Assembly (NCBI RefSeq): GCF_005298075.1 | Contig: NZ_SZZH01000001.1 | Location: 620,001-684,000, forward strand | Reading direction: 5' to 3' | Source of the DNA: Nakamurella flava | GTDB taxonomy: Bacteria > Actinomycetota > Actinomycetes > Mycobacteriales > Nakamurellaceae | DNA: 64,000 bases | Shown here: positions 1 to 64,000 of the stretch, in pieces | Layout of the letters: the number at the start of each line of letters is the position of its first letter | Numbering within the stretch: position 1 is the first letter of the stretch | Notes under the pieces: generated by a model | Told to the model about the DNA's origin: nothing | Databases searched by the model: none | Seen by the model: only the letters and a program-made list of their open reading frames with translations | Position numbers and translations under genes: made by a program

Positions 1-540
1 GAGTACCAGCGAGACGATCGACAGCAGGCCGGCCACGATGACCTTCTGGCGGAGCAGCCGGACGCGGGGCACCGGCATGGCCAGCAGGTACCGCAGCGAC
101 GACCACGACGCCTCGCTGGCGATGGTGTCACCGAAGAACAGCGAGATCACCACGATCAACAGGAAGCTGGCCGAGAAGAACAGGCACACCATGGCGAAGT
201 TGATGGCGCCCGAGGTGGCCAGGTCGACCAGGTTGACCGCGCCGCGACTCGGCCCGTCGTCGCCGACGGCGAACGCCACCACCAGGATGAACGGCAGTAG
301 CACCATGAACCCGAGGCAGATCTGGGTCCGCCGCCGCCGCAGCTGCCGGGCCAGTTCGACGCGGATCGGCAGCGTCCGGTCGACTCGGAAACCCGCCGGG
401 GTGCCGTCGTCGTCGACCGGCACCGAGCCGGTCATCGTGCTCATCGCGGCCACCGCCGCATCCGCCGAATGATCGCGGCGGTGCGTGGCCCCGGAGCCAC
501 CGGCCGGCGGCGCGGAACGGTCATCGGAAGTGGGGCTCAT
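1..540 (-). CDS. ABC-2 type transporter permease, N-terminal part (runs off left edge)
   Basis: The first 180 residues are visible and the gene continues beyond base 1. A hydrophilic N-terminus of about 60 residues is followed by a basic stretch (LARQLRRRR) and a hydrophobic segment (LGFMVLLPFILVVAFAVG). A second hydrophobic block contains SASFLLIVVISLFFGDTIASE. The sequence SWSSLRYLLAMPVPRVRLLRQK is typical of ABC-2 permeases of the drug/NatB type. The ATG overlaps the stop codon of the upstream fusion gene as ATGA, so the two are translationally coupled and this is probably the membrane partner of that gene's ABC ATPase domain. The substrate cannot be inferred. Confidence 0.8.
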   Translation of the reverse strand, partial: MSPTSDDRSAPPAGGSGATHRRDHSADAAVAAMSTMTGSVPVDDDGTPAGFRVDRTLPIRVELARQLRRRRTQICLGFMVLLPFILVVAFAVGDDGPSRGAVNLVDLATSGAINFAMVCLFFSASFLLIVVISLFFGDTIASEASWSSLRYLLAMPVPRVRLLRQKVIVAGLLSIVSLVL

Positions 541-3500
541 CGCCGGTCTCCGTCCTGGGGGCCGCCGGCCACCGGTCGTCCATCAGAAGCCGAACCGTCC
601 GGGTTCGGCCGTCCCCGGCCGAACCGGCGCCGGTTCCCGCCCTGCGTGCCGGTTCCGCCGGCCGGATGGTCGGACGAGCTGCCCGCGGCCGCCGCTCCCC
701 GTCCCGTCCCGCCGGGATCGCCCGAGGCGCCCACCAACGACAGGAAGACGTCCTCCAGGCGGTTGCGGGGCGCCGCGCCCTGGACGGGCACGCCCGCCTG
801 CACCAGCGCGGTCACCGCGAGGGCCGGGTCCCGGGTACCCAGGTCGGCGGCGACACCGGTCTCGGTGATCTCCACGTCGTCGGCCAGCGGCGCCAGTACC
901 TCCGCGGCCCGTTCGCGGGGATCACCCGAACCGGTCGCCGGACCGACGGTGAACAGCATCTCGCCGGACGAGGCGACCAGGTCGCCGACCGTGCCGGCGG
1001 CGATGGTCCGACCCAGGTGGACGACCACCACGTGCGTGCAGGTCTGCTCCACCTCCGACAGCAGATGACTGGACACCAGCACGGTGCGGCCGGTGGCCGC
1101 GTACCGGCGCAGCACCTCGCGCATGGCGTGGATCTGTGGCGGGTCGAGACCGTTCGTCGGTTCGTCCAGCAACAACAGTTCCGGCAGGCCCAGCATCGCC
1201 TGGGCGATGGCCAGGCGCTGGCGCATACCCTGCGAGTAGGTACGCACCCGCCGGTCCACCGCCTTGCCGAGCCCCGCGATGGCCAGTGCCGCGTCCAGAT
1301 GCGCATCCTCGGCGGGCCGGCCGGTGGCCTTCCAATACAGCTCCAGGTTGGCCCGGCCGGACAGGTGCGGCAGGAACCCGGACCCCTCCACGAACGACCC
1401 GATGCGGGACAGGATGGGTGCGCCCGGGGTGACCCGGTGACCGAACACCCGGATCTCGCCGGCGGTGGGGGTGATGAGCCCCATCACCATGCGCAACGTC
1501 GTCGTCTTCCCGGCCCCGTTCGGGCCGAGCAGACCCAGCACCTGCCCCTTCTCCACCCGGAAGCCGACGTCCTGGACGGCCGCCACACCCCCGGGGTAGG
1601 CCTTGCCCAGCCCGGTGATCGACAGCGGGACGTCGGCCAGCGCCGGGTCGACGTCCTTGGGGCGGCGGCGTACCCGGCCGCCGAACAGCAGGGCCAGCGC
1701 GAGCAGCGCCGCCACCACGATCAACCCGACGAGTTGGCCGACGGGGATCTCGGACGCCGACACCCGGTCGCCGGGCACTTCCGGAGCGGAGATCCCGGCG
1801 CCCGACACCCCGGTGGCCGGGTCGGCCAGGGCGATGCGGTACGCGGCCGGCCGGGTCGGGCCGGCGAACGACTGGTCCGTGGTCGACAGACTCACCTCGA
1901 TGGTCGAACCCGGTTCCACCTGCAGGGCCGCGGCCGGCAGGCTCACGGTGACCGTGACCGGTGAACCGTCGGCCGGTAGGTCGGTGAGCCGGATGGGGGA
2001 GACCGCCCCGCCGGCCAGGCTCCGGGTGCCGCCCTCCGACACCTTCGCGAGCGACGCGAACAACACGGCACCGTCGTCGGCGGCCCCCGTGGAGGCTGCG
2101 TCCGTCGTCGCGGTGGGCAGGGGCAGGCGGGAGACCGTGACCGTGACCCGCGGGGTGCCGGTGATGAGCGTCAGATCGCTGAACGGGGCCGAGCGGAACC
2201 GGGCCGTCTGACCCGGTAGCCCGCCCAGGAATGTCGACAGGGCCGTCGAGGCGATCCCCGACAACCCCGGAAGGGTCGAGATCGACGCGGGTGAGGCCCC
2301 CGGGGGGTTGACGGCGAACTGCGGATCGCCGGTCAGCGCGATCGACGGCCGGTCGGTGCTGGTCCCCGCGGTGAGACCGGGGTAGGAGGACGCCTGGAGG
2401 GTGCGACTCCGTGCGGCCCCGCTATCGCTCAGCGGACCGTCCACGGTGTAGGTGAAGGCCCCGGACGGCTGGGCGGGGGCCGACGATCCGGCGGGCAGCG
2501 GCGGCTGCAGGTAGTAGCGCAGCCAGTCGGTGATCTGTGTCTCCGTCGCCGCGTCCGGGCTACCGCCGTCGTGGCCGCCGTTGTACCAGGTCACCGCGAC
2601 CGGGGTGCCGTTCGCGGCGATGGCCCGGGCGTTCGCGTCGGCCTGGTCGAGCCCGAAGAGCGTGTCCCGCTCACCCTGGACCAGCAGGGTCGGTGCGGTG
2701 ATGTCGCCGACCACCTGCGAGGGGCTGGAGCGCTGCAGTAGCGCGGCGAGGTCGTCATTGATCCGGCCGGTCTGCGCCGCCTCGGCATAGGCCACGCAGA
2801 GCTGCAGCATCATCCTTCCGCAACCGACCTGGGCGGCGAGGGAGCCGATGTCGGTCGACCCGCCGCCGTTGGTGCCGGTGCCGTTCCCGTCGGAGGAGGA
2901 GGAGGAGGGGGAGGAGGTGGCGGCCGAGGACGGCTCGGACGACTCGGTGACCGCGCCGGCCGGGTCGGAACCGCTGTCGGCCCCGGCGGTCGGGACCGCG
3001 GTCTGCGCGGGCGTCGCCGCGGTCGACGAACCACCGCCCCGCCGGACGAACCCGCTGTCACCGCTGTCACCGGTCGCGATGCCGGTCGGCGATGCGGCCA
3101 GGGCCGCACCGGTCGTCACCGACGCCATCAGCGTCGAGGCCCACAGCTTCTTGAACACCCCGTCATCGACCCCGGCCGCGGCCGCCGGCGTCCCGGCCGC
3201 CAGATCGGCCTCGGTGGTCTGCATGTTGGGGAAGAGGGCCTGCTCGAGGTTGTTCCAGGTGATCAACGGCACCGCCGCGTCCACCCGCGGATCGGTGCCG
3301 GCCAGCATCAGCGACAGCGCTCCGCCGTAGGACCCGCCCGTCACACCCACCCGGGGATCGTTCGGTCCGTCCTGCTGCACCTCGGGCTGCTGGGCCAGCC
3401 AGTCGACGACGGCCCGGCCGTCCGGGATCTCGTAATCGAGCGAGTCCAGTCCGATCTGGCCGGTCGAGCGCCCGAACCCCCGGGCCGAATACGCCAGGAC

Positions 3501-3812
3501 GACGAACCCCGCCCGGGCCAGATCCTCGGCGTCGCCGGCCACCGACTGCTTGGACCCGCCGAAACCGTGGGCGACGATGACGGCCGGGGCGGGGGTGGTC
3601 GCCGGGAGGTACACGGTGGCGTCCAGCTGCACGGGTTCGGCCACCCCGGGTCCGCCCGCTGCGGTGATGGTCACGTCGCGGGTCGGTATCGGAGCGGCCT
3701 GAGCGGTCGGTACGGCGATCCACACGACACCGGCGACCAGCGCCAGGACGACGATTGCGGCGGTGATGCGCTTGCCCCGGGTGTCGAGCAGGCGACGCAG
3801 GCGGCCGCTCAA
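537..3812 (-). CDS. Fusion: membrane-anchored alpha/beta hydrolase (X-Pro-peptidase-like) plus ABC transporter ATPase
   Basis: A single 1091-residue protein with two unrelated halves. Residues 16-35 form a signal anchor. An alpha/beta hydrolase of the CocE/X-Pro dipeptidyl-peptidase type follows: nucleophile elbow GGSYGG with Ser161, Asp near 380 (QGERDT), His near 414 (GGHDGG). A Ser/Thr/Gly-rich low-complexity insert lies at about 245-325 and a beta-rich domain follows the hydrolase. A second membrane segment at about 690-712 leads to a complete ABC ATPase: Walker A GPNGAGKTT near 765, signature YSQGMRQ, Walker B LLLLDEPTNGLDP, H-loop SSH. Two membrane passes put the hydrolase outside and the ATPase in the cytoplasm. 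The start is TTG, 28 bp after the antiporter stop, with only a weak ribosome site. It overlaps the ABC-2 permease gene by 4 bp. Inferred role: a transporter with a built-in extracellular esterase or peptidase. Confidence 0.88.
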   Translation of the reverse strand: MSGRLRRLLDTRGKRITAAIVVLALVAGVVWIAVPTAQAAPIPTRDVTITAAGGPGVAEPVQLDATVYLPATTPAPAVIVAHGFGGSKQSVAGDAEDLARAGFVVLAYSARGFGRSTGQIGLDSLDYEIPDGRAVVDWLAQQPEVQQDGPNDPRVGVTGGSYGGALSLMLAGTDPRVDAAVPLITWNNLEQALFPNMQTTEADLAAGTPAAAAGVDDGVFKKLWASTLMASVTTGAALAASPTGIATGDSGDSGFVRRGGGSSTAATPAQTAVPTAGADSGSDPAGAVTESSEPSSAATSSPSSSSSDGNGTGTNGGGSTDIGSLAAQVGCGRMMLQLCVAYAEAAQTGRINDDLAALLQRSSPSQVVGDITAPTLLVQGERDTLFGLDQADANARAIAANGTPVAVTWYNGGHDGGSPDAATETQITDWLRYYLQPPLPAGSSAPAQPSGAFTYTVDGPLSDSGAARSRTLQASSYPGLTAGTSTDRPSIALTGDPQFAVNPPGASPASISTLPGLSGIASTALSTFLGGLPGQTARFRSAPFSDLTLITGTPRVTVTVSRLPLPTATTDAASTGAADDGAVLFASLAKVSEGGTRSLAGGAVSPIRLTDLPADGSPVTVTVSLPAAALQVEPGSTIEVSLSTTDQSFAGPTRPAAYRIALADPATGVSGAGISAPEVPGDRVSASEIPVGQLVGLIVVAALLALALLFGGRVRRRPKDVDPALADVPLSITGLGKAYPGGVAAVQDVGFRVEKGQVLGLLGPNGAGKTTTLRMVMGLITPTAGEIRVFGHRVTPGAPILSRIGSFVEGSGFLPHLSGRANLELYWKATGRPAEDAHLDAALAIAGLGKAVDRRVRTYSQGMRQRLAIAQAMLGLPELLLLDEPTNGLDPPQIHAMREVLRRYAATGRTVLVSSHLLSEVEQTCTHVVVVHLGRTIAAGTVGDLVASSGEMLFTVGPATGSGDPRERAAEVLAPLADDVEITETGVAADLGTRDPALAVTALVQAGVPVQGAAPRNRLEDVFLSLVGASGDPGGTGRGAAAAGSSSDHPAGGTGTQGGNRRRFGRGRPNPDGSASDGRPVAGGPQDGDRR

Positions 3813-3840
3813 CCGGGGACTCGGACAGACGACGCGATCA

Positions 3841-5634
3841 TCACTCCACAGTGCCAGATGGGCGACGGCGGTCGGCGTCGTCCGACGGCTGTCCGCCGCC
3901 CACCGTCCGCGGTCCGTCGCCGGGGCGTCCGGTGAACCCGGCCAGCCAGCCGCCGGTCTCCTCCGCGGTCGGGCCGGGTTGGTCCCGCTCGGCCCGTAGC
4001 TGGTCGAGATGACCGGTGGCGTCGTCGATCCGGCGCTCCAGCAGCGCTTCTTCGAGGTCGAGGCCGTACTCCACGTCGCGCATAACCTCCTCCGAGATCC
4101 GTCCGGAGTTGCGGAGTGAGACGAACACGTCCCGTTCGATCGACATGAGGGTGCGCCGCCAGTGGGCGACGGAGTCCAACGTCACGGTGTTCAGGCTGGG
4201 GCGGTCCCGGTCCTTTCCCCGGGCCCGGTGCTGCTCGTCGCCCAGGTGCTGCCAACTGCGGAACGAGATCCATGAGCGGAGCCGCTCGGCTTCCTTCGGC
4301 GGAACGCCGTGCTGGGCGATCTCCTCCTCGACCCGGCGGCGGATCTCCCGGCCGGCCAGCTGCCGGGCCTGCAGTCGTTCGGTGAGCAGGTCCGGTCCGG
4401 CGGGCAGACGCAGGGCCCGGATGACGGCCGGCAGCGTCACCCCCTGCACTCCGAGGGTGCCGATGATGACGACCAGCGTGCACAGGATCAGCAGGTTCCG
4501 GAACGGGGTGTCCAGGGGCAGGCCGAGCGCGGCGGCCAGCGAGACGACTCCGCGCATCCCCGCCCAGGACACCGCGGCCAGTGGTCGCCAACCGGTCGGG
4601 GCCGGTTCGACCGGGTCCGCCGGATCAGTGATCGACGGTCGGCGGCGCGGCCGCGGCAACAAGTAGGAGCTGACGAAGATCCACAGGGGTCGGATCAGCA
4701 TCACGGTCGCCAGCACGGCGCCGGCGATGCCCACGACCGACCATCCGCCGACCTCCTCGGGGGCGGTCAGGATGGTCCACAGTTCCAGGCCGATGAGCGC
4801 GAACACCGCGCCTTCCAGGACGTAGCGGATGGTGCCCCAGGTCGCGCCGAGGGTCAGGCGCACCTCGGGTTGCAGGTCGAACGGCTGCCGGAAACCGAGC
4901 ACCAGGCCGGCCACCACGACGGCCAGCACCCCGGAGGCGCCGACCCGGTCGCCGAGATCGTGGGCGACGAATGGCACGACCAGCGAGATCGCGGTCACCG
5001 GCAGCGATGCCGAGGTCGATCGGCGCAACCACGACACGGCCACGCCGCAGAGCAGCCCGACCAGGATGCCGCCGGCGGTCGCCCACACCAGCTCGACCGA
5101 CGCCCGGCCCCAGGCCATCGAGCCGGCGGCGATGCCGCCGATGGCGACTTTCAGCAGCACCAGCGACGTCGCGTCGTTGAACAGCGACTCACCTTCCAGC
5201 ACCGTGGTGACGGACTGCGGCAGGCCGGCCCGGCGGGCCACGGCGACGGCAGCCACCGCGTCGGGCGGGGCGACGATCGCCCCCAGCGCGAGCGCGGCCG
5301 CGAACGGCAGGTCCGGGATCAGCCAGGCCGTGACCAGAGCCACGACGAAGGCGGTGACCAGCACCATGCCCACGGCCAGCTGGACGATCGGGCGGAGCAG
5401 CGCGCGGTAGGCGATGACCGAACCCTCCACGGCGGCGGCGTAGAGCAGCGGCGGGAGCAGCACGTTCAGCACCAGGTCGGGATCCAGGTTGCCGTGCGGC
5501 ACCCCGGGAATGAACGAGGCCCCCACACCGGCGACCACCAGCAGGATCGGGGCGGGGACGCCGAGGCGCCCGGCCATCCCGTTGATCAGCACCACGCCCA
5601 GGACGAGGAAGATGGTCGGCGTCAATCCGCTCAT
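3841..5634 (-). CDS. Na+/H+ antiporter, CPA1 (NhaP/NHE) family
   Basis: A 597-residue protein with about 12 hydrophobic segments in the first 430 residues and a long charged cytoplasmic tail. Diagnostic CPA1 stretches are GAIVAPPDAVAAVAV (ion-binding Asp) and LEGESLFNDATSLVLLK (conserved ND). A GMRGVVSLAAALGLPL segment with the family arginine comes late in the membrane domain. Expected reaction: sodium (or potassium) for proton exchange across the plasma membrane. The ATG is preceded by GGAGG at 7 nt. The far longer open frame running upstream of this ATG is an antisense artefact of the MFS gene. It is first in a minus-strand operon with the hydrolase-ABC fusion and its permease. Ion specificity is not visible. 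Confidence 0.88.
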   Translation of the reverse strand: MSGLTPTIFLVLGVVLINGMAGRLGVPAPILLVVAGVGASFIPGVPHGNLDPDLVLNVLLPPLLYAAAVEGSVIAYRALLRPIVQLAVGMVLVTAFVVALVTAWLIPDLPFAAALALGAIVAPPDAVAAVAVARRAGLPQSVTTVLEGESLFNDATSLVLLKVAIGGIAAGSMAWGRASVELVWATAGGILVGLLCGVAVSWLRRSTSASLPVTAISLVVPFVAHDLGDRVGASGVLAVVVAGLVLGFRQPFDLQPEVRLTLGATWGTIRYVLEGAVFALIGLELWTILTAPEEVGGWSVVGIAGAVLATVMLIRPLWIFVSSYLLPRPRRRPSITDPADPVEPAPTGWRPLAAVSWAGMRGVVSLAAALGLPLDTPFRNLLILCTLVVIIGTLGVQGVTLPAVIRALRLPAGPDLLTERLQARQLAGREIRRRVEEEIAQHGVPPKEAERLRSWISFRSWQHLGDEQHRARGKDRDRPSLNTVTLDSVAHWRRTLMSIERDVFVSLRNSGRISEEVMRDVEYGLDLEEALLERRIDDATGHLDQLRAERDQPGPTAEETGGWLAGFTGRPGDGPRTVGGGQPSDDADRRRPSGTVE

Positions 5635-5988
5635 CGCAGACCTCCGTTCTGCCGGTCTGCCGCACGGCGCTCCGGTCCGGGCCGATCGTTGCAGGTCGCG
5701 ACGACGGTGCGGGGTGGTCGGCGCGCCGATCCAGGCGGGAATGCGGCGTCGACCGGGCGCCTGCGGGGTCAGCACGGATCGGACATTCCTGCTGAGAGCG
5801 GAAACGCATCGCTGACTGTCGGTGCGGTTGGGCATACTCCCCTCGGCGCGCGGTTCCCGATCGGAACCGGTCGGCGTCCGTCCGTCCGGTTTGCCATCGT
5901 CGCCACCCGGATCCCGCCGGTCGCCCGGCGGTGCAGTGCCGCCGAACCTGATCCGGGCTCGGTGCGGTCCCGACCAGATGGAGACCCC
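5635..5988. other. Divergent intergenic region between antiporter and MFS exporter
   Basis: A 354-bp non-coding gap serving two diverging genes. The only clear content is the antiporter ribosome site at its left edge, a GGAGA ribosome site just before the MFS start, and a near match to the DNA-damage promoter motif at 5816-5838. I see no small gene or stable hairpin. Confidence 0.5.
5816..5838 (+). promoter_or_regulatory. Near match to RecA-NDp (PafBC-type) promoter
   Basis: cTGTCGGTG, then 8 nt, then CATACT. This agrees with tTGTCRgtg-N8-TAnnnT at 8 of 9 upstream positions and 2 of 3 fixed positions in the -10 element (C replaces the first T). It points toward the MFS gene 143 nt downstream. 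It is the weakest member of the set in this window. Confidence 0.35.
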
Positions 5989-7566
5989 GTGCGACATTTC
6001 CGTTCCGACGACGACCTGGTGGTCGGTGGCGCCCCCGTCGCCGACGACCCGCCCCCCGCGCCCGGCCCCGTCCCGAAGGCACAAGAGGTCACCGACGCCG
6101 CACCGGCCGACGGTCGCCGCTGGGTCGCGCTGGCCGTCATCGGCCTGGCCCAGCTGATGGTGGTCCTCGACGCGACCATCGTGAACATCGCCCTGCCGGA
6201 GGCGCAGGTGGCGCTGGGCATTTCGGACGCCGACCGGCAGTGGATGGTGACCGCCTACGCGCTGCCCTTCGGTGCGCTGCTGCTGCTCGGCGGCCGCGTC
6301 GCCGACTTCCTCGGCCGCAAGCGGATCCTGTTGATCGCCCTGACCGGCTTCGCCCTGGCCTCGGCGCTGGCTGGCTTCGCCCACACCGGCTTGCTGCTGT
6401 TCACCGGTCGGGCGCTGCAGGGCGTCTTCGCCGCCATGCTCGCCCCGGCCGCCCTGTCGCTGATCACCGTGACCTTCACCGAGGAGCGGGAGCGGGCCAA
6501 GGCCTTCGCCGTGTTCGGCGCCATCGCCGGCGGTGGTGCGGCTGTCGGTCTGCTGCTCGGCGGGTTGCTGACCGAGTGGTTCTCGTGGCGCTGGTGCCTG
6601 TTCGTCAACATCCCGATCGCCGCCATCGCCCTGTTCTTCGGCTGGCGGGTGCTCAAGGAATCCCGCATCCACGGTGGCACCCACTACGACCTGCCGGGCG
6701 CGCTGCTCGCCACCGGTGGTCTCGGTGCGCTGGTCTGGGCGTGCACCCAGCCGGCCGAGCACGGCTGGGGTTCGGTCAACACCCTCGGCTGGATGGCGGC
6801 GGCGGTTCTGTTGCTGGTGGCCTTCGTGGTGGTCGAACTGAAGTCCAGCAGCCCGCTGCTGCCGATGCGGATCCTGGCCAACCGGAACCGGGCCGGCGCC
6901 TACCTGGTCGGCCTGCTCGTCGGGGCCGGCCTGTTCGCCGTCTTCCTGTTCCTGACGTACTACCTGCAGGGGATCCTGCAGTACACGCCGATCCAGGCCG
7001 GGTTCGCCTTCCTGCCGTTCAGTGCCGGCGTCATCGTGGGCGCGGGGGTCGGATCCCAGCTGACCATCCGCATCGGCCCGCGCATCGTGGTACCCGCCGG
7101 CACTGTGCTGGGCCTCATCGGCCTGGCCTGGCTGTCGCAGATCACCCCGGAGACGACGTACTTCGGGACCATCCTGCCGGCGCAGTTGCTTATCTCGGTC
7201 GGCATGGGCTTCATCTTCATGTCCACCACCAACCTGGCCCTGGTGGGTGTGTCCAACGACGACGCCGGGGTGGCCAGTGCCGTCGTCAACACGGTGCAGC
7301 AGGTCGGGGGTTCGGTCGGTACGGCCCTGCTGAACACCATCGCCGCCACCGCCACGGCCACCTATCTGGCCGCCAACCCGCCGACCGAGCAGACCCCCGA
7401 GGCGATCGGCCGGCTGCAGGCCGCGGCCGCGGTCGACGGGTTCGGCAGCGCCTTCGTCTGGGCCGCGGTGATCTTCGGCCTGGCGACCGTGGCGGCTCTG
7501 GTGCTGATCAATGCCGGTAAGCACCAGGTCGCCGAGGTGTCGGCGCCGGCCGGCCACGCACTCTGA
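5989..7566 (+). CDS. MFS drug exporter, DHA2 (14-TM) family
   Basis: A 525-residue protein of the major facilitator superfamily. After about 45 hydrophilic residues the first helix carries the DHA2 motif (LMVVLDATIVNIALP). Motif A follows (LLLGGRVADFLGRKR), and motif C-like GAIAGGGAAVGLLLGGLLTEWFSWRW marks helix 5. The number of hydrophobic stretches fits 14 helices. Expected role: proton-driven export of hydrophobic or cationic compounds. The GTG start has GGAGA at 8 nt. The gene diverges from the antiporter and may be DNA-damage inducible if the imperfect motif at 5816 is real. A strong bidirectional terminator follows. Confidence 0.88.
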   Translation: MRHFRSDDDLVVGGAPVADDPPPAPGPVPKAQEVTDAAPADGRRWVALAVIGLAQLMVVLDATIVNIALPEAQVALGISDADRQWMVTAYALPFGALLLLGGRVADFLGRKRILLIALTGFALASALAGFAHTGLLLFTGRALQGVFAAMLAPAALSLITVTFTEERERAKAFAVFGAIAGGGAAVGLLLGGLLTEWFSWRWCLFVNIPIAAIALFFGWRVLKESRIHGGTHYDLPGALLATGGLGALVWACTQPAEHGWGSVNTLGWMAAAVLLLVAFVVVELKSSSPLLPMRILANRNRAGAYLVGLLVGAGLFAVFLFLTYYLQGILQYTPIQAGFAFLPFSAGVIVGAGVGSQLTIRIGPRIVVPAGTVLGLIGLAWLSQITPETTYFGTILPAQLLISVGMGFIFMSTTNLALVGVSNDDAGVASAVVNTVQQVGGSVGTALLNTIAATATATYLAANPPTEQTPEAIGRLQAAAAVDGFGSAFVWAAVIFGLATVAALVLINAGKHQVAEVSAPAGHAL

Positions 7567-7580
7567 GCGTGACCGACGGG

Positions 7581-7617
7581 CCGGGGTCGGCCGCTCTCGG
7601 AGAGCGGCCGACCCCGG
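7581..7617. terminator. Bidirectional terminator hairpin
   Basis: A perfect 17-bp inverted repeat (CCGGGGTCGGCCGCTCT and its complement) with a 3-nt loop. It lies between the convergent MFS and MBL-hydrolase genes. There is no T-tract, as is usual in actinomycetes. Confidence 0.8.
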
Positions 7618-7627
7618 TCGGGTCGGT

Positions 7628-8293
7628 TCACCAGCCGCGGGCGCGCCACTCGGGCAGTCGGGGTCGCTCCGTGCCCAGGGTGGTGTCGTCCCCGTGTCCG
7701 GGATAGACGACCGTCTCGTCGGGCAGCGTGCCGAACACCCGGTTCTCCAGGTCGCTGACCAGCGACTGGAAATCCGGCGCCGACCACGTCTTGCCCGGTC
7801 CGCCCGGGAACAGCGAGTCGCCGGTGAACAGGTGCGGTCCGCCTGCGGGATCGCGGTAGACCAGGGCCACCGAGCCGGGGGTGTGCCCCCGCAGGGCGAT
7901 CACCTCCAGCGTTCCGTCGCCGAACGGGACGGTGTCACCGTGGTCGAGAGCGACGGTCGTCGCGACGGGAATCGCCTCGGCGTCGGCGGCGCCGGCATAC
8001 GTGTCGGCGCCCGTCTTCCCGGCGACCGCGGCCAGCGCCTGCCAGTGGTCGTCGTGGCGATGCGTGGTGACGATGGCCCGGACGTTCACCGCGGAGCCGG
8101 CCCCGGTGATGAGGTCGAGGATGCGGTCGGCGTCATTGGCCGCGTCGATCAGCACCGCGTCGCCGGTCGCCTTCTCGACGAGGAGATAGGCGTTGTTGTC
8201 CATCGGTCCGACGGACAACTTGGTGATCGAGATCTGCGGCAGTTCGCGCGTCGCCGGTGCGCCCTGCGGGTCCACGTGGCCGGTGTAGGTCAT
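7628..8293 (-). CDS. MBL-fold metallo-hydrolase (glyoxalase II-like)
   Basis: A 221-residue metallo-beta-lactamase-fold protein. The metal-binding signature THRHDDHW (HxHxDH) sits near residue 85. A second histidine lies in the GHTPGS loop, the aspartate in FTGDSLFPGG, and the last histidine in YPGHGDDT. Length and spacing fit small glyoxalase II/rhodanese-associated hydrolases that cleave thioesters such as S-lactoyl thiols. In an actinomycete the thiol could be mycothiol, but that is inference. A TACGGT -10-like hexamer ends 7 nt before the ATG, so the mRNA is probably leaderless. Confidence 0.85.
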   Translation of the reverse strand: MTYTGHVDPQGAPATRELPQISITKLSVGPMDNNAYLLVEKATGDAVLIDAANDADRILDLITGAGSAVNVRAIVTTHRHDDHWQALAAVAGKTGADTYAGAADAEAIPVATTVALDHGDTVPFGDGTLEVIALRGHTPGSVALVYRDPAGGPHLFTGDSLFPGGPGKTWSAPDFQSLVSDLENRVFGTLPDETVVYPGHGDDTTLGTERPRLPEWRARGW

Positions 8294-8378
8294 GCCGGCC
8301 ACCGTAACCAGGCCGCCCTGTCGGGGCCGGACGGGGACCGCTCGCTTCTCACCGGGTGAGGACACCTCGGAGCCGCGT

Positions 8379-9113
8379 TCACCAGGCCGGCAGCTCCGGC
8401 AGGTCGCCGTCGGACTGCAGGTCCGACCCGTCACTGCGCCCGCCCAGCCACAGGGCGACCGCTGCCGGGGCACCGGAGATCGTGGGGCCGCCCCCGCCCA
8501 CGGTGATCGGGGGCATGTCGTCCGGGGCCAGTACGAAGCCGGGCCCGGAGCCGTCGGACCAGCGGGTCCGCAGGTAGGTGCGTTGCAGGGCGGCGAACAG
8601 CAGGGCGAGCTGACGCTGGTCGAGCCGGGCGAGACCGTCGTCAACGCCCAGGTCGTGATGGTGGAACTCGAGCTCGGCCAGCCGGGCCCACAGCAACGTG
8701 TCGGCGGTGGTCGGGCCGCGCAGGTCGATGGGAGCCGCCCAGACGTCGTCGGGCACGGCCAGGATCTTCTCGGTGAAGAACCGGGTGGTCTGCTCGAAGT
8801 CCCGGGCGATCGACTCGGTGTCCAGCCGGGCGCCGGCCTCGATCTCGGCGTCCCGCTCCTCCCGCGAGGTGTACAGCGGCCGCTGCTCGCCGTGCTCGGC
8901 GCCGTCCAGCACGTTCCGCAGGGCATCGGCGTTGCGGGACAGGTGGGACACGACGTGCCCGAGGGTCCAACCGTCGATGAGGGAGGGCGCCGCGAAGACG
9001 GTCACTCCGCCGGTGTCGATGGTGTCCTCGACCGCGGTCACCAGACGGGTGCTCGCGTCGTCGACCGCGTCGATGAGGGTGGGGATGTCGGGGGTCACCG
9101 CATTCGAGGCCAT
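8379..9113 (-). CDS. Maleylpyruvate isomerase / mycothiol-dependent (MDMPI, DinB-like) family protein
   Basis: A 244-residue protein of the DinB/MDMPI four-helix-bundle superfamily. The N-terminal domain contains [18 protein letters not shown], with the first metal histidine, and [15 protein letters not shown], with the second metal site. A smaller MDMPI C-terminal domain follows. Members use a divalent metal and usually mycothiol for isomerase or transferase reactions; the substrate here is unknown. It sits beside the MBL hydrolase on the same strand with an 85-bp gap, so a thiol-metabolism link is possible. The ATG at 9113 is chosen because a CAGGAT hexamer lies 6 nt upstream and no better start exists. 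Confidence 0.78.
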
Positions 9114-9252
9114 GGGCCCATCCTGCTCCACCGCCGTGCCGGCGGCCCGCTCGGGCCGGGGCCGTCCCACCGATGGGAGCGACCGCGCGGGCCAGTACCC
9201 CATTCCGCTCGGTTCCATGCTGTGACCAGCGCCAACGTGGCGACGAAACCCG

Positions 9253-9275
9253 TTGTCGGACCCCGCGCCTACCAT
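9253..9275 (+). promoter_or_regulatory. RecA-NDp / PafBC-type promoter of uvrA
   Basis: TTGTCGGAC, 8 nt, TACCAT. All fixed positions of the core TTGTCRG and of the TAnnnT -10 element match, with the exact 8-nt spacing. The -10 element ends 8 nt before the uvrA GTG, so transcription probably starts at or next to the start codon. Confidence 0.8.
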
Positions 9276-9283
9276 GGCTTTCC

Positions 9284-12448
<3,165 letters not shown>

Positions 12449-12488
12449 TCGATCCCGGGCCCGAGATCTCGATCCGGCGCCTTCGCCT

Positions 12489-12509
12489 GTCCCGGGGGTG
12501 CCCCGGGAC
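12489..12509. terminator. Terminator hairpin between uvrA and the DUF1990 gene
   Basis: GTCCCGGGG, a 3-nt loop, CCCCGGGAC: a perfect 9-bp stem that extends by two more C-G pairs across a wobble. It lies 40 nt past the uvrA stop and faces the convergent gene ending at 12574. A second GC-rich palindrome follows immediately. Confidence 0.6.
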
Positions 12510-12573
12510 GGGCCGGCTGGGCCGGCCGAACCGCACCGCTCCGGCGACCGGCGCGGGTGCAGGCCCGCCACCG

Positions 12574-13203
12574 TCAGCTGGTCATCCGGGGTCCCAGGGC
12601 GCGGAGGTAACGGCGGGTGATGATCGCCTGCACCGCCCGTGCGGCGGGTCCGCCGAGCCGGGCGTACCAGGTCGCCGGACGGGAGAACGCGATGATGCGC
12701 AACCACACGACGCCGGCCCCGTCCTGCTCGATCAGGAAGGCCTCCTCACCGGACTCCGGATGCCCGGGGGCCGTGCCGTAGGCGAAGCCGGCTCGGCGGA
12801 CGACGCCCGCCCCCGGCGTCCCCGGTTCCGTGTCGGTCGGCCGGGCCGCGGCGCGGTCGGCCGGACCGCCGCCGGCCTCGGTGGTGACGACACCGACCAC
12901 CACTACCGGGGCCGACAGTCGGGCCGGGCCCGCCCCCACCCGCAACGTGACCCTGCGGCCCGGCCGTGGCGGACCGTCGACGTCGACCCGCACCCCGGCC
13001 TCGCGTTGGACCTGCCAGTCGAGGACGGCGGCGACCGCCTGCTCGAACCGTCGGTCACCCCGGCCGATCGCGACCCGCTCGTCGATGCAGTGATGGCCCG
13101 GGAGCGGGGTGGGTGGCTCCTGCAGGGTGCCGCCCGTCGGTGCGTAGGTGACCGCGCCGTCGATGTCCCGCCGCTCCGGCCGTTCCGCCGTGTCGCTGTC
13201 CAT
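12574..13203 (-). CDS. DUF1990 family protein
   Basis: A 209-residue protein. The C-terminal half has the DUF1990 pattern: RRAGFAYGTAPGHPESGEEAF, then VVWLRIIAFSRPATWYARLGGPAARAVQ, then a helical end with RRYLRAL. The N-terminal half includes GHHCIDERVAIGRGDRRFEQA, which also fits the family. Function is unknown; related proteins adopt a lipid-binding-like fold and occur across plants and bacteria. The ATG at 13203 has GGAACGGAA directly upstream. The middle (about 115-135) is a Gly/Ala/Pro-rich insert not expected in the family core. It converges on uvrA. Confidence 0.8.
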   Translation of the reverse strand: MDSDTAERPERRDIDGAVTYAPTGGTLQEPPTPLPGHHCIDERVAIGRGDRRFEQAVAAVLDWQVQREAGVRVDVDGPPRPGRRVTLRVGAGPARLSAPVVVVGVVTTEAGGGPADRAAARPTDTEPGTPGAGVVRRAGFAYGTAPGHPESGEEAFLIEQDGAGVVWLRIIAFSRPATWYARLGGPAARAVQAIITRRYLRALGPRMTS

Positions 13204-13335
13204 TTCCGTTCCGTACCCCGTCAGGTCCGTTCGCAGCCCGGCTCGAGCCCGTCGGCCGCCGCTCAACCCTTGCGGCCGCCCGTGCGGGTGAACATCGACC
13301 GATGGCCCCGGGGATGCGCCAAGACGGGTCGGACC

Positions 13336-13788
13336 ATGATCGCCATGGAGGACGTGGACGCCTGCGCACGACTGGCCGACCTGATCGACGAGATCGCGGC
13401 GGCCCGACCGTCACCGCGCCAGCTGCTGGATGCGACCGGTGAACGCGCCGCCGGGATCCGGTCCGGCTTGGCCGGTCTGCTGGATCTCAAGGCCGGCGGC
13501 AGGGATCTGGTTCCGGGGGTCGGGTTCCGGGCGGAGTACGACGACGGGACGCGGGGCCAGGTCCGCCACTTCGCTGGCATCGTCGTGTCGACCGTGCGGA
13601 TGGGTGGCCCGGCGACCCGGCTCGTCTCCGAACGGATCCGGAACGATCCGGCCGATTCACCCGACGGGCGACTGAGCCTGGCCGGGATCCAGTTCGCCCA
13701 GGAGGTCCTCAGCGGAGCGATCCCGGTCGCCGGGGCCGGTCAATGGGTGCGCGATCATCTGTCCGCCCGCCCGTCCCCGGCGGTCTGA
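13336..13788 (+). CDS. Hypothetical protein, 150 residues
   Basis: Not recognised. The N-terminal third is helical ([33 protein letters not shown]). The middle contains [30 protein letters not shown] and the end [33 protein letters not shown]. No signal peptide or membrane segment. Codon use looks like its neighbours. In-frame starts exist at 13336 and 13345; neither has a convincing ribosome site. It is divergent from the DUF1990 gene with a 132-bp gap and precedes hisE. Confidence 0.6.
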
Positions 13789-13904
13789 CAGTCACCTTTC
13801 GACCCGGGGCACCAGGCCATCGGGACTCGCCCGACGCCTGCCGGCCGCCCGACGGCGTCCGGCCGTTTGGCTCCGGTTCCCTCCGGTCTGCGACAATGCG
13901 CCCC

Positions 13905-14168
13905 GTGAAGACGTTCGATGCGCTGTTCGCTGAACTGACCGAGCGTGCGGCCACCCGTCCGACCGACTCCGGCACCGTCGCGGCTCTCGACGCCGGGGTG
14001 CACGCCCAGGGCAAGAAGCTGCTGGAGGAGGCCGGCGAGGTGTGGCTGGCCGCCGAGCACGAGGACGACGACAGCCTGGCGCTGGAGATCTCGCAGCTGC
14101 TCTACCGGGCCCAGGTGATCATGCTCGGCCGCGGTCTGACGCTGGAGCAGGTGTACCGACATCTGTAG
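13905..14168 (+). CDS. hisE: Phosphoribosyl-ATP pyrophosphatase (HisE)
   Basis: A short all-alpha enzyme, 87 residues, catalysing the second step of histidine synthesis (PR-ATP to PR-AMP). The sequence matches actinobacterial His[34 protein letters not shown] (EExxE metal site) and [19 protein letters not shown] prefer the GTG at 13905 because a GACAAT -10-like hexamer ends 7 nt before it, giving a leaderless start; the in-frame ATG at 13896 lies inside that hexamer. Using the ATG would add MRP. It lies upstream of hisG in the usual order. Confidence 0.93.
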
Positions 14169-14389
14169 CGGTGGTTCCGGAGCGCCCGCGGTCGTCGTTC
14201 CGTCGTCCGCGGGTCCGTCCCTCCGGTTCCCACACCGCTGCCCACCCCCGCACCTGCCCTCCGGCCGTCCGGCGTCCGCCCGGACCCCGCCGACCACCAC
14301 GCCATCGCCGGGCCCGCGTGGACCCGGTCGACCGCGCACGCGAAGCGGCCCTGCGGGCCGCCGCCTGCCGCCACCGAGGAGAACCACTG

Positions 14390-15247
14390 ATGCTGAAAGT
14401 CGCCGTCCCCAACAAGGGCACCCTGAGCGAGCCCGCCGCCCACATGCTGCGCGAGGCCGGCTACCGGCAGCGCTCGGAATCGCGGGACCTCACCGTCATC
14501 GACACCGTCAACGACGTCGAGTTTTTCTTCCTCCGGCCCAAGGACGTCGCCGTCTACGTGGGTTCCGGGGAGCTCGACCTCGGCATCACCGGACGGGACC
14601 TGGCCCGCGAATCCGGCGCCCCGGTGGGGGAGGTCGTCGCGCTCGGTTTCGGGCAGTCGTCCTTCCGCTACGCCGGACCGGCCGATCAGGACTGGCACGT
14701 CGCCGACCTGGGCGGCAAGCGCATCGCCACCGCCTACCCCCATCTCGTCCGGCAGGACCTCGCCGCCCACGGCCTGACCGCCGACGTCATCCGACTGGAC
14801 GGCGCCGTCGAGATCTCGATCCAGCTCGGCGTGGCCGATGCCATCGCCGACGTCGTCGGCTCGGGGCGGACCCTGCGGCAGCACGGCCTGGCCGCTTTCG
14901 GGGATGTCATCTGCGCCTCCGAGGCGGTGCTCATCGGCCGTTCCCCCGACGGTGCCGACCCGCAGGTGTCGGCGGCGGCCCGGCAGCTGGCCACCCGGCT
15001 GCAGGGTGTGGTCTTCGCCCAGCAGTACCTGATGCTGGACTATGACTGCCCGGCCGAGTTGCTCGAGCGGGCGACCGCCATCACGCCCGGTCTGGAGTCG
15101 CCGACCGTGGCTCCGCTGGCCGACCCGAACTGGGTGGCCGTCCGGGCGATGGTGCGGCGCCACCAGGCGAACCCGGTGATGGACGCCCTGGCCGAGTTGG
15201 GGGCCAAGGCGGTCCTGGCCTCCGACATCCGGTCCTGCCGCCTCTGA
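14390..15247 (+). CDS. hisG: ATP phosphoribosyltransferase (HisG)
   Basis: A 285-residue first enzyme of histidine synthesis (ATP + PRPP to PR-ATP). It begins [16 protein letters not shown]. It has [12 protein letters not shown] and a PRPP loop [14 protein letters not shown] near residue 157-170. The C-terminal ferredoxin-like regulatory domain (EQ-type [11 protein letters not shown] onward) shows that this is the long, histidine-feedback-regulated form. The ATG has GAGGAG upstream. The gap to hisE is 221 bp, longer than in most relatives, and I see no gene in it. Confidence 0.96.
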
Positions 15248-15295
15248 CGACGCGGGCCGCCGCCCACCGGGCCGTCGACACAGACCCGTCGGCGG

Positions 15296-16210
15296 TCAGT
15301 GGGGGGCGTCGGCGTCCACCGGCCCGGCCGACGGGGCCCGGGTGAACCCTGGGTAGGGCAGCAGCTGCCCGCCGAACTCCGGGCAGTGGTCCTGCTGGAC
15401 GCACCACCGACACCCGGCCCCGCGTCGGGCCGGGAAGTCGCCGGTCTCGACGGCGCGGGACACGGTGCGCCACAACGCGCCCAGGCCGCGCTCGTACGCG
15501 GCGAGTTCGTCGGCGGTCGGGCTGTAACGCAGGGTCAGGCCGTCGTCGAGGTAGATCAGCCGCAGCTCGCCGGGTACCTCGCCCCGCGATCGCCACACCA
15601 TCAGCGCGTAGAACTTCAGCTGCGACAATGCGCCCAGCTCGTGCTCGGGGCCCGGCGCCCGGCCGGTCTTGTAGTCGACCACCCGCAGACGCCCGTCGGG
15701 GCCCCGGTCGAGCCGATCGAGGATGCCCCGCACGGGCACCGTCGTCGGGCCATCGGCCGGGCCGCCGCCGACCAGCTCGGTGTCCACCATCCACTCGCAC
15801 GCCTCCGGCTCCAGACGCCGCGGGTCCTCCAGCTCGTAGTAGCGGCGCAGCAGCCGTTGGGCGTCGGCGATCCAGGCCGCCAGGGCCGTCGGCGGGACCA
15901 GCTCGTTCAGCGCCGGGTCCTGCTCGACGAGCTGCGTCCAGGCCGGGACGACATCGGCCAGCGTGCCGGGCAGTCCGCGCTGGTCGGCCGGTCGGGCGAA
16001 CAGGCGCTGCAGCACGAGGTGCACCAGGATGCCGCGGGCCGCGGCCCGCCCGGTCGGTTCGGGCAGGCGGTCGATCGCCCGGTAGCGGTAGAGCAGCGGG
16101 CAGTTCTTGAAGTCGCCGGCCCGGGACGGGGACAACGCGAGCCGCCGGCGCGGGCGCTCACCGGACGGTGTGACGTCCGTGGGGGTGACGTCGCTGCTCT
16201 GCACACTCAT
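15296..16210 (-). CDS. RecB-family (PD-(D/E)XK) nuclease with Fe-S cluster motif
   Basis: A 304-residue single-domain nuclease like the RecB-like genes beside trmI in mycobacteria. It opens with LSPSRAGDFKNCPLLYRYR. The catalytic core contains GILDRLDR, LRVVDYKTGRAP and the downstream QLKFYALMVW helix (QxxxY). Four cysteines fit an AddB/Cas4-type 4Fe-4S site: Cys of NCPLL plus CRWCVQQDHCPEF. The start at 16210 is favoured because a DNA-damage promoter (16218-16240) puts TACGTT 7 nt before that ATG, which makes the mRNA leaderless. An in-frame ATG at 16228 falls inside the promoter spacer. A longer frame from ATG 16384 would add an N-terminal membrane segment. Confidence 0.87.
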   Translation of the reverse strand: MSVQSSDVTPTDVTPSGERPRRRLALSPSRAGDFKNCPLLYRYRAIDRLPEPTGRAAARGILVHLVLQRLFARPADQRGLPGTLADVVPAWTQLVEQDPALNELVPPTALAAWIADAQRLLRRYYELEDPRRLEPEACEWMVDTELVGGGPADGPTTVPVRGILDRLDRGPDGRLRVVDYKTGRAPGPEHELGALSQLKFYALMVWRSRGEVPGELRLIYLDDGLTLRYSPTADELAAYERGLGALWRTVSRAVETGDFPARRGAGCRWCVQQDHCPEFGGQLLPYPGFTRAPSAGPVDADAPH

Positions 16211-16217
16211 GTCGCGG

Positions 16218-16240
16218 AACGTAGTCATGGGGACCGACAG
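16218..16240 (-). promoter_or_regulatory. RecA-NDp / PafBC-type promoter of the RecB-like nuclease
   Basis: Read on the minus strand: cTGTCGGTC, 8 nt, TACGTT. Seven of nine upstream positions and all fixed -10 positions match, with exact spacing. The -10 element ends 7 nt before ATG 16210. Confidence 0.75.
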
Positions 16241-16474
16241 CGAGTCCCGATCGGGGGTACGCCCCCCTCGTCGCGTACCGGGGGAGCGAAGGAGGGCCAA
16301 GGCCAGCGCCCCGACCAGGAGCACGGCCACCGCGGCCAGGATCGCCAGCCCCCACCCGCCGGGTGAGGTCGCCGTCGGTGCCATGGGCCCAGCGTGCCAC
16401 CCGGTGCCGACGCCGCAGGTCACGGCGTCCGTTCCGCTCAGGGACCGCACATCCTCAGCCGATACCCTGCACGG

Positions 16475-18756
<2,282 letters not shown>

Positions 18757-19069
18757 GCGTCGGCCACCGTCCCGCGCGCGTCGCCCCGGGCATGACGCGC
18801 CGGTAACGATCTCGGGTCGTCCGGCGGGCGACGGGATACCTCCATCACGGGTACCGGTTCTCGACCCGACCGGCGGGTGACTGCGTCGGTGCAGGTCACG
18901 ATGGGTGGCCGAACCGGTCGGCGGGTGATCGGCCGCCGCCGGCGTCGGTGGGTCCCGGCCAGCGGACCGAGACCATCGTCACGGCTCGCCGGTGGACCGG
19001 GCGTCCGGGAATGTCGGTGGCCGTAGGTACCGTGAGACTTTGCAGCACTCCGGAACGGGGAGGGCAGTC
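18757..19069. other. Intergenic region upstream of mpa
   Basis: A 313-bp gap. The right end holds the mpa promoter (19011-19033) and a GGGAGGG ribosome site. I see no gene-like codon pattern or strong hairpin in the rest. Confidence 0.5.
19011..19033 (+). promoter_or_regulatory. RecA-NDp / PafBC-type promoter of mpa
   Basis: aTGTCGGTG, 8 nt, TACCGT. Eight of nine upstream positions match, including the GTG end that the uvrA copy lacks, and all fixed -10 positions match with exact spacing. Predicted transcription starts near 19040, leaving a leader of about 30 nt with a ribosome site. Confidence 0.8.
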
Positions 19070-20851
19070 GTGGTCGACAGTCAGGGAACAGGTACGGGCG
19101 GCGGTTTCGGCGGCCCGGATGACGGCCGGCAGACGCCGGCCCAGCTGACGGCGCAGGTCCGGTCGTTGAACGACGAGATCGCGCAGTTGCGGCGGCGGTT
19201 GGCCACCATGCCGGCCGACACCCGGCCGCTGGAACGGCAGCTCACGGAGTCGGCCAATCGGATCGCGGCGTTGACCGAGCGGAACGAGAAGCTCGTGGTC
19301 ACCCTGCGCGATGCGCGGGGACAGCTCCTGCAGCTCAAGGAGGAGGTCGACCGCCTGGCGCAGCCGCCGAGCGGTTACGGCGTCTTCCTCGGCGCCGGCC
19401 CGGAGGGCACCGTGGAGGTGCACACCGGTGGGCGCAAGATGCGGCTCACGGTGTCGCCGACCATCGAGGTCGACGAGCTCCGGCCCGGCCAGCAGCTGCG
19501 GCTCAACGAGGCGCTGACCGTCGTGGAGGCCGGCGAGTACGAGCTGGTCGGTGAGGTCTGCGCGCTGCGCGACGTCCTCGGCACCGATCGGGCGCTGGTC
19601 GTCGGGCACGCCGACGAGGAACGCGTCGTGCATCTGGCCGAGCCGCTGCGCCAGGCCACCCTCAAGCCGGGGGACTCCCTGCTGGTCGACAGCAAGGCCG
19701 GGTACGCCTACGAGAAGGTGCCCAAGGCCGAGGTCGAGGACCTGGTCCTGGAGGAGGTGCCGGATGTCGAGTACGGCGACATCGGCGGCCTGACCCGGCA
19801 GATCGAGCAGATCCGGGACGCGGTCGAGTTGCCGTTCCTGCACGCCGATCTGTTCCGCACCTATCAGCTGCGGCCGCCGAAGGGCGTCCTGCTGTACGGG
19901 CCGCCCGGTTGCGGCAAGACGCTGATCGCCAAGGCGGTGGCGAATTCGCTGGCCAAGAAGGTCGCGCTGTCCCGCGGGCAGGAGCACGTGACCAGTTACT
20001 TCCTCAACATCAAGGGCCCGGAGCTGCTCAACAAGTACGTCGGCGAGACCGAGCGGACCATCCGGCTGATTTTTCAGCGGGCTCGCGAGAAGGCGGCCGA
20101 CGGCACCCCGGTCATCGTCTTCTTCGACGAGATGGACTCGGTCTTCCGCACGCGTGGCACCGGTGTCTCCTCGGACGTGGAGACGACGATCGTCCCCCAG
20201 CTGCTCAGCGAGATCGACGGTGTGGAGGGGCTGGAGAACGTCATCGTCATCGGTGCCTCCAACCGCGAGGACATGATCGACCCGGCCATCCTGCGGCCCG
20301 GCCGACTGGACGTGAAGATCAAGATCGAGCGTCCGGACGCCGAGTCGGCCCGGGACATCTTCACCAAGTACCTGGTGCCAGAGCTGCCCATCCACCCGGA
20401 GGATCTGGCCGAGTTCGGCGGTGATCGGTCAGGGACCGTGGCGGCGATGATCCAGCACACGGTCGAGCGGATGTACGCCGAGACCGACGACAACCGCTTC
20501 CTGGAGGTCACCTACGCCAATGGTGACAAGGAGGTCCTCTACTTCAAGGACTTCAACTCCGGCGCGATGATCCAGAACATCGTGGACCGGGCCAAGAAGT
20601 ACGCGATCAAGGACCAGATCGTCACCGGCGGCACCGGCGGTGGTCTGCGGGTGTCGCAGCTGCTGGACGCGATCACCGATGAATTCGCCGAGAACGAGGA
20701 CCTGCCGAACACCACGAACCCGGACGACTGGGCCCGCATCTCGGGGAAGAAGGGCGAGCGGATCGTCTACATCCGCACCCTGGTCTCCGGCAAGCAGTCC
20801 GAGGGCTCGCGGGCGATCGACACCGCGTCGAACACCGGCCAGTACCTCTAG
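19070..20851 (+). CDS. mpa: Proteasome-activating AAA ATPase Mpa/ARC
   Basis: A 593-residue ring ATPase that recognises pupylated proteins, unfolds them and threads them into the 20S proteasome. An N-terminal coiled coil (about 20-85, Pup docking) is followed by the tandem OB domains (about 90-230) and one AAA module: Walker A GPPGCGKT at 277-284, Walker [10 protein letters not shown], and SRH residues in [20 protein letters not shown]. The protein ends GQYL, the penultimate-Tyr motif that inserts into the proteasome alpha ring. The GTG start has GGGAGGG at 6 nt. A DNA-damage-type promoter lies 37 nt upstream. Confidence 0.97.
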
Positions 20852-20917
20852 GCCCCGGCGCTTCCCGGCGCGGGCGGTGGCGGCATCGTCGTCGCCCGCG
20901 CTGGGTACCGTCGGGCC

Positions 20918-21907
20918 ATGCGCTCCGACTCTTCCTCCCCCCGTGCCGGTCGACCCGGCCACGCGGCCTGGGCCATCGGCACCGCCGTCCTCGGCCGTCC
21001 CGCGTACATCACCACCGGTGCGGCCGACGCCCTCCCCGGCGACCGGTCGGTCGACGCCATGCGGCAGGCGACGTTCGACGTCCTGGACGCCGCGCTGACC
21101 GCCGGGGTCGACTGGGTGGACACCGCCCGCTCGTACGGCCGGGCCGAGGAGTTCGTGGGGGACTGGTGGCGGGAACGGGCGGCCGCCGACCCGGACTGGG
21201 TGCGGTCGGCGCCCACCGTGTCCAGCAAGTGGGGTTACGCCTACGTCGGTGACTGGGATCGCGACGCGGCCGTCCACGAGGTCAAGGAACACAGTGCCGC
21301 GCAGTTCCGGCGCCAGTGGACGCTGACCGAGCGGACCCTGCCCCGGTTGGCGCTGTACCAGGTGCACTCGTTGACGACCGATTCCCCGTTGTTCGACGAC
21401 GCCGAGCTGCTGGACGCCCTGGCCGGGCTGCGGGACTCCGGGGTGGCCATCGGTTTCACCACCACCGGCACCGGCCAGGCCGACACCATCCGCAAGGCCC
21501 TGGACGTCGAACGTCAGGGCGCCCGGTTGTTCTCCGCCGTGCAGTCGACGTGGAATCTGCTGGAGACCAGCGTCGGTGACGCCCTGGCGCTGGCCTCGCG
21601 GAACGAGCTCACGGTCCTGATCAAGGAGTCGCTGGCCAACGGTCGGCTGCTCAGCCGGCCGCCGCGGGCGCTGCGCGAGATCGCCGGCGATCGGGGCGTC
21701 ACGCTGGACGCCGTCGCGTTGGCCGTCGTCGCCCGGCAGCCGTGGGTCGACCGGGTCCTGCTCGGATCGGCCGGGGTCGACCAGCTCACGTCCAACGTGG
21801 CGGCGGACACCGTCGAACTGGACGACTCCGACATGGACCGGCTGCTCGCCGCCCCGCAGGACCCGGCCGAGTACTGGGCCGACCGGTCGGCCCTGGCCTG
21901 GACCTGA
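20918..21907 (+). CDS. Aldo/keto reductase family protein
   Basis: A 329-residue (beta/alpha)8 NADPH-dependent oxidoreductase. The tetrad is visible: Asp and Tyr in VDTARSYGRAEE, Lys in TVSSKWGY, His in LYQVHSL. The coenzyme end includes VLLGSAGVDQL. Substrate unknown. A TACCGT hexamer ends 6 nt before the ATG, suggesting a leaderless mRNA. It is inserted between mpa and dop, is co-directional with mpa (66-bp gap), and has no evident connection with pupylation. Confidence 0.87.
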   Translation: MRSDSSSPRAGRPGHAAWAIGTAVLGRPAYITTGAADALPGDRSVDAMRQATFDVLDAALTAGVDWVDTARSYGRAEEFVGDWWRERAAADPDWVRSAPTVSSKWGYAYVGDWDRDAAVHEVKEHSAAQFRRQWTLTERTLPRLALYQVHSLTTDSPLFDDAELLDALAGLRDSGVAIGFTTTGTGQADTIRKALDVERQGARLFSAVQSTWNLLETSVGDALALASRNELTVLIKESLANGRLLSRPPRALREIAGDRGVTLDAVALAVVARQPWVDRVLLGSAGVDQLTSNVAADTVELDDSDMDRLLAAPQDPAEYWADRSALAWT

Positions 21908-21918
21908 CGCGCGAACTC

Positions 21919-23202
21919 TCACCCTCGGGTTGAGGGTTCATCCTCGGAAGTCTCACCGTCCGCTGGATGCTGAGCCGCCCGGGCGCCGGCGGCGTCCAGC
22001 CCGGTCTCCAGTTCGTCGAGGATCCGTTCGGTCTCGACGATCAGCGCCCCGAGCAGCACCCCGCGTTCGAGATTGGCGGCCAGCAGCGCGCTGAGGTCCG
22101 CGTTGATGGCGGCGATGGTCTCCCGGGCCAGCACGATGCCGCGACGGGCGGGACCGGCCTCGACCGGCGGCAATGCCGATCGCTGCGGCCGGGTGCTTCC
22201 GGCGAGCAGGGCGTAGGCGAACGCCTCGATCGCCCCCGCGGTGGTCGCCAGCAGCGCCGAGGCCATCGGGTAGGGCGGTTGCCGACCGTCGGTGCCGGAC
22301 AACCGGTCGGCGGTGTCACGCAGCGTGCGGGCCAGTACCCGCACCTGGACGTCGACGACGATCAGGGTGTCGGCCGCCTGACGCACCCGGTCCAGGGCAC
22401 CGGTCCAGGCGGCCCGGTTGGGATGCAGACGCAGGGACTGGTCGGCGTCGGCCACGTCGTTCTCGGCCCGTCCGGCGGCCCGTCGCTGCTGCCGGGCGGT
22501 GGCCAGCCACCCCGACGCCTCCTCGTGCGTCCACGGGCGGGCGATGCCCGTCGACATCCGCCCCAGGACGGCGACGACGCCGTCCGCGACATCGGCCGTC
22601 GACCGTCGCGCCGGATCGACAAGGTTCGGCGGGACGATGAGCAGGTTGACGGCGACGGCGACGGCCGCACCGACCACGGTGTCCAGATACCGCTGGCCCG
22701 GATCGGCCCCGCCCCCGAGCACCAGCACGAACAGCCCGTTGATGGGGATCTGCGCCGCCGCCCCGGGGGAGAGCCGCAGGATCCGGCCGGCGAGGAATCC
22801 GACGGTGACGATGACGCCGATCGACCAGACGTGCAGGCCGACCAGACCGCCCAGCCAGATGGCCACCAGGATGCCGATCAGCACCGCGACCAGACGCTGC
22901 AGGGCGTCGCCGACGGAGGCGCGCACGGTCAGCAGGGCGATCAGGGACGCGGTGATCGGCGCCCAGATGGGGCTGGGGGAGTTGAGCCACCACAGGGCGA
23001 GCGCCCAGGCCAGCGACGCCGAGAGTCCGATCTTGAACGCCTGCACCAGTACGGTGCCGTCCAGACTCAGCAGGTCGGCCAGACCGCGGACCCCGCCTCG
23101 GCCGGTCCCGGCGACGCGGCGACGCACCGGTCCGAGGACCCGTTGCCATCCGCGGCGGGACCACCGGGTCGGGCGGGCTGCGCGGGAGTCGGGGTCGGGC
23201 AC
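21919..23202 (-). CDS. FUSC-like / aromatic acid exporter family membrane protein
   Basis: A 427-residue protein. The N-terminal half has about six closely packed hydrophobic helices, including [40 protein letters not shown] and the [22 protein letters not shown] region. This arrangement is typical of FUSC/ArAE (YhcP, AaeB-like) permeases. The C-terminal half is a long helical cytoplasmic domain with many arginines. Expected role: efflux of aromatic acids or similar anions; not established. The GTG start has an ACAGGATCAGAGAC lead, compatible with a weak ribosome site or leaderless start. It is divergent from dop. Confidence 0.75.
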
Positions 23203-23327
23203 GTCTCTGATCCTGTCGTACCACCGTGCTCGGCGGCGGTTCCGGACCACGCGATCGTCGTCACCCCGGGCCACGGCCCGGCGAACCCGGCGGACCCCCG
23301 CGCCCACCACCGAACGGCCGGGACCCG

Positions 23328-23333
23328 TAGATT
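23328..23333 (+). promoter_or_regulatory. -10 element of dop (leaderless mRNA)
   Basis: TAGATT ends 7 nt before the dop ATG, and no ribosome site lies between them. This is the standard geometry of actinobacterial leaderless transcripts. Confidence 0.65.
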
Positions 23334-23340
23334 TCCCGGT

Positions 23341-24891
23341 ATGACTGTGCGTCGCATCATGGGGACCGAAGTCGAGTACGGCATCTCGGTGCCGGGCGAA
23401 CCCGGGGTGAACCCGGTGATCTCCTCCACCCAGGTCGTCCTGGCCTACGCCGCGTCCGTCGCCGCGCCGCGGGCCCGCCGCCCCCGTTGGGACTACGAGG
23501 TGGAGTCGCCCCTGCGGGACGCCCGCGGGTACGACCTGTCGGCGCTGTTCGGCGCGTCCGAGCCGGACATCGACGACATCGGCGCGGCCAATGTCATCCT
23601 CTCCAACGGCGCTCGGCTCTACGTCGACCACGCCCATCCGGAGTTCTCCTCACCCGAGGTCACCAACCCGCTGGACGGCGTGCTCTTCGACAAGGCCGGT
23701 GAGCGGGTGATGGAGGCGGCGGCCCAGCTGGCGGCGGCCGTGCCCGGGGCCAAGCCCATCCACATGTACAAGAACAACGTCGACGGCAAGGGCGCCTCCT
23801 ACGGCACCCACGAGAACTACCTGTGCAAGCGGGACACCCCGTTCCCGGCCCTGATCGCCGGGCTGACGCCGTTCTTCGCGTCCCGCCAGGTGATCACCGG
23901 TGCCGGGCGGGTCGGCATCGGTCCGTCCGGCCAGACCGAGGGCTACCAGCTGGGGCAGCGGTCGGACTACATCGAGGTCGAGGTCGGGCTGGAGACCACG
24001 CTCAAGCGGGGCATCATCAACACCCGCGACGAGCCGCACGCCGACGCCGACAAGCACCGCCGGCTGCACGTCATCATCGGGGACGCCAACCTGGCCGAGA
24101 CGTCCACCTACCTCAAGCTGGGCACGTCGGCGCTCGTCCTGGCGATGATCGAGGCCGGCTGGCCCATGCCGGACGTCGAGCTGGCCCAGCCCGTGGCCGC
24201 CGTGCACCACATCTCCCACGACCCGTCCCTGAAGACGGTCGTCACGCTGCACGACGGGCGCAAGTACACCGGTCTGGACATTCAGCGGGCCTACGCCGAG
24301 GCGGCCGCCGCGTTCGTCGCCGACGGTGGCGGGGCGGCTGTCGGGGCCACGCCCGGCGGCGGGGAGCCCGACGAGCGCGTCGAGGCCCAGACCCAGGACG
24401 TCGTCGACCGCTGGCTCGACGTGCTCGACCGGCTCGAGCGCGACCCGATGCTGCTGGCCGACGAGCTCGACTGGCCGGCCAAGCTGCGGTTGCTGGAGGG
24501 GTACCGCGCGCGGGACGGACTGTCCTGGGGGGCGCCGCGGCTGGCGCTCATCGACCTGCAGTACTCCGACGTCCGGATGGACAAGGGCCTGTACAACCGG
24601 CTGGTCAGCCGCGGGTCGATGAAGCGGCTGGTGGACGAGGACGCGGTGCAGCGGGCGATGACGGCTCCGCCGGAGGACACCCGGGCCTACTTCCGGGGTC
24701 GGTGCGTCGGCCAGTTCGCCGACCGGCTCGCGGCGGCCTCCTGGGACTCGGTGATCTTCGACGTCGGCCGCGAGTCGCTGGTCCGGATCCCCACCCTGGA
24801 GCCGACCCGCGGGACCCGGCACCACGTCGGCGCCCTGCTGGACGCGGCCGCGGACGCCACCGAACTGGTGGACGCGCTGACCCGCAGATAG
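23341..24891 (+). CDS. dop: Pup deamidase/depupylase Dop
   Basis: A 516-residue enzyme of the glutamine-synthetase-like fold. It converts the C-terminal Gln of Pup to Glu and removes Pup from substrates. The ATP/Mg site begins with MGTEVEYG (Glu10, Glu12). The catalytic region is [11 protein letters not shown] with Asp96. The segment between about 57 and 80 ([20 protein letters not shown]) is the Dop-specific loop missing in Paf[21 protein letters not shown] carries further nucleotide-site residues. The ATG at 23341 is predicted to be leaderless. It directly precedes pup, as in all complete Pup loci. Confidence 0.97.
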
Positions 24892-24926
24892 ACGGCCGGG
24901 GGACGGCACGGACCAGTGCCGTCGGA

Positions 24927-24949
24927 GTGTCGGACCGCCTGGGTAGGCT
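24927..24949 (+). promoter_or_regulatory. pup promoter, partial RecA-NDp match
   Basis: gTGTCGGAC, 8 nt, TAGGCT. Six of nine upstream positions and all fixed -10 positions match with exact spacing. The predicted start is about 23 nt before the pup ATG, leaving room for the GGAGAGAG ribosome site. Confidence 0.6.
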
Positions 24950-24978
24950 TCGCAGGACGATCGACGATCGGAGAGAGC

Positions 24979-25173
24979 ATGGCGCAGGAACAGACCAAGC
25001 GTTCGGGTGGCGGGGACGGCGACGAGGACGTCGCCGGCGCGGACGGCGGTGGTCAGGAACGCCGCGAGAAGTTGGCTGCGGAGACCGACGACATCCTGGA
25101 CGAGATCGACGACGTGCTCGAGTCCAACGCCGAGGACTTCGTCCGCTCGTACGTCCAGAAGGGCGGCCAGTGA
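24979..25173 (+). CDS. pup: Prokaryotic ubiquitin-like protein Pup
   Basis: A 64-residue, largely disordered, very acidic tag protein. It begins [17 protein letters not shown]. The C-terminal half carries the Mpa-binding helix ([29 protein letters not shown]), and the protein ends VQKGGQ. The terminal Gln means Dop must deamidate it before PafA can attach it to lysines. The ATG has GGAGAGAG upstream. The TGA stop overlaps the prcB GTG as GTGA, so pup and prcB are translationally coupled. Confidence 0.98.
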
Positions 25174-26072
25174 TCGGCGACCGTTCGGGTTTCGCCCCGT
25201 CGCAGCCCGCCGCGCCCTGGCCGGTCGCCGCGGTCCCTGCGGCCTACCTGCGCCCGGGGACCGGTTCGTTCACCGAGTTCCTGGCCGCGGCCGAGCCGCA
25301 TCTGCTGCCGCAGCGGCCGATCGACCCGTACAGCGGGCCGGCGGGTTCGGGCCCGGACGTCCCCCATGCGACCACCATCGTGGCGGTGACCTGCGCCGAC
25401 GGCGTGGTGATGGCCGGTGACCGGCGGGCGACGATGGGCAACATCATCGCCCAGCGGGACATCGAGAAGGTGTTCCTGGCCGACTCGCACTCGGCGATCG
25501 GCATCGCCGGTACCGCGGGTCTGGCCGTCGAGATGGTCCGGCTGTTCAAGCTGGAGCTGGAGCACTACGAGAAGATCGAGGGCGTCCGGCTGTCGCTGGA
25601 CGGCAAGGCCAACCGACTGGCCACGATGATCCGCAACAACCTCGGCGCCGCCCTGCAGGGTCTGGCGGTCGTCCCGTTGTTCGCCGGGGTCGAGGACAGC
25701 TTCGGATCCCGGGGGACCGCGCCGATGCCGGCGACCGGGCCGGGCCGGATCTTCTCGTACGACGTCGCAGGCGGGAAGTACGAGGAACACGACTACTTCG
25801 CGGTCGGCTCCGGGTCGGTGTTCGCCCGCTCCGCCCTGAAGAAGCGCTACCGGCCGGGTGCCGATCTGGCCACCGCGGTGCGGTACACGGTCGAGGCGCT
25901 CTACGACGCGGCCGACGACGACAGCGCCACCGGCGGCCCGGATCTGACGCGTCGGATCTTCCCCGTCGTGGTGGCGGTGACGACCACCGGCGCGGTCCGG
26001 TGGTCCGACGAAGCCGTCGGTGCGGTGGCCGATGCCGTCGTCACCGGACGGATGCAGAACCCGGGGGGCTGA
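25170..26072 (+). CDS. prcB: Proteasome beta subunit PrcB
   Basis: The catalytic 20S subunit, 300 residues as translated. A 67-residue propeptide (rich in Pro/Ala, ending DVPHA) is removed to expose Thr68 as the N-terminal nucleophile of [17 protein letters not shown]. The supporting aspartate lies in AGDRRAT and the lysine in [28 protein letters not shown] and [20 protein letters not shown] are standard beta-subunit stretches. The GTG start overlaps the pup stop. prcA follows after 128 bp. Confidence 0.97.
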
Positions 26073-26200
26073 GTCCGGGGCCGCCGTCGATCCACCCGAT
26101 CGCCGGCGGCCGCTCCCGCCCCCGCCCCCGCGTCGCCCGACCCCACGGCCCGCCGGATCCGACTTCCGCGACCGTGAACGCCCGAAGGAGCCCGTCCGCC

Positions 26201-27028
26201 GTGACGATGCCGATCTACGCCTCGCCCGAACAGTTCATGCGGGACCGGTCCGAGTACGCCCGCAAGGGCATCTCCCGGGGTCGCAGCGTCGTCGTCATGA
26301 CCTACGCCGACGGCGTGCTGTTCGTCGCCGAGAACCATCAGCCGTCCCTGCACAAGGTCGGCGAGATCTACGACCGGATCGGGTTCGCGGGGGTCGGCCG
26401 GTACAACGAGTTCGAGAACCTGCGGACGGCCGGGATCCGGCTGGCCGACGTCCGCGGCTTCTCCTACGACCGGCGGGACGTGACGGGTCGCTGGTTGGCC
26501 AACGCCTACGCCCAGACCATCGGCTCGATCTTCTCCGAGCACCAGAAGCCGTTCGAGGTCGAACTGTGCGTCGCCGAGGTCGGTCCCGCACCGGCTCCCG
26601 GCGTGCCGCTGATGACCGACGACGACGGCCCCACCGGCGGGCACGACCAGCTGTACCGCATCTCCTACGACGGGTCGATCGTCGACGAACGGCGGTTCGT
26701 GGTGATGGGCGGGGCGACCGAGCCGGTCGTCTCGGCCCTGCAGTCCAGCTATGCGCCGGGTCTGCCCCTGCGCGCCGCTCTTCGGGCGGCGGTCTCCGCG
26801 CTGGGCGCGGCGGGGGAGAACGCCCCTCGGCAGCTGACCCCGGCCCAGTTGGAGGTCGCCGTCCTCGACCGGACCCTGGCCGGCCGGACCTTCCGCCGCC
26901 TCGAAGGCGGGGCGTTGTCCGCCCTGCTGACCGAGCCGGAGGTCGTGGTGACCCTGCCCGAGGGCCCTGACCCCACCGAGTCCGATCCCACCGACGCGGA
27001 CGCCGCCACGGGGGATGAGACGGCCTGA
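26201..27028 (+). CDS. prcA: Proteasome alpha subunit PrcA
   Basis: A 275-residue alpha subunit forming the outer gating rings of the 20S core. It begins (V)[30 protein letters not shown], the actinobacterial PrcA start, and has [19 protein letters not shown] and [13 protein letters not shown]. The C-terminus is an acidic, disordered tail ([20 protein letters not shown]). The GTG at 26201 is favoured by AGGAG about 10 nt upstream; ATG 26207 would give the same core. It is separated from prcB by 128 bp, unlike loci where the two overlap. Confidence 0.96.
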
Positions 27029-27065
27029 GCGGACTGTCCGCCTGCCCGCGACGTTCGACCGCCAT

Positions 27066-27081
27066 TCCCAGAAATCTGGGA
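27066..27081. promoter_or_regulatory. Short perfect dyad after prcA
   Basis: TCCCAGA, AA, TCTGGGA: a 7-bp perfect inverted repeat with a 2-nt centre, 37 nt past the prcA stop. The loop is too tight for a good terminator, so a protein-binding site for the downstream sigma-factor promoter is equally possible. Confidence 0.4.
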
Positions 27082-27121
27082 TCAACCGGTATCACGCGCA
27101 CTCGAGCTGCCTCCTGACCCC

Positions 27122-27186
27122 GGGTTCGGGCAGTCCTGACGAGGGGTTCGGGAGTTCCTGAACGCCGTGCGCCACCCCACTAAGCT
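27122..27186 (+). promoter_or_regulatory. Candidate operator repeats and -10 of the sigma-factor gene
   Basis: Two near-identical units, GGGTTCGGGCAGTCCTGA (27122-27139) and GGGTTCGGGAGTTCCTGA (27144-27161), are spaced 22 bp apart, two DNA turns. The second forms an imperfect dyad GTTCGGGA-GT-TCCTGAAC. A -10 hexamer TAAGCT follows at 27181-27186. The arrangement suggests a dimeric regulator bound just upstream of the promoter. Confidence 0.45.
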
Positions 27187-27240
27187 GCCCGGCGAAGGTC
27201 GTTCGGCATCCAGCGGCGGGTCCACGAACGGGAGGTCGAC

Positions 27241-28074
27241 GTGTCGCAGTCGCGCCTGTCGGTCGTCGTCCTCGCCGTTGGCGGCGGGACGGCCGCTGAC
27301 GCTCCGACGGTGGAGCGGAACGAGTGGGAAGGCGTGAAGCCGATGACGAGCGCTGAGGACGGCGTGACAGACCCCGCGGGAACGCTGACCGAGCTGTCTC
27401 CCGCACCGTCGCCGCGGATCGCCGGTGACGGGTCCGCTCCCGGGACGGTGGAGACACCGTCACCGCCGGAACCGGTTGTCCAGGACGACGCCGCGGCCGG
27501 TCAGACCCGCCGTCGCGACGCCGGGGACCTGGTGGTGCGGGCCGGTGCGGCCTTCCAGAGCTACCGGGAGGGCACCCCGGGCGCCATCGACGAACTGGTC
27601 CGCCTGGTCAGCCCGCTGCTGTGGCACACCGCCCGCCAGTGCGGGCTGACCGGAGCGGAGTCCGAGGACGTCGTGCAGCAGACGTTCATGCTGCTCGTGC
27701 GGCACAAGGACAGCATCAGCGATCCGCTCGCGGTCGTGCGCTGGATGACCGTCAGCCTGCGCCGGATGGCCTGGCGGGAGAAAGCCGCCGGGGCCAAACG
27801 CACCGGCGAGGAGCCCACCGATCAGGACCTGCCCCGGTCGCCGTCGGCCGAGCATGCCGCGTTGCTGACCGATCAGCAGCGCCGGTTGTGGGCACTGGTG
27901 TCGGAACTGCCCGAACGGTGTCGACGGCTGCTCGCAGTCATCGCGTTCGCCCCCAAACCCGACTACGCCCGCATCGCCACCGACCTGGGCATCCCGATCG
28001 GTTCCATCGGCCCGACCCGTGGTCGCTGCCTGGCCAAGCTGCGCGCCCGACTCGACAAAGGAGAGTGGTCATGA
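27241..28074 (+). CDS. RNA polymerase sigma factor (sigma-70/ECF-like)
   Basis: A 277-residue sigma factor. The first 85 residues are low-complexity and Pro/Ala-rich. Region 2 follows (about 105-170): AIDELVRLVSPLLWHTARQCGL, ESEDVVQQTFMLLVRH, AVVRWMTVSLRRMAWRE. Region 4 is at about 220-272: LWALVSELPERCRRLLAVIAFAPKPDYARIATDLGIPIGSIGPTRGRCLAKLRARL. No sigma-1.1 or region 3 is seen. The GTG at 27241 has a strong GGGAGG at 6 nt; internal starts at 27334 (GTG) and 27343 (ATG) remain possible because the N-terminus is not conserved. Its TGA overlaps the ATG of the next gene (ATGA). Confidence 0.9.
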   Translation: MSQSRLSVVVLAVGGGTAADAPTVERNEWEGVKPMTSAEDGVTDPAGTLTELSPAPSPRIAGDGSAPGTVETPSPPEPVVQDDAAAGQTRRRDAGDLVVRAGAAFQSYREGTPGAIDELVRLVSPLLWHTARQCGLTGAESEDVVQQTFMLLVRHKDSISDPLAVVRWMTVSLRRMAWREKAAGAKRTGEEPTDQDLPRSPSAEHAALLTDQQRRLWALVSELPERCRRLLAVIAFAPKPDYARIATDLGIPIGSIGPTRGRCLAKLRARLDKGEWS

Positions 28075-28736
28075 TCGCTCCTGGTGACCGCCCTGCCGGG
28101 CCCGGCGCCCCCGTGGCGTTACCCGCCCAGTCGCACCTGGGGACGGCCGGGGATTTCGTGGCCGAACTGGAGCTCGCCGACGCCGACGAGGTCGGTGGCC
28201 TGGAACCGTTGGATCGCACCGACCTGCGTCTGCTCGGTGATCTCGCCGCCATCTACGACGCCTTCGACCCGATGCCCGAGCTGCTGCCCGACCTGATCCT
28301 CTTCGGACTGGACGGTCTCGGGGCCATGGACTCCGACATCGGCCGTGGCCCGGCATCGGACGGCCCCGACGGGCGGCTGGACGCCGAGCTCGCCCGGCTG
28401 GTCGAGTCGGAGCTCGCCGGGGTCGGACCGTCGGGAACGCGGTCGGTCGAACATGCCCGTCGGGTCACCTTCGCCAGCGACAACCTGACGGTCATGCTCG
28501 TTCTGCACCCGCACCGGGACGGCTCCGTCCGCCTGGACGGTTGGGCCGCACCGGGTGCGGGACTGCGCGCCGAGCTCCGTTCCGGCGATGCCGTGCTGTG
28601 CACCCAGTGCGACGACGCTGGACGGTTCGTCTTCGAGGCCGTTCCCGGGGGTCCCGCCCAGCTGGTCCTGCATCCCACGGAGCTGTCGGATCCGGTGCTG
28701 ACCCTCCCGGTGGTCACCCCGGCCGTCCATCTCTGA
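28071..28736 (+). CDS. Sigma-factor-coupled protein of unknown function (candidate sigma regulator)
   Basis: A 221-residue protein, translationally coupled to the sigma factor by an ATGA overlap with AAAGGAG upstream. The acidic N-terminal part is helical: LDRTDLRLLGDLAAIYDAFDPMPELLPDL, then RLDAELARLVESELAG. The C-terminal 95 residues are beta-rich (RRVTFASDNLTVMLVLHPHRDGSVRL, then DDAGRFVFEAVPGGPAQLVLHP), resembling a carboxypeptidase-regulatory-like sandwich. It has a CxxC (LCTQC). No membrane segment. From memory, similar proteins sit between sigma factors and CHAT proteins in other actinomycetes, but I know of no assigned function. Position suggests an inhibitor or cofactor of the sigma factor. 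Confidence 0.75.
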   Translation: MIAPGDRPAGPGAPVALPAQSHLGTAGDFVAELELADADEVGGLEPLDRTDLRLLGDLAAIYDAFDPMPELLPDLILFGLDGLGAMDSDIGRGPASDGPDGRLDAELARLVESELAGVGPSGTRSVEHARRVTFASDNLTVMLVLHPHRDGSVRLDGWAAPGAGLRAELRSGDAVLCTQCDDAGRFVFEAVPGGPAQLVLHPTELSDPVLTLPVVTPAVHL

Positions 28737-28794
28737 CGCGCGCACGCCGGCCCCGACTTCCGAGGGAGGGCGGCGGCGTTGCCCTGCCCGCGGA

Positions 28795-28823
28795 TTGACC
28801 CGACTATCGCTCCGCGATAGAAC
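28795..28823 (+). promoter_or_regulatory. Promoter of the CHAT gene with a dyad in the spacer
   Basis: TTGACC (28795-28800), 17 nt, TAGAAC (28818-28823). Within the spacer and overlapping the -10 is the perfect dyad CTATCGC-TCC-GCGATAG (28804-28820). A repressor bound there would block the promoter. The TTG at 28795 is therefore better read as a -35 element than as a start codon. Confidence 0.55.
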
Positions 28824-28920
28824 CGACGTCGGTGGTCGAACCGGGCGGAACCCCCTGCCGTTGCGTGAGGCCGCGCCTGCCGGACGGTGGGTGGCTGAAG
28901 CCTGGAGGGTGGCGCGACCG

Positions 28921-31737
28921 GTGATCTGTCGACAGAACGACACGTCGACGGATCGCGGGGTGCTGCCGGACGGGTCTGCGGGAGCAAACGCTGGATCTCT
29001 CCCGACCGCCGCCCGTCGGGTGCTCGATGCGTCGGCCGGCCTGCCGGCTCGGCCACCGCGGACACGCGGCCCGTTCGCGGCCCGGCCAGCACCTGTCTCT
29101 GCGGCTCAGCGGGCCGTCGTCACCGGTTGGACCTCGGCCCGCGAGCTCATCGACATCGGACGACCGGCGACGGGACTGCGACAGGCGGAACGCACCGTCG
29201 CCCGCCTGGACCGCCTGGTGTCGGCCTCCGGCGCCGATCCCGGGTGGACGTCGGCGATGCGGGCCCGGCTGCTACTGGTGCAGGCCGACGCCCAGGTGGA
29301 GCTGGGGGAGATCGACGACGCCGAGCGACTGCTCGACGAGGCCGCCGAGCTGGCCGCCACGACGGCTCCGACCGCGTCCCCGCACGTCCGGGCGTCCCGG
29401 GCCGTACTGCTCGCCCGGACCGGCCGCACTGCACAGGCCTGGCGCGAACTGGACGCGGCCATCGCGACGAACGGGCGACCAGGAGCCGCCCTGGTGCGGA
29501 TGCTGCACTGGCGGGCCCTGCTGCACCTCGGCGACGGCCGGCCGGAGGAGGCGCAGGCCGACTGCGCGCAGGCCCACCGGCTGGCCGAGGAGCTGGGCCT
29601 GATCGCTGGGGTCGCGCTGGCCGTCCACCAGCGCGGACTCGTGCACTTCGTCACCGGTGACCTGCCCCGGGCCCTGGCCGACATGAACCGGGCCGAGGAG
29701 ATCGATCCCGTGGTGCGCGTGGGGTACCGCGCCCTGGATCGGGCCCGGGTCCTGGCTGCGGCCGGATTGGTGCTCGAGGCCACCGACGCGGCGGTCCGGG
29801 CCGAGCAGGCGTTCGCCGCCGAACGCGCCCGGGTCGACCTGGCCGAGGCGCTGCTGGTGCTGGCCGATCTGGATCTGCTGCGTGGGGACCCGGCCAGTGC
29901 GGTCCGTCGTTCCCAGCAGGCGGTGCGCAGCTACGCCGCCGCCCGGCATCCGCGCGGCGAGCTTTCGGCCCGGGTCAGCGAGCTGCGGGCCGAGTCCCGC
30001 CAGATCGATCTCCCCGGACCGGGCCGTACGGAGCCCGCGGCGCCGGGCGACCCGTCGGGGTCCGATCGCCGGCGTCGCGCCCGCCGGGTCGCCGCCCACG
30101 CCGACCGACTGGCCTCCGAACTGCTCGCCGCCGGTCTGACCGAGGACCATCGGACCGTCCGGCTGCTGCAGGCCGATGCCCTGCTGCACGACGACCGGCT
30201 GGACGCCGCGGCCGCCGCGATCGAGGCTGCAGGCGTGCTCGAGGGGGGTCGGCTCCGCGGGACCAACCAGACCGCCACCATCGCCACCGAGCTGCAGGCC
30301 CGGGTCGTGCGCGCCCGTCTGGACTTCGCGCGGGGACGGGTGGCGGCCGGACTGGCCGAGATCCGCCGGGGTCTGGACGATCTCGCCCGCTATCAGGCAC
30401 GCTTCGGATCCCAGGACCTGCAGTCGGCCGCCGCGATGCACGGCCGGGAGCTGACCGGGCTGGGCCTGCGCGCGGCCCTGGAGACCGGGTCGCCGGCGGT
30501 GGTGCTGCAGTGGCTGGAGCGTTCGCGCGGGGCGGGGACCCGGTTGCCCGCGGTCCGGCCGAGCGCCGACCCGTTGCTCGGCCGGGAACTCGGTCAGCTG
30601 CGGACCGCGATGTACCTGGCCCACCTCGCGACCGTGCGCGGGGTGCCTGACCCGGTGCTCGACCGCCGGGTCGACGACCTGCGCCGACGGGTCCGGGCCC
30701 GGTCCTGGTCGCTCGCCGGTCCGGGTACGGTCGATCGCCCGCTGTCGCTGGCTGCCGTCCGACGGCGCCTGGCCCGGACCGATCCGCGGATCAGCATCGT
30801 CGCGCCGTTCCGGGGGCGCGGCCGGTTCCATGCCCTGGTCATCACCGCCGACTCCGCCCGCTACCTGCCGACGACGGCCGGGTTCCCCCTCGACCGGCTC
30901 CTGGCCCGCATCGTCGGTGACCTGGACGTCCTGGCCGACCGCCGGGTGCCCGAACGGCTCCGCGACGTCGCCCGGGCCTCGCTGCGGGCGGCGCTGGCGT
31001 CGGTGGCGGGAGAGATCGTCGAGCCCATCCTGCCGTTCGTGGACGACGGCCCGGTCATCGTCGCGGCCACCGGGGCCGCCGCCGTCGTGCCCTGGGCCCT
31101 ACTGCCCGGACTGACCGGCCGACCGGTCAGCGTGGTGTCGTCCGTCACCGGGGCGCTGGCCGCGCTGGACCGCCGCGCGGACGATCACCGGCACGGGGTG
31201 CTGGCGGTGGCCGGACCCGACCTGCCCCACGGGCGCGCGGAGGTCGCCGCCGTCGCCGCCGCGCATCCCGGGGCCGTCGTGCTCACCGACGACCGGGCGA
31301 CCGGCGCGGAGGTGCTGCGGGCCATTCCGGCCGGCGGCCTGTTGCACATCGCCGCCCACGGCCACCACGAACCCGCCAGCCCGCTCTTCTCCGGGGTGCT
31401 GCTGCACGACGGCCTGCTGTACGGGTACGACGTGGCCCCGAATCCGACCCTGCCGGCCCAGGTCGTGCTGTCCAGCTGTGACGTCGGACGGGCCGACGAC
31501 CGCCCCGGCGGGGAACCGCTGGGCCTGGTGGCGGCGTTGCTGCGCAGCGGGGTGTCCACCGTGGTCGCGGGGACCGCGCGGATCTCCGATCAGGCGGCGG
31601 CGGCGACCATGGCCGCCTATCACCGACGGCTGGCCGCCGGCGACCGGCCCGCCGCGGCGCTGGCCCAGGCCGTCGCCCACGTCGCCGACACCATCGACGA
31701 CCCGGCGCCGTTCACCTGCTTCGGGGCCGGTCTGTAG
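28921..31737 (+). CDS. TPR-CHAT caspase-like protease
   Basis: About 938 residues. The first two thirds are alpha-helical repeats of TPR type (for example MLHWRALLHLGDGRPEEAQADCAQAHRLA, VHQRGLVHFVTGDLPRALADMNRAEE). The C-terminal third is a CHAT peptidase domain. The catalytic pair is His813 in HIAAHGHHEP and Cys853 in VVLSSCDVGRADD, 40 residues apart as in known CHAT domains. The end (GEPLGLVAALLRSGVSTVVAGTARISD) is also typical. The start is uncertain: in-frame GTGs at 28891, 28909 and 28921 all lie behind GGAGGGTGG-like sequence. It follows the sigma factor and its coupled protein and has its own predicted promoter. Confidence 0.85.
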   Translation: MICRQNDTSTDRGVLPDGSAGANAGSLPTAARRVLDASAGLPARPPRTRGPFAARPAPVSAAQRAVVTGWTSARELIDIGRPATGLRQAERTVARLDRLVSASGADPGWTSAMRARLLLVQADAQVELGEIDDAERLLDEAAELAATTAPTASPHVRASRAVLLARTGRTAQAWRELDAAIATNGRPGAALVRMLHWRALLHLGDGRPEEAQADCAQAHRLAEELGLIAGVALAVHQRGLVHFVTGDLPRALADMNRAEEIDPVVRVGYRALDRARVLAAAGLVLEATDAAVRAEQAFAAERARVDLAEALLVLADLDLLRGDPASAVRRSQQAVRSYAAARHPRGELSARVSELRAESRQIDLPGPGRTEPAAPGDPSGSDRRRRARRVAAHADRLASELLAAGLTEDHRTVRLLQADALLHDDRLDAAAAAIEAAGVLEGGRLRGTNQTATIATELQARVVRARLDFARGRVAAGLAEIRRGLDDLARYQARFGSQDLQSAAAMHGRELTGLGLRAALETGSPAVVLQWLERSRGAGTRLPAVRPSADPLLGRELGQLRTAMYLAHLATVRGVPDPVLDRRVDDLRRRVRARSWSLAGPGTVDRPLSLAAVRRRLARTDPRISIVAPFRGRGRFHALVITADSARYLPTTAGFPLDRLLARIVGDLDVLADRRVPERLRDVARASLRAALASVAGEIVEPILPFVDDGPVIVAATGAAAVVPWALLPGLTGRPVSVVSSVTGALAALDRRADDHRHGVLAVAGPDLPHGRAEVAAVAAAHPGAVVLTDDRATGAEVLRAIPAGGLLHIAAHGHHEPASPLFSGVLLHDGLLYGYDVAPNPTLPAQVVLSSCDVGRADDRPGGEPLGLVAALLRSGVSTVVAGTARISDQAAAATMAAYHRRLAAGDRPAAALAQAVAHVADTIDDPAPFTCFGAGL

Positions 31738-31754
31738 GACCACGACCGCGGGTG

Positions 31755-31800
31755 CCGGCCGGACAGGCCCGAGGGTGCCGTCGGTGAGTGGTCCGGCCGG
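31755..31800. terminator. Possible terminator after the CHAT gene
   Basis: CCGGCCGGAC and its exact complement GTCCGGCCGG, a 10-bp stem with a 26-nt loop, 18 nt past the stop. No T-tract. The large loop lowers confidence. Confidence 0.35.
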
Positions 31801-31866
31801 GCGCGGGTACTGGACCGGTGGGTGACACACCGTCGGCGATCCTCGCGTGGTCCGCGGTGGAACCCG

Positions 31867-31889
31867 TTGTCGGAGGGGTGCACTACCGT
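31867..31889 (+). promoter_or_regulatory. RecA-NDp / PafBC-type promoter upstream of the CNNM pair
   Basis: TTGTCGGAG, 8 nt, TACCGT. The core TTGTCRG, the TAnnnT element and the spacing all match. The predicted start near 31896 leaves a leader of about 135 nt before the GTG at 32033. Confidence 0.7.
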
Positions 31890-32032
31890 CGTGCGCACAC
31901 CGTCCACCGCCGCCGGCACCGGATCGGTGTGGGCGTGAATGCGAAGGGGTTGGCCCGCAGTGACGAAGGCAGTGTCCGGGGCGTGAGGTGCCCGGTGGGT
32001 GAGAGGGCCATCGCTCGGCGGGTGGCCGCGCC

Positions 32033-33595
32033 GTGATCGTCGAATGGCTGCTGCTGCTGGTCGGGCTGCTCCTGGTCGCCGGGACCGCGCTCTACGTCTC
32101 GGCCGAGTTCAGTTTCGTGACCGTGGACCGGGCCACCGTGGCCCGGGAGGCGGCCGGTGGCGACTCCGGTGCCGCCTCCCTGCAGGCCGCGCTGCGTCAG
32201 CTGTCCACGCATCTGTCCGGGGCACAGGTCGGGATCACCGTGACCACCCTGGCCCTGGGTTTCGTGATGGAACCGTCGCTGGCCCGGCTGCTGTCGGTCC
32301 CGCTGGGCTGGGTCGGCATCGGCGAGGCGGCGGCATCGTCGGTGTCCGTGGTGCTGGCGCTGGTCGTCGCCACGGTGCTGTCGATGGTGTTCGGCGAGCT
32401 GGTGCCGAAGAACATCGCCATCGCCGAACCCTTGGAGACGGCCAAGACGATCGTCCGGCCGATGCGCGTGTCGACGATGATCTTCCGGCCGCTCATCTGG
32501 TTCCTCAACGGCACGGCCAACGGGGTGCTGCGCCTCATCGGCGTCGAGCCCCAGGAGGAGCTGCGGTCGGCCCGCTCGCCGCAGGAACTGGGCTCCCTGG
32601 TCCGCCGATCGGCCGCCCAGGGCACGCTCGAGGCGCCCACCGCCGGGCTGCTGGCCCGGTCCATCGCCTTCTCCGACAAGACGGCCGACGACGTGCTGAC
32701 CCCGCGGACGCAGGTGCGGTTCGTCAAGGCCGACGACGACGCCGACGCGGTGCTGCAGGCGGCGATCGACACCGGACACTCCCGGTTCCCGGTCTCGGGG
32801 CAGGACACCGATGACGTCGTCGGGTTGGTCCATCTCAAGCGGGCGGTCGCGGTGCCACCCGACGAACGGCCGGCGGTGCGGGTGTCGCAGCTGATGGTCG
32901 ACGTCCCCGTCGTGCCCGGGTCCATGCCATTGGACGACCTGCTCGAACTGCTGCGCGACCAGGGCCTGCAGTTGGCCGTCGTCGCCGACGAGTACGGCGG
33001 CACGGCCGGCATCCTCACCCTGGAGGACGTGGTCGAGGAGCTGGTCGGTGAGATCACCGACGAGCACGACCGGGCCGCCGTCCGGGGGGAACGCCGCTCC
33101 GACGGCGTGTGGCTGTTGCCGGGCACCCTGCGCCCGGACGAGATCACCGAGCTGACCGGCGTCAGCCTGCCCGAGTCCGGGGCGTACGAGACCGTGGCCG
33201 GGTTGGTGCTGGCGCGGCTCGGCCGCATGCCGGTCATCAACGACTCGGTGGAGGTGGAGGCCACCATGTCGGCGTCCGCGTCGCTGGGGGTGGCCGCGGA
33301 CAAGGGCGGGGTCGGCACCGAGGACGTCCCCATCCCCCCGGTCGCCGAGGAGTCCGACGACCTGCCCCGGGCCGTGACGGTCCGGCTGCTGGTCTTCCGG
33401 CTGGCCCGCCGGCGCATCGAGACGGTCCTGTTGTCCGCCGTCCGGCTGGACGATCCGGAGGCCGAGGACGCGAACAACGCCCGCGGCGCCGACGACCGGT
33501 CGGCGGCCCGTACGGCCGGCGACCCGGCGTCCGGGATCCGGCGCGGTACCGCCGCCGACCTCCCGTCCGCCGGCGGCAGCCGGAGCAGCCGATGA
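32033..33595 (+). CDS. CNNM/CorC-HlyC family membrane protein (hemolysin-like), full length
   Basis: A 520-residue protein. The N-terminal DUF21 domain (to about 190) has four hydrophobic segments with the family stretches YVSAEFSFVTVDRA, AQVGITVTTLALG and [18 protein letters not shown] pair follows (about 205-340: TPRTQVRFVKADDDADAVL, DTDDVVGLVHLKRAV, GGTAGILTLEDVVEELVGEI). A CorC/HlyC transporter-associated domain comes next, then a disordered Arg/Asp-rich tail. Relatives are implicated in Mg2+/Co2+ homeostasis. The GTG start lacks a strong ribosome site. Its stop overlaps the next CNNM gene (ATGA). Confidence 0.85.
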   Translation: MIVEWLLLLVGLLLVAGTALYVSAEFSFVTVDRATVAREAAGGDSGAASLQAALRQLSTHLSGAQVGITVTTLALGFVMEPSLARLLSVPLGWVGIGEAAASSVSVVLALVVATVLSMVFGELVPKNIAIAEPLETAKTIVRPMRVSTMIFRPLIWFLNGTANGVLRLIGVEPQEELRSARSPQELGSLVRRSAAQGTLEAPTAGLLARSIAFSDKTADDVLTPRTQVRFVKADDDADAVLQAAIDTGHSRFPVSGQDTDDVVGLVHLKRAVAVPPDERPAVRVSQLMVDVPVVPGSMPLDDLLELLRDQGLQLAVVADEYGGTAGILTLEDVVEELVGEITDEHDRAAVRGERRSDGVWLLPGTLRPDEITELTGVSLPESGAYETVAGLVLARLGRMPVINDSVEVEATMSASASLGVAADKGGVGTEDVPIPPVAEESDDLPRAVTVRLLVFRLARRRIETVLLSAVRLDDPEAEDANNARGADDRSAARTAGDPASGIRRGTAADLPSAGGSRSSR

Positions 33596-34767
33596 CCACC
33601 CAATGGCTGTTGCTGCTGCTCGTGGTGTTCCTGCTGGCCGCGAGCGCCTTCTTCGTGGCCGCCGAGTTCTCCCTGATCGCCGCGCGCCGGACGGTCGTCG
33701 AGCCGATGGCCGTCACCAGCAGCCGGGCCCGGTCGGCCCTGCGGGCCATGGAACAGGTGTCGCTGATGATGGCGTGCGCCCAGTTGGGCATCACGCTCTG
33801 CGGGGTGCTGCTCGGTGCCTTGGGTGAGCCGGCCGTCGCCGCCCTGCTGGAGCCGGTGTTCCACGGCCTGGGCGTGCCGGAGGCCTGGTTGCATCCGGTG
33901 TCGCTGGTGCTGGCCCTGTTCCTGGTGGTGTCGGCGCACGTGGCCCTGGGCGAGATGGTGCCCAAGAACATCGCCATCGCCGGCCCGGAGAAGACAGCGA
34001 TCGCGCTGGCCCCGGCCATGCTCGCGATCTCCACGGCCATCGGGCCGATCATCCGGGCGCTCAACGCCTTCGCCAACGCGATGGTCCGGCTCACCGGTCG
34101 GGAACCCCGGGACGAGGTGGCGTCCGCGTTCACCCGTGAGGAGGTCGCCGACCTGGTCCGGGAGTCGAGCGCGGAGGGTCTGCTCGACCCGGAGGACCGG
34201 GAGTTGATCACCTCGGCCCTGGACTTCGACGTCTCGGTCGTGGAATCGGTGATGGTCCCGGACGCGGACGTGGTGTCGGTACCCGCCGGGGCGACGGCCG
34301 CCGACATCGAGCGCGCCTGCGCCCGCACCGGGTTCTCCCGGTTCCCGGTGCAGCAACCCGACGGCTCGTTCTCCGGCTACCTGCACATCCGCGACGTCGT
34401 GGACATCCCGGCCGCCCGACGGGACGAGCCGGTCCCGACGGACCGCATCCGGGCCCTGCCGGCGGTGGCCCCGGACACCGATCTGCGGACCGCACTGGAT
34501 CGCATGCGCCGGCTCGGCGCGCACATGGCCGAGGTGGCGCTGCAGGTTCCGGCCGGTTCCGGTGCGCCCGGTACCCCGGTGGCCCGACTCACGGCCGGCG
34601 GGCGGCCGGAACGCGTCGAGGGCGACGGCCAGGCGGATCGGGACGTGGACCCGGGGGGCGGCATCGGCCTGCTGATGCTGGAGGACGTCCTGGAGACCCT
34701 GGTGGGCGAGATCCGCGACGCGACTCGACGACGCCCGGATCGTGGCCGGGTGGCGGAGACCGGCTGA
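33592..34767 (+). CDS. CNNM family membrane protein, short (no CorC domain)
   Basis: A 391-residue paralogue of the preceding gene, coupled by a 4-bp overlap. DUF21 stretches are [39 protein letters not shown] and [20 protein letters not shown]. The CBS pair runs from [21 protein letters not shown] to [18 protein letters not shown], and the protein then ends, lacking the CorC/HlyC module of its partner. The two probably form a heteromeric complex, as paired CNNM genes often do. A segment of about 45 residues ([26 protein letters not shown]) interrupts the second CBS domain. Confidence 0.85.
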
Positions 34768-34864
34768 CGCCGCCGCGGGCGCGGACCGGATGCGGTCCGA
34801 CCCCGTTCCGGGGTCCGGGGTTTCGTTCGGCCCCGTCGGCCGCACCGCTGGTGACCGCTCGGCA

Positions 34865-34870
34865 TAGGCT
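34865..34870 (+). promoter_or_regulatory. -10 element of pafA (leaderless or near-leaderless)
   Basis: TAGGCT ends 7 nt before the pafA ATG, the same geometry as at dop. The intervening CGGAGAC could also act as a ribosome site if transcription began slightly earlier. Confidence 0.6.
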
Positions 34871-34877
34871 CGGAGAC

Positions 34878-36236
34878 ATGCAGCGTCGGATCATGGGTAT
34901 CGAGACCGAGTTCGGGATCACCTGCACCTTCCACGGGCAGCGTCGCCTGAGCCCCGACGAGGTCGCCCGGTACCTGTTCCGGCGGGTGGTGTCGTGGGGG
35001 CGCTCGTCGAACGTCTTCCTGCGCAACGGGTCCCGGCTGTACCTGGACGTGGGCTCGCATCCGGAGTACGCCACGGCCGAGTGCGACGACCTGCCGACGC
35101 TGATCGCGCACGACAAGGCCGGCGAGCACATCCTGCAGGAGCTGGTCGTCGACGCCGAGGCGCGGCTCGCCGAGGAGGGCATCGGCGGTGACATCTACCT
35201 GTTCAAGAACAACACCGACTCGGCCGGTAACTCCTACGGCTGCCACGAGAACTTCCTCATCACCCGGGGTGGTGAGTTCGCGAAGATCGCCGACGGGCTG
35301 ATCCCGTTCCTGGTGACCCGGCAGTTGATCGCCGGCGCCGGCAAGGTCCTGCAGTCGCCGCGGGGGGCCGCCTACTGCCTGTCCCAGCGGGCCGACCACA
35401 TCTGGGAGGGGGTCTCGAGCGCGACCACCCGGTCGCGGCCGATCATCAACACCCGCGACGAGCCACACGCAGATGCCGAGCGGTACCGCCGCCTGCACGT
35501 CATCGTGGGCGACTCGAACATGAGCGAGACCACCACGTTGCTGAAGGTGGGCAGCGCCGCCCTGGTGCTGGAGATGATCGAGGCCGGCGTACCGCTGCGG
35601 GACTTCACCTTCGAGAACCCGATCCGGGCCATCCGTGAGATCTCCCACGACACCACGGGCCGGCGGCCGGTCCGGCTGGCCACCGGCGGCGACATCTGCG
35701 CCCTGGACGCGCAGCTCGACTACTTCGAGCGGGCCACCGCGTTCGTCGAGAAGCGGGGCAGTGATCCGGTGACCGACCGGGTCCTGGACCTGTGGGGACG
35801 CACCCTGACCGCGGTGCAGACCCAGGACCTGTCCGGGGTCGACACCGAGATCGACTGGGTCATCAAGAAGAAGCTGATCGACGGGTACGCGACCAAGCAC
35901 GGGCTGGATCTCACCCACCCGCGGATCGCCCAGATCGACCTGACCTACCACGATGTCCGACCGGGTCGCGGTCTGTACTCGCTGCTGGTGGCCAAGGGGC
36001 GGGCGGCCCAGGTGGTCACCGAGGACAAGATCATCGAGGCGACCACGGTGCCGCCGCAGACCACCCGCGCCCGGCTGCGGGGCGAGTTCGTCGCCGCCGC
36101 GCAGGACGCGAGCCGCGACTACACCGTGGACTGGGTGCACCTCAAGCTCAACGACCAGGCCCAGCGGACGGTGCTGCTCAAGGACCCGTTCAAGTCCGAG
36201 GACGAACGGGTCACCCGCCTCATCGAGTCGATGTAG
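34878..36236 (+). CDS. pafA: Pup-protein ligase PafA
   Basis: A 452-residue glutamine-synthetase-like ligase. It phosphorylates the C-terminal Glu of Pup and joins it to substrate lysines. It starts [14 protein letters not shown] (Glu9/Glu11 metal site). The catalytic Asp57 lies in [17 protein letters not shown]. It lacks the Dop loop. [28 protein letters not shown] and the C-terminal Pup-groove domain are complete. The length equals that of mycobacterial PafA. Its 3' end overlaps the convergent FxsA gene by 17 bp. It is 8 kb from prcA, because the sigma/CHAT genes and the CNNM pair sit between them. Confidence 0.97.
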
Positions 36237-36789
36237 CCGGCGGCTCGTCGATCGAGCCGTCGATCACCGACCCGTCGATGACGGATCCGCCGGCTGCGGC
36301 AGGCCGCCCGGCCGGACGGGCCGGGAGTATGCGGGTGGCCGATCCGTTCGCCGCCCCTCCCGGGGTGGGAGCGCTCGACGGGTCGACCACCGATCCGTCG
36401 ACGACGGTGGCCGCGCCGACCGTGCCGTCCGGGCGCAGCACGAACATCCGCAGTCCGGGCACCCGGCTGCCGGCGCCGCGGAGCATCCGGTTGCGGACCG
36501 CCCGGCGGGTGGGCGGGAGCAGCAGGATCAGGCCGAGCAGGTCGCTGAGGAACCCGGGGATGACGAAGAGCAATCCGCCCAGTCCGATGAGCAGGCCGTC
36601 CGTCAGTTCCGGGGCTCCGCCACCCCGCCCCCGCAGCGCGCCCAGCGCCCGCAGGCCCTCGCGGCGGGCGATGAGCACGCCGATGACCGTGCTGGCGACG
36701 AGGGCCAGCAACGTCCAGCCGACCCCGATCCAGGACCCGACCAGTAGGACGACGGCGATCTCGAGAATGAGGTACACGAGCAGCGGCAT
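36220..36789 (-). CDS. FxsA family membrane protein
   Basis: A 189-residue protein with three or four hydrophobic helices in the first 130 residues: [46 protein letters not shown], and [38 protein letters not shown]. This last stretch is the FxsA signature. The C-terminal 60 residues are disordered and contain a repeated V(I/V)DGSV element ([21 protein letters not shown]). FxsA relieves phage F exclusion in E. coli; its role here is unknown. The gene is convergent with pafA (17-bp overlap). Confidence 0.85.
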
Positions 36790-36946
36790 ACCCGGACAAC
36801 GCACGGAACCGCCGCAAAGGTCCCGCCGGGGCCGGGAAGTCGCTGTGTTCTCCCCGAACGTTCTCCCTGAGCGTGACCGGAGTGTCACCGGCCCCCGCTC
36901 CGCGTCCCTGCCGGGACCGTCGCGGCCGGTGTGACAGGCTGGTCCG

Positions 36947-37978
36947 GTGGCGACGGCGAAGGCGGAACGGCTGCTGAACCTGGTGATCGCCCTGGTGAAC
37001 TCGCCGCGCTACCGCACCGCCGCCTGGATCCGGGAGAAGGTCGCCGGGTACGGCGACGCCCCCACCGAGGAGGCGTTCTTCCGCACCTTCGAGCGGGACA
37101 AACAGGAGCTGCGCGAGTCGGGTATCCCGGTGCAGACCGACGGCGCCGACGGCTACCGGATCGTGGCCGGCGAACTGACCCTGCCCGAGTTGAGCTTCAC
37201 CCCCGACGAGACCGCTGCCCTGGCCCTGGCCGGCCGGTTGTGGTCGACGACGGCGCTGGACCGGGCCGGGGCCGGCGCGCTGCGTAAGATCCGGGACGCC
37301 GGGCCGGGCCAGCAGGCGGACGAGCCGGACGAGTTCGCGGCCGCTGACCTCTTGCAACCGCGCGTCCGCACCGGCGACCCGGCCTTCGAGCCGCTGTTCG
37401 CGGCGGTGCGTGCCCGCCGCGCGGTGCAGTTCGGGTACCGCCGGGACCCCGGCCGCCCTCCGGTGACCCGGACCGTCGAGCCCTACGGGTTGGTCTCGTA
37501 CCACGGCCGGTGGTACGTCATCGGGCACGATCGGGACCGCGGTGAGCAGCGGACGTTCCGCCTGTCGCGCATCACCGAGCCGGTGTCGGCGATCGGCCGG
37601 GCCGGCGCCGTCCGGGTTCCCCCCGGCATCGACCTGATGGCCCAGGTGCGGGCCTCGGTCCGGCAGGCGCCGGACCGGTCGGCCACCGTGCTGGTCCGGC
37701 CCGGGCGTGCTGTCGGGCTCCGGCGTTCGGCGGTCGCGGTGCATTCCGAGCCGGGGATCACCGACACCGCGGAACCCGGTCCCGAGGTCGGTCGGCTCCC
37801 GGGGGACTGGGACCGGTTGAGCATTCCGATGAGCGGGCTGTGGTCCACGGCCCAACGGATCGCCGGTCACGGCCCCGACGTGGTCGTCCTGGAACCGGAG
37901 GACCTGCGCACCGCGGTCGTCCGCCTGCTGCGCGGGGCCCGGGCCGCCGGTCGGCCGGCCGGAACGGAGAGAACATGA
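36947..37978 (+). CDS. pafB: PafB, WYL-domain transcriptional regulator
   Basis: A 343-residue protein with an N-terminal winged helix-turn-helix (KAERLLNLVIALVNSPRYRTAAWIREKVAGY) and a WYL domain (about 165-250: YGLVSYHGRWYVIGHDRDRGEQRTFRLSRI). A WCX-like C-terminal domain completes it. PafB and PafC form the activator of the LexA-independent DNA-damage response in mycobacteria and bind sigma-A promoters of the RecA-NDp type. The GTG start has a CAGGCT hexamer 6 nt upstream, compatible with a leaderless mRNA. The stop overlaps the pafC ATG. Confidence 0.95.
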   Translation: MATAKAERLLNLVIALVNSPRYRTAAWIREKVAGYGDAPTEEAFFRTFERDKQELRESGIPVQTDGADGYRIVAGELTLPELSFTPDETAALALAGRLWSTTALDRAGAGALRKIRDAGPGQQADEPDEFAAADLLQPRVRTGDPAFEPLFAAVRARRAVQFGYRRDPGRPPVTRTVEPYGLVSYHGRWYVIGHDRDRGEQRTFRLSRITEPVSAIGRAGAVRVPPGIDLMAQVRASVRQAPDRSATVLVRPGRAVGLRRSAVAVHSEPGITDTAEPGPEVGRLPGDWDRLSIPMSGLWSTAQRIAGHGPDVVVLEPEDLRTAVVRLLRGARAAGRPAGTERT

Positions 37979-39111
37979 CCCGCCCGCCCGGCCGTCGCCC
38001 CCGCCGGCCGGCCGCACAGCCGGCCCCCGGTCCGTCGGCGGCCAACGACGACCCGGCCGGCGACGGCACCGGGGACGCCGACGGCACCCGCCCGCGGGAC
38101 GGCCGGGCCGGTCGGACGGTGGTCCGGGAGACGGCCAGCGACCGGCTTACCCGCATGCTCGCCCTGGTGCCGTACGTGTCCCGGCGCCCCGGGGTGCGGG
38201 TGGAGGAACTGGCGGCCGAGTTCGGGGTGAGCACCCGACAGATCGCCAGCGATCTCGACCTGCTGATGGTGTGCGGCCTGCCCGGCTACTACCCGGACGA
38301 TCTGATCGACGTCGTCCTGGACGACGATGGCGGGACGGTGTCGATCGCCTTCGACGCCGGGATCGAGCGCCCGGTCCGCCTCACCGGTGACGAGGCGATC
38401 GCGCTGACGGTCGCGCTCCGGGCGTTGGCCGATCTGCCCGGCCTGGTCGACGACGACGCGGTGCGCTCGGCGCTGGCCAAACTCGAACAGCACACCGGGC
38501 GCGAGGCGGTCGCGGCGCAGGACACCCCGGTGGTGCAGGTGGCCGCGGCCGATCCGGCCCCGGCGCTCGGGGTCGTCCGGGACGCCCTGCGGCTGGGGCG
38601 GCGGCTGTGGATGCGCTACTACACCGCCTCCCGGGACGAGATGACCGAACGGACCGTCGATCCGCTGCGCGTGCTGGTCACCGACGGGCATTCGTACCTG
38701 GAGGCCTACTGCCACCTGGTCGGTTCCATCCGGCACTTCCGGGTCGACCGGATCGAGGACGCGCGGGTGTTGCTCGACGAGCCGGCCCAGCCGACCCTGT
38801 GGGCCGATTCCGACGTCCCGGACAAGGTCTTCCACCCGGGCCCACAGTCCGCGACCGTCACCCTCCGGTTGGGCCACGCCGCCCGGTGGGTGCCGGAGTA
38901 CTACCCCGTCGAGGCGGTCGAGGAGTTGTCCGACGACGCCGCCGACGGGGCGATCAGGGTCCGCCTGCAGGCCACCGGCGAGGCGTGGCTGACCCGGCTG
39001 GTGCTGTCGCTGGGCGGTGACGCCGTCATCGAGGCGCCCGCCGATCTGGCCGCGGTGGTCGACGAGCGCGCGAGCGCCGCACTGGCTCTGTACGGCGAGC
39101 AGGTCGACTGA
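37975..39111 (+). CDS. pafC: PafC, WYL-domain transcriptional regulator
   Basis: A 378-residue partner of PafB. About 50 disordered, Pro/Arg-rich residues precede the winged HTH (RLTRMLALVPYVSRRPGVRVEELAAEFGVSTRQIASDLDLL). The WYL domain has LWMRYYTASRDEMTERTVDPLRVLVTDGHSYLEAYC and a following FRVDRIEDARVL. A WCX domain ends the protein. The ATG overlaps the pafB stop (ATGA) with GGAGAG upstream, so the two are made together. In mycobacteria tatA-tatC-helY follow directly; here an 18-kb stretch intervenes. Confidence 0.95.
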   Translation: MTRPPGRRPRRPAAQPAPGPSAANDDPAGDGTGDADGTRPRDGRAGRTVVRETASDRLTRMLALVPYVSRRPGVRVEELAAEFGVSTRQIASDLDLLMVCGLPGYYPDDLIDVVLDDDGGTVSIAFDAGIERPVRLTGDEAIALTVALRALADLPGLVDDDAVRSALAKLEQHTGREAVAAQDTPVVQVAAADPAPALGVVRDALRLGRRLWMRYYTASRDEMTERTVDPLRVLVTDGHSYLEAYCHLVGSIRHFRVDRIEDARVLLDEPAQPTLWADSDVPDKVFHPGPQSATVTLRLGHAARWVPEYYPVEAVEELSDDAADGAIRVRLQATGEAWLTRLVLSLGGDAVIEAPADLAAVVDERASAALALYGEQVD

Positions 39112-39153
39112 CTCCGGGTCCACGACTCGAGGTATCCATCAGGTGAGTCCAGG

Positions 39154-39185
39154 CTTCGCGCTGCGCGAAGAATGCCCGACTTTTT
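39154..39185 (+). terminator. Hairpin with T-run after pafC
   Basis: CTTCGCG-CTG-CGCGAAG (39154-39170), a perfect 7-bp stem with a 3-nt loop, then 10 nt, then five T (39181-39185). It is the only hairpin with a T-run that I see in the window. It could end pafBC transcripts or serve as an operator, since a TAGGCT -10 element follows at 39187-39192. Confidence 0.45.
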
Positions 39186-39186
39186 C

Positions 39187-39192
39187 TAGGCT
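39187..39192 (+). promoter_or_regulatory. -10 element of the GT2 gene
   Basis: TAGGCT, the same hexamer as at pup and pafA, 65 nt before the chosen GT2 start. No good -35 hexamer is visible; the hairpin above occupies that region. Confidence 0.45.
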
Positions 39193-39256
39193 GATCGGGG
39201 CCGCACCGTCGGTCATGCACCGTCATCGGACGCTGTCGGACCGCGGACAAGGTGGG

Positions 39257-41839
39257 ATGTCGAGTGCAGGTCGTGAGTCGTCGGACCCCGCCCCGGTCGC
39301 CGTCATGATCGGACCCGAGGGCTGGCGTCGTCAGCGCGGATCCGACCTGCGGGACCGACCGCTTCCCCCGGTCGCGCCGCTGGCCAGCGACGGTCTCATC
39401 GCCATCGGTCGGATCGCGATCATCTTCACCATCCTGGCCTGGCTGGCCTACGTCTTCGGGTACTTCATCACCGGCATCATCAACAGCTCGTACCAGAACA
39501 ACATCGGGTTCCTGGTCGAGACCATCGTCTACGTCGGCATCACCTCGGTGCTGGCCCTGTCCGCGCTGCTCTACCTGGTCGCCCGGCAGGGGGCCCTGTA
39601 CCGCAGCCGGGCCCACCGCCGGGTGCCGCGGGCGGTCATCGACGGGTTCTTCGACACGACGCTGCCGACGATGACCGTGCTGGTGCCCTCCTACCGCGAG
39701 GAGATCGCGGTGGTGCGCAAGACACTGCTCTCGGCCCTGCTGCAGGAGTACCCGTTCCTGCGGGTGGTGCTGCTGCTGGACGATCCGCCGCACCCGAAGT
39801 CGGTCGCGGACCGGGGACTGCTGGAAGGGGCCCGGGCACTGCCGGGGGAGTTGGAGCAGTGGCTGGGTGAACCCCGGGAGCGGTTCGCCGGCACGCTGGA
39901 GCGGTTCGAGATGACCAGCGTGGACCCGACACCCGAGCAGGCGCTGACCGCCATGCGGGAGTTGGCCGCGGAGTTCGACTGGGCCGTGCGGTGGCTGCGC
40001 GCCCGGCAGGCCGAGGAGCCGATCACCGACCACGTCGACGTGTTCTTCGCCGAGCAGGTGCTGGGCGGCCTGGCCGACGACTTCGCCGCGGTGCGGGCCG
40101 CGCTGCTCGCGGGGGCCGACGATCGGAGCCCGCTACCGCACGCCCGCATGCTCCAGTTGCACCGCCGGCTGGCCTGGACGTTCCGCGGGGAGGTGACCTC
40201 GTTCGAGCGCAAGCTCTACAGCTCCCTCTCGCAGGAGGCGAACAAGGCGATGAACCTCAACAGCTACATCGGGTTGATGGGGCACAGCTACGAGGTCCGG
40301 GAGACCCCGCAGGGCACGGTGCTGGCCACCGCCGGCGCGTCCGGTTCGGTGATGATCCCGGACGCCGACTTCATCCTGACCCTGGACGCCGACAGCATCG
40401 TGCTGCCCGAGTACTGCCTGCGCCTGGTGTACGTGATGTGCCAGCCGGAGAACGCGAAGCTCGCCGTCGTGCAGACGCCGTATTCGGCGTTCCCCGGGTC
40501 GCCGACCCGAATGGAGCGACTGTCCGGGGCGACCACGGACCTGCAGCACATCGTGCACCAGGGGATGAGCTACTACGGTGCGACGTTCTGGGTGGGGGCC
40601 AATGCGGTGATCCGCAAACGAGCCCTGGACGACATCGTCGAGATCGAACACCAGGGCGGTTTCGAGATCCGCCGCTACGTGATGGACCGCACCGTCATCG
40701 AGGACACCGAATCCAGTGTCGACATGGCGATCCACGGCTGGTGGTTGCTGAATTATCCGGAGCGGCTGAGCTATTCGGCGACGCCGCCGGACTTCGGGTC
40801 GCTCTGCATCCAACGCCGCCGCTGGGCCAACGGTGGTCTGATCATCCTGCCCAAGTTGTGGACACTGCGGCAGGCCCGGAGCAAGCGGGCGCAGAACGAC
40901 CGGACGATCGAGACCCTGCTCCGGGTCAACTATCTCGCCTCGACTTGCTGGAGCAGTTTCGCCCTGGTGCTGCTGCTGGTCTACCCGTTCAACAATCGGC
41001 TGCTCAGCCCGCTGGTGCTGCTGGCCGCGCTCCCGTACTTCGCCGCGATGTCGTCGGATCTCCATCGCTGCGGGTACAAGCGGATGGACATCTTCCGGGT
41101 CTACGGCTTCAACCTCATCCTGCTGCCGGTCAACCTCGCCGGGGTGTTCAAGTCGATCCAGCAGGCCATCACCGGCCGCCGGATCCCGTTCGCCCGCACC
41201 CCCAAGGTCGCCAACCGCACGGCCACACCGCTGCTGTTCGCCTTCACGCCGTTCGTCATCATCGGCTGGTCGGTGTGGACGGCCTGGCGGGGCTGGGTGA
41301 ACGGCTTCTGGGGCAACGTCGTCTTCGGCGCGTTCAACGCCTCGACGGCCACGTACGCGCTCGTGGCCCTGGTCGGCGTGCGGTTCGCGCTGGTCGACGT
41401 CTGGCTGGGCTTCGTCGAGCGGCTGTACGTCGACGACAAGCCGCGGGAGGTCGTGCGGGTCCGACGGCGCCGGGCCGCCCCCGAACCGGCTCCCCCCGGG
41501 TGGCACGAGGTGCTCTACCAGGGTGCGGCGGGCACCGCGACCGGTGAGTACGTCTCCGAGAGTGCCGGCGCCTTCAAAATTCTCGCCGATGTCCCGGAGG
41601 CCCCGGTCCTGTACGGGCGGCGCGCGGGGGACCGGGTACCGCAGGGTTACGGACGGCGTGCGACCGACCGGCCGGACGGGCGGGGTGGCGGTACGGCGGC
41701 CGACCGCCGGGATGGTGATCCGGCCGTACCGCACCGGCGCGCGGGTGATCGGCGTAATCCGGCGGAACGCGACGGGAGCCGGCGCACGCCCGATCGGCGT
41801 GTGGACGGACACGGGGAACGGACGGTCGAACAATCGTGA
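39257..41839 (+). CDS. Membrane glycosyltransferase family 2 (processive polysaccharide synthase)
   Basis: About 860 residues. Two hydrophobic segments (about 45-115) precede a large cytosolic GT2 domain with the processive-synthase motifs: TMTVLVPSYRE, DxD in FILTLDADS near 377, the TED-like VIEDTESS near 482, and QRRRW near 518. Four or more membrane helices follow (about 560-720), then an Arg/Asp-rich disordered tail with repeats of the type RRAGDR/RRATDR. It resembles cellulose, hyaluronan or chitin synthases, but the sugar cannot be told. The start is uncertain (ATG 39257; alternatives at 39215 and 39305). It overlaps the GH18 gene by 4 bp. Confidence 0.85.
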   Translation: MSSAGRESSDPAPVAVMIGPEGWRRQRGSDLRDRPLPPVAPLASDGLIAIGRIAIIFTILAWLAYVFGYFITGIINSSYQNNIGFLVETIVYVGITSVLALSALLYLVARQGALYRSRAHRRVPRAVIDGFFDTTLPTMTVLVPSYREEIAVVRKTLLSALLQEYPFLRVVLLLDDPPHPKSVADRGLLEGARALPGELEQWLGEPRERFAGTLERFEMTSVDPTPEQALTAMRELAAEFDWAVRWLRARQAEEPITDHVDVFFAEQVLGGLADDFAAVRAALLAGADDRSPLPHARMLQLHRRLAWTFRGEVTSFERKLYSSLSQEANKAMNLNSYIGLMGHSYEVRETPQGTVLATAGASGSVMIPDADFILTLDADSIVLPEYCLRLVYVMCQPENAKLAVVQTPYSAFPGSPTRMERLSGATTDLQHIVHQGMSYYGATFWVGANAVIRKRALDDIVEIEHQGGFEIRRYVMDRTVIEDTESSVDMAIHGWWLLNYPERLSYSATPPDFGSLCIQRRRWANGGLIILPKLWTLRQARSKRAQNDRTIETLLRVNYLASTCWSSFALVLLLVYPFNNRLLSPLVLLAALPYFAAMSSDLHRCGYKRMDIFRVYGFNLILLPVNLAGVFKSIQQAITGRRIPFARTPKVANRTATPLLFAFTPFVIIGWSVWTAWRGWVNGFWGNVVFGAFNASTATYALVALVGVRFALVDVWLGFVERLYVDDKPREVVRVRRRRAAPEPAPPGWHEVLYQGAAGTATGEYVSESAGAFKILADVPEAPVLYGRRAGDRVPQGYGRRATDRPDGRGGGTAADRRDGDPAVPHRRAGDRRNPAERDGSRRTPDRRVDGHGERTVEQS

Positions 41840-43452
41840 ACGAGGGCGACGCCATCGACGCCGGGGCGACGCAGGCCCCGCCGGACGGGTCGGGTCGGCA
41901 CCTGTCCTGGTTCCGGGTGGGCCTGGTGATCGCGGTCGTGGCGGCGGCGATCGGCGGAGGGTGGTACTGGATGCGGGAACAGCAGGCCGCGGCCACGGCC
42001 GCGGTGGGACCGCCGACGCTGTTCGCGCCCTACGTCGACGTGACCTCGACCCCGCGGTACGCCTTCGAGGACGCGACGACGTCCTCGGCGGTGCTGGCTT
42101 TCATCGTCAGCGGCCGGGAGACCCCCTGCCAGCCGAGTTGGGGCGGGGCGTACTCACTGGACGAGGCCGCCGCGCAACTCGACCTGGACCGGCGGGTGGC
42201 CCGGCTCCGGCAACTCGGCGGCACGGTGTCGGTGTCGTTCGGCGGCGCGGCCAATTCCGAGCTGGCCATCGGTTGCACGGACACGGCCGCGCTGACGGCC
42301 GCCTATGCCTCCGTCGTGGAGCGGTACGACCTGACCCAGATCGATCTCGACATCGAGGGGCAGCCGTCGATGACACCCGAGGTGAACCAGCGGCGCGCAC
42401 AGGCGATCGCCGCCCTGGTGGCGCAGCGGCAGGCCACGGGCAAGGCCCTCGACGTCTGGCTGACCCTGCCGGTGATCTCCACCGGAGTGACCGATCAGGG
42501 CCGGGCGGTGCTGTCCGCGATGCTGGCCGGCGGGGTCCGACCGGCCGGTGTCAACGCCATGACGATGGACTACGGCGAGCCGTTCCCGCCGGGTCGCACC
42601 ATGGCTGAGCAGGGTGAGCTCGCGCTGACCGCGCTGCACGGGCAGATCCGATCGGTGTGGGCGGACGCGGGACTGGACCTCAGTGACACCCAGGCCTGGA
42701 ACCTCGTCGGTTCGACCCCGATGATCGGTCAGAACGACATCCCGAGCGAGATCTTCACCCTCGACGACGCGACCCGGATGCTGGTCTTCGCCCAGCAGCA
42801 GAAGCTCGGTCGACTGTCGATGTGGTCGGCGAACCGGGACAAGGCCTGCGGGCCCAACTATCCCGACGTCACGGTGGTCTCGGACGTCTGCAGCGGGGTC
42901 GATCAGCAGCCCGGCGCCTTCGGCGCGGTCCTCGGCCAGTTCGGCGGGGCGACGGCCGCGACCCCCACCGCCGGCGCCGACCCGACCGGGACCACCGAAG
43001 CCTCGGCCGCGCCGACCTCCGGGGCCGGGCAACCGGGACGCGGGACGACCACCGAGGTCGTCGACGACCCGGCGACCTCGCCGTACCAGATCTGGAACAC
43101 GAACCAGGGGTACGCCAAGGACACCAAGGTGGTGTGGCGCAAGAACGTCTATCAGGCGAAGTGGTACACCCAGGGCGACCAGCCGGACCTGCCGGTGGCC
43201 ACGGCGGCCCAGTCCCCGTGGACGCTGATCGGGCCCGTCCTGCCCGGCGACACCCCGGTGCCCACGCCGACCCTGCCGGCCGGGACCTACCCCGACTGGA
43301 ACGCCGACGAGGTGTACAACGCCGGCAGTCGGGTCCTGCACGACGGCATCGGCTGGCAGGCCCGGTTCTGGACCAAGGGTGACGTCCCCGGCACCCCGCC
43401 GACCAATCCGGACACACCGTCGCCCTGGGAGTTGCTCACCCAGCCGAACTGA
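41836..43452 (+). CDS. Membrane-anchored GH18 family hydrolase with two carbohydrate-binding modules
   Basis: A 538-residue protein coupled to the synthase (GTGA overlap). Residues about 27-45 form a signal anchor. The GH18 barrel has the catalytic DxxDxDxE-like run DLTQIDLDIEG with Glu174 as acid. TVSVSFGGAAN is the strand-3 SxGG motif and NAMTMDYGE the family's substrate-site strand. After a Thr/Ala/Pro linker (about 375-415) come two CBM5/12 (ChtBD3-like) modules: YQIWNTNQGYAKDTKVVWRKNVYQAKWYTQGDQP, then YPDWNADEVYNAGSRVLHDGIGWQARFWTKGDVP. Expected target: a beta-1,4-GlcNAc-type polymer at the cell surface. Confidence 0.88.
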   Translation: MNEGDAIDAGATQAPPDGSGRHLSWFRVGLVIAVVAAAIGGGWYWMREQQAAATAAVGPPTLFAPYVDVTSTPRYAFEDATTSSAVLAFIVSGRETPCQPSWGGAYSLDEAAAQLDLDRRVARLRQLGGTVSVSFGGAANSELAIGCTDTAALTAAYASVVERYDLTQIDLDIEGQPSMTPEVNQRRAQAIAALVAQRQATGKALDVWLTLPVISTGVTDQGRAVLSAMLAGGVRPAGVNAMTMDYGEPFPPGRTMAEQGELALTALHGQIRSVWADAGLDLSDTQAWNLVGSTPMIGQNDIPSEIFTLDDATRMLVFAQQQKLGRLSMWSANRDKACGPNYPDVTVVSDVCSGVDQQPGAFGAVLGQFGGATAATPTAGADPTGTTEASAAPTSGAGQPGRGTTTEVVDDPATSPYQIWNTNQGYAKDTKVVWRKNVYQAKWYTQGDQPDLPVATAAQSPWTLIGPVLPGDTPVPTPTLPAGTYPDWNADEVYNAGSRVLHDGIGWQARFWTKGDVPGTPPTNPDTPSPWELLTQPN

Positions 43453-44350
43453 GCCTGCGATCCTGCGTCCAGGCGTCGACCTGGTCGGCCAGCAACTCGA
43501 GAATGCGCACCGCGGCGAGGTTGTCGACCATGGATTCCGCGACCTGGACGGAGATCGACCGCCGTGGTGTCGGGTTCACGATCGGCACGGCCACGACGCC
43601 CGGCGGGAGATCCAGCAGCGCGAGCCGGGGAACGACGGTGACGCCCACCCCGGCGGCGACGAAGCGGATCGCGGTCGGATAGTCCTGGGTCTCGATGTGG
43701 AACGTCGGACTGAACCCGGCGGTGGTGCAGGCGTCCAGGAGCGCCTGTCGGCAGGGCCCCCGGGCCACGTCGTTGTCGACCCACGGTTCGCTCCGCAGCT
43801 CGACCAGGTCGACGTCGGCGCGGCCCGCGAGGGGGCTGCCGGCCCGGACGACGGCGAAGTAGGGCTCGGTGACCAGGGGTCGGCAGCGGTATCCCGGGCG
43901 GCCCCCGCCGGACCCGTCGTCGACGGCGATCTCGATGTCCGGTGCCCCGGCGTCCGGCCCGGTGAGTTCGAGGAGTCGCAGGTCGAGCCGCAACCGGGGG
44001 AAGTCGCGGGTGACGGCCGCGACCACCCCGGGGATCCAGGCGCTCCCGGCGGAGGCGAAGTAGCTGACCGACAGGGCGCCGTCCCGACCGGAGCGCAGGT
44101 CGGCGACCAGCGCGTCCAGCTCGGCGAGTTCATGGAAGAGTCCGGCTGCGGCGTCGGCGACCGCGCGGCCGGCCGCCGTGGGTTCGATACCCCGGCCGGC
44201 GCGCTGCACCAGAGGCAGCCCGGTCTCCCGCTGCAGCGCCGTCAGGTGCTGGGAGATCGCGGAGGCGGTGTACCCGAGGGTGGTGGCGGCGCCGTGGACC
44301 GAACCGGCGGCGACGACGGCGCGCAGCACGCGGAGGCGGTGGACATCCAT
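43436..44350 (-). CDS. LysR-family transcriptional regulator
   Basis: A 304-residue regulator. The N-terminal winged HTH is MDVHRLRVLRAVVAAGSVHGAATTLGYTASAISQHLTALQRETGLPLVQRAGRG. The effector domain has GALSVSYFASAGSAWIPGVV and AAGVGVTVVPRLAL. It is divergent from the EamA exporter, the classic arrangement for a regulator and its target. A TAGCCT hexamer ends 7 nt before the ATG, so the mRNA is likely leaderless. Its end overlaps the convergent GH18 gene by 17 bp. Confidence 0.9.
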   Translation of the reverse strand: MDVHRLRVLRAVVAAGSVHGAATTLGYTASAISQHLTALQRETGLPLVQRAGRGIEPTAAGRAVADAAAGLFHELAELDALVADLRSGRDGALSVSYFASAGSAWIPGVVAAVTRDFPRLRLDLRLLELTGPDAGAPDIEIAVDDGSGGGRPGYRCRPLVTEPYFAVVRAGSPLAGRADVDLVELRSEPWVDNDVARGPCRQALLDACTTAGFSPTFHIETQDYPTAIRFVAAGVGVTVVPRLALLDLPPGVVAVPIVNPTPRRSISVQVAESMVDNLAAVRILELLADQVDAWTQDRRLSSAG

Positions 44351-44394
44351 GCGGACCAGGCTAGCTAACAGTTGAGCCGAGCTGAATGGTCCGC
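44351..44394. promoter_or_regulatory. Inverted repeat in the LysR-EamA divergent promoter
   Basis: GCGGACCA (44351-44358) and its exact complement TGGTCCGC (44387-44394) bracket 28 bp that contain the LysR -10 (TAGCCT on the minus strand). The outer-arm spacing suits a LysR tetramer footprint, though the usual T-N11-A box is not obvious. Confidence 0.4.
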
Positions 44395-44443
44395 CAGAAA
44401 TCGTCGCTTGTGCTGATGTCCGGGGCGGGGGAGGGTCGTCGTC

Positions 44444-45388
44444 ATGACCTCTCGCATTCCGCCCGTTCGTTCGCTGGCCGGCCCGGCCGCTGCCGTGACG
44501 GTCCTGCTGTGGGCGAGTGCGTTCGTCGTCATCCGCGACGTCGGCGCCGAGCTGTCGCCCGGGGTGCTGGCCGTCAGTCGCCTGTGCGTCGGCCTCGTCG
44601 TGCTGTCCGTCGTCGCCCTGCGGTACCGGCGCCCGCTGCCCCGGGGCCGCGCCCTGGCCCTCGTCGTCGGCTACGGCGTGCTGTGGTTCGCCGGCTACAC
44701 GGTGATGCTCAACTGGGCCGAACTCCATCTGGACGCCGGCACCGCGGCGCTGGTGGTCAACGTCGCGCCGATCCTGGTCGCCGTCGTCGCCGGCGTGGTC
44801 TTCGGCGAGGGTTTCCCGCGGCCGCTCGTCGTCGGCCTGCTGGTCGCCTTCGTGGGCGTCGTGATCATCGCGGTCGGTGGTGAGTCCGGTGGGGTGGCCG
44901 ACACTCTCGGGGTCGTCCTGGCGTTGGCCGCGGCCGTGCTCTACTCCGCGGGGGTGCTGTTGCAGAAGGTCGCGCTTCGCTCGGTCGACGCCCTGACGGC
45001 GACCTGGGTGGGGTGTGCCGCCGGCCTGCTGGCCACCCTGCCCTTCGCCCCGCAGGCGGTGGGTGAGCTGTCCGCCGCCTCGCCCGGGGCGGTCGCCGGG
45101 GTGGTCTTCCTCGGCGTGGGTCCCACTGCCGTCGCGTTCCTCACCTGGGCCTACGCCCTGGCCCGGACCGATGCCGGGCGGATGGCCGCGACGACGCTCG
45201 CCGTGCCCGCCATCGCCGTGCTGCTGTCGTGGCTGACCCTGGGGGAGGTGCCGACGGTGTGGCGCATGGTGGGCGGCGTGCTGGCCCTGACCGGGGTGGC
45301 GATCAGTCGGGTACGAGTGCGTCAGGGTCGCCGCCCGATCAGCGCTCCGGTGGTCGACGCCGTGCGCGGCGCCGGGACGGTGCGCTGA
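44444..45388 (+). CDS. EamA/DMT-family transporter
   Basis: A 314-residue protein with ten hydrophobic helices in two repeats of five. The first contains AAAVTVLLWASAFVVIRDV and TAALVVNVAPILVAVVAGVVFGE, the second GPTAVAFLTWAYALARTDAGRMAATTLAVPAIAVLLSWLTLGEVPT. This is the duplicated EamA signature. Expected role: metabolite or amino-acid efflux across the plasma membrane. The ATG has GGAGGG at about 5 nt. It is probably controlled by the divergent LysR protein. Confidence 0.9.
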   Translation: MTSRIPPVRSLAGPAAAVTVLLWASAFVVIRDVGAELSPGVLAVSRLCVGLVVLSVVALRYRRPLPRGRALALVVGYGVLWFAGYTVMLNWAELHLDAGTAALVVNVAPILVAVVAGVVFGEGFPRPLVVGLLVAFVGVVIIAVGGESGGVADTLGVVLALAAAVLYSAGVLLQKVALRSVDALTATWVGCAAGLLATLPFAPQAVGELSAASPGAVAGVVFLGVGPTAVAFLTWAYALARTDAGRMAATTLAVPAIAVLLSWLTLGEVPTVWRMVGGVLALTGVAISRVRVRQGRRPISAPVVDAVRGAGTVR

Positions 45389-45391
45389 CCG

Positions 45392-45407
45392 CCCCGGCGC
45401 GCCGGGG
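45392..45407. terminator. Palindrome between convergent genes
   Basis: CCCCGGCGCGCCGGGG, a perfect 16-bp palindrome filling the 19-bp gap between the EamA stop and the aldo/keto reductase stop. It could form a short bidirectional terminator hairpin. Confidence 0.4.
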
Positions 45408-46451
45408 TCAACCCAGCTTGCCCGACCGGGCGTCGGCCCACAGGTCGACGTCCAGCAGGCCCACGGAGTGCTCGTCGATGGCCTTCACATCGTCGTCGGT
45501 GAACCCGAGGGTGTCCAGGGCGGCGACGTTCTGTTCCAGCTGCGACACCCGGGAGGCCCCGATGACGAGCGAGGTGACCCGCTCGTCGCGCAGGGCCCAC
45601 GCCAGGGCCAGCTGCGACAGGGACTGGCCGCGCTGCTCGGCGATCCGGTTCAGGGCCCGCAGGTGTTCGACGACGTCCGGGGTGATGGAGTCCGGGTTCA
45701 GGGATTTGCCGGCCGCCGCCCGGGAGTCCTCCGGGATGCCGTCCAGGTAGCGGCCGGTGAGCAGACCCTGGGCCAGGGCGGTGAAACCGATGACGCCGCA
45801 ACCGATCTCGCCGGCGGCGTCGAGCAGTCCGTCGGTCTCGATCCAGCGGTTGATCATCGAGTACGACGGCTGGTGGATGAGCAGGGGGGTGCCGAGGTCG
45901 CGCAGGATGGCGGCGGCCTGGCGGGTGCGGTCGGCGTCGTAGGAGGAGATGCCGACGTACAGCGCCTTGCCCTGCTGCACCGCGGTGTGCAGCGCGCCCA
46001 TCGTCTCCTCGAGGGGCGTCGTCGCGTCCAGCCGGTGCGAGTAGAAGATGTCGACGTAGTCCAGGTCGAGCCGGCGCAGCGACTGGTCGAGGGAGGCCAG
46101 GACGTACTTCCGGCTGCCGCCGCCCTGACCGTACGGGCCGGGCCACATGTCCCAGCCGGCCTTGGTGGAGACGATCATCTCGTCCCGGTACGGGCGGAAG
46201 TCCTCCCGCATCAGCCGGCCGAAGTTGATCTCCGACGAGCCGTAGGGCGGGCCGTAGTTGTTGGCCAGATCGTGGTGGGTGATGCCCAGGTCGAAGGCCC
46301 GCCGGCTGATCGCCCGCTGCGTCTCGAAAGGTACGTCGTCGCCGAAGTTGTGCCAGTAGCCCAGGGACAGCAGCGGCAGGTCCAGACCCGAGCGGCCGGT
46401 CCGGCGGTACTGCATCGTCTCGTAACGGTCCTCGGCGGCCAGGTACGTCAT
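45408..46451 (-). CDS. Aldo/keto reductase (YghZ/Kv-beta-like)
   Basis: A 347-residue NADPH-dependent reductase. The start region [25 protein letters not shown] and NNYGPPYGSSEINFGRLM are typical of the L-glyceraldehyde-3-phosphate reductase / Kv-beta subgroup. The catalytic Asp is in HHDLANNYG, the Lys in VSTKAGW and the His in FYSHRLD. The coenzyme loop is TSLVIGASRVSQLEQN. The ATG has GGAGG at about 6 nt. Expected role: detoxification of reactive aldehydes. Confidence 0.9.
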   Translation of the reverse strand: MTYLAAEDRYETMQYRRTGRSGLDLPLLSLGYWHNFGDDVPFETQRAISRRAFDLGITHHDLANNYGPPYGSSEINFGRLMREDFRPYRDEMIVSTKAGWDMWPGPYGQGGGSRKYVLASLDQSLRRLDLDYVDIFYSHRLDATTPLEETMGALHTAVQQGKALYVGISSYDADRTRQAAAILRDLGTPLLIHQPSYSMINRWIETDGLLDAAGEIGCGVIGFTALAQGLLTGRYLDGIPEDSRAAAGKSLNPDSITPDVVEHLRALNRIAEQRGQSLSQLALAWALRDERVTSLVIGASRVSQLEQNVAALDTLGFTDDDVKAIDEHSVGLLDVDLWADARSGKLG

Positions 46452-46581
46452 GGGAGTCCTCCACATCGATCGGCGGCCGACGTGCACGGCCGCGCGTCCA
46501 TCCTGCTTCGTCCCAGTGCCCGGTCCGCGCGGGGTCCACGCCGATGCCGACCCGACCGGCCCGGACGAGCGCCGCCGACGG

Positions 46582-47265
46582 TCAGTTCAGGATGATCTCC
46601 GACCGGTTGCACTGGCTGCCGTCCGAGTTGCAGGACGTATGGGCGATGGTCGTCGGCGCGCCCCCGGTGTTGACGGAGTCGTTGACCTGATCCCCCGGTC
46701 GGCCCGTCGGCGTGGGCATTCCGCTCATGTCCATCCGCATCTCGGGCATGGACATGTCGGGCATGGACATCTCCGGCATGGACATGCCGGGGACGTCGCC
46801 GGACCCGGTGGTGACGGTCCCGGTCCCGGTGATGCTGATGACGGACCCGTCGGGCCGGACGGTGATGGTGCCCATCTTGGCGCCGTTGCTGTCGACCAGC
46901 GTGGTGACCACATCGGTCCCATTGGGATCGTCGGGGACGTCTTCGTTCTTGGTCAGGTCGTCGTTGCTCAGACTGCCGTCCGGTCCGACGGTCACCGTGC
47001 CGACCTTCGTGCCGTTGGACGTCACCAGCGGAACGACGACGGATTCGGCGCCCACCGTCACCACTCCACCGGTCGGCGCGGCGGCCGCGGTGCTCGGCGC
47101 CGAGGTCGACGCGCCTGAGCTGACCGTGGTCACGGTGGTGGTCCCGCCGCAGGCGCTGAGTCCGAAGGTCAGTACCCCCGCCCCCAGCACCACTGCGGCG
47201 GTGCGACCCCATCGCCGTCCGCCGGCCCCGTTCACGCGCTGATCGTTGGTCATCGTGGTGTGCAC
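46582..47265 (-). CDS. Methionine-rich lipoprotein (candidate copper binder)
   Basis: A 227-residue protein. A basic start is followed by a hydrophobic stretch and the lipobox GLSAC, with Cys39 as the lipidation site. Two repeats follow: PLVTSNGTKVGTVTVGPDGS (80-99) and TLVDSNGAKMGTITVRPDGS (122-141). Residues 161-183 hold ten methionines in 23 positions in an MSMPEMSMPDMSMPE pattern, the kind of MxMxxM cluster that binds Cu(I) or Ag(I) in CopA/PcoA/CueO-type proteins. The C-terminus has two cysteines (TSCNSDGSQCN). The GTG at 47265 has GGGGAG upstream; ATG 47253 is the alternative. A copper role is inferred from the motif and the nearby multicopper oxidase and CopD genes. Confidence 0.8.
   Translation of the reverse strand: MHTTMTNDQRVNGAGGRRWGRTAAVVLGAGVLTFGLSACGGTTTVTTVSSGASTSAPSTAAAAPTGGVVTVGAESVVVPLVTSNGTKVGTVTVGPDGSLSNDDLTKNEDVPDDPNGTDVVTTLVDSNGAKMGTITVRPDGSVISITGTGTVTTGSGDVPGMSMPEMSMPDMSMPEMRMDMSGMPTPTGRPGDQVNDSVNTGGAPTTIAHTSCNSDGSQCNRSEIILN
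46717..46785 (-). repeat. Tandem repeat encoding the Met-rich segment
   Basis: About 15-nt units encoding (M/E)MSMP(E/D) are repeated three to four times with point differences, inside the lipoprotein gene. The unit number could vary between strains. Confidence 0.6.
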
Positions 47266-47441
47266 AGTCCGGCTCCCCTGGGTCGGCGGACCGGGTGTCG
47301 GCCGCCCGGTTCCGTTGGCCCGGTGACGACGGGGCCGCTTCCGACGGTACGAAACGCTCCGTTCGGAACGCCCCGGTGCGGACTCGACACATACGAACGG
47401 GTGCTGGAGCCGGCGGGGCATGGACCCGCCGCTCACCACCG

Positions 47442-47855
47442 TCAGGAGAGCAGGCCGCCCCAGCGCACCTCGCCGCTGGCCAGCACCAGGACCTGCCCGT
47501 CGTCGGTGTGCCAGGCACTGAGCCGACCCGCGGCGTGCGGCACCTTCCGGCTCGCCGGGACGAACACCGGCGGGCCGCTGCGCACCAGGACCGCAGTGTC
47601 GTCCGCATCGAACCATTCGATGCCGCAGTACCCCCGGCAGCCGCACGAGTCCCACGCCACCGACGCCCCGCCGGCGACCAGGTCCACGGCGGCGTCCGGG
47701 ATGAGGTCCGGGTCGATCTCGACGAAGACTCGGCCGTCCGGGGCCCGGAGCCGGGCTCGCCGGTCGCGCTCCGGAGCGGGTGGACGCCGTCGCAGACCGT
47801 CGACGACCGCGGCAAAGGGAGGCCGGGACCGGGCCTGTCGTCGGTGGTCGCTCAT
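47442..47855 (-). CDS. Hypothetical protein with Cys-rich motif, 137 residues
   Basis: Not recognised. The N-terminus is basic (DHRRQARSRPPFAAVVDGLRRRP). The middle reads APDGRVFVEIDPDLIPDAAVDLVAGG. A compact cysteine motif SCGCRGYCGIEWFD has Cys-x-Cys-x3-Cys spacing and could bind metal. The C-terminus is beta-rich (DDGQVLVLASGEVRWGGLLS). No signal peptide. A CACACT hexamer ends 6 nt before the ATG, so the start may be leaderless. It lies between the lipoprotein and the sensor kinase genes on the same strand. Confidence 0.65.
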   Translation of the reverse strand: MSDHRRQARSRPPFAAVVDGLRRRPPAPERDRRARLRAPDGRVFVEIDPDLIPDAAVDLVAGGASVAWDSCGCRGYCGIEWFDADDTAVLVRSGPPVFVPASRKVPHAAGRLSAWHTDDGQVLVLASGEVRWGGLLS

Positions 47856-47919
47856 CTTTCCAGTGTGCGGAGAGCGGCCTCGACCGGACCGGACATTCCC
47901 GGTCGGCCACCCGAGTGGG

Positions 47920-49284
47920 TCACCGCCCGCGCGGCGACGATCGGTGCCGATGGCGAGGCAGTGGTTCGCCGAGCCGGGCCGGAACGGTCGCGACGATCGT
48001 GGTGCCGCCGGTGGAGGGTGAATCGACCGTGAGCGTGCCGCCGGCGGCGACCACCCGGTCCCGCAGGAGTTGCAACCCCAGGTGGCCCTGCGCCCGCCGG
48101 TCGAGATCACCCGCGGGCAGGCCGGTCCCGTCGTCGGCGATCGTGAGGCGGGCGGCGGACGTCGTCCCCGTCCCGAGGCTGGACAGCTCCACCGACACAT
48201 GGTCGGCCCCGGCGTGGGCGCCGACGTTCTGCAGGGCCTCCCGGGCCACCCGGTACAGCACGGTGACCGTCTCCGGATCCACATCGGGCAGACCATGATC
48301 GACCACGTCGACCGTCACGCCGGCCGCCCGGAGCGGGCCCGCGGGGCCGTCGACGATCTCGGTCAGGGTCGCCCGGGTGAGGTCGGGCGGGTAGATGTCG
48401 ACCATCATCCGCCGTAGGGAGTCCACCGCTTCGTGCACGGTGACCAACACGCGTTCGGCCAGGGCCCGCTGGGTCTCCGGCAGTGCCGGGGCGAAAGAAC
48501 CCATGGCGTAACCGATCCCGGCCAGGTCCTGGATGGGTCCGTCGTGCAGGTCGGCGGCGATGCGCACCCGTTCCTTCTCCGACGACGAGAGGGCCTGTTC
48601 GAGCAGGCGACTGCGCTCGGCCTCCTGGCGGCGTACCCGGCGGGCCAGGGACCCGGCGATCGGCACCTGGATGAGCTGCAACAGCACCAGCGGGACCAGG
48701 ACCAGCGGCAGCAGGCGCAGCAGTAGTCCGGTGGCCAGGTCGCTCACCCGGTCGTAGTCGTAGTAGGCCTCGAACGCATAGGTCCGCCCGTCGACGGTCA
48801 TGGGGACGTAGACCTCGACGAAGCCGTTGCTGTCTGCCTCGTCCGGGCTCGCCTCCGGATGGTCCTCGAAGGCGGAGTAGACGGCACCGGCGTCGATGGC
48901 GGCCAGTGCCTCGACCGGCAGGTCGACCCGGGTGCCGGTCACGGCGGGCTCGTCGGAGAACAGGATCGTCCCGTCCGGCCCCCACACGGTCACCTCGGTC
49001 AGGTACCCCTCGTCGGTGCGCAGGGCGACGGACCGCTGCAGTTCGTCGAGGCGGCCGCGGACACCGGACAGGCCCTGTTCGAGCAGCGGGGCGACCGTGA
49101 CGTCCCGCAGCCGCTCGGTCGCCCGTTGCGCGTCGGCCAGGGCCTGGTCGCGGGCGACCGCGCGGGTCGCCAGGACGGCGCCGGCGGCCAGCACGGCGGC
49201 GGTGAGCGCCGCGACGGTGTAGAAGACCGCGATCTGGCGCCCCACCCCGAATCGTGGACGGCCCCCCGCCCGGCCCGGAGTCAT
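47920..49284 (-). CDS. Sensor histidine kinase, NarL/DesK type (HisKA_3)
   Basis: A 454-residue kinase. Membrane segments lie at about 18-40 and 188-212, enclosing an extracytoplasmic sensor of about 145 residues with EVTVWGPDGTILFSDEP, a Cache/PAS-like signature, and an acidic segment (DHPEASPDEADSN). The phospho-acceptor is His247 in EKERVRIAADLHDGPIQDL. The ATPase domain has ALQNVGAHAGADHV, ADDGTGLPAGD and GHLGLQLLRDRVVAAGG. The ATG overlaps the stop of the response regulator upstream (ATGA), so they are made as a pair. The signal is unknown. Confidence 0.9.
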   Translation of the reverse strand: MTPGRAGGRPRFGVGRQIAVFYTVAALTAAVLAAGAVLATRAVARDQALADAQRATERLRDVTVAPLLEQGLSGVRGRLDELQRSVALRTDEGYLTEVTVWGPDGTILFSDEPAVTGTRVDLPVEALAAIDAGAVYSAFEDHPEASPDEADSNGFVEVYVPMTVDGRTYAFEAYYDYDRVSDLATGLLLRLLPLVLVPLVLLQLIQVPIAGSLARRVRRQEAERSRLLEQALSSSEKERVRIAADLHDGPIQDLAGIGYAMGSFAPALPETQRALAERVLVTVHEAVDSLRRMMVDIYPPDLTRATLTEIVDGPAGPLRAAGVTVDVVDHGLPDVDPETVTVLYRVAREALQNVGAHAGADHVSVELSSLGTGTTSAARLTIADDGTGLPAGDLDRRAQGHLGLQLLRDRVVAAGGTLTVDSPSTGGTTIVATVPARLGEPLPRHRHRSSPRGR

Positions 49285-50009
49285 GGCCGCGACGGAGCCC
49301 CGATGAGGCCGAGATGCTGGGCCCGGACGACGGCTTCGAGCTGAGTGGTGACCCCGAGCTTGGAGTGGAGGGTCTTGATGTATCCCCGGCTGGTGTTGAG
49401 GCTGATCCCGAGCACGCGGCCGATGCCGGCGGCGGTCAGCCCCGTGCCGAGGAGCCGCAGCACCTCCAGTTCCCGTTCGGTGAGTCGGGGTCCGTCGTGT
49501 CGGGCGTCGGTGACGACGGTCGTCCGCGCGAAGGTGGACGGGGCCACGACCATCTGACCCGGGGTGAGGCTGCGGAGCACGCCGATCATCTCGGTGAGCG
49601 AGCCGTCCTTCGGGATGAAGCCGGAGGCCCCGGCCTGGGCGGCCCGGGACACCCACTGGGGATCCCGGTGCGCGGTCATCACGGCGACCGCGGTGCCGGG
49701 GGTCGCGGCCAGGATCCGCCGGGTCGCGGTGAGGCCGTCCTGGCCGGGCATCTCGATGTCCATGACCACGACGTCCGGGCGCAATCGGGCGGCCAGGTCC
49801 ACCCCTTCGGCCGCCGTGGTGGCCGTCCCGAGGCATCGCATGGCCGGCACCGTGGACAACGCGGCGGCCAGCAGATCCCCGAACGAACGGTGGTCGTCGA
49901 CGACGAGCACGGTGACGTCGTCCACCGCGCCGTCCAGGCGGGGTGGCTTCGACGGACCGACCGTCGATCGGCGCGCGGTCAGCAGCGGATCTCCGCCGTC
50001 TCGATCCAT
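49281..50009 (-). CDS. Response regulator, NarL/LuxR type
   Basis: A 242-residue protein. About 30 disordered residues precede a receiver domain (VTVLVVDDHRSFGDLL; Asp84 in VVVMDIEMPG; Thr in VAVMTAHRD; Lys in GFIPKDGSL). The C-terminal LuxR HTH is complete at about 177-222 (LTERELEVLRLLGTGLTAAGIGRVLGISLNTSRGYIKTLHSKLG). It is the cognate partner of the overlapping kinase gene. The promoter TTGCAG-N16-TAGCCT lies upstream, with a CCCC-N6-GGGG dyad further out. The dyad may be its own binding site. Confidence 0.92.
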   Translation of the reverse strand: MDRDGGDPLLTARRSTVGPSKPPRLDGAVDDVTVLVVDDHRSFGDLLAAALSTVPAMRCLGTATTAAEGVDLAARLRPDVVVMDIEMPGQDGLTATRRILAATPGTAVAVMTAHRDPQWVSRAAQAGASGFIPKDGSLTEMIGVLRSLTPGQMVVAPSTFARTTVVTDARHDGPRLTERELEVLRLLGTGLTAAGIGRVLGISLNTSRGYIKTLHSKLGVTTQLEAVVRAQHLGLIGAPSRP

Positions 50010-50355
50010 GCACGACCCCCAGTGGTCACTACTCTCGGTGACCAATCCTGGCGCAGAATAGCCCCGATCGAGCGGTTTGGCCGGAAGGCTAGCAGCTTTC
50101 GGCGCCGCTGCAATATACGGAACGTCAACACCCCTCGATTGGGGATCGTCACTCCACCTCACGTGCGCCACGCTGGGTAGAGCCCGCGATCGGGTCGCCG
50201 TCCGGCGGTGCCGGCCGGTGCACGACTCCACCGCGATCGCCGCTCCCGCCCGCGAGGGCGCGACAGCGGATCGGCCGAGTGCGGCCCGCGCGAGAACGGG
50301 TGCCCCGGGCGGCCGCCCGATCGCCGCCACGACCCCCACGAGCAGGAGGATGTCG
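50010..50355. other. Divergent intergenic region between the two receiver-domain genes
   Basis: A 346-bp gap. The left third is relatively AT-rich and carries the minus-strand promoter and a dyad (50086-50144). The right part has no visible gene except the GGAGG ribosome site just before 50350. Confidence 0.5.
50086..50144 (-). promoter_or_regulatory. Promoter of the two-component operon with upstream dyad
   Basis: Minus strand: -35 TTGCAG (50113-50108), 16 nt, -10 TAGCCT (50091-50086). A CCCC-TCGATT-GGGG dyad at 50131-50144 is centred about 58 bp upstream of the predicted start, a usual activator position. Confidence 0.5.
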
Positions 50356-50763
50356 GTGATCCGAGTGCTGCTCGTCGACGACCACGACTTCCTGCGGATC
50401 AGCGTGTCGAGCCTGCTGGCCCGGGCCGGTGGGATCGAGGTCGTGGGGGAATGCGCCGACGGCGCGAGAGTGCTCGAGCTCGCGCTGACCCGGCGGCCGC
50501 ACGTCGTCCTGATGGACATCCAGCTGCCGGGCCGGTCGGGTATCGACGTCGCCCGTGAACTCATCGCCCGTCACCCGATGGCCCGGGTCCTCATGCTCAC
50601 GGGATCGTCGGATCAGCACTGGCTCCTGGACAGCAGGGCGGTGGGCGCCGCCGGCTTCCTGGTGAAGTCCGGCGATCCTGCCGTCCTGGTCGCTGCCGTG
50701 CGAGCGGTGGCGAGCGGCGGTTCCGTCTGGCCCGATCATCGGCCGACGCTGTCGCTGTCCTGA
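50356..50763 (+). CDS. Lone receiver-domain protein (truncated NarL-type regulator?)
   Basis: A 135-residue protein consisting only of a receiver domain: VIRVLLVDDHDFLRIS, Asp54 in VVLMDIQLPGRSG, Thr in VLMLTGSS, Lys in GFLVKSGDP. It stops right after the usual receiver-HTH linker (AVASGGSVWPDH), where a NarL-type HTH would begin. It is therefore either a single-domain regulator or a remnant. GTG 50356 has GGAGG at 6 nt and is preferred over ATG 50350, which abuts the same GGAGG. It is divergent from the kinase/regulator operon and may compete for the same kinase. Confidence 0.75.
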   Translation: MIRVLLVDDHDFLRISVSSLLARAGGIEVVGECADGARVLELALTRRPHVVLMDIQLPGRSGIDVARELIARHPMARVLMLTGSSDQHWLLDSRAVGAAGFLVKSGDPAVLVAAVRAVASGGSVWPDHRPTLSLS

Positions 50764-50830
50764 CCCGCGACCCGGTCGACAGCCGGCCGGTGGGGAATTC
50801 GCTGGGTACCGCGCTCGGACCCGGATGGAT

Positions 50831-51352
50831 TCAGGAACAGGCCGACCCGAGCACCGCCAGGAGGCGGGCGTCGAGCCGCCCGGTCGCGATCGGCCCGAAA
50901 GTCCGGGAGTCGATGGACACCTCGCGGTGATCGCCGAGCAGGAAGACGCTGTCCGGCGGAACGGTGACGGGCCCGAAGTAGAGGCCGTCGATGGTGCGGC
51001 GATCGACCCAGGGTTCCGGGACCGCCACGCCGTCGACCGTCAGGACGGCGTCCTGGATGGCGACCCGCTGGCCACCGACCGCCGCGACCCGTTTGATGAC
51101 CTCGTCACCGGTGTCCGCGTCGTGGAAGGTGACCACATCGCCGGGACCGACCCCGGTGCCGTGCAGGCGGAGCAGCAGCACCATGTCCCCCACACAGACG
51201 GTCGGGGACATGCTGTCGGACGCCACCGTCAGGACGTCGAGTACGGCCACCCGCACGACGACCACCGCCACGACGATCGCGCCGAAAGCCACCAGCGGCC
51301 AACGGGTTCCCCGGCGGGGGTGTCGGACGGCGGTGGCCCGGTGGCGGCTCAC
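50831..51352 (-). CDS. Signal peptidase I (S26), short form
   Basis: A 173-residue membrane protease. One hydrophobic anchor (about 18-42) is followed by box B with the nucleophile Ser47 in ASDSMSPTV, box D with the general base Lys87 in DEVIKRVAAVGG, and box E in LLGDHREVSIDSRTFGPI. It removes signal peptides outside the membrane. The GTG overlaps a TGA that would end a read-through CopD (GTGA), which suggests that the two were once coupled. With a multicopper oxidase and an exported protein nearby, it may be a dedicated peptidase; that is inference. Confidence 0.9.
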   Translation of the reverse strand: MSRHRATAVRHPRRGTRWPLVAFGAIVVAVVVVRVAVLDVLTVASDSMSPTVCVGDMVLLLRLHGTGVGPGDVVTFHDADTGDEVIKRVAAVGGQRVAIQDAVLTVDGVAVPEPWVDRRTIDGLYFGPVTVPPDSVFLLGDHREVSIDSRTFGPIATGRLDARLLAVLGSACS

Positions 51353-51480
51353 GCGGTGCCGGACAGCACGACCGCCAGGCCGACGGCGGCGGCCATCAAG
51401 GCCAGCTCGACCGCCCCGGCACGGAGCAACGGCCCCACCCGACCCTGCGCCAGCGGGCCGACGGCACGCCTGCGGTGCTA
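51349..51480 (-). pseudogene. Detached C-terminus of CopD behind an in-frame TAG
   Basis: Directly after the TAG at 51480-51478 the same frame continues for 42 codons. It encodes HRRRAVGPLAQGRVGPLLRA and then a hydrophobic helix (VELALMAAAVGLAVVLSGTA) that fits the last transmembrane segment of CopD-domain proteins. The TGA at 51351-51349 overlaps the signal peptidase GTG. A TGG-to-TAG change would explain the stop. Confidence 0.7.
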
Positions 51481-52413
51481 GGCGCCGACGCCGACGAGGG
51501 CGGCCAGGGCCGCCACTTTCGCCAGCGTGATCGCTCCCCGGTCGGTGGCGAACAGTTCGGTCCAGCCGTCCAGCATGGCCACCGAGGCCACGACCCCGGA
51601 CAGCCCGACCGCGGCCACACAACCCAGGGCGAGGGCACTGAACCGGGGCACCGCCACTGTGAGCGCGACGGGCTGCCGGCGCAGGTGCACCACCATCACG
51701 AGCAGGCCGCCCACCCAGAGGGCGGCCGCGGCGACGTGCCCGGCCAGCGCGATGGTGGCGAGTGTGATGTTCGCGTCGTGGTGGGCGACGTGACCGGTCA
51801 GCGCCAGGGGCAGCAACCCGCCCACCGCAATGGCCAGCAGCACCGACAGCCCGAGCCGGCCGTCGAAGCGGCGACCGAACAGCGTCAGCAGCACGGCGAC
51901 CCACAGTGTCGCAGTGATCGACAGCATGCGGTCGGTGCCGAACAGCAGGGGGATCACGTCGGCGTGGGCCGGCAGTCCGGTGACCGGGACGCCGGCCAGG
52001 TCGGACAGGGACAGCACCCAGGTGGCGACGCTGGCCGCCGTCCAGACGCCGGCCCAGACCACGGTCACCGAGCCCAGCCGGTGGTCCAGCGCCCACCGGC
52101 CCGGCCAGACGCCCGTGCCGAGCAGCAACCGGACGAGCAGGGCACCGGTGACGGCGATACCGGCCATCTCCTGGACGAGGCGAACCACCGGCAGGGCACC
52201 GGCGGTCAACGGCCCGGCATCGGGCAGACCGATCGGCGACGGCTGGTACCCCGCGCCGATGAGCGAGCGGGCCGCCAGGATCGTCGCCACTCCGGTGAGG
52301 GCCGCGACGACCAGCACCAGGGCCGCCGCCCTTCCGTCCCCGGCCGGTCTGCCGCCGGCGTCTGTCGACGGCCGGTCGAACCGGTCACGGCGACCGGGGA
52401 GCAGCGCGGTCAT
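51478..52413 (-). CDS. CopD-domain copper transport membrane protein, truncated by an amber codon
   Basis: A 311-residue product with about eight hydrophobic helices. The CopD domain has LALTGHVAHHDANITLATIALAGHVAAAALWVGGLLVMV, with histidines suited to copper, and later SGVVASVAMLDGWTELFATDRGAITLAKVAALAALVGVGA. The family helix that should follow is encoded in frame just past a TAG, so the gene appears broken or read through. The start ATG is 2 bp after the multicopper oxidase stop, which indicates one operon. Relatives import or handle copper at the membrane. Confidence 0.82.
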   Translation of the reverse strand: MTALLPGRRDRFDRPSTDAGGRPAGDGRAAALVLVVAALTGVATILAARSLIGAGYQPSPIGLPDAGPLTAGALPVVRLVQEMAGIAVTGALLVRLLLGTGVWPGRWALDHRLGSVTVVWAGVWTAASVATWVLSLSDLAGVPVTGLPAHADVIPLLFGTDRMLSITATLWVAVLLTLFGRRFDGRLGLSVLLAIAVGGLLPLALTGHVAHHDANITLATIALAGHVAAAALWVGGLLVMVVHLRRQPVALTVAVPRFSALALGCVAAVGLSGVVASVAMLDGWTELFATDRGAITLAKVAALAALVGVGA

Positions 52414-52415
52414 CG

Positions 52416-54071
52416 TCAGTACCGCTGCTGGTCGACGAACGACTCGTCGTCACCGCAGGGCTTGTCGGCGTTGATCGGGTCGTTGACCGCAGCATCCGGC
52501 GTGCCCTGGCCGACGCTGAACTGGTGCATCATGTCGTGGTCCTCGTGGGCCAGGTTGTGGCAGTGCACCATGTATTTCCCGGTGCGCGGGGCCAGGTGGT
52601 CGGGCCGGGTGATGTCGCCGAACTTCATGATGAGGCGCACCTTCTCGCCCTCGCCGACGTAGACGACGTCCTTCGGGCCCTTCTCGTAGGCGAAGGGGTC
52701 CTTGCCGTTGCGGGACAGGATCCGGAAGTCGATGAGGTGGATGTGCACCGGGTGGAACCACCCGCCGGACTTGTTCTCGATCTCCCAGATCTCGGTGTCA
52801 CCGACGTTGGGGTTGGCCAGGACCGAGGTGTACCCGGACTTGATGACGTCGTCCCAGGTCTGCCCGTTGAGCATCCACTGCTGGCTGCTGTCGCTGCGCT
52901 CCACCCGGATGTTGCGCACCTTCATCGAGCTGGCGGGGGTCAGTCGCATGATGTCGTTGCCGGGGTTGAGCGACTGTGGGATGGTCCGCGCGGTCGGGTC
53001 GTTCGGGTCGAAGCCGTCGTCGACGACGTCGAAAGCCATGACCTTGCCGGTGTTGTCGTAGTCACGATTATTCGGGTTGCTGGCGTTGCGCAGCTCGATG
53101 CGGGTGCCGGCCTTGAACCCGGAGAAGTCGATGAGCACCTCGTACCGCTCGGCACTGCCGTGCCGCCAGGAGCTGACGTTCTGCGACACCGGCATCAATC
53201 CACCGTCGGTGGCCACCATGTACATCGGCGCGGCCGGCGACGTGGAAAAATTGTACGACCGGGAGATCGAGGCGTTGAGGACGCGGAACCGGTACACCCG
53301 CCGCTTGACCTTCATCACCGGCCACGGCGCCCCGTTGACCAGGATGACGTCACCCCACAACCCGGAATGGCTGCGGTCGTCCCACAACTGGGACCCGTCG
53401 GCCTGGAACATCATGTCGCTGACGGTCAGTCCGACGTCGAACTCGTTCTGCGGCAACAGGGCTCGCTCCATCGGATCATGCAGGTGGTACTGGGCGGCCA
53501 GGCCGGAGTAGGCGTTCTGGGACGTGAAGTGCACGCCGTGGTCGTGGTACCAGAGCGTCCGAGCGGATTGGAAGTTCGGGTAGTGGTAGAGCTTCTTCTG
53601 ACCGACCTCGGTGACGTCACTGGCGTACCCGTCGTACTGCGGCAGTGAGGCGGATCCGTGCAGGTGGGTCGAGATGCGGGTGGGGGTGCCGAATGTCGGA
53701 TGCACCTCGGGGAGCTGGTTACGCATCGCCATCTGGACGCGGGTGCCCTGCTCGACGCTGATCATGCGCCCGGGAACCTTGCCCTCGTAGCCGAGCACGG
53801 GCGTGTCCATGTTCGGGACGATGCGCGCCTTGCCGAGTTTGGCCTCGTTGCGGTAGACGTCGATCTGACCGAACTGGTCGGTCAGGACTTCGTTTTTCGG
53901 CAAAGCCTCCAGGCGGGCGAACGGGACCTGATACGGCTTGGGCATTTTCGACGACGGCAGCAGGCTGGCCGACGAGGCGTCCACCGCTCCCCAGGGGATG
54001 GCCAGACCGGCTGCGCCCAGCGCGGCCAGGCCGCCCAGCTTGAAGGCATCTCGACGGGAGAGTGAAGGCAT
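52416..54071 (-). CDS. Tat-exported multicopper oxidase (CotA/bilirubin-oxidase-like)
   Basis: A 551-residue enzyme. A twin-arginine signal (SLSRRDAFKLGGLAALGAAGLAIPWGAVDA) shows folded export through Tat; tatC lies 3.4 kb away. All four copper-ligand clusters are present: HLHGSA, WYHDHGVHF, HPVHIHLIDF and HCHNLAHEDHDMM, the last containing the T1 Cys and the axial Met. One-electron oxidation of phenols, bilirubin or metals with O2 reduction is expected. The ATG has AGGAG at about 7 nt. It is the first gene of an operon with copD and the signal peptidase, and diverges from an exported protein across a region with repeated dyads. Confidence 0.94.
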   Translation of the reverse strand: MPSLSRRDAFKLGGLAALGAAGLAIPWGAVDASSASLLPSSKMPKPYQVPFARLEALPKNEVLTDQFGQIDVYRNEAKLGKARIVPNMDTPVLGYEGKVPGRMISVEQGTRVQMAMRNQLPEVHPTFGTPTRISTHLHGSASLPQYDGYASDVTEVGQKKLYHYPNFQSARTLWYHDHGVHFTSQNAYSGLAAQYHLHDPMERALLPQNEFDVGLTVSDMMFQADGSQLWDDRSHSGLWGDVILVNGAPWPVMKVKRRVYRFRVLNASISRSYNFSTSPAAPMYMVATDGGLMPVSQNVSSWRHGSAERYEVLIDFSGFKAGTRIELRNASNPNNRDYDNTGKVMAFDVVDDGFDPNDPTARTIPQSLNPGNDIMRLTPASSMKVRNIRVERSDSSQQWMLNGQTWDDVIKSGYTSVLANPNVGDTEIWEIENKSGGWFHPVHIHLIDFRILSRNGKDPFAYEKGPKDVVYVGEGEKVRLIMKFGDITRPDHLAPRTGKYMVHCHNLAHEDHDMMHQFSVGQGTPDAAVNDPINADKPCGDDESFVDQQRY

Positions 54072-54419
54072 GGCGTGCTCCTGGAAAAGGGTGGCGTGCT
54101 GCGGCATCCGCGAGTCCCCGTCCTGCGCGGTGGGCCGTTCCAGGCTGCGACGCGGCGGCCGCCGGCAGTACCCCAGGGCTTGGGGGACCCATCCCCCCAA
54201 AGCTGGGGATCACGGGCCGTCACCAGCATCGGACGCCCCCGTCTCCCCATATTTGGGTGGATGGCGGCCCCCCGCGTGGGGGTGTCCGGATGCCGCGGCA
54301 ACGTCGAGAGTTGCTGCACCGCCGCCGCATCCGATGCGCGTCACGGCGCAGTGAACGCCCCGGGGACCGCCACTGCCTCGCCGCCCGGTGGCTGCCGCAC
54401 CCGCCCCAGGAGGTCCACC
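54072..54419. other. Divergent intergenic region of multicopper oxidase and exported protein
   Basis: A 348-bp gap with two ribosome sites at its ends (AGGAG for the oxidase, AGGAGG for the exported protein) and several CCCC/GGGG dyads in the middle (54171-54258). No small gene is visible. Confidence 0.55.
54171..54258. promoter_or_regulatory. Cluster of CCCC-N-GGGG dyads
   Basis: CCCC-AGGGCTT-GGGG (54171-54185), CCCC-AAAGCT-GGGG (54195-54208) and CCCC-ATATTT-GGGT (54245-54258). The last two share the 6-nt AT-leaning centre found upstream of the two-component operon at 50131. Candidate operator for a NarL-type regulator. Confidence 0.45.
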
Positions 54420-56417
54420 ATGCCGCAGCGTTCCTCTCTGCCCGACCGTCCGTCGGCGGTCCATCGGGCCCCGGTCCCCACCCGGCACCGGGCCCGGCCG
54501 GTCAATCGGACCAGTCGCGCCCAGCGGACGGCAATTGTGATCACCGCACTGGTGGCGCCGTTCGTGCTGGCCACCCCGTCCTCGGCGGTCACCCAGATCA
54601 CGGTCAAGAACCCGGGTGGGCTGACCGCGGCCGGCCCGGTGAACTCCGACTACGGTTTCCCGGCCTGGTACCAGGACAGTGCCGGTACCCGCATCGAGCC
54701 GTGTCTGGACCAGGACAACAACCTGTGCGGCTTCCTGCCCGGCGACGTGCCCGACCCCAGCCGGCCGATCTCCTTCCCCGACAACTTCCCGGAGGAGTTC
54801 TTCTACCAGCTCGCGGGCAGCGACCTGACCCTGCCGGGCGGCGGGAAGGCCACCCTCACTCTGGGACTGGAGGCCGCCTTCGCCAACGGTGTGGAACCGG
54901 GGGAGCAGGTCGTCTTCGCCCGCACCCGGGTGGTCGTCAAGGGGGGCCCGGCCAACACCACCCTGACGTTCAAGCACCCCTTCGGTGAGCTCACCATCGA
55001 CACCGACGGCACCGGCGCCGGCCGGATCGTCCAGGACATCTCGCCCGCCGTCGGCAACTTCACCGCCGCCCTCAAGGGCAACTTCGGTCCGTTCCTGCGC
55101 TGGGACCCCGCCGTCGCGCCGGCCGCGCCGGAGGGGTTCGTCGGCGACCCTGGGCAGGCCCACGCGGTCACGGGTGGCCGGGGCGGCTACAACAAGTTCT
55201 CCGTCACCTCGCCCGGTGGCCTGGCGGTGGAGAACACCCAGTTCACCATCTCCGGCAAGATCGCCACCAACACCGGGGTCACCGGTGACGCCGCCCGGGC
55301 GAACCAGGGATACCTCGACGTCTTCGCCACCAGCGGCGGCACCTCCCTGCAGGTCGACGGCATCTCCGGGTCGTTCGCGACGACGCCGATGACCAACGAC
55401 CCCGGCTCGCCCCGCCACTACGCGCGGATCGCCTTCACCGGGGCCAAGCCATCGAAGGTGACGGTGCGCAACCTGGGTGACAAGCCCGCCAGCACCGCGG
55501 TCATCAGCCTGCCGGACACCACGGTCACCGCCGCGGCCTACGACGGCACCGCGCTGACGGTCGCCGCCGACAGCGATCACTTCCCGGTCACCGTGGCCGG
55601 GATCGGCAGTCTGCCCGACAACCGACCGATCTCTTTCCCGATGCTGGCCCCGCCGGCCACGGTGACCCTGACGTCGTCCTCCGGGGCCAGTGTGACCTCG
55701 CCCGTGGCCATCACCGGTGGGTCCGCCACCGATCCCGGGTTGCCCCCGGTTCCCCCGGCCCCGGACCCCGGGCCGGTCATCGACAAGACACCGGACAACT
55801 CCACTGTCGTTCCCGCTCCGGCCCCGACGGCCAGCGTCGCCACCCCCGCCGCCGCGCCGGCCGGGGCCACGGTCACACTGGATGCCAGCGCGTCCACCGG
55901 CAACGGAGCGACGTTCGCCTGGTCGCAGACCAGTGGGACCCCGGTGACGCTGACCAACCCGCAGTCGGCCAGGCCGACGTTCACCATGCCGTTCGCCACG
56001 GACACCAACGCCACCGCGCCGGCGACCACCACGCCGCTGTCGTTCAAGGTCGTCGTCACCGAGACGGCGCCCGCGGACGGATCGGCGACCCGGACGGCCG
56101 AGGCCACCGTCACCGCGCCGGTCAAGACCGACACCGTCGCGATCGCCGCCGGGACGCGGCACCGCCTCGGCACCGAGTTCCGCATCGACGGCACCTCGCT
56201 CATCGACGGCGCCCCGTTCAGCGGCGCCCCGGCCACCAGCGTCGTCGTCTGGGACATGTCGCGGGCGGCCGCACCGGTCAAGCTCGGGGTCTCCCCGGTC
56301 GACACCCTCGGCAACTGGACCCTGCGCCTCAAGCCCGGACCGTCGGCTCAGATCACCCAGGTCCTCGTGCAGTCGACCCGGGGTGGTAGCGCCACCGCCA
56401 CCCCGACCACCCGCTGA
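54420..56417 (+). CDS. Exported protein of unknown function with Ig/PKD-like region
   Basis: A 665-residue secreted protein. A long basic start (to about 38) and a hydrophobic run (AIVITALVAPFVLATPSSA) form a signal peptide. The mature part opens VTQITVKNPGGLTAAGPVNSDYGFPAWYQDSAGTRIEPCLDQDNNLCGF, with a pair of cysteines, and continues with beta-rich sequence. A Pro/Ala linker (PVPPAPDPGPVIDKTPDNS) leads to a PKD/Ig-like domain (AGATVTLDASASTGNGATFAWSQTSGTPVTL). A C-terminal beta domain ends the protein. No membrane anchor or LPXTG motif. The ATG has AGGAGG at 6 nt. Divergence from the multicopper oxidase suggests joint regulation. I do not recognise the N-terminal domain. Confidence 0.8.
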   Translation: MPQRSSLPDRPSAVHRAPVPTRHRARPVNRTSRAQRTAIVITALVAPFVLATPSSAVTQITVKNPGGLTAAGPVNSDYGFPAWYQDSAGTRIEPCLDQDNNLCGFLPGDVPDPSRPISFPDNFPEEFFYQLAGSDLTLPGGGKATLTLGLEAAFANGVEPGEQVVFARTRVVVKGGPANTTLTFKHPFGELTIDTDGTGAGRIVQDISPAVGNFTAALKGNFGPFLRWDPAVAPAAPEGFVGDPGQAHAVTGGRGGYNKFSVTSPGGLAVENTQFTISGKIATNTGVTGDAARANQGYLDVFATSGGTSLQVDGISGSFATTPMTNDPGSPRHYARIAFTGAKPSKVTVRNLGDKPASTAVISLPDTTVTAAAYDGTALTVAADSDHFPVTVAGIGSLPDNRPISFPMLAPPATVTLTSSSGASVTSPVAITGGSATDPGLPPVPPAPDPGPVIDKTPDNSTVVPAPAPTASVATPAAAPAGATVTLDASASTGNGATFAWSQTSGTPVTLTNPQSARPTFTMPFATDTNATAPATTTPLSFKVVVTETAPADGSATRTAEATVTAPVKTDTVAIAAGTRHRLGTEFRIDGTSLIDGAPFSGAPATSVVVWDMSRAAAPVKLGVSPVDTLGNWTLRLKPGPSAQITQVLVQSTRGGSATATPTTR

Positions 56418-56443
56418 TCGGATTCCCCCCGCCCCCCGGCAGG

Positions 56444-56484
56444 CGCGACTGACGACCTGGATCGCGACCAGGTCGTCAGTCGCG
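56444..56484. terminator. Strong terminator hairpin
   Basis: CGCGACTGACGACCTGG and its exact complement, a 17-bp stem with a 7-nt loop, 27 nt past the exported-protein stop. The right arm also encodes the last residues of the convergent DUF2867-like fragment. Confidence 0.75.
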
Positions 56485-56850
56485 TTCGATCGCGCTCCGG
56501 ACCATCGCCCGCACGATCATCGGATGCACCAGACGGACCGGCAGCAGGTAGACCCGGCCGCGCCAGCCGTGCAGGCGCACCCGGGTGTCGACCCGGACCT
56601 GCACGCCACCCGGGGCGGACACCCCGGCGCAGAAGTCCAAGTGCTGGTCCGGCGCGGCGATCAGTGCTTCTCCTCCGCTGACCTGGGACACCCGGAAGAT
56701 GTCCGGCGGAGCGGGCGGGATCCCCAGCAGCCGCACCAGCCGCTGGCGCAGGGTGAACAGCGCACGGACGGCGCGGGGGAGGGCGCGGACGTCGAACACT
56801 CGGGCCTCCAGCTCGGCCGGGTCGGCCGGGATCACGGCCCGCCGGTCCAC
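56476..56850 (-). pseudogene. DUF2867-like protein fragment, N-terminus missing
   Basis: A 124-codon frame. It encodes a DUF2867-like C-terminal part: ELEARVFDVRALPRAVRALFTLRQRLVRLLGI, then EALIAAPDQHLDFCAGVSAP, then VRLHGWRGRVYLLPVRLVHPMIVRAMV. The expected N-terminal strand and helix are absent, and the frame reaches its first possible start (GTG 56850) only 6 bp from the equally truncated TetR fragment on the other strand. No ribosome site. The likely cause is a deletion that removed both 5' ends and the shared promoter. Confidence 0.65.
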
Positions 56851-56856
56851 CGGGAC

Positions 56857-57324
56857 ACCAAGGGGCCGTTCTACTGGCACTTCACCAACAGGGACGACCT
56901 GCTCGCCGCCGTCCTCGACCGGTGGACCGCGGACCGCACCGACGACGTCATCGCCGAGACCGGTCGACCGGGGGACGCCGCGGACGACCCGGCCGCCGCG
57001 GTGCGGTCCCTCATCACCCGGGTGGCCGCCAGTGGGGTCGGCGAGCTGCGGCTCTACGCCCCGGTCGGCGAACAGCACCCCCTGGTCGCCGCGGCCGTCC
57101 AAGCGGTGACGGCCACCCGGCTCGACCATCTGTCGGCCCTGCTGCGGCGCCTGGGGTACCCGGCGCCGGATGCCGCCGCCCGGGCCCGGGCGGCCCTGGC
57201 CCTCGCCCTCGGTCAGCAGGTCCTCGCCGGAGCGGTCCCCGATCTGCCGTCCGGAACGGAGGAACGCGACCGGGCCCGCGCGCTCGCGCTGGAACTGCTG
57301 CTGCCGGCCGCCACCGACCGGTAG
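56857..57324 (+). pseudogene. TetR-family regulator fragment lacking most of the DNA-binding domain
   Basis: The frame begins abruptly at TKGPFYWHFTNRDDLLAAVLDRW, which is the end of the TetR HTH (helix 3 and the start of helix 4). The ligand-binding half is intact to the stop, with ARAALALALGQQVLAGAVPDLP near the end. The 30-35 residues normally preceding, including HTH helices 1 and 2, are missing, and there is no start codon. Upstream sequence in this frame is only the antisense of the DUF2867-like fragment. Confidence 0.7.
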
Positions 57325-57479
57325 GCGCGTCGCGCGGTCGACCGACCCGGCCGGCCCCCGGAACCGGGCCCGGGATCGTCAGGCGCGCTCGCGGTCGGTC
57401 GACCCGGTCCGACCGGAACGTACGATCACCCCAGCAGGCCGACCGACCGGGGGCGGCCCGCGGGTCGAAGGAGAGACGG

Positions 57480-58541
57480 GTGCCGCTGCGACTCCCGCGC
57501 CTGCGTCGCCGCCGCGAGCCGAAACCGGCCGACGGCACGATGACGCTGATGGAGCACCTCTACGAGCTCCGTCGTCGCCTGTTCTTCGCGGTACTGGGCC
57601 TGTTCATCGGCACGGTCATCGGGTTCATCTGGTACACGGTGACGATCCCGCCCATCCCCACCCTGGGCGACATCATGATCCACCCGTACTGCGCGGTCCC
57701 GGCCCAGAACCGGGCGCAGTTCGTGGGCGGGGACGCCGACGCCTGCCAGCTGCTGGCCACCACTCCGTTCAGCATCCTGCAGGTCCGCCTGAAGTCGGCG
57801 TTGCTGGCCGGTGCCGTGCTGTCCGCGCCGATCTGGCTGGCCCAGCTCTGGGGGTTCGTCACCCCGGCCCTCTACAGCCGGGAACGCAAGTTCGCCGTCG
57901 TCTTCGTGGCCGCCGGGTCGATCCTGTTCGCCGCCGGCGCCGTCCTGGCCTACGTGGTGGTCTCCGAAGGGCTGACCGTGCTGCTGGGTCTGGGCGGTGA
58001 CACCACCACCTCCGCGCTCGACCCGGACGCCTACTTCAGCTTTCTCATCGCCATGCTGCTCATCTTCGGGGTGAGCTTCGAGCTTCCGCTGCTGCTGGTC
58101 ATGCTGAACCAGGTGGGGGTGCTGTCCCACGCCGCGCTGGCCAAGGCGCGCCGGTACGCATTCTTCGGCCTCGTCGTCTTCGCCGGGCTGGTGGTGCCGG
58201 GCAACGACCCCATCACGATGCTCGCCCTGGCCGTCTCGCTCTGCATCTTCTACGAGGTCTCGGTGCAGATCGCCCGCGTCCACGACCGGCGCAAGGCCAA
58301 GCGGCTGGCCGCCGCCGGTCTCGGTGAACTGTCCGACGACGAGGCCTCCGCGCTCCCGGCCGACCCGGCCCCGGTGGGGACGGCCGACGTGACCTCCGAC
58401 GACTACGCCGCGCCGATCGCCGACCCGACGCCCATCCCACGGGCCGACCCGCCGCCCCCGCCGACCCGACCGGCACCGCCGCGGACCACCGACCCGACGC
58501 CCCCGCCGGCCCGCCCGGACGATCTCGGCGACGCCACCTGA
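57480..58541 (+). CDS. tatC: Sec-independent protein translocase TatC
   Basis: A 353-residue, six-helix protein that recognises twin-arginine signals. The start region has the conserved MTLMEHLYELRRRLFFAV. The periplasmic loop carries PFSILQVRLKSALLAGAVLSAPIWLAQLWGFVTPALYSRERK, the TatC hallmark with the F-x-P-x-E-type turn later (FGVSFELPLLL). Loop 1 is unusually long and holds two cysteines (HPYCAVP, DACQLL). About 85 Pro/Asp-rich residues extend the C-terminus. The GTG has AAGGAG at 6-7 nt. tatA, which normally precedes tatC, is absent here. Confidence 0.95.
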   Translation: MPLRLPRLRRRREPKPADGTMTLMEHLYELRRRLFFAVLGLFIGTVIGFIWYTVTIPPIPTLGDIMIHPYCAVPAQNRAQFVGGDADACQLLATTPFSILQVRLKSALLAGAVLSAPIWLAQLWGFVTPALYSRERKFAVVFVAAGSILFAAGAVLAYVVVSEGLTVLLGLGGDTTTSALDPDAYFSFLIAMLLIFGVSFELPLLLVMLNQVGVLSHAALAKARRYAFFGLVVFAGLVVPGNDPITMLALAVSLCIFYEVSVQIARVHDRRKAKRLAAAGLGELSDDEASALPADPAPVGTADVTSDDYAAPIADPTPIPRADPPPPPTRPAPPRTTDPTPPPARPDDLGDAT

Positions 58542-58613
58542 TCCACCGCCCCCGAGGCTGAACGACCGGTCCCACGGCGTTTCGGCACGCCCGACGCCGG
58601 GCAGGGAACCGGC

Positions 58614-59732
58614 ATGCCCAGCCCGTCCGTCCCCGGACCCGCCCCGTCCGCCCCGCCGTCGTCCGGGTCCCGGCCCGGTCCCCGGTTCGGCTTCCACGCC
58701 TCCCACGAGCAGGTCCACCCGGCCGTCCTGCGCGACTCGGCGGTGCAGGCCGAGCAGGCCGGGTTCGACGCCGTCATGTGCTCGGACCACCTGGCCCCCT
58801 GGACGTCCGCCCAGGGCCACTCCGGGTTCACCTGGTCCTGGCTCGGGGCCGCGCTGCAGGCCACCGACCACATCCCGATGGGCTCGTTCCACGCCCCCGG
58901 ACAGCGATACCACCCGGTGATCTCGGCCCACGCCATGGCCACCCTGGCGGCGATGTTCCCCGGCCGGCTGCCCTGGGTCGCCGTCGGCAGCGGGGAGGCG
59001 CTCAACGAACACGTCACTGGTGACCGCTGGCCCAGCAAACCCGAACGCATGCAGCGGCTCCGTGAGTGCGTGGACGTCATGCGGGCGCTGTGGCGGGGGG
59101 AGGAGGTCAGCCACCGCGGCCTCGTCACCGTCGATCGGGCGCGGCTGTGGTCGTTGCCCGAGGTGCCGCCGGAGCTGGTGGCCGGGGCGGTCAGCGCCGA
59201 GACGGCCGCCTGGGCGGCCGACTGGGCCGACGGCCTCATCACCGTCAACCAGCCGGCCGAGGACCTGACCCGGGTGCTGGCCGCCTACCGCGACCACGGC
59301 GGCCGGGGTCCCGCCCGTCTGCAGGTGCACCTGAGCTACGACCCTGACCCCGACCGGGCCCTGGCCATCGCGGTCGACCAGTGGAAGGGCAACTGCGTGC
59401 CGACCGACCTGGCCTGGAACCTCGAGCATCCCGAGCAGTTCGAGGCCGCGACCGCCCACGTCCCCGACCACGTGGTGGCCGAGAACGTCCTGGTGTCGGC
59501 CGATCTCGGCCAGCACACCGCCTGGCTGCAGGACTACCTCGACCTCGGCTTCGACGAGCTGTACCTGCACTTCGTCGGCCAGGACGACGACGTGTTCCTG
59601 GCCGCGTTCGGCGACCAGGTGCTACCCCAGCTGCGCGGCGAGGCCCCCGTGGTGCCGCCGATCCCGCCGACCGACGCCCTGGCCGCCCGCAGCGACGACC
59701 CGGCCGACGTCCACCCCGGTGGCGGGCGATGA
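58614..59732 (+). CDS. LLM-class flavin-dependent oxidoreductase (TIGR03885-like)
   Basis: A 372-residue luciferase-like barrel protein. After about 22 Pro/Ser-rich residues come RFGFHASHEQVHPAVLRDSAVQAEQAGFDAVMCSDHLAPW, SWLGAALQAT and PGRLPWVAVGSGEALNEHVTGDRWP, all characteristic of this subgroup. I recall relatives annotated as probable non-F420 flavin oxidoreductases. The product is cytosolic. Its stop overlaps the ATG of the GH13 gene (ATGA), so the two act together; the joint substrate is unknown. Confidence 0.85.
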   Translation: MPSPSVPGPAPSAPPSSGSRPGPRFGFHASHEQVHPAVLRDSAVQAEQAGFDAVMCSDHLAPWTSAQGHSGFTWSWLGAALQATDHIPMGSFHAPGQRYHPVISAHAMATLAAMFPGRLPWVAVGSGEALNEHVTGDRWPSKPERMQRLRECVDVMRALWRGEEVSHRGLVTVDRARLWSLPEVPPELVAGAVSAETAAWAADWADGLITVNQPAEDLTRVLAAYRDHGGRGPARLQVHLSYDPDPDRALAIAVDQWKGNCVPTDLAWNLEHPEQFEAATAHVPDHVVAENVLVSADLGQHTAWLQDYLDLGFDELYLHFVGQDDDVFLAAFGDQVLPQLRGEAPVVPPIPPTDALAARSDDPADVHPGGGR

Positions 59733-61441
59733 GCGCGGCCAGCACCGGCGACCTGTGGTGGAAGAACGCCGTCGTCTACTGCCTCGACGTGCAGACCTTC
59801 TTCGACGGCAACGGCGACGGCGTCGGCGACTTCCGTGGGCTCACCGAGCGGCTGGATCACCTCGTCGACCTCGGGGTCGACGTGCTGTGGTTGATGCCGT
59901 TCTATCCGAGCGCGGACGCCGACGACGGCTACGACATCACCGACTACTACTCGGTCGACCCCCGGCTGGGCACGCTGGGCGACTTCGTCGAGTTCCTGCG
60001 CACCGCCCATGAGAAGGGCTTCCGGGTCATTGCCGATCTGGTCGTCAACCACACCAGCAACCAGCACCCGTGGTTCCAGGCCGCCCGGTCCGACCCGGAC
60101 TCGCCCTACCGCGACTGGTACGTCTGGCGGGACGAGCCCGGCCCCACCCGCCCCGGTGACGTGGTCTTCCCCGACCGGGAGACCAGCCTGTGGACGAAGG
60201 ACCGCAAGGCCGGCCAGTACTACCTGCACCGCTTCTACCGGACCCAGCCCGACCTCAACGTCGCCAACCCCGCGGTGCGCGACGAGATCGCCCGCATCAT
60301 GGGCTTCTGGATGGCGCTGGGCCTGTCCGGGTTCCGGGTCGACGCCGTCCCGTTCCTGCTCGAGACGCACGGCCCGGGTGGCAGCCCGGGCGTGGACCCC
60401 GACCTGCCCGACCCGCACGGGTATCTGCGCGATCTGCGGGCCTACCTCAACCGCCGGCACGGCGGCGCGATCCTGCTCGGCGAGGTCAACCTGCCGCACG
60501 CGCAGGCCCGCGAGTTCTTCGGCGACGAGGACGGCGACGAGCTGACGATGCTCTTCGACTTCCCGACCATGCAGGCGATGTACCTCTCGCTCGCCCGGGG
60601 CGAGGCCGGTCCGCTGCGCACCGCGTTGAGCGGCCGGCTGCAGACCCCGGACGACTGCCAGTGGGCGGTGTTCGCCCGCAACCACGACGAGCTGACGCTC
60701 GACAAACTCAGCGGCGCCGAACGGCAGGAGGTGTTCGCCGCCTTCGGACCCGATGAGGACCTGCAGCTGTATGGCCGGGGGCTGCGTCGCCGGCTGCCGC
60801 CGATGCTCGACGGCGACCCGGCCCGGGTCCGCCTCGTGTACAGCCTGACCCTGTCCCTGCCCGGTACGCCGACCCTGTTCTACGGCGAGGAGATCGGCAT
60901 GGGGGAGTGTCTGGCCCTGGAGGGCCGGATGGCCGTCCGGTCGCCGATGCAGTGGTCGGCCGGCGACCTCGGCGGCTTCAGCGCCGACGCGGACCTGGCG
61001 CCCGACCGGCTGACCCGGCCGTTCCCGGCTCCGCCGTACGCCCCCGACCAGGTCAACGTGGCCGACCAGCGGCACGACCCCGAGTCGCTCCTGTCGTTCC
61101 TGCGGCAACGGATCCGCTGCTACCGGGAGAACCCCGAGTTCGGGTGGGGCACCCCCACCGTCCTGGACCACGAGATCCCGTCCGTCTTCGCCCACCGCAG
61201 CGACTGGTCGGGCGGCACGGTGCTGGCCGTCCACCAACTCGGGCCGGATCCCGTTGCCGTGCCGCTGACCCTGCCCGGTGAGCCGACCGGTAGCGCCCTG
61301 GTCGAGCTGGCCGCATCGACCCCCGGTGGGCGGCCCGGAACCCGGCTGCCGGTCGACGGGGAGACGGTGACGGTCGACCTGGCCGGGTACGGCGCGCGGT
61401 GGTTCCGACTCGTGCGACCCGGGGACGTCCGCCTGCTGTGA
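59729..61441 (+). CDS. GH13 alpha-amylase-family enzyme (trehalose-synthase-like)
   Basis: A 570-residue GH13 barrel. It begins WWKNAVVYCLDVQTFFDGNGDGVGDFRGLTERLDHL. Region I is IADLVVNHTS; region II is GFRVDAVPF with nucleophile Asp205; region III is ILLGEVNL with acid Glu252; region IV is ARNHDEL with Asp320. WLMPFYPSADADDGYDITDYYSVDPRLGTLGDF is typical of trehalose synthases/oligo-1,6-glucosidases. A C-terminal beta domain follows. It is about the size of TreS without the maltokinase. It could isomerise maltose to trehalose or hydrolyse small alpha-glucosides. It is translationally coupled to the LLM oxidoreductase. Confidence 0.88.
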   Translation: MSAASTGDLWWKNAVVYCLDVQTFFDGNGDGVGDFRGLTERLDHLVDLGVDVLWLMPFYPSADADDGYDITDYYSVDPRLGTLGDFVEFLRTAHEKGFRVIADLVVNHTSNQHPWFQAARSDPDSPYRDWYVWRDEPGPTRPGDVVFPDRETSLWTKDRKAGQYYLHRFYRTQPDLNVANPAVRDEIARIMGFWMALGLSGFRVDAVPFLLETHGPGGSPGVDPDLPDPHGYLRDLRAYLNRRHGGAILLGEVNLPHAQAREFFGDEDGDELTMLFDFPTMQAMYLSLARGEAGPLRTALSGRLQTPDDCQWAVFARNHDELTLDKLSGAERQEVFAAFGPDEDLQLYGRGLRRRLPPMLDGDPARVRLVYSLTLSLPGTPTLFYGEEIGMGECLALEGRMAVRSPMQWSAGDLGGFSADADLAPDRLTRPFPAPPYAPDQVNVADQRHDPESLLSFLRQRIRCYRENPEFGWGTPTVLDHEIPSVFAHRSDWSGGTVLAVHQLGPDPVAVPLTLPGEPTGSALVELAASTPGGRPGTRLPVDGETVTVDLAGYGARWFRLVRPGDVRLL

Positions 61442-61453
61442 CACGCTGGTGAG

Positions 61454-64000
61454 GTGAGGACGACGGGCGTGGGAGGTTTCGGCCGGGGCGGCGGGGCGGA
61501 CGAGGAGTCGGAGGACCGGCCGTTGTCGCCGGCGGAACGGTTCGCCCGGTCCGCCGAACGTCGTCGGTACAGCGAGCTGGAACAGTTCGCCGACAGTCGC
61601 CCGTTCCGGCTGGACGATTTCCAGACGCAGGCCTGCCGGGCGCTGGAGGACGGCCGCAGCGCCCTGGTCTGCGCCCCGACCGGAGCCGGCAAGACGATCG
61701 TCGGGGAGTTCGCCGTCCACCGGGCGCTGGCCACCGACGGCAAGTGCTTCTACACGACTCCGATCAAGGCCCTGTCGAACCAGAAGTACACCGACCTGGT
61801 CGCCGAATATGGGCCGGAGCGGGTCGGGTTGCTGACCGGTGACACCTCGATCAACGCCCACGCACCGGTCGTGGTGATGACCACCGAGGTGCTGCGAAAC
61901 ATGCTGTACGCGGAGTCGTCCGCGCTGCGGGGACTGACCGCGGTGGTGCTGGACGAGATCCACTACCTGGCGGACAAGTTCCGCGGCGCGGTGTGGGAGG
62001 AGGTCATCCTGCACCTGCCGGACAGCGTGCAACTGGTGGGCCTGTCGGCGACCGTCAGCAACGCCGAGGAGTTCGGCGCCTGGCTCACCGAGGTCCGCGG
62101 GGAGGTCACCGTCGTCGTCGACGAGGTCCGGCCGGTGCCGCTGTGGCAGCACATGCTGGTCGGCAAGAGGATGTTCGACCTGTTCACGACCTCCTCGGCG
62201 GCCGAACTGGCCAGCGCGGCGGCCGCCGGGTCCGGGCCGGTCGCGGCGGTGCGCATCGACCCGTCCCTGGCCCGGGCGGTGTCCGACGCCCAGTCGATGG
62301 CCGATCGGTTCGGCACCGCCGGTTACGACCGTGCCGGTAAGGACGGTGGCCGGGGCCGGGCCGGGCGTCCGCGCTCCGGCGGGTTCGGCGGCCCCCGGTG
62401 GCGGCCGCCGGCCCGGGTCGATGTCATCGAGAAACTCGACGCCAACGGACTGCTGCCCGCCATCACCTTCATCTTCTCCCGGGCCGGGTGCGACGCCGCC
62501 GTCGCCCAGTGCGTGCGGTCCGGGCTGCGCCTGACCACCGAGGCCGAACGGGCCGAGATCCGCGCCGTCGTCGACCGCCGCACCGTCGACCTGGCCGAGG
62601 GTGACCTCGGGGTGCTGGGCTACTGGGACTGGCGGGACGCCCTGGAACGCGGGTTGGCCGCGCACCACGCCGGGCTGCTGCCGGTGTTCAAGGAGACCGT
62701 CGAGGAGCTGTTCGTCGCCGGCCTGGTCAAGGCGGTGTTCGCCACCGAGACGCTCGCCCTCGGCATCAACATGCCCGCCCGCACCGTCGTGCTCGAGAAG
62801 CTGGTCAAGTACAACGGCGAGGGCCACGTCGACCTGACGCCCGGCGAGTTCACCCAGCTCACCGGGCGGGCCGGCCGGCGCGGGATCGACGTGGAGGGGC
62901 ACGCCGTCGTCGTCTGGGCACCGGGGATGGATCCCCGTCAGGTCGCCGGCCTCGCCTCCCGACGCACCTACCCGCTGCGCTCGTCGTTCCGGCCCAGCTA
63001 CAACATGGCCGTCAACCTCGTCGACCGGCTCGGCCGAGCGCAGGCGCGCACTCTGCTCGAGCAGTCGTTCGCGCAGTACCAGGCCGACCAGTCGGTGGTC
63101 GGCCTCGCCCGGCAGGTGGCCCGCAACACCGACGCGATCCGCGCGCACGAGAAGTCGATGCAGTGCGACCAGGGGGACATCGTCGAGTACCTGGAACTGG
63201 CCGGTCAGCTCAGCCGGGCCGAGAAGGAACTGGCCCGGGCCGGTGCGTCCCGTCGCCGTCGGGAGACCGAGAACGACCTCGGTGCCCTCAAGCGGGGCGA
63301 CATCATCGCCGTGCCCACCGGTCGGCGGGCCGGCCTGGCCGTCGTCCTCGACCCGGGGGTGAACACCGACGGGACCGTCCGACCCCTGGTGGTCACCGCC
63401 GGCCGCTGGGCCGGGCGGCTGTCCGACGCCGACTTCCGCGGCCCCGTCCCCGCCCTCGGCACCCTGCGGCTGGGCAAGTTCACCGACCACCGTTCCCCCA
63501 AGGTGCGCCGCGATCTGGCCTCGGCGCTGGCGTCGTCCGGGACGGTGGTGCCGGGCCGGAGCCCCCGCCGGGGCGGGGACCACGACGCCGGCGAGGCCGA
63601 GTTCGCGGTGCTGCGCCGGGCCGTCAAGGCGCATCCGGTACACGGCTGCGCCGACCGGGAGAACCATCTGCAGTGGGCCCGCCGCTGGCAACGGCTCACC
63701 GCGGAGAACGCCGCCCTCACCGCGAAGGTCGATTCCGCCCGCGGCTCCCTCGGCCAGGAACTCGACCGCATCCTGACCCTGCTGACCGATCGCGGCTACC
63801 TGCGCGGGGATCGGCTCACCGAGACCGGCCGGATGCTCAGCCGCATCTGGTCCGAGAGCGACCTGGTGGTCGCCGAGTGCCTGCGCCGCGGCGCGTGGAC
63901 CGGGCTCGACCCGGCCCAGCTCGCGGCCGTCGTCTCCACCCTCGTCTACGAGTCCCGCCGGGAGACCGGGCCGCAGCGGATGCCGTCGGGGCCGGCGGCC
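61454..64000 (+). CDS. helY: DEAD/DEAH-box RNA helicase HelY (Mtr4/Ski2-like), 3' end outside window
   Basis: The first 849 codons of a Ski2-like helicase, running off the right edge. Motif I is CAPTGAGKT (Lys80), motif II DEIH at 167-170, motif III GLSATVSN. Then come FIFSRAGCD, the HHAGLLPVFKETVEELF region, FATETLALGINMPARTVV (motif V) and QLTGRAGRRGID (motif VI). A DSHCT-like C-terminal region has begun by the edge. An insert of about 80 residues (about 235-320, Gly/Arg-rich) follows motif III. The GTG at 61454 is chosen as the first in-frame start after a TGA; GTG 61469 is possible. tatC-helY proximity matches mycobacteria. Confidence 0.93.
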   Translation, partial: MRTTGVGGFGRGGGADEESEDRPLSPAERFARSAERRRYSELEQFADSRPFRLDDFQTQACRALEDGRSALVCAPTGAGKTIVGEFAVHRALATDGKCFYTTPIKALSNQKYTDLVAEYGPERVGLLTGDTSINAHAPVVVMTTEVLRNMLYAESSALRGLTAVVLDEIHYLADKFRGAVWEEVILHLPDSVQLVGLSATVSNAEEFGAWLTEVRGEVTVVVDEVRPVPLWQHMLVGKRMFDLFTTSSAAELASAAAAGSGPVAAVRIDPSLARAVSDAQSMADRFGTAGYDRAGKDGGRGRAGRPRSGGFGGPRWRPPARVDVIEKLDANGLLPAITFIFSRAGCDAAVAQCVRSGLRLTTEAERAEIRAVVDRRTVDLAEGDLGVLGYWDWRDALERGLAAHHAGLLPVFKETVEELFVAGLVKAVFATETLALGINMPARTVVLEKLVKYNGEGHVDLTPGEFTQLTGRAGRRGIDVEGHAVVVWAPGMDPRQVAGLASRRTYPLRSSFRPSYNMAVNLVDRLGRAQARTLLEQSFAQYQADQSVVGLARQVARNTDAIRAHEKSMQCDQGDIVEYLELAGQLSRAEKELARAGASRRRRETENDLGALKRGDIIAVPTGRRAGLAVVLDPGVNTDGTVRPLVVTAGRWAGRLSDADFRGPVPALGTLRLGKFTDHRSPKVRRDLASALASSGTVVPGRSPRRGGDHDAGEAEFAVLRRAVKAHPVHGCADRENHLQWARRWQRLTAENAALTAKVDSARGSLGQELDRILTLLTDRGYLRGDRLTETGRMLSRIWSESDLVVAECLRRGAWTGLDPAQLAAVVSTLVYESRRETGPQRMPSGPAA

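Follow-up and report, generated by a model that had tools for sequence, protein, structure and literature searches.

Within a 64-kb stretch of Nakamurella flava DNA (the window), three genes encoding an ECF-type sigma factor, a 221-residue protein (P2) and a TPR-CHAT protease probably constitute a CRISPR-free cytoplasmic switch. From the sequences, we suggest that P2 would be cut after Arg124 by the CHAT protease, and that the sigma factor so released would amplify its own expression. A protease, a cleavable inhibitor and a sigma factor lacking CRISPR components had been proposed for this locus, together with a proteasome connection. The core of that proposal is supported comparatively because co-occurrence of the genes is nested, the sigma and P2 genes are translationally coupled, the presence of an arginine in the P2 linker goes with that of the protease, and a promoter-like motif suggests autoregulation. 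The proteasome connection is not supported.

The module in the window and in its relatives

The features of the locus are listed below in window coordinates.

23341-24891 and 34851-36236: Pup_ligase-family genes, on both sides of the module
26000-27028: proteasome subunit ORF, upstream of the sigma gene
27089..27116, + strand: GTATCA-N16-CTCCTG, a promoter-like motif ahead of the sigma gene (exact match; the same motif precedes the first module gene in relatives)
27241..28074, + strand: ECF-type sigma factor gene, 277 aa (TIGR02937, 52.7 bits)
28071..28736, + strand: P2, 221 aa, predicted soluble anti-sigma factor (ATGA overlap, family alignment, weak domain matches in relatives, model)
28440..28442, + strand: codon of P2 Arg124, candidate P1 residue (G-T-R↓S), R in 75 of 79 aligned P2s
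28921..31737, + strand: TPR-CHAT protease, 938 aa (PF12770, 94.6 bits; full-length, family A2)
31357..31359, + strand: codon of catalytic His813, conserved in all 69 module CHATs
31477..31479, + strand: codon of catalytic Cys853, conserved in 68 of the 69

The sigma, P2 and CHAT genes are real and intact. The sigma gene has a GTG start 5 nt past GGGAGG and a TGA stop at 28072-28074, and its ATGA overlap with the P2 gene bears out the translational coupling noticed earlier. Its product exceeds the cut-off of 42.9 bits for TIGR02937, the sigma70-ECF model, and scores under the cut-off for Pfam Sigma70_r2; residues 1 to ~90 are poorly conserved and unalignable in most relatives. By sequence it is an ECF sigma factor. 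In the CHAT protein, TPR matches precede a CHAT domain that scores far above the PF12770 cut-off of 24 bits. The single module CHAT lacking an equivalent of Cys853 is truncated where its stretch ends, and the dyad is otherwise conserved, in agreement with the intact His813/Cys853 first described. Carrying both a CHAT domain and the His/Cys dyad, the window protein is classed as a CHAT peptidase.

The sequence-only reading had named rare co-occurrence of the three genes as a result that would speak against it. A neighbourhood survey found frequent co-occurrence, which over 396 Actinomycetota genomes takes the form of nested sets, with S8 (48 genomes) inside CHAT (52) inside P2 (56). All three genes of the trio first described are present in the window, but the usual module in relatives has four, the fourth being a particular S8 subtilase. 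This is absent from the window's genome, one of four CHAT genomes without it. The subtilase, the candidate cleavage site, and the promoter motif with its target genes had all been overlooked in the earlier reading. In a survey anchored on P2 (45 P2 stretches, 44 new loci), sigma adjoined P2 at 38, CHAT lay within 8 kb at 29, S8 was found at 31 and the quartet at 28. The sigma and P2 genes share an NTGA overlap in 42 of 72 pairs, and a one-base overlap in another 3. Searching genome contigs with P2 found one relative.

Additional module genes were considered and rejected. The largest cross-lineage cluster of flanking ORFs (19 of 87 loci) encodes a generic ABC transporter ATPase, and lineage synteny explains those of the other large clusters that were examined, among 25 listed. 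A mobile or defence element was likewise rejected. CHAT is absent from plasmid records at E 1e-20, a search of phage records gave one match, of 72 residues, and the sole plasmid-collection record with P2 is an 11.85-Mb Nonomuraea replicon bearing the whole quartet. The three window proteins gave zero matches to PADLOC anti-phage defence models; the S8 and CHAT of one relative matched weakly (E 1e-4 to 6e-3).

A candidate cleavage site in P2

From the family alignment, weak domain matches in relatives and the model, P2 is predicted to have a helical N-terminal part with weak anti-sigma-like similarity, then a linker, then a beta-sandwich. In the alignment of 79 P2 sequences (one short piece was left out), the linker Arg, in the family pattern G-V/T-R↓G/S, ranks fifth in conservation among 180 columns, and no equivalent site was recognised in the linkers of S8, CHAT or sigma. 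It is present in 61 of 62 P2s with CHAT on the same stretch, compared with 14 of 17 without. The module CHAT is missing from both genomes in which P2 has no Arg, an expectation that had been recorded before the genomes were checked. The genome-level association of Arg with CHAT has a Fisher p of 0.004, or 0.011 counting the His exception G055, for sequences that here, as in every test, are related and hence not independent. Two fragmented assemblies (G341 and G308) keep the Arg with the module CHAT undetected.

The S8 subtilase might cut P2 in place of CHAT, which would then activate S8 or act elsewhere. S8 frequently adjoins P2, and accompanies CHAT in 48 of 52 genomes. Yet all four CHAT genomes without S8, the window's included, retain the Arg, and genome G398, with a borderline S8 near P2 and no CHAT, has lost it. 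Cleavage of P2 by S8 is unlikely.

The sequence of P2 shows no sign of membrane anchoring, and P2 is most likely a soluble anti-sigma factor. Pfam and NCBIfam searches up to E 1 gave nothing for the window P2. Among 13 divergent members of the family, however, seven weakly match zf-HC2 (best E 0.0034) and one RskA_N (E 0.0052), all under the cut-offs, and these members look like zinc-less anti-sigma N-termini. PDB profile searches with P2 gave no anti-sigma structure, and a fold search with the P2 model (mean pLDDT 49) gave nothing at E 0.001. With anti-sigma similarity this weak, P2 could be a partner or co-activator of sigma, so that cleavage by CHAT would end the response or redirect it; its pairing with sigma is tight, as it would be for an anti-sigma factor. 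Against this stand the resemblance of the divergent members and the precedent of the CASP (PMC10028731) and Calp (PMC11417357) systems, where the protease-cut partners of ECF sigmas are inhibitors. A co-activating P2 seems to us rather improbable.

The conserved Arg might also be a binding or structural residue, CHAT having a different substrate. One locus (L059) has kept CHAT yet has His replacing the linker Arg, as such a role would permit. But the linker is variable, with indels flanking the Arg on both sides, and the Arg is its only strongly conserved residue, followed by a small residue in 77 of 79 P2s. The Arg moreover disappears where CHAT is absent. In the P2 model Arg124 lies in a low-confidence linker separating helix 102-116 from strand 132. 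We give little weight to a binding or structural role, and prefer the reading in which CHAT would cleave at this position.

A promoter-like motif and a putative regulon

The position of the promoter-like motif upstream of the module points to autoregulation by sigma. The window's own genome contains three exact matches (spacer N15-18), and none to the reversed pattern. With up to one mismatch allowed, 16 of 76 P2 loci carry the motif ahead of a module gene; 11 of 12 permuted motifs gave no matches in that position, and the remaining one gave three. The other 60 loci have no motif near the module genes, and the strict motif is missing from 8 of 15 P2-positive genomes of the order (G032, G001, G006, G014, G030, G054, G055 and G058). 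Within Nakamurella, motif counts track the presence of the window-type module, and homologous genes, largely for secreted or membrane proteins, recur downstream of the motif in genomes having the module. A scan of 15 Streptomyces genomes gave 4 matches against 11 for the reversed pattern, and there is therefore no genome-wide enrichment there.

The proposed switch and known systems

We propose that synthesis of P2 would be coupled to that of the ECF sigma factor, which the N-terminal helical part of P2 would keep inactive. A signal, probably detected by the TPR region, would switch CHAT on, and the active protease would cleave the P2 linker after Arg124. Sigma would be released directly, or once the N-terminal fragment of P2 had been degraded further. 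Free sigma would then transcribe its own module from GTATCA-N16-CTCCTG promoters, and would also drive a small regulon encoding membrane proteins, a lipoprotein, and YceI, DUF4232 and alpha/beta-hydrolase proteins. The S8 subtilase would, in most species, work alongside or downstream of CHAT; the window species lacks it.

The module CHAT domain is homologous to two PDB chains that bear the label CHAT domain protein (8d9f and 7x8a) and that we take to be Csx29. The window CHAT is not among the matches to the Csx29 model NF041237 at its cut-off of 300 bits, and the best of three relatives reached 65.1 bits, far from that value. No CRISPR-like exact-repeat array was found in the window or at any P2 locus; the scan flagged one of 121 sequences (L113), which has no P2. 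As described in PMC10028731, the type III-E CASP/Craspase system (Csx29, Csx30 and CASP-sigma) likewise comprises a TPR-CHAT protein with a His/Cys dyad, a two-part partner and an ECF sigma. Csx30 is cleaved there within a C-terminal-domain loop (residues 427-429), with no residue essential, whereas in P2 a single linker Arg is nearly invariant. Compared by sequence only, Csx30 and P2 do not match, and Csx30 is not among the 10 matches of the P2 profile to PDB sequences up to E 10. The present module usually adds an S8 subtilase, unlike Craspase. Most likely the module works like Csx29/Csx30/CASP-sigma yet is no CRISPR system.

The type III CRISPR system CalpL/CalpT/CalpS also has a protease cleaving an anti-sigma that holds an ECF sigma. 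In that account (PMC11417357), CalpL is a Lon-type protease with a SAVED sensor for cA4, whereas the window protease has only TPR and CHAT in Pfam. Membrane anti-sigma systems of the DegS/RseA/RpoE type (mentioned in PMC10028731) differ in that P2 is apparently unanchored and its protease caspase-like. Bacterial caspase-superfamily proteases likewise occur in conserved gene sets in the conflict systems that Kaur et al. described in 2020 (PMC7159879). The main text of that paper contains no occurrence of the whole words 'CHAT', 'sigma factor' or 'anti-sigma'. We found no description of the non-CRISPR module in the open-access literature searched; the ECF classification PMC7826278 may treat the sigma group.

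The S8 subtilase often bears homogenised hexapeptide arrays directly before its catalytic domain (TPYPGG x12, NPAYQG x8, NPSFFG x6 and others). Phr peptides are ligands of Rap TPR proteins. It is a long shot that the module is an old Actinomycetota caspase pathway, in which the hexapeptides would be TPR ligands and S8 processing would trigger CHAT, leading to cleavage of P2 after the Arg and to a freed sigma that induces S8 and CHAT.

The module does sit inside a proteasome locus, as originally read, among neighbours that are presumably prcA, dop and pafA, and a proteasome-side position is common to all five Nakamurella loci (L002 and L048-L051). Regulated proteolysis tied to the Pup-proteasome, which this position had suggested, is nonetheless most improbable because the location holds in this genus only: the other 70 of the 75 sequences searched (stretches of ~7-8 kb each side) gave zero matches to proteasome-locus genes.

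If the proposed switch is real, the protease-inhibitor-sigma circuit of type III CRISPR systems would have a CRISPR-free counterpart across many families of the phylum that contains Streptomyces. It would bring with it candidates for the cleavage site and the promoter, as well as a few target genes. Ordinary laboratory strains could then be used to test what bacterial TPR-CHAT proteases do, and the finding would bear on the origin of Craspase-type signalling.

The module and its genes

The window carries three intact genes: an ECF-type sigma factor, P2 (a predicted soluble anti-sigma factor) and a TPR-CHAT protease.

27241-28074, + strand: ECF-type sigma factor, passes TIGR02937
28071-28736, + strand: P2, 221 residues, ATGA overlap with the sigma factor gene
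28921-31737, + strand: TPR-CHAT protein, 938 residues, passes PF12770, TPR repeats N-terminal of CHAT

Stop and start overlap as NTGA in 42 of 72 sigma-P2 pairs, and by one base in 3 more. Searches of Pfam and NCBIfam up to E 1 give no match for window P2. Among named relatives a Nakamurella MAG came closest, its P2 being 63% identical. Residues 82-101 (28314-28373) form an insert of about 20 residues that the close relative L002, a Nakamurella locus, does not have. The C-terminal part of P2 is predicted to be a beta-sandwich: nine of ten relatives tested match CarboxypepD_reg below threshold, and a model built from two sequences has eight strands between residues 132 and 216 (pLDDT 49 on average, 52-83 in the blocks spanning 131-210). 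Weak hits to zf-HC2 come from 7 of 13 divergent members (best E 0.0034), and a hit to RskA_N from one (E 0.0052); the resemblance of their N-termini to a zinc-less anti-sigma domain is suggestive only.

The module usually has four genes, the fourth being an S8 subtilase found by profile searches of all fetched loci. Its position varies: ahead of the sigma factor, between P2 and CHAT, behind CHAT, or in divergent orientation. Neither of the two S8 genes in the window's genome is of module type (67 bits against the module profile for one, no match for the other). Short tandem repeats precede the catalytic domain in about 20 of 72 module S8 proteins, judged by eye. In L049, L054, L089, L095, L100, L155, L171, L174, L187, L188 and others these are near-identical, mostly proline-containing hexapeptides (TPYPGG x12, NPAYQG x8, NPSFFG x6, GGPFMK x4) directly N-terminal of the catalytic domain, uniform inside one array and species-dependent in sequence.

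P2 was detected in 15 of 61 genomes of the order. Using the window proteins in tblastn, the sigma factor and P2 were found in 13 of 14 fetched order loci (the exception is L061), and CHAT in 12 of these 13 (L060 is a short contig). Of 198 phylum genomes, 42 gave hits in a CHAT family search, at 67 places. Leaving aside the window's own genome, 66 places remain, and the 60 CHAT-anchored regions fetched cover 62 of them; P2 occurs in 19 of these regions, and many CHATs in the rest belong to different kinds. Among the loci searched, only those of the genus have the proteasome neighbourhood. At seven loci from two families (L053-L057, L177, L197) the module, or P2 and S8 without CHAT, lies amid nusG and ribosomal-protein genes, so named from their ORF sequences. 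Two Nakamurella modules (L048, 5113-15214; L051, 4332-14057) have CHAT genes in tandem and S8 genes in tandem. Nakamurella genomes G051, G032 and G478 (L300, L301 and L302) hold a divergent second type of module, which has a P2, a CHAT and an S8 of its own, and where the sigma factor adjoins P2 in L301 and L302 only; G051 was P2-negative in the order search, yet carries this divergent module.

The linker arginine and the nesting of the genes

Of 80 P2 stretches, 79 cleared the score limit and entered the alignment. The column of window Arg124, in the linker, is R in 75 of the 79. Its entropy of 0.39 bits is the fifth lowest among 180 columns, where its neighbours have about 1.8-3.5, and a G, S, A or T follows it in 77 sequences. 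The arginine is present in 61 of 62 P2s with CHAT on the same stretch, compared with 14 of 17 without; in L059 (genome G055) it is His despite CHAT, with no S8 nearby. All seven P2s fetched later keep it, as read by eye. A prediction fixed before the genome-wide CHAT search, that the genomes with Arg-less P2 (G372, G398) would have no module CHAT, held in both. CHAT was expected in ten genomes with an orphan, Arg-keeping P2, of which six already had it in fetched loci; in the real test of four it was detected in G285 and G326 and not in G341 and G308, which are in about 240 and 590 contigs. The association by genome gives Fisher p = 0.004, or 0.011 with the His exception added, uncorrected for kinship. 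Arginine is preferred by other caspase-clan proteases, namely separase, metacaspases and gingipain R. Since all four CHAT genomes that have no S8 keep the arginine, the comparison favours CHAT over S8 as the protease.

With a P2 profile (A1), 396 phylum genomes were searched, and 44 newly fetched loci gave 45 P2 stretches. A same-strand sigma factor adjoins P2 in 38, and CHAT lies within 8 kb in 29 and S8 in 31; all four genes occur in 28, the sigma factor alone in 9 and none of the three partners in 4, some misses being contig ends. Module CHAT (A2) and S8 (A3) profiles were run over the same genomes. Gaps in the best score per genome (CHAT 143 to 267 bits, S8 175 to 227, P2 27 to 67) served as cut-offs, set after the gaps were seen, and gave 56 genomes positive for P2, 52 for CHAT and 48 for S8. 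All S8 genomes have CHAT and all CHAT genomes have P2, where absences are not absolute, as only the best 8, 2 and 4 first-look candidates per genome were scored for P2, CHAT and S8, and P2 variants never meeting CHAT may escape A1, which derives partly from CHAT-anchored loci. P2 and CHAT are at separate loci in several genomes (e.g. G143, G174, G244).

A promoter-like motif and candidate regulon

Nakamurella upstream regions share GTATCA-N16-18-CTCCTG before the first module gene, be that sigma factor or S8. Among six loci compared, L002 differs by one change and L048 has no motif in the stretch examined. Between the motif and the sigma factor start in the window are near-identical 18-bp direct repeats (27122-27139 and 27144-27161; GGGTTCGGG-AGT-CCTGA), perhaps an operator. 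Allowing up to one mismatch, 16 of 76 P2 loci have the motif in the 500 bp before a module gene (8 of them without a mismatch); eleven of twelve permuted motifs gave 0 at these loci and one gave 3. The other 60 have no such motif, so a genuine motif would imply lineage-dependent specificity.

Nakamurella genomes with window-type P2 have 3 (G000), 8 (G003), 3 (G478), 8 (G019) and 7 (G059) motifs, against 0 in G479, G480 and G051 and 1 in G481 without it (exact test p = 0.008); the nine genomes together have 2 reversed hits. In the order set of 61 genomes, the 15 P2-positive ones account for 33 hits and the 46 others for 9 (p = 0.002), while the 9 reversed hits all fall outside the P2-positive genomes. 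Eight of the 15 have no motif hit. Homologous ORFs downstream of the motif recur across species, the module itself included.

Recurring families behind the motif, with genomes
Lipoprotein-like family: G000, G019, G059, G478
Alpha/beta-hydrolase-like protein (Abhydrolase_1 below its cut-off): G000, G003
YceI (Pfam name): G003, G059
DUF4232 (Pfam name): G019, and G017 of another family
Proline-rich membrane-like protein: G003, G019
Small membrane-like protein: G003, G019
Unnamed protein: G478, G017

One further recurring pair (G019, G059) has the look of antisense ORFs and is perhaps no real gene. Seven Streptomyces cases, six in module genomes, have the motif, often mismatched, 33 nt upstream of an AAA-LuxR regulator's GTG, a spacing that fits a leaderless promoter. 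A wider Streptomyces scan found no genome-wide enrichment (4 hits vs 11 reversed).

Relation to CRISPR-linked systems and a proposed mechanism

The CHAT domain of the module shares homology with that of the structure chains compared, taken here to be Csx29. The module would resemble Csx29/Csx30/CASP-sigma and CalpL/T/S in its working but belongs to neither, because there was no CRISPR-like array at the P2 loci scanned, no Csx29-level score for the window CHAT or relatives tested, and no Csx30 match to P2. Strecker et al. (PMC10028731) place the Csx30 cut site in a C-terminal-domain loop with no essential residue, whereas one linker arginine is nearly invariant in module P2.

We propose that the sigma factor is held by P2, and that on a signal, most likely sensed by the TPR region, CHAT would cleave P2 after Arg124. 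This fits the nesting, because P2 occurs without CHAT, CHAT is not seen without P2, nor S8 without CHAT. The released sigma factor would then switch on the module that encodes it, along with a small regulon, several of whose products would be secreted or membrane proteins.
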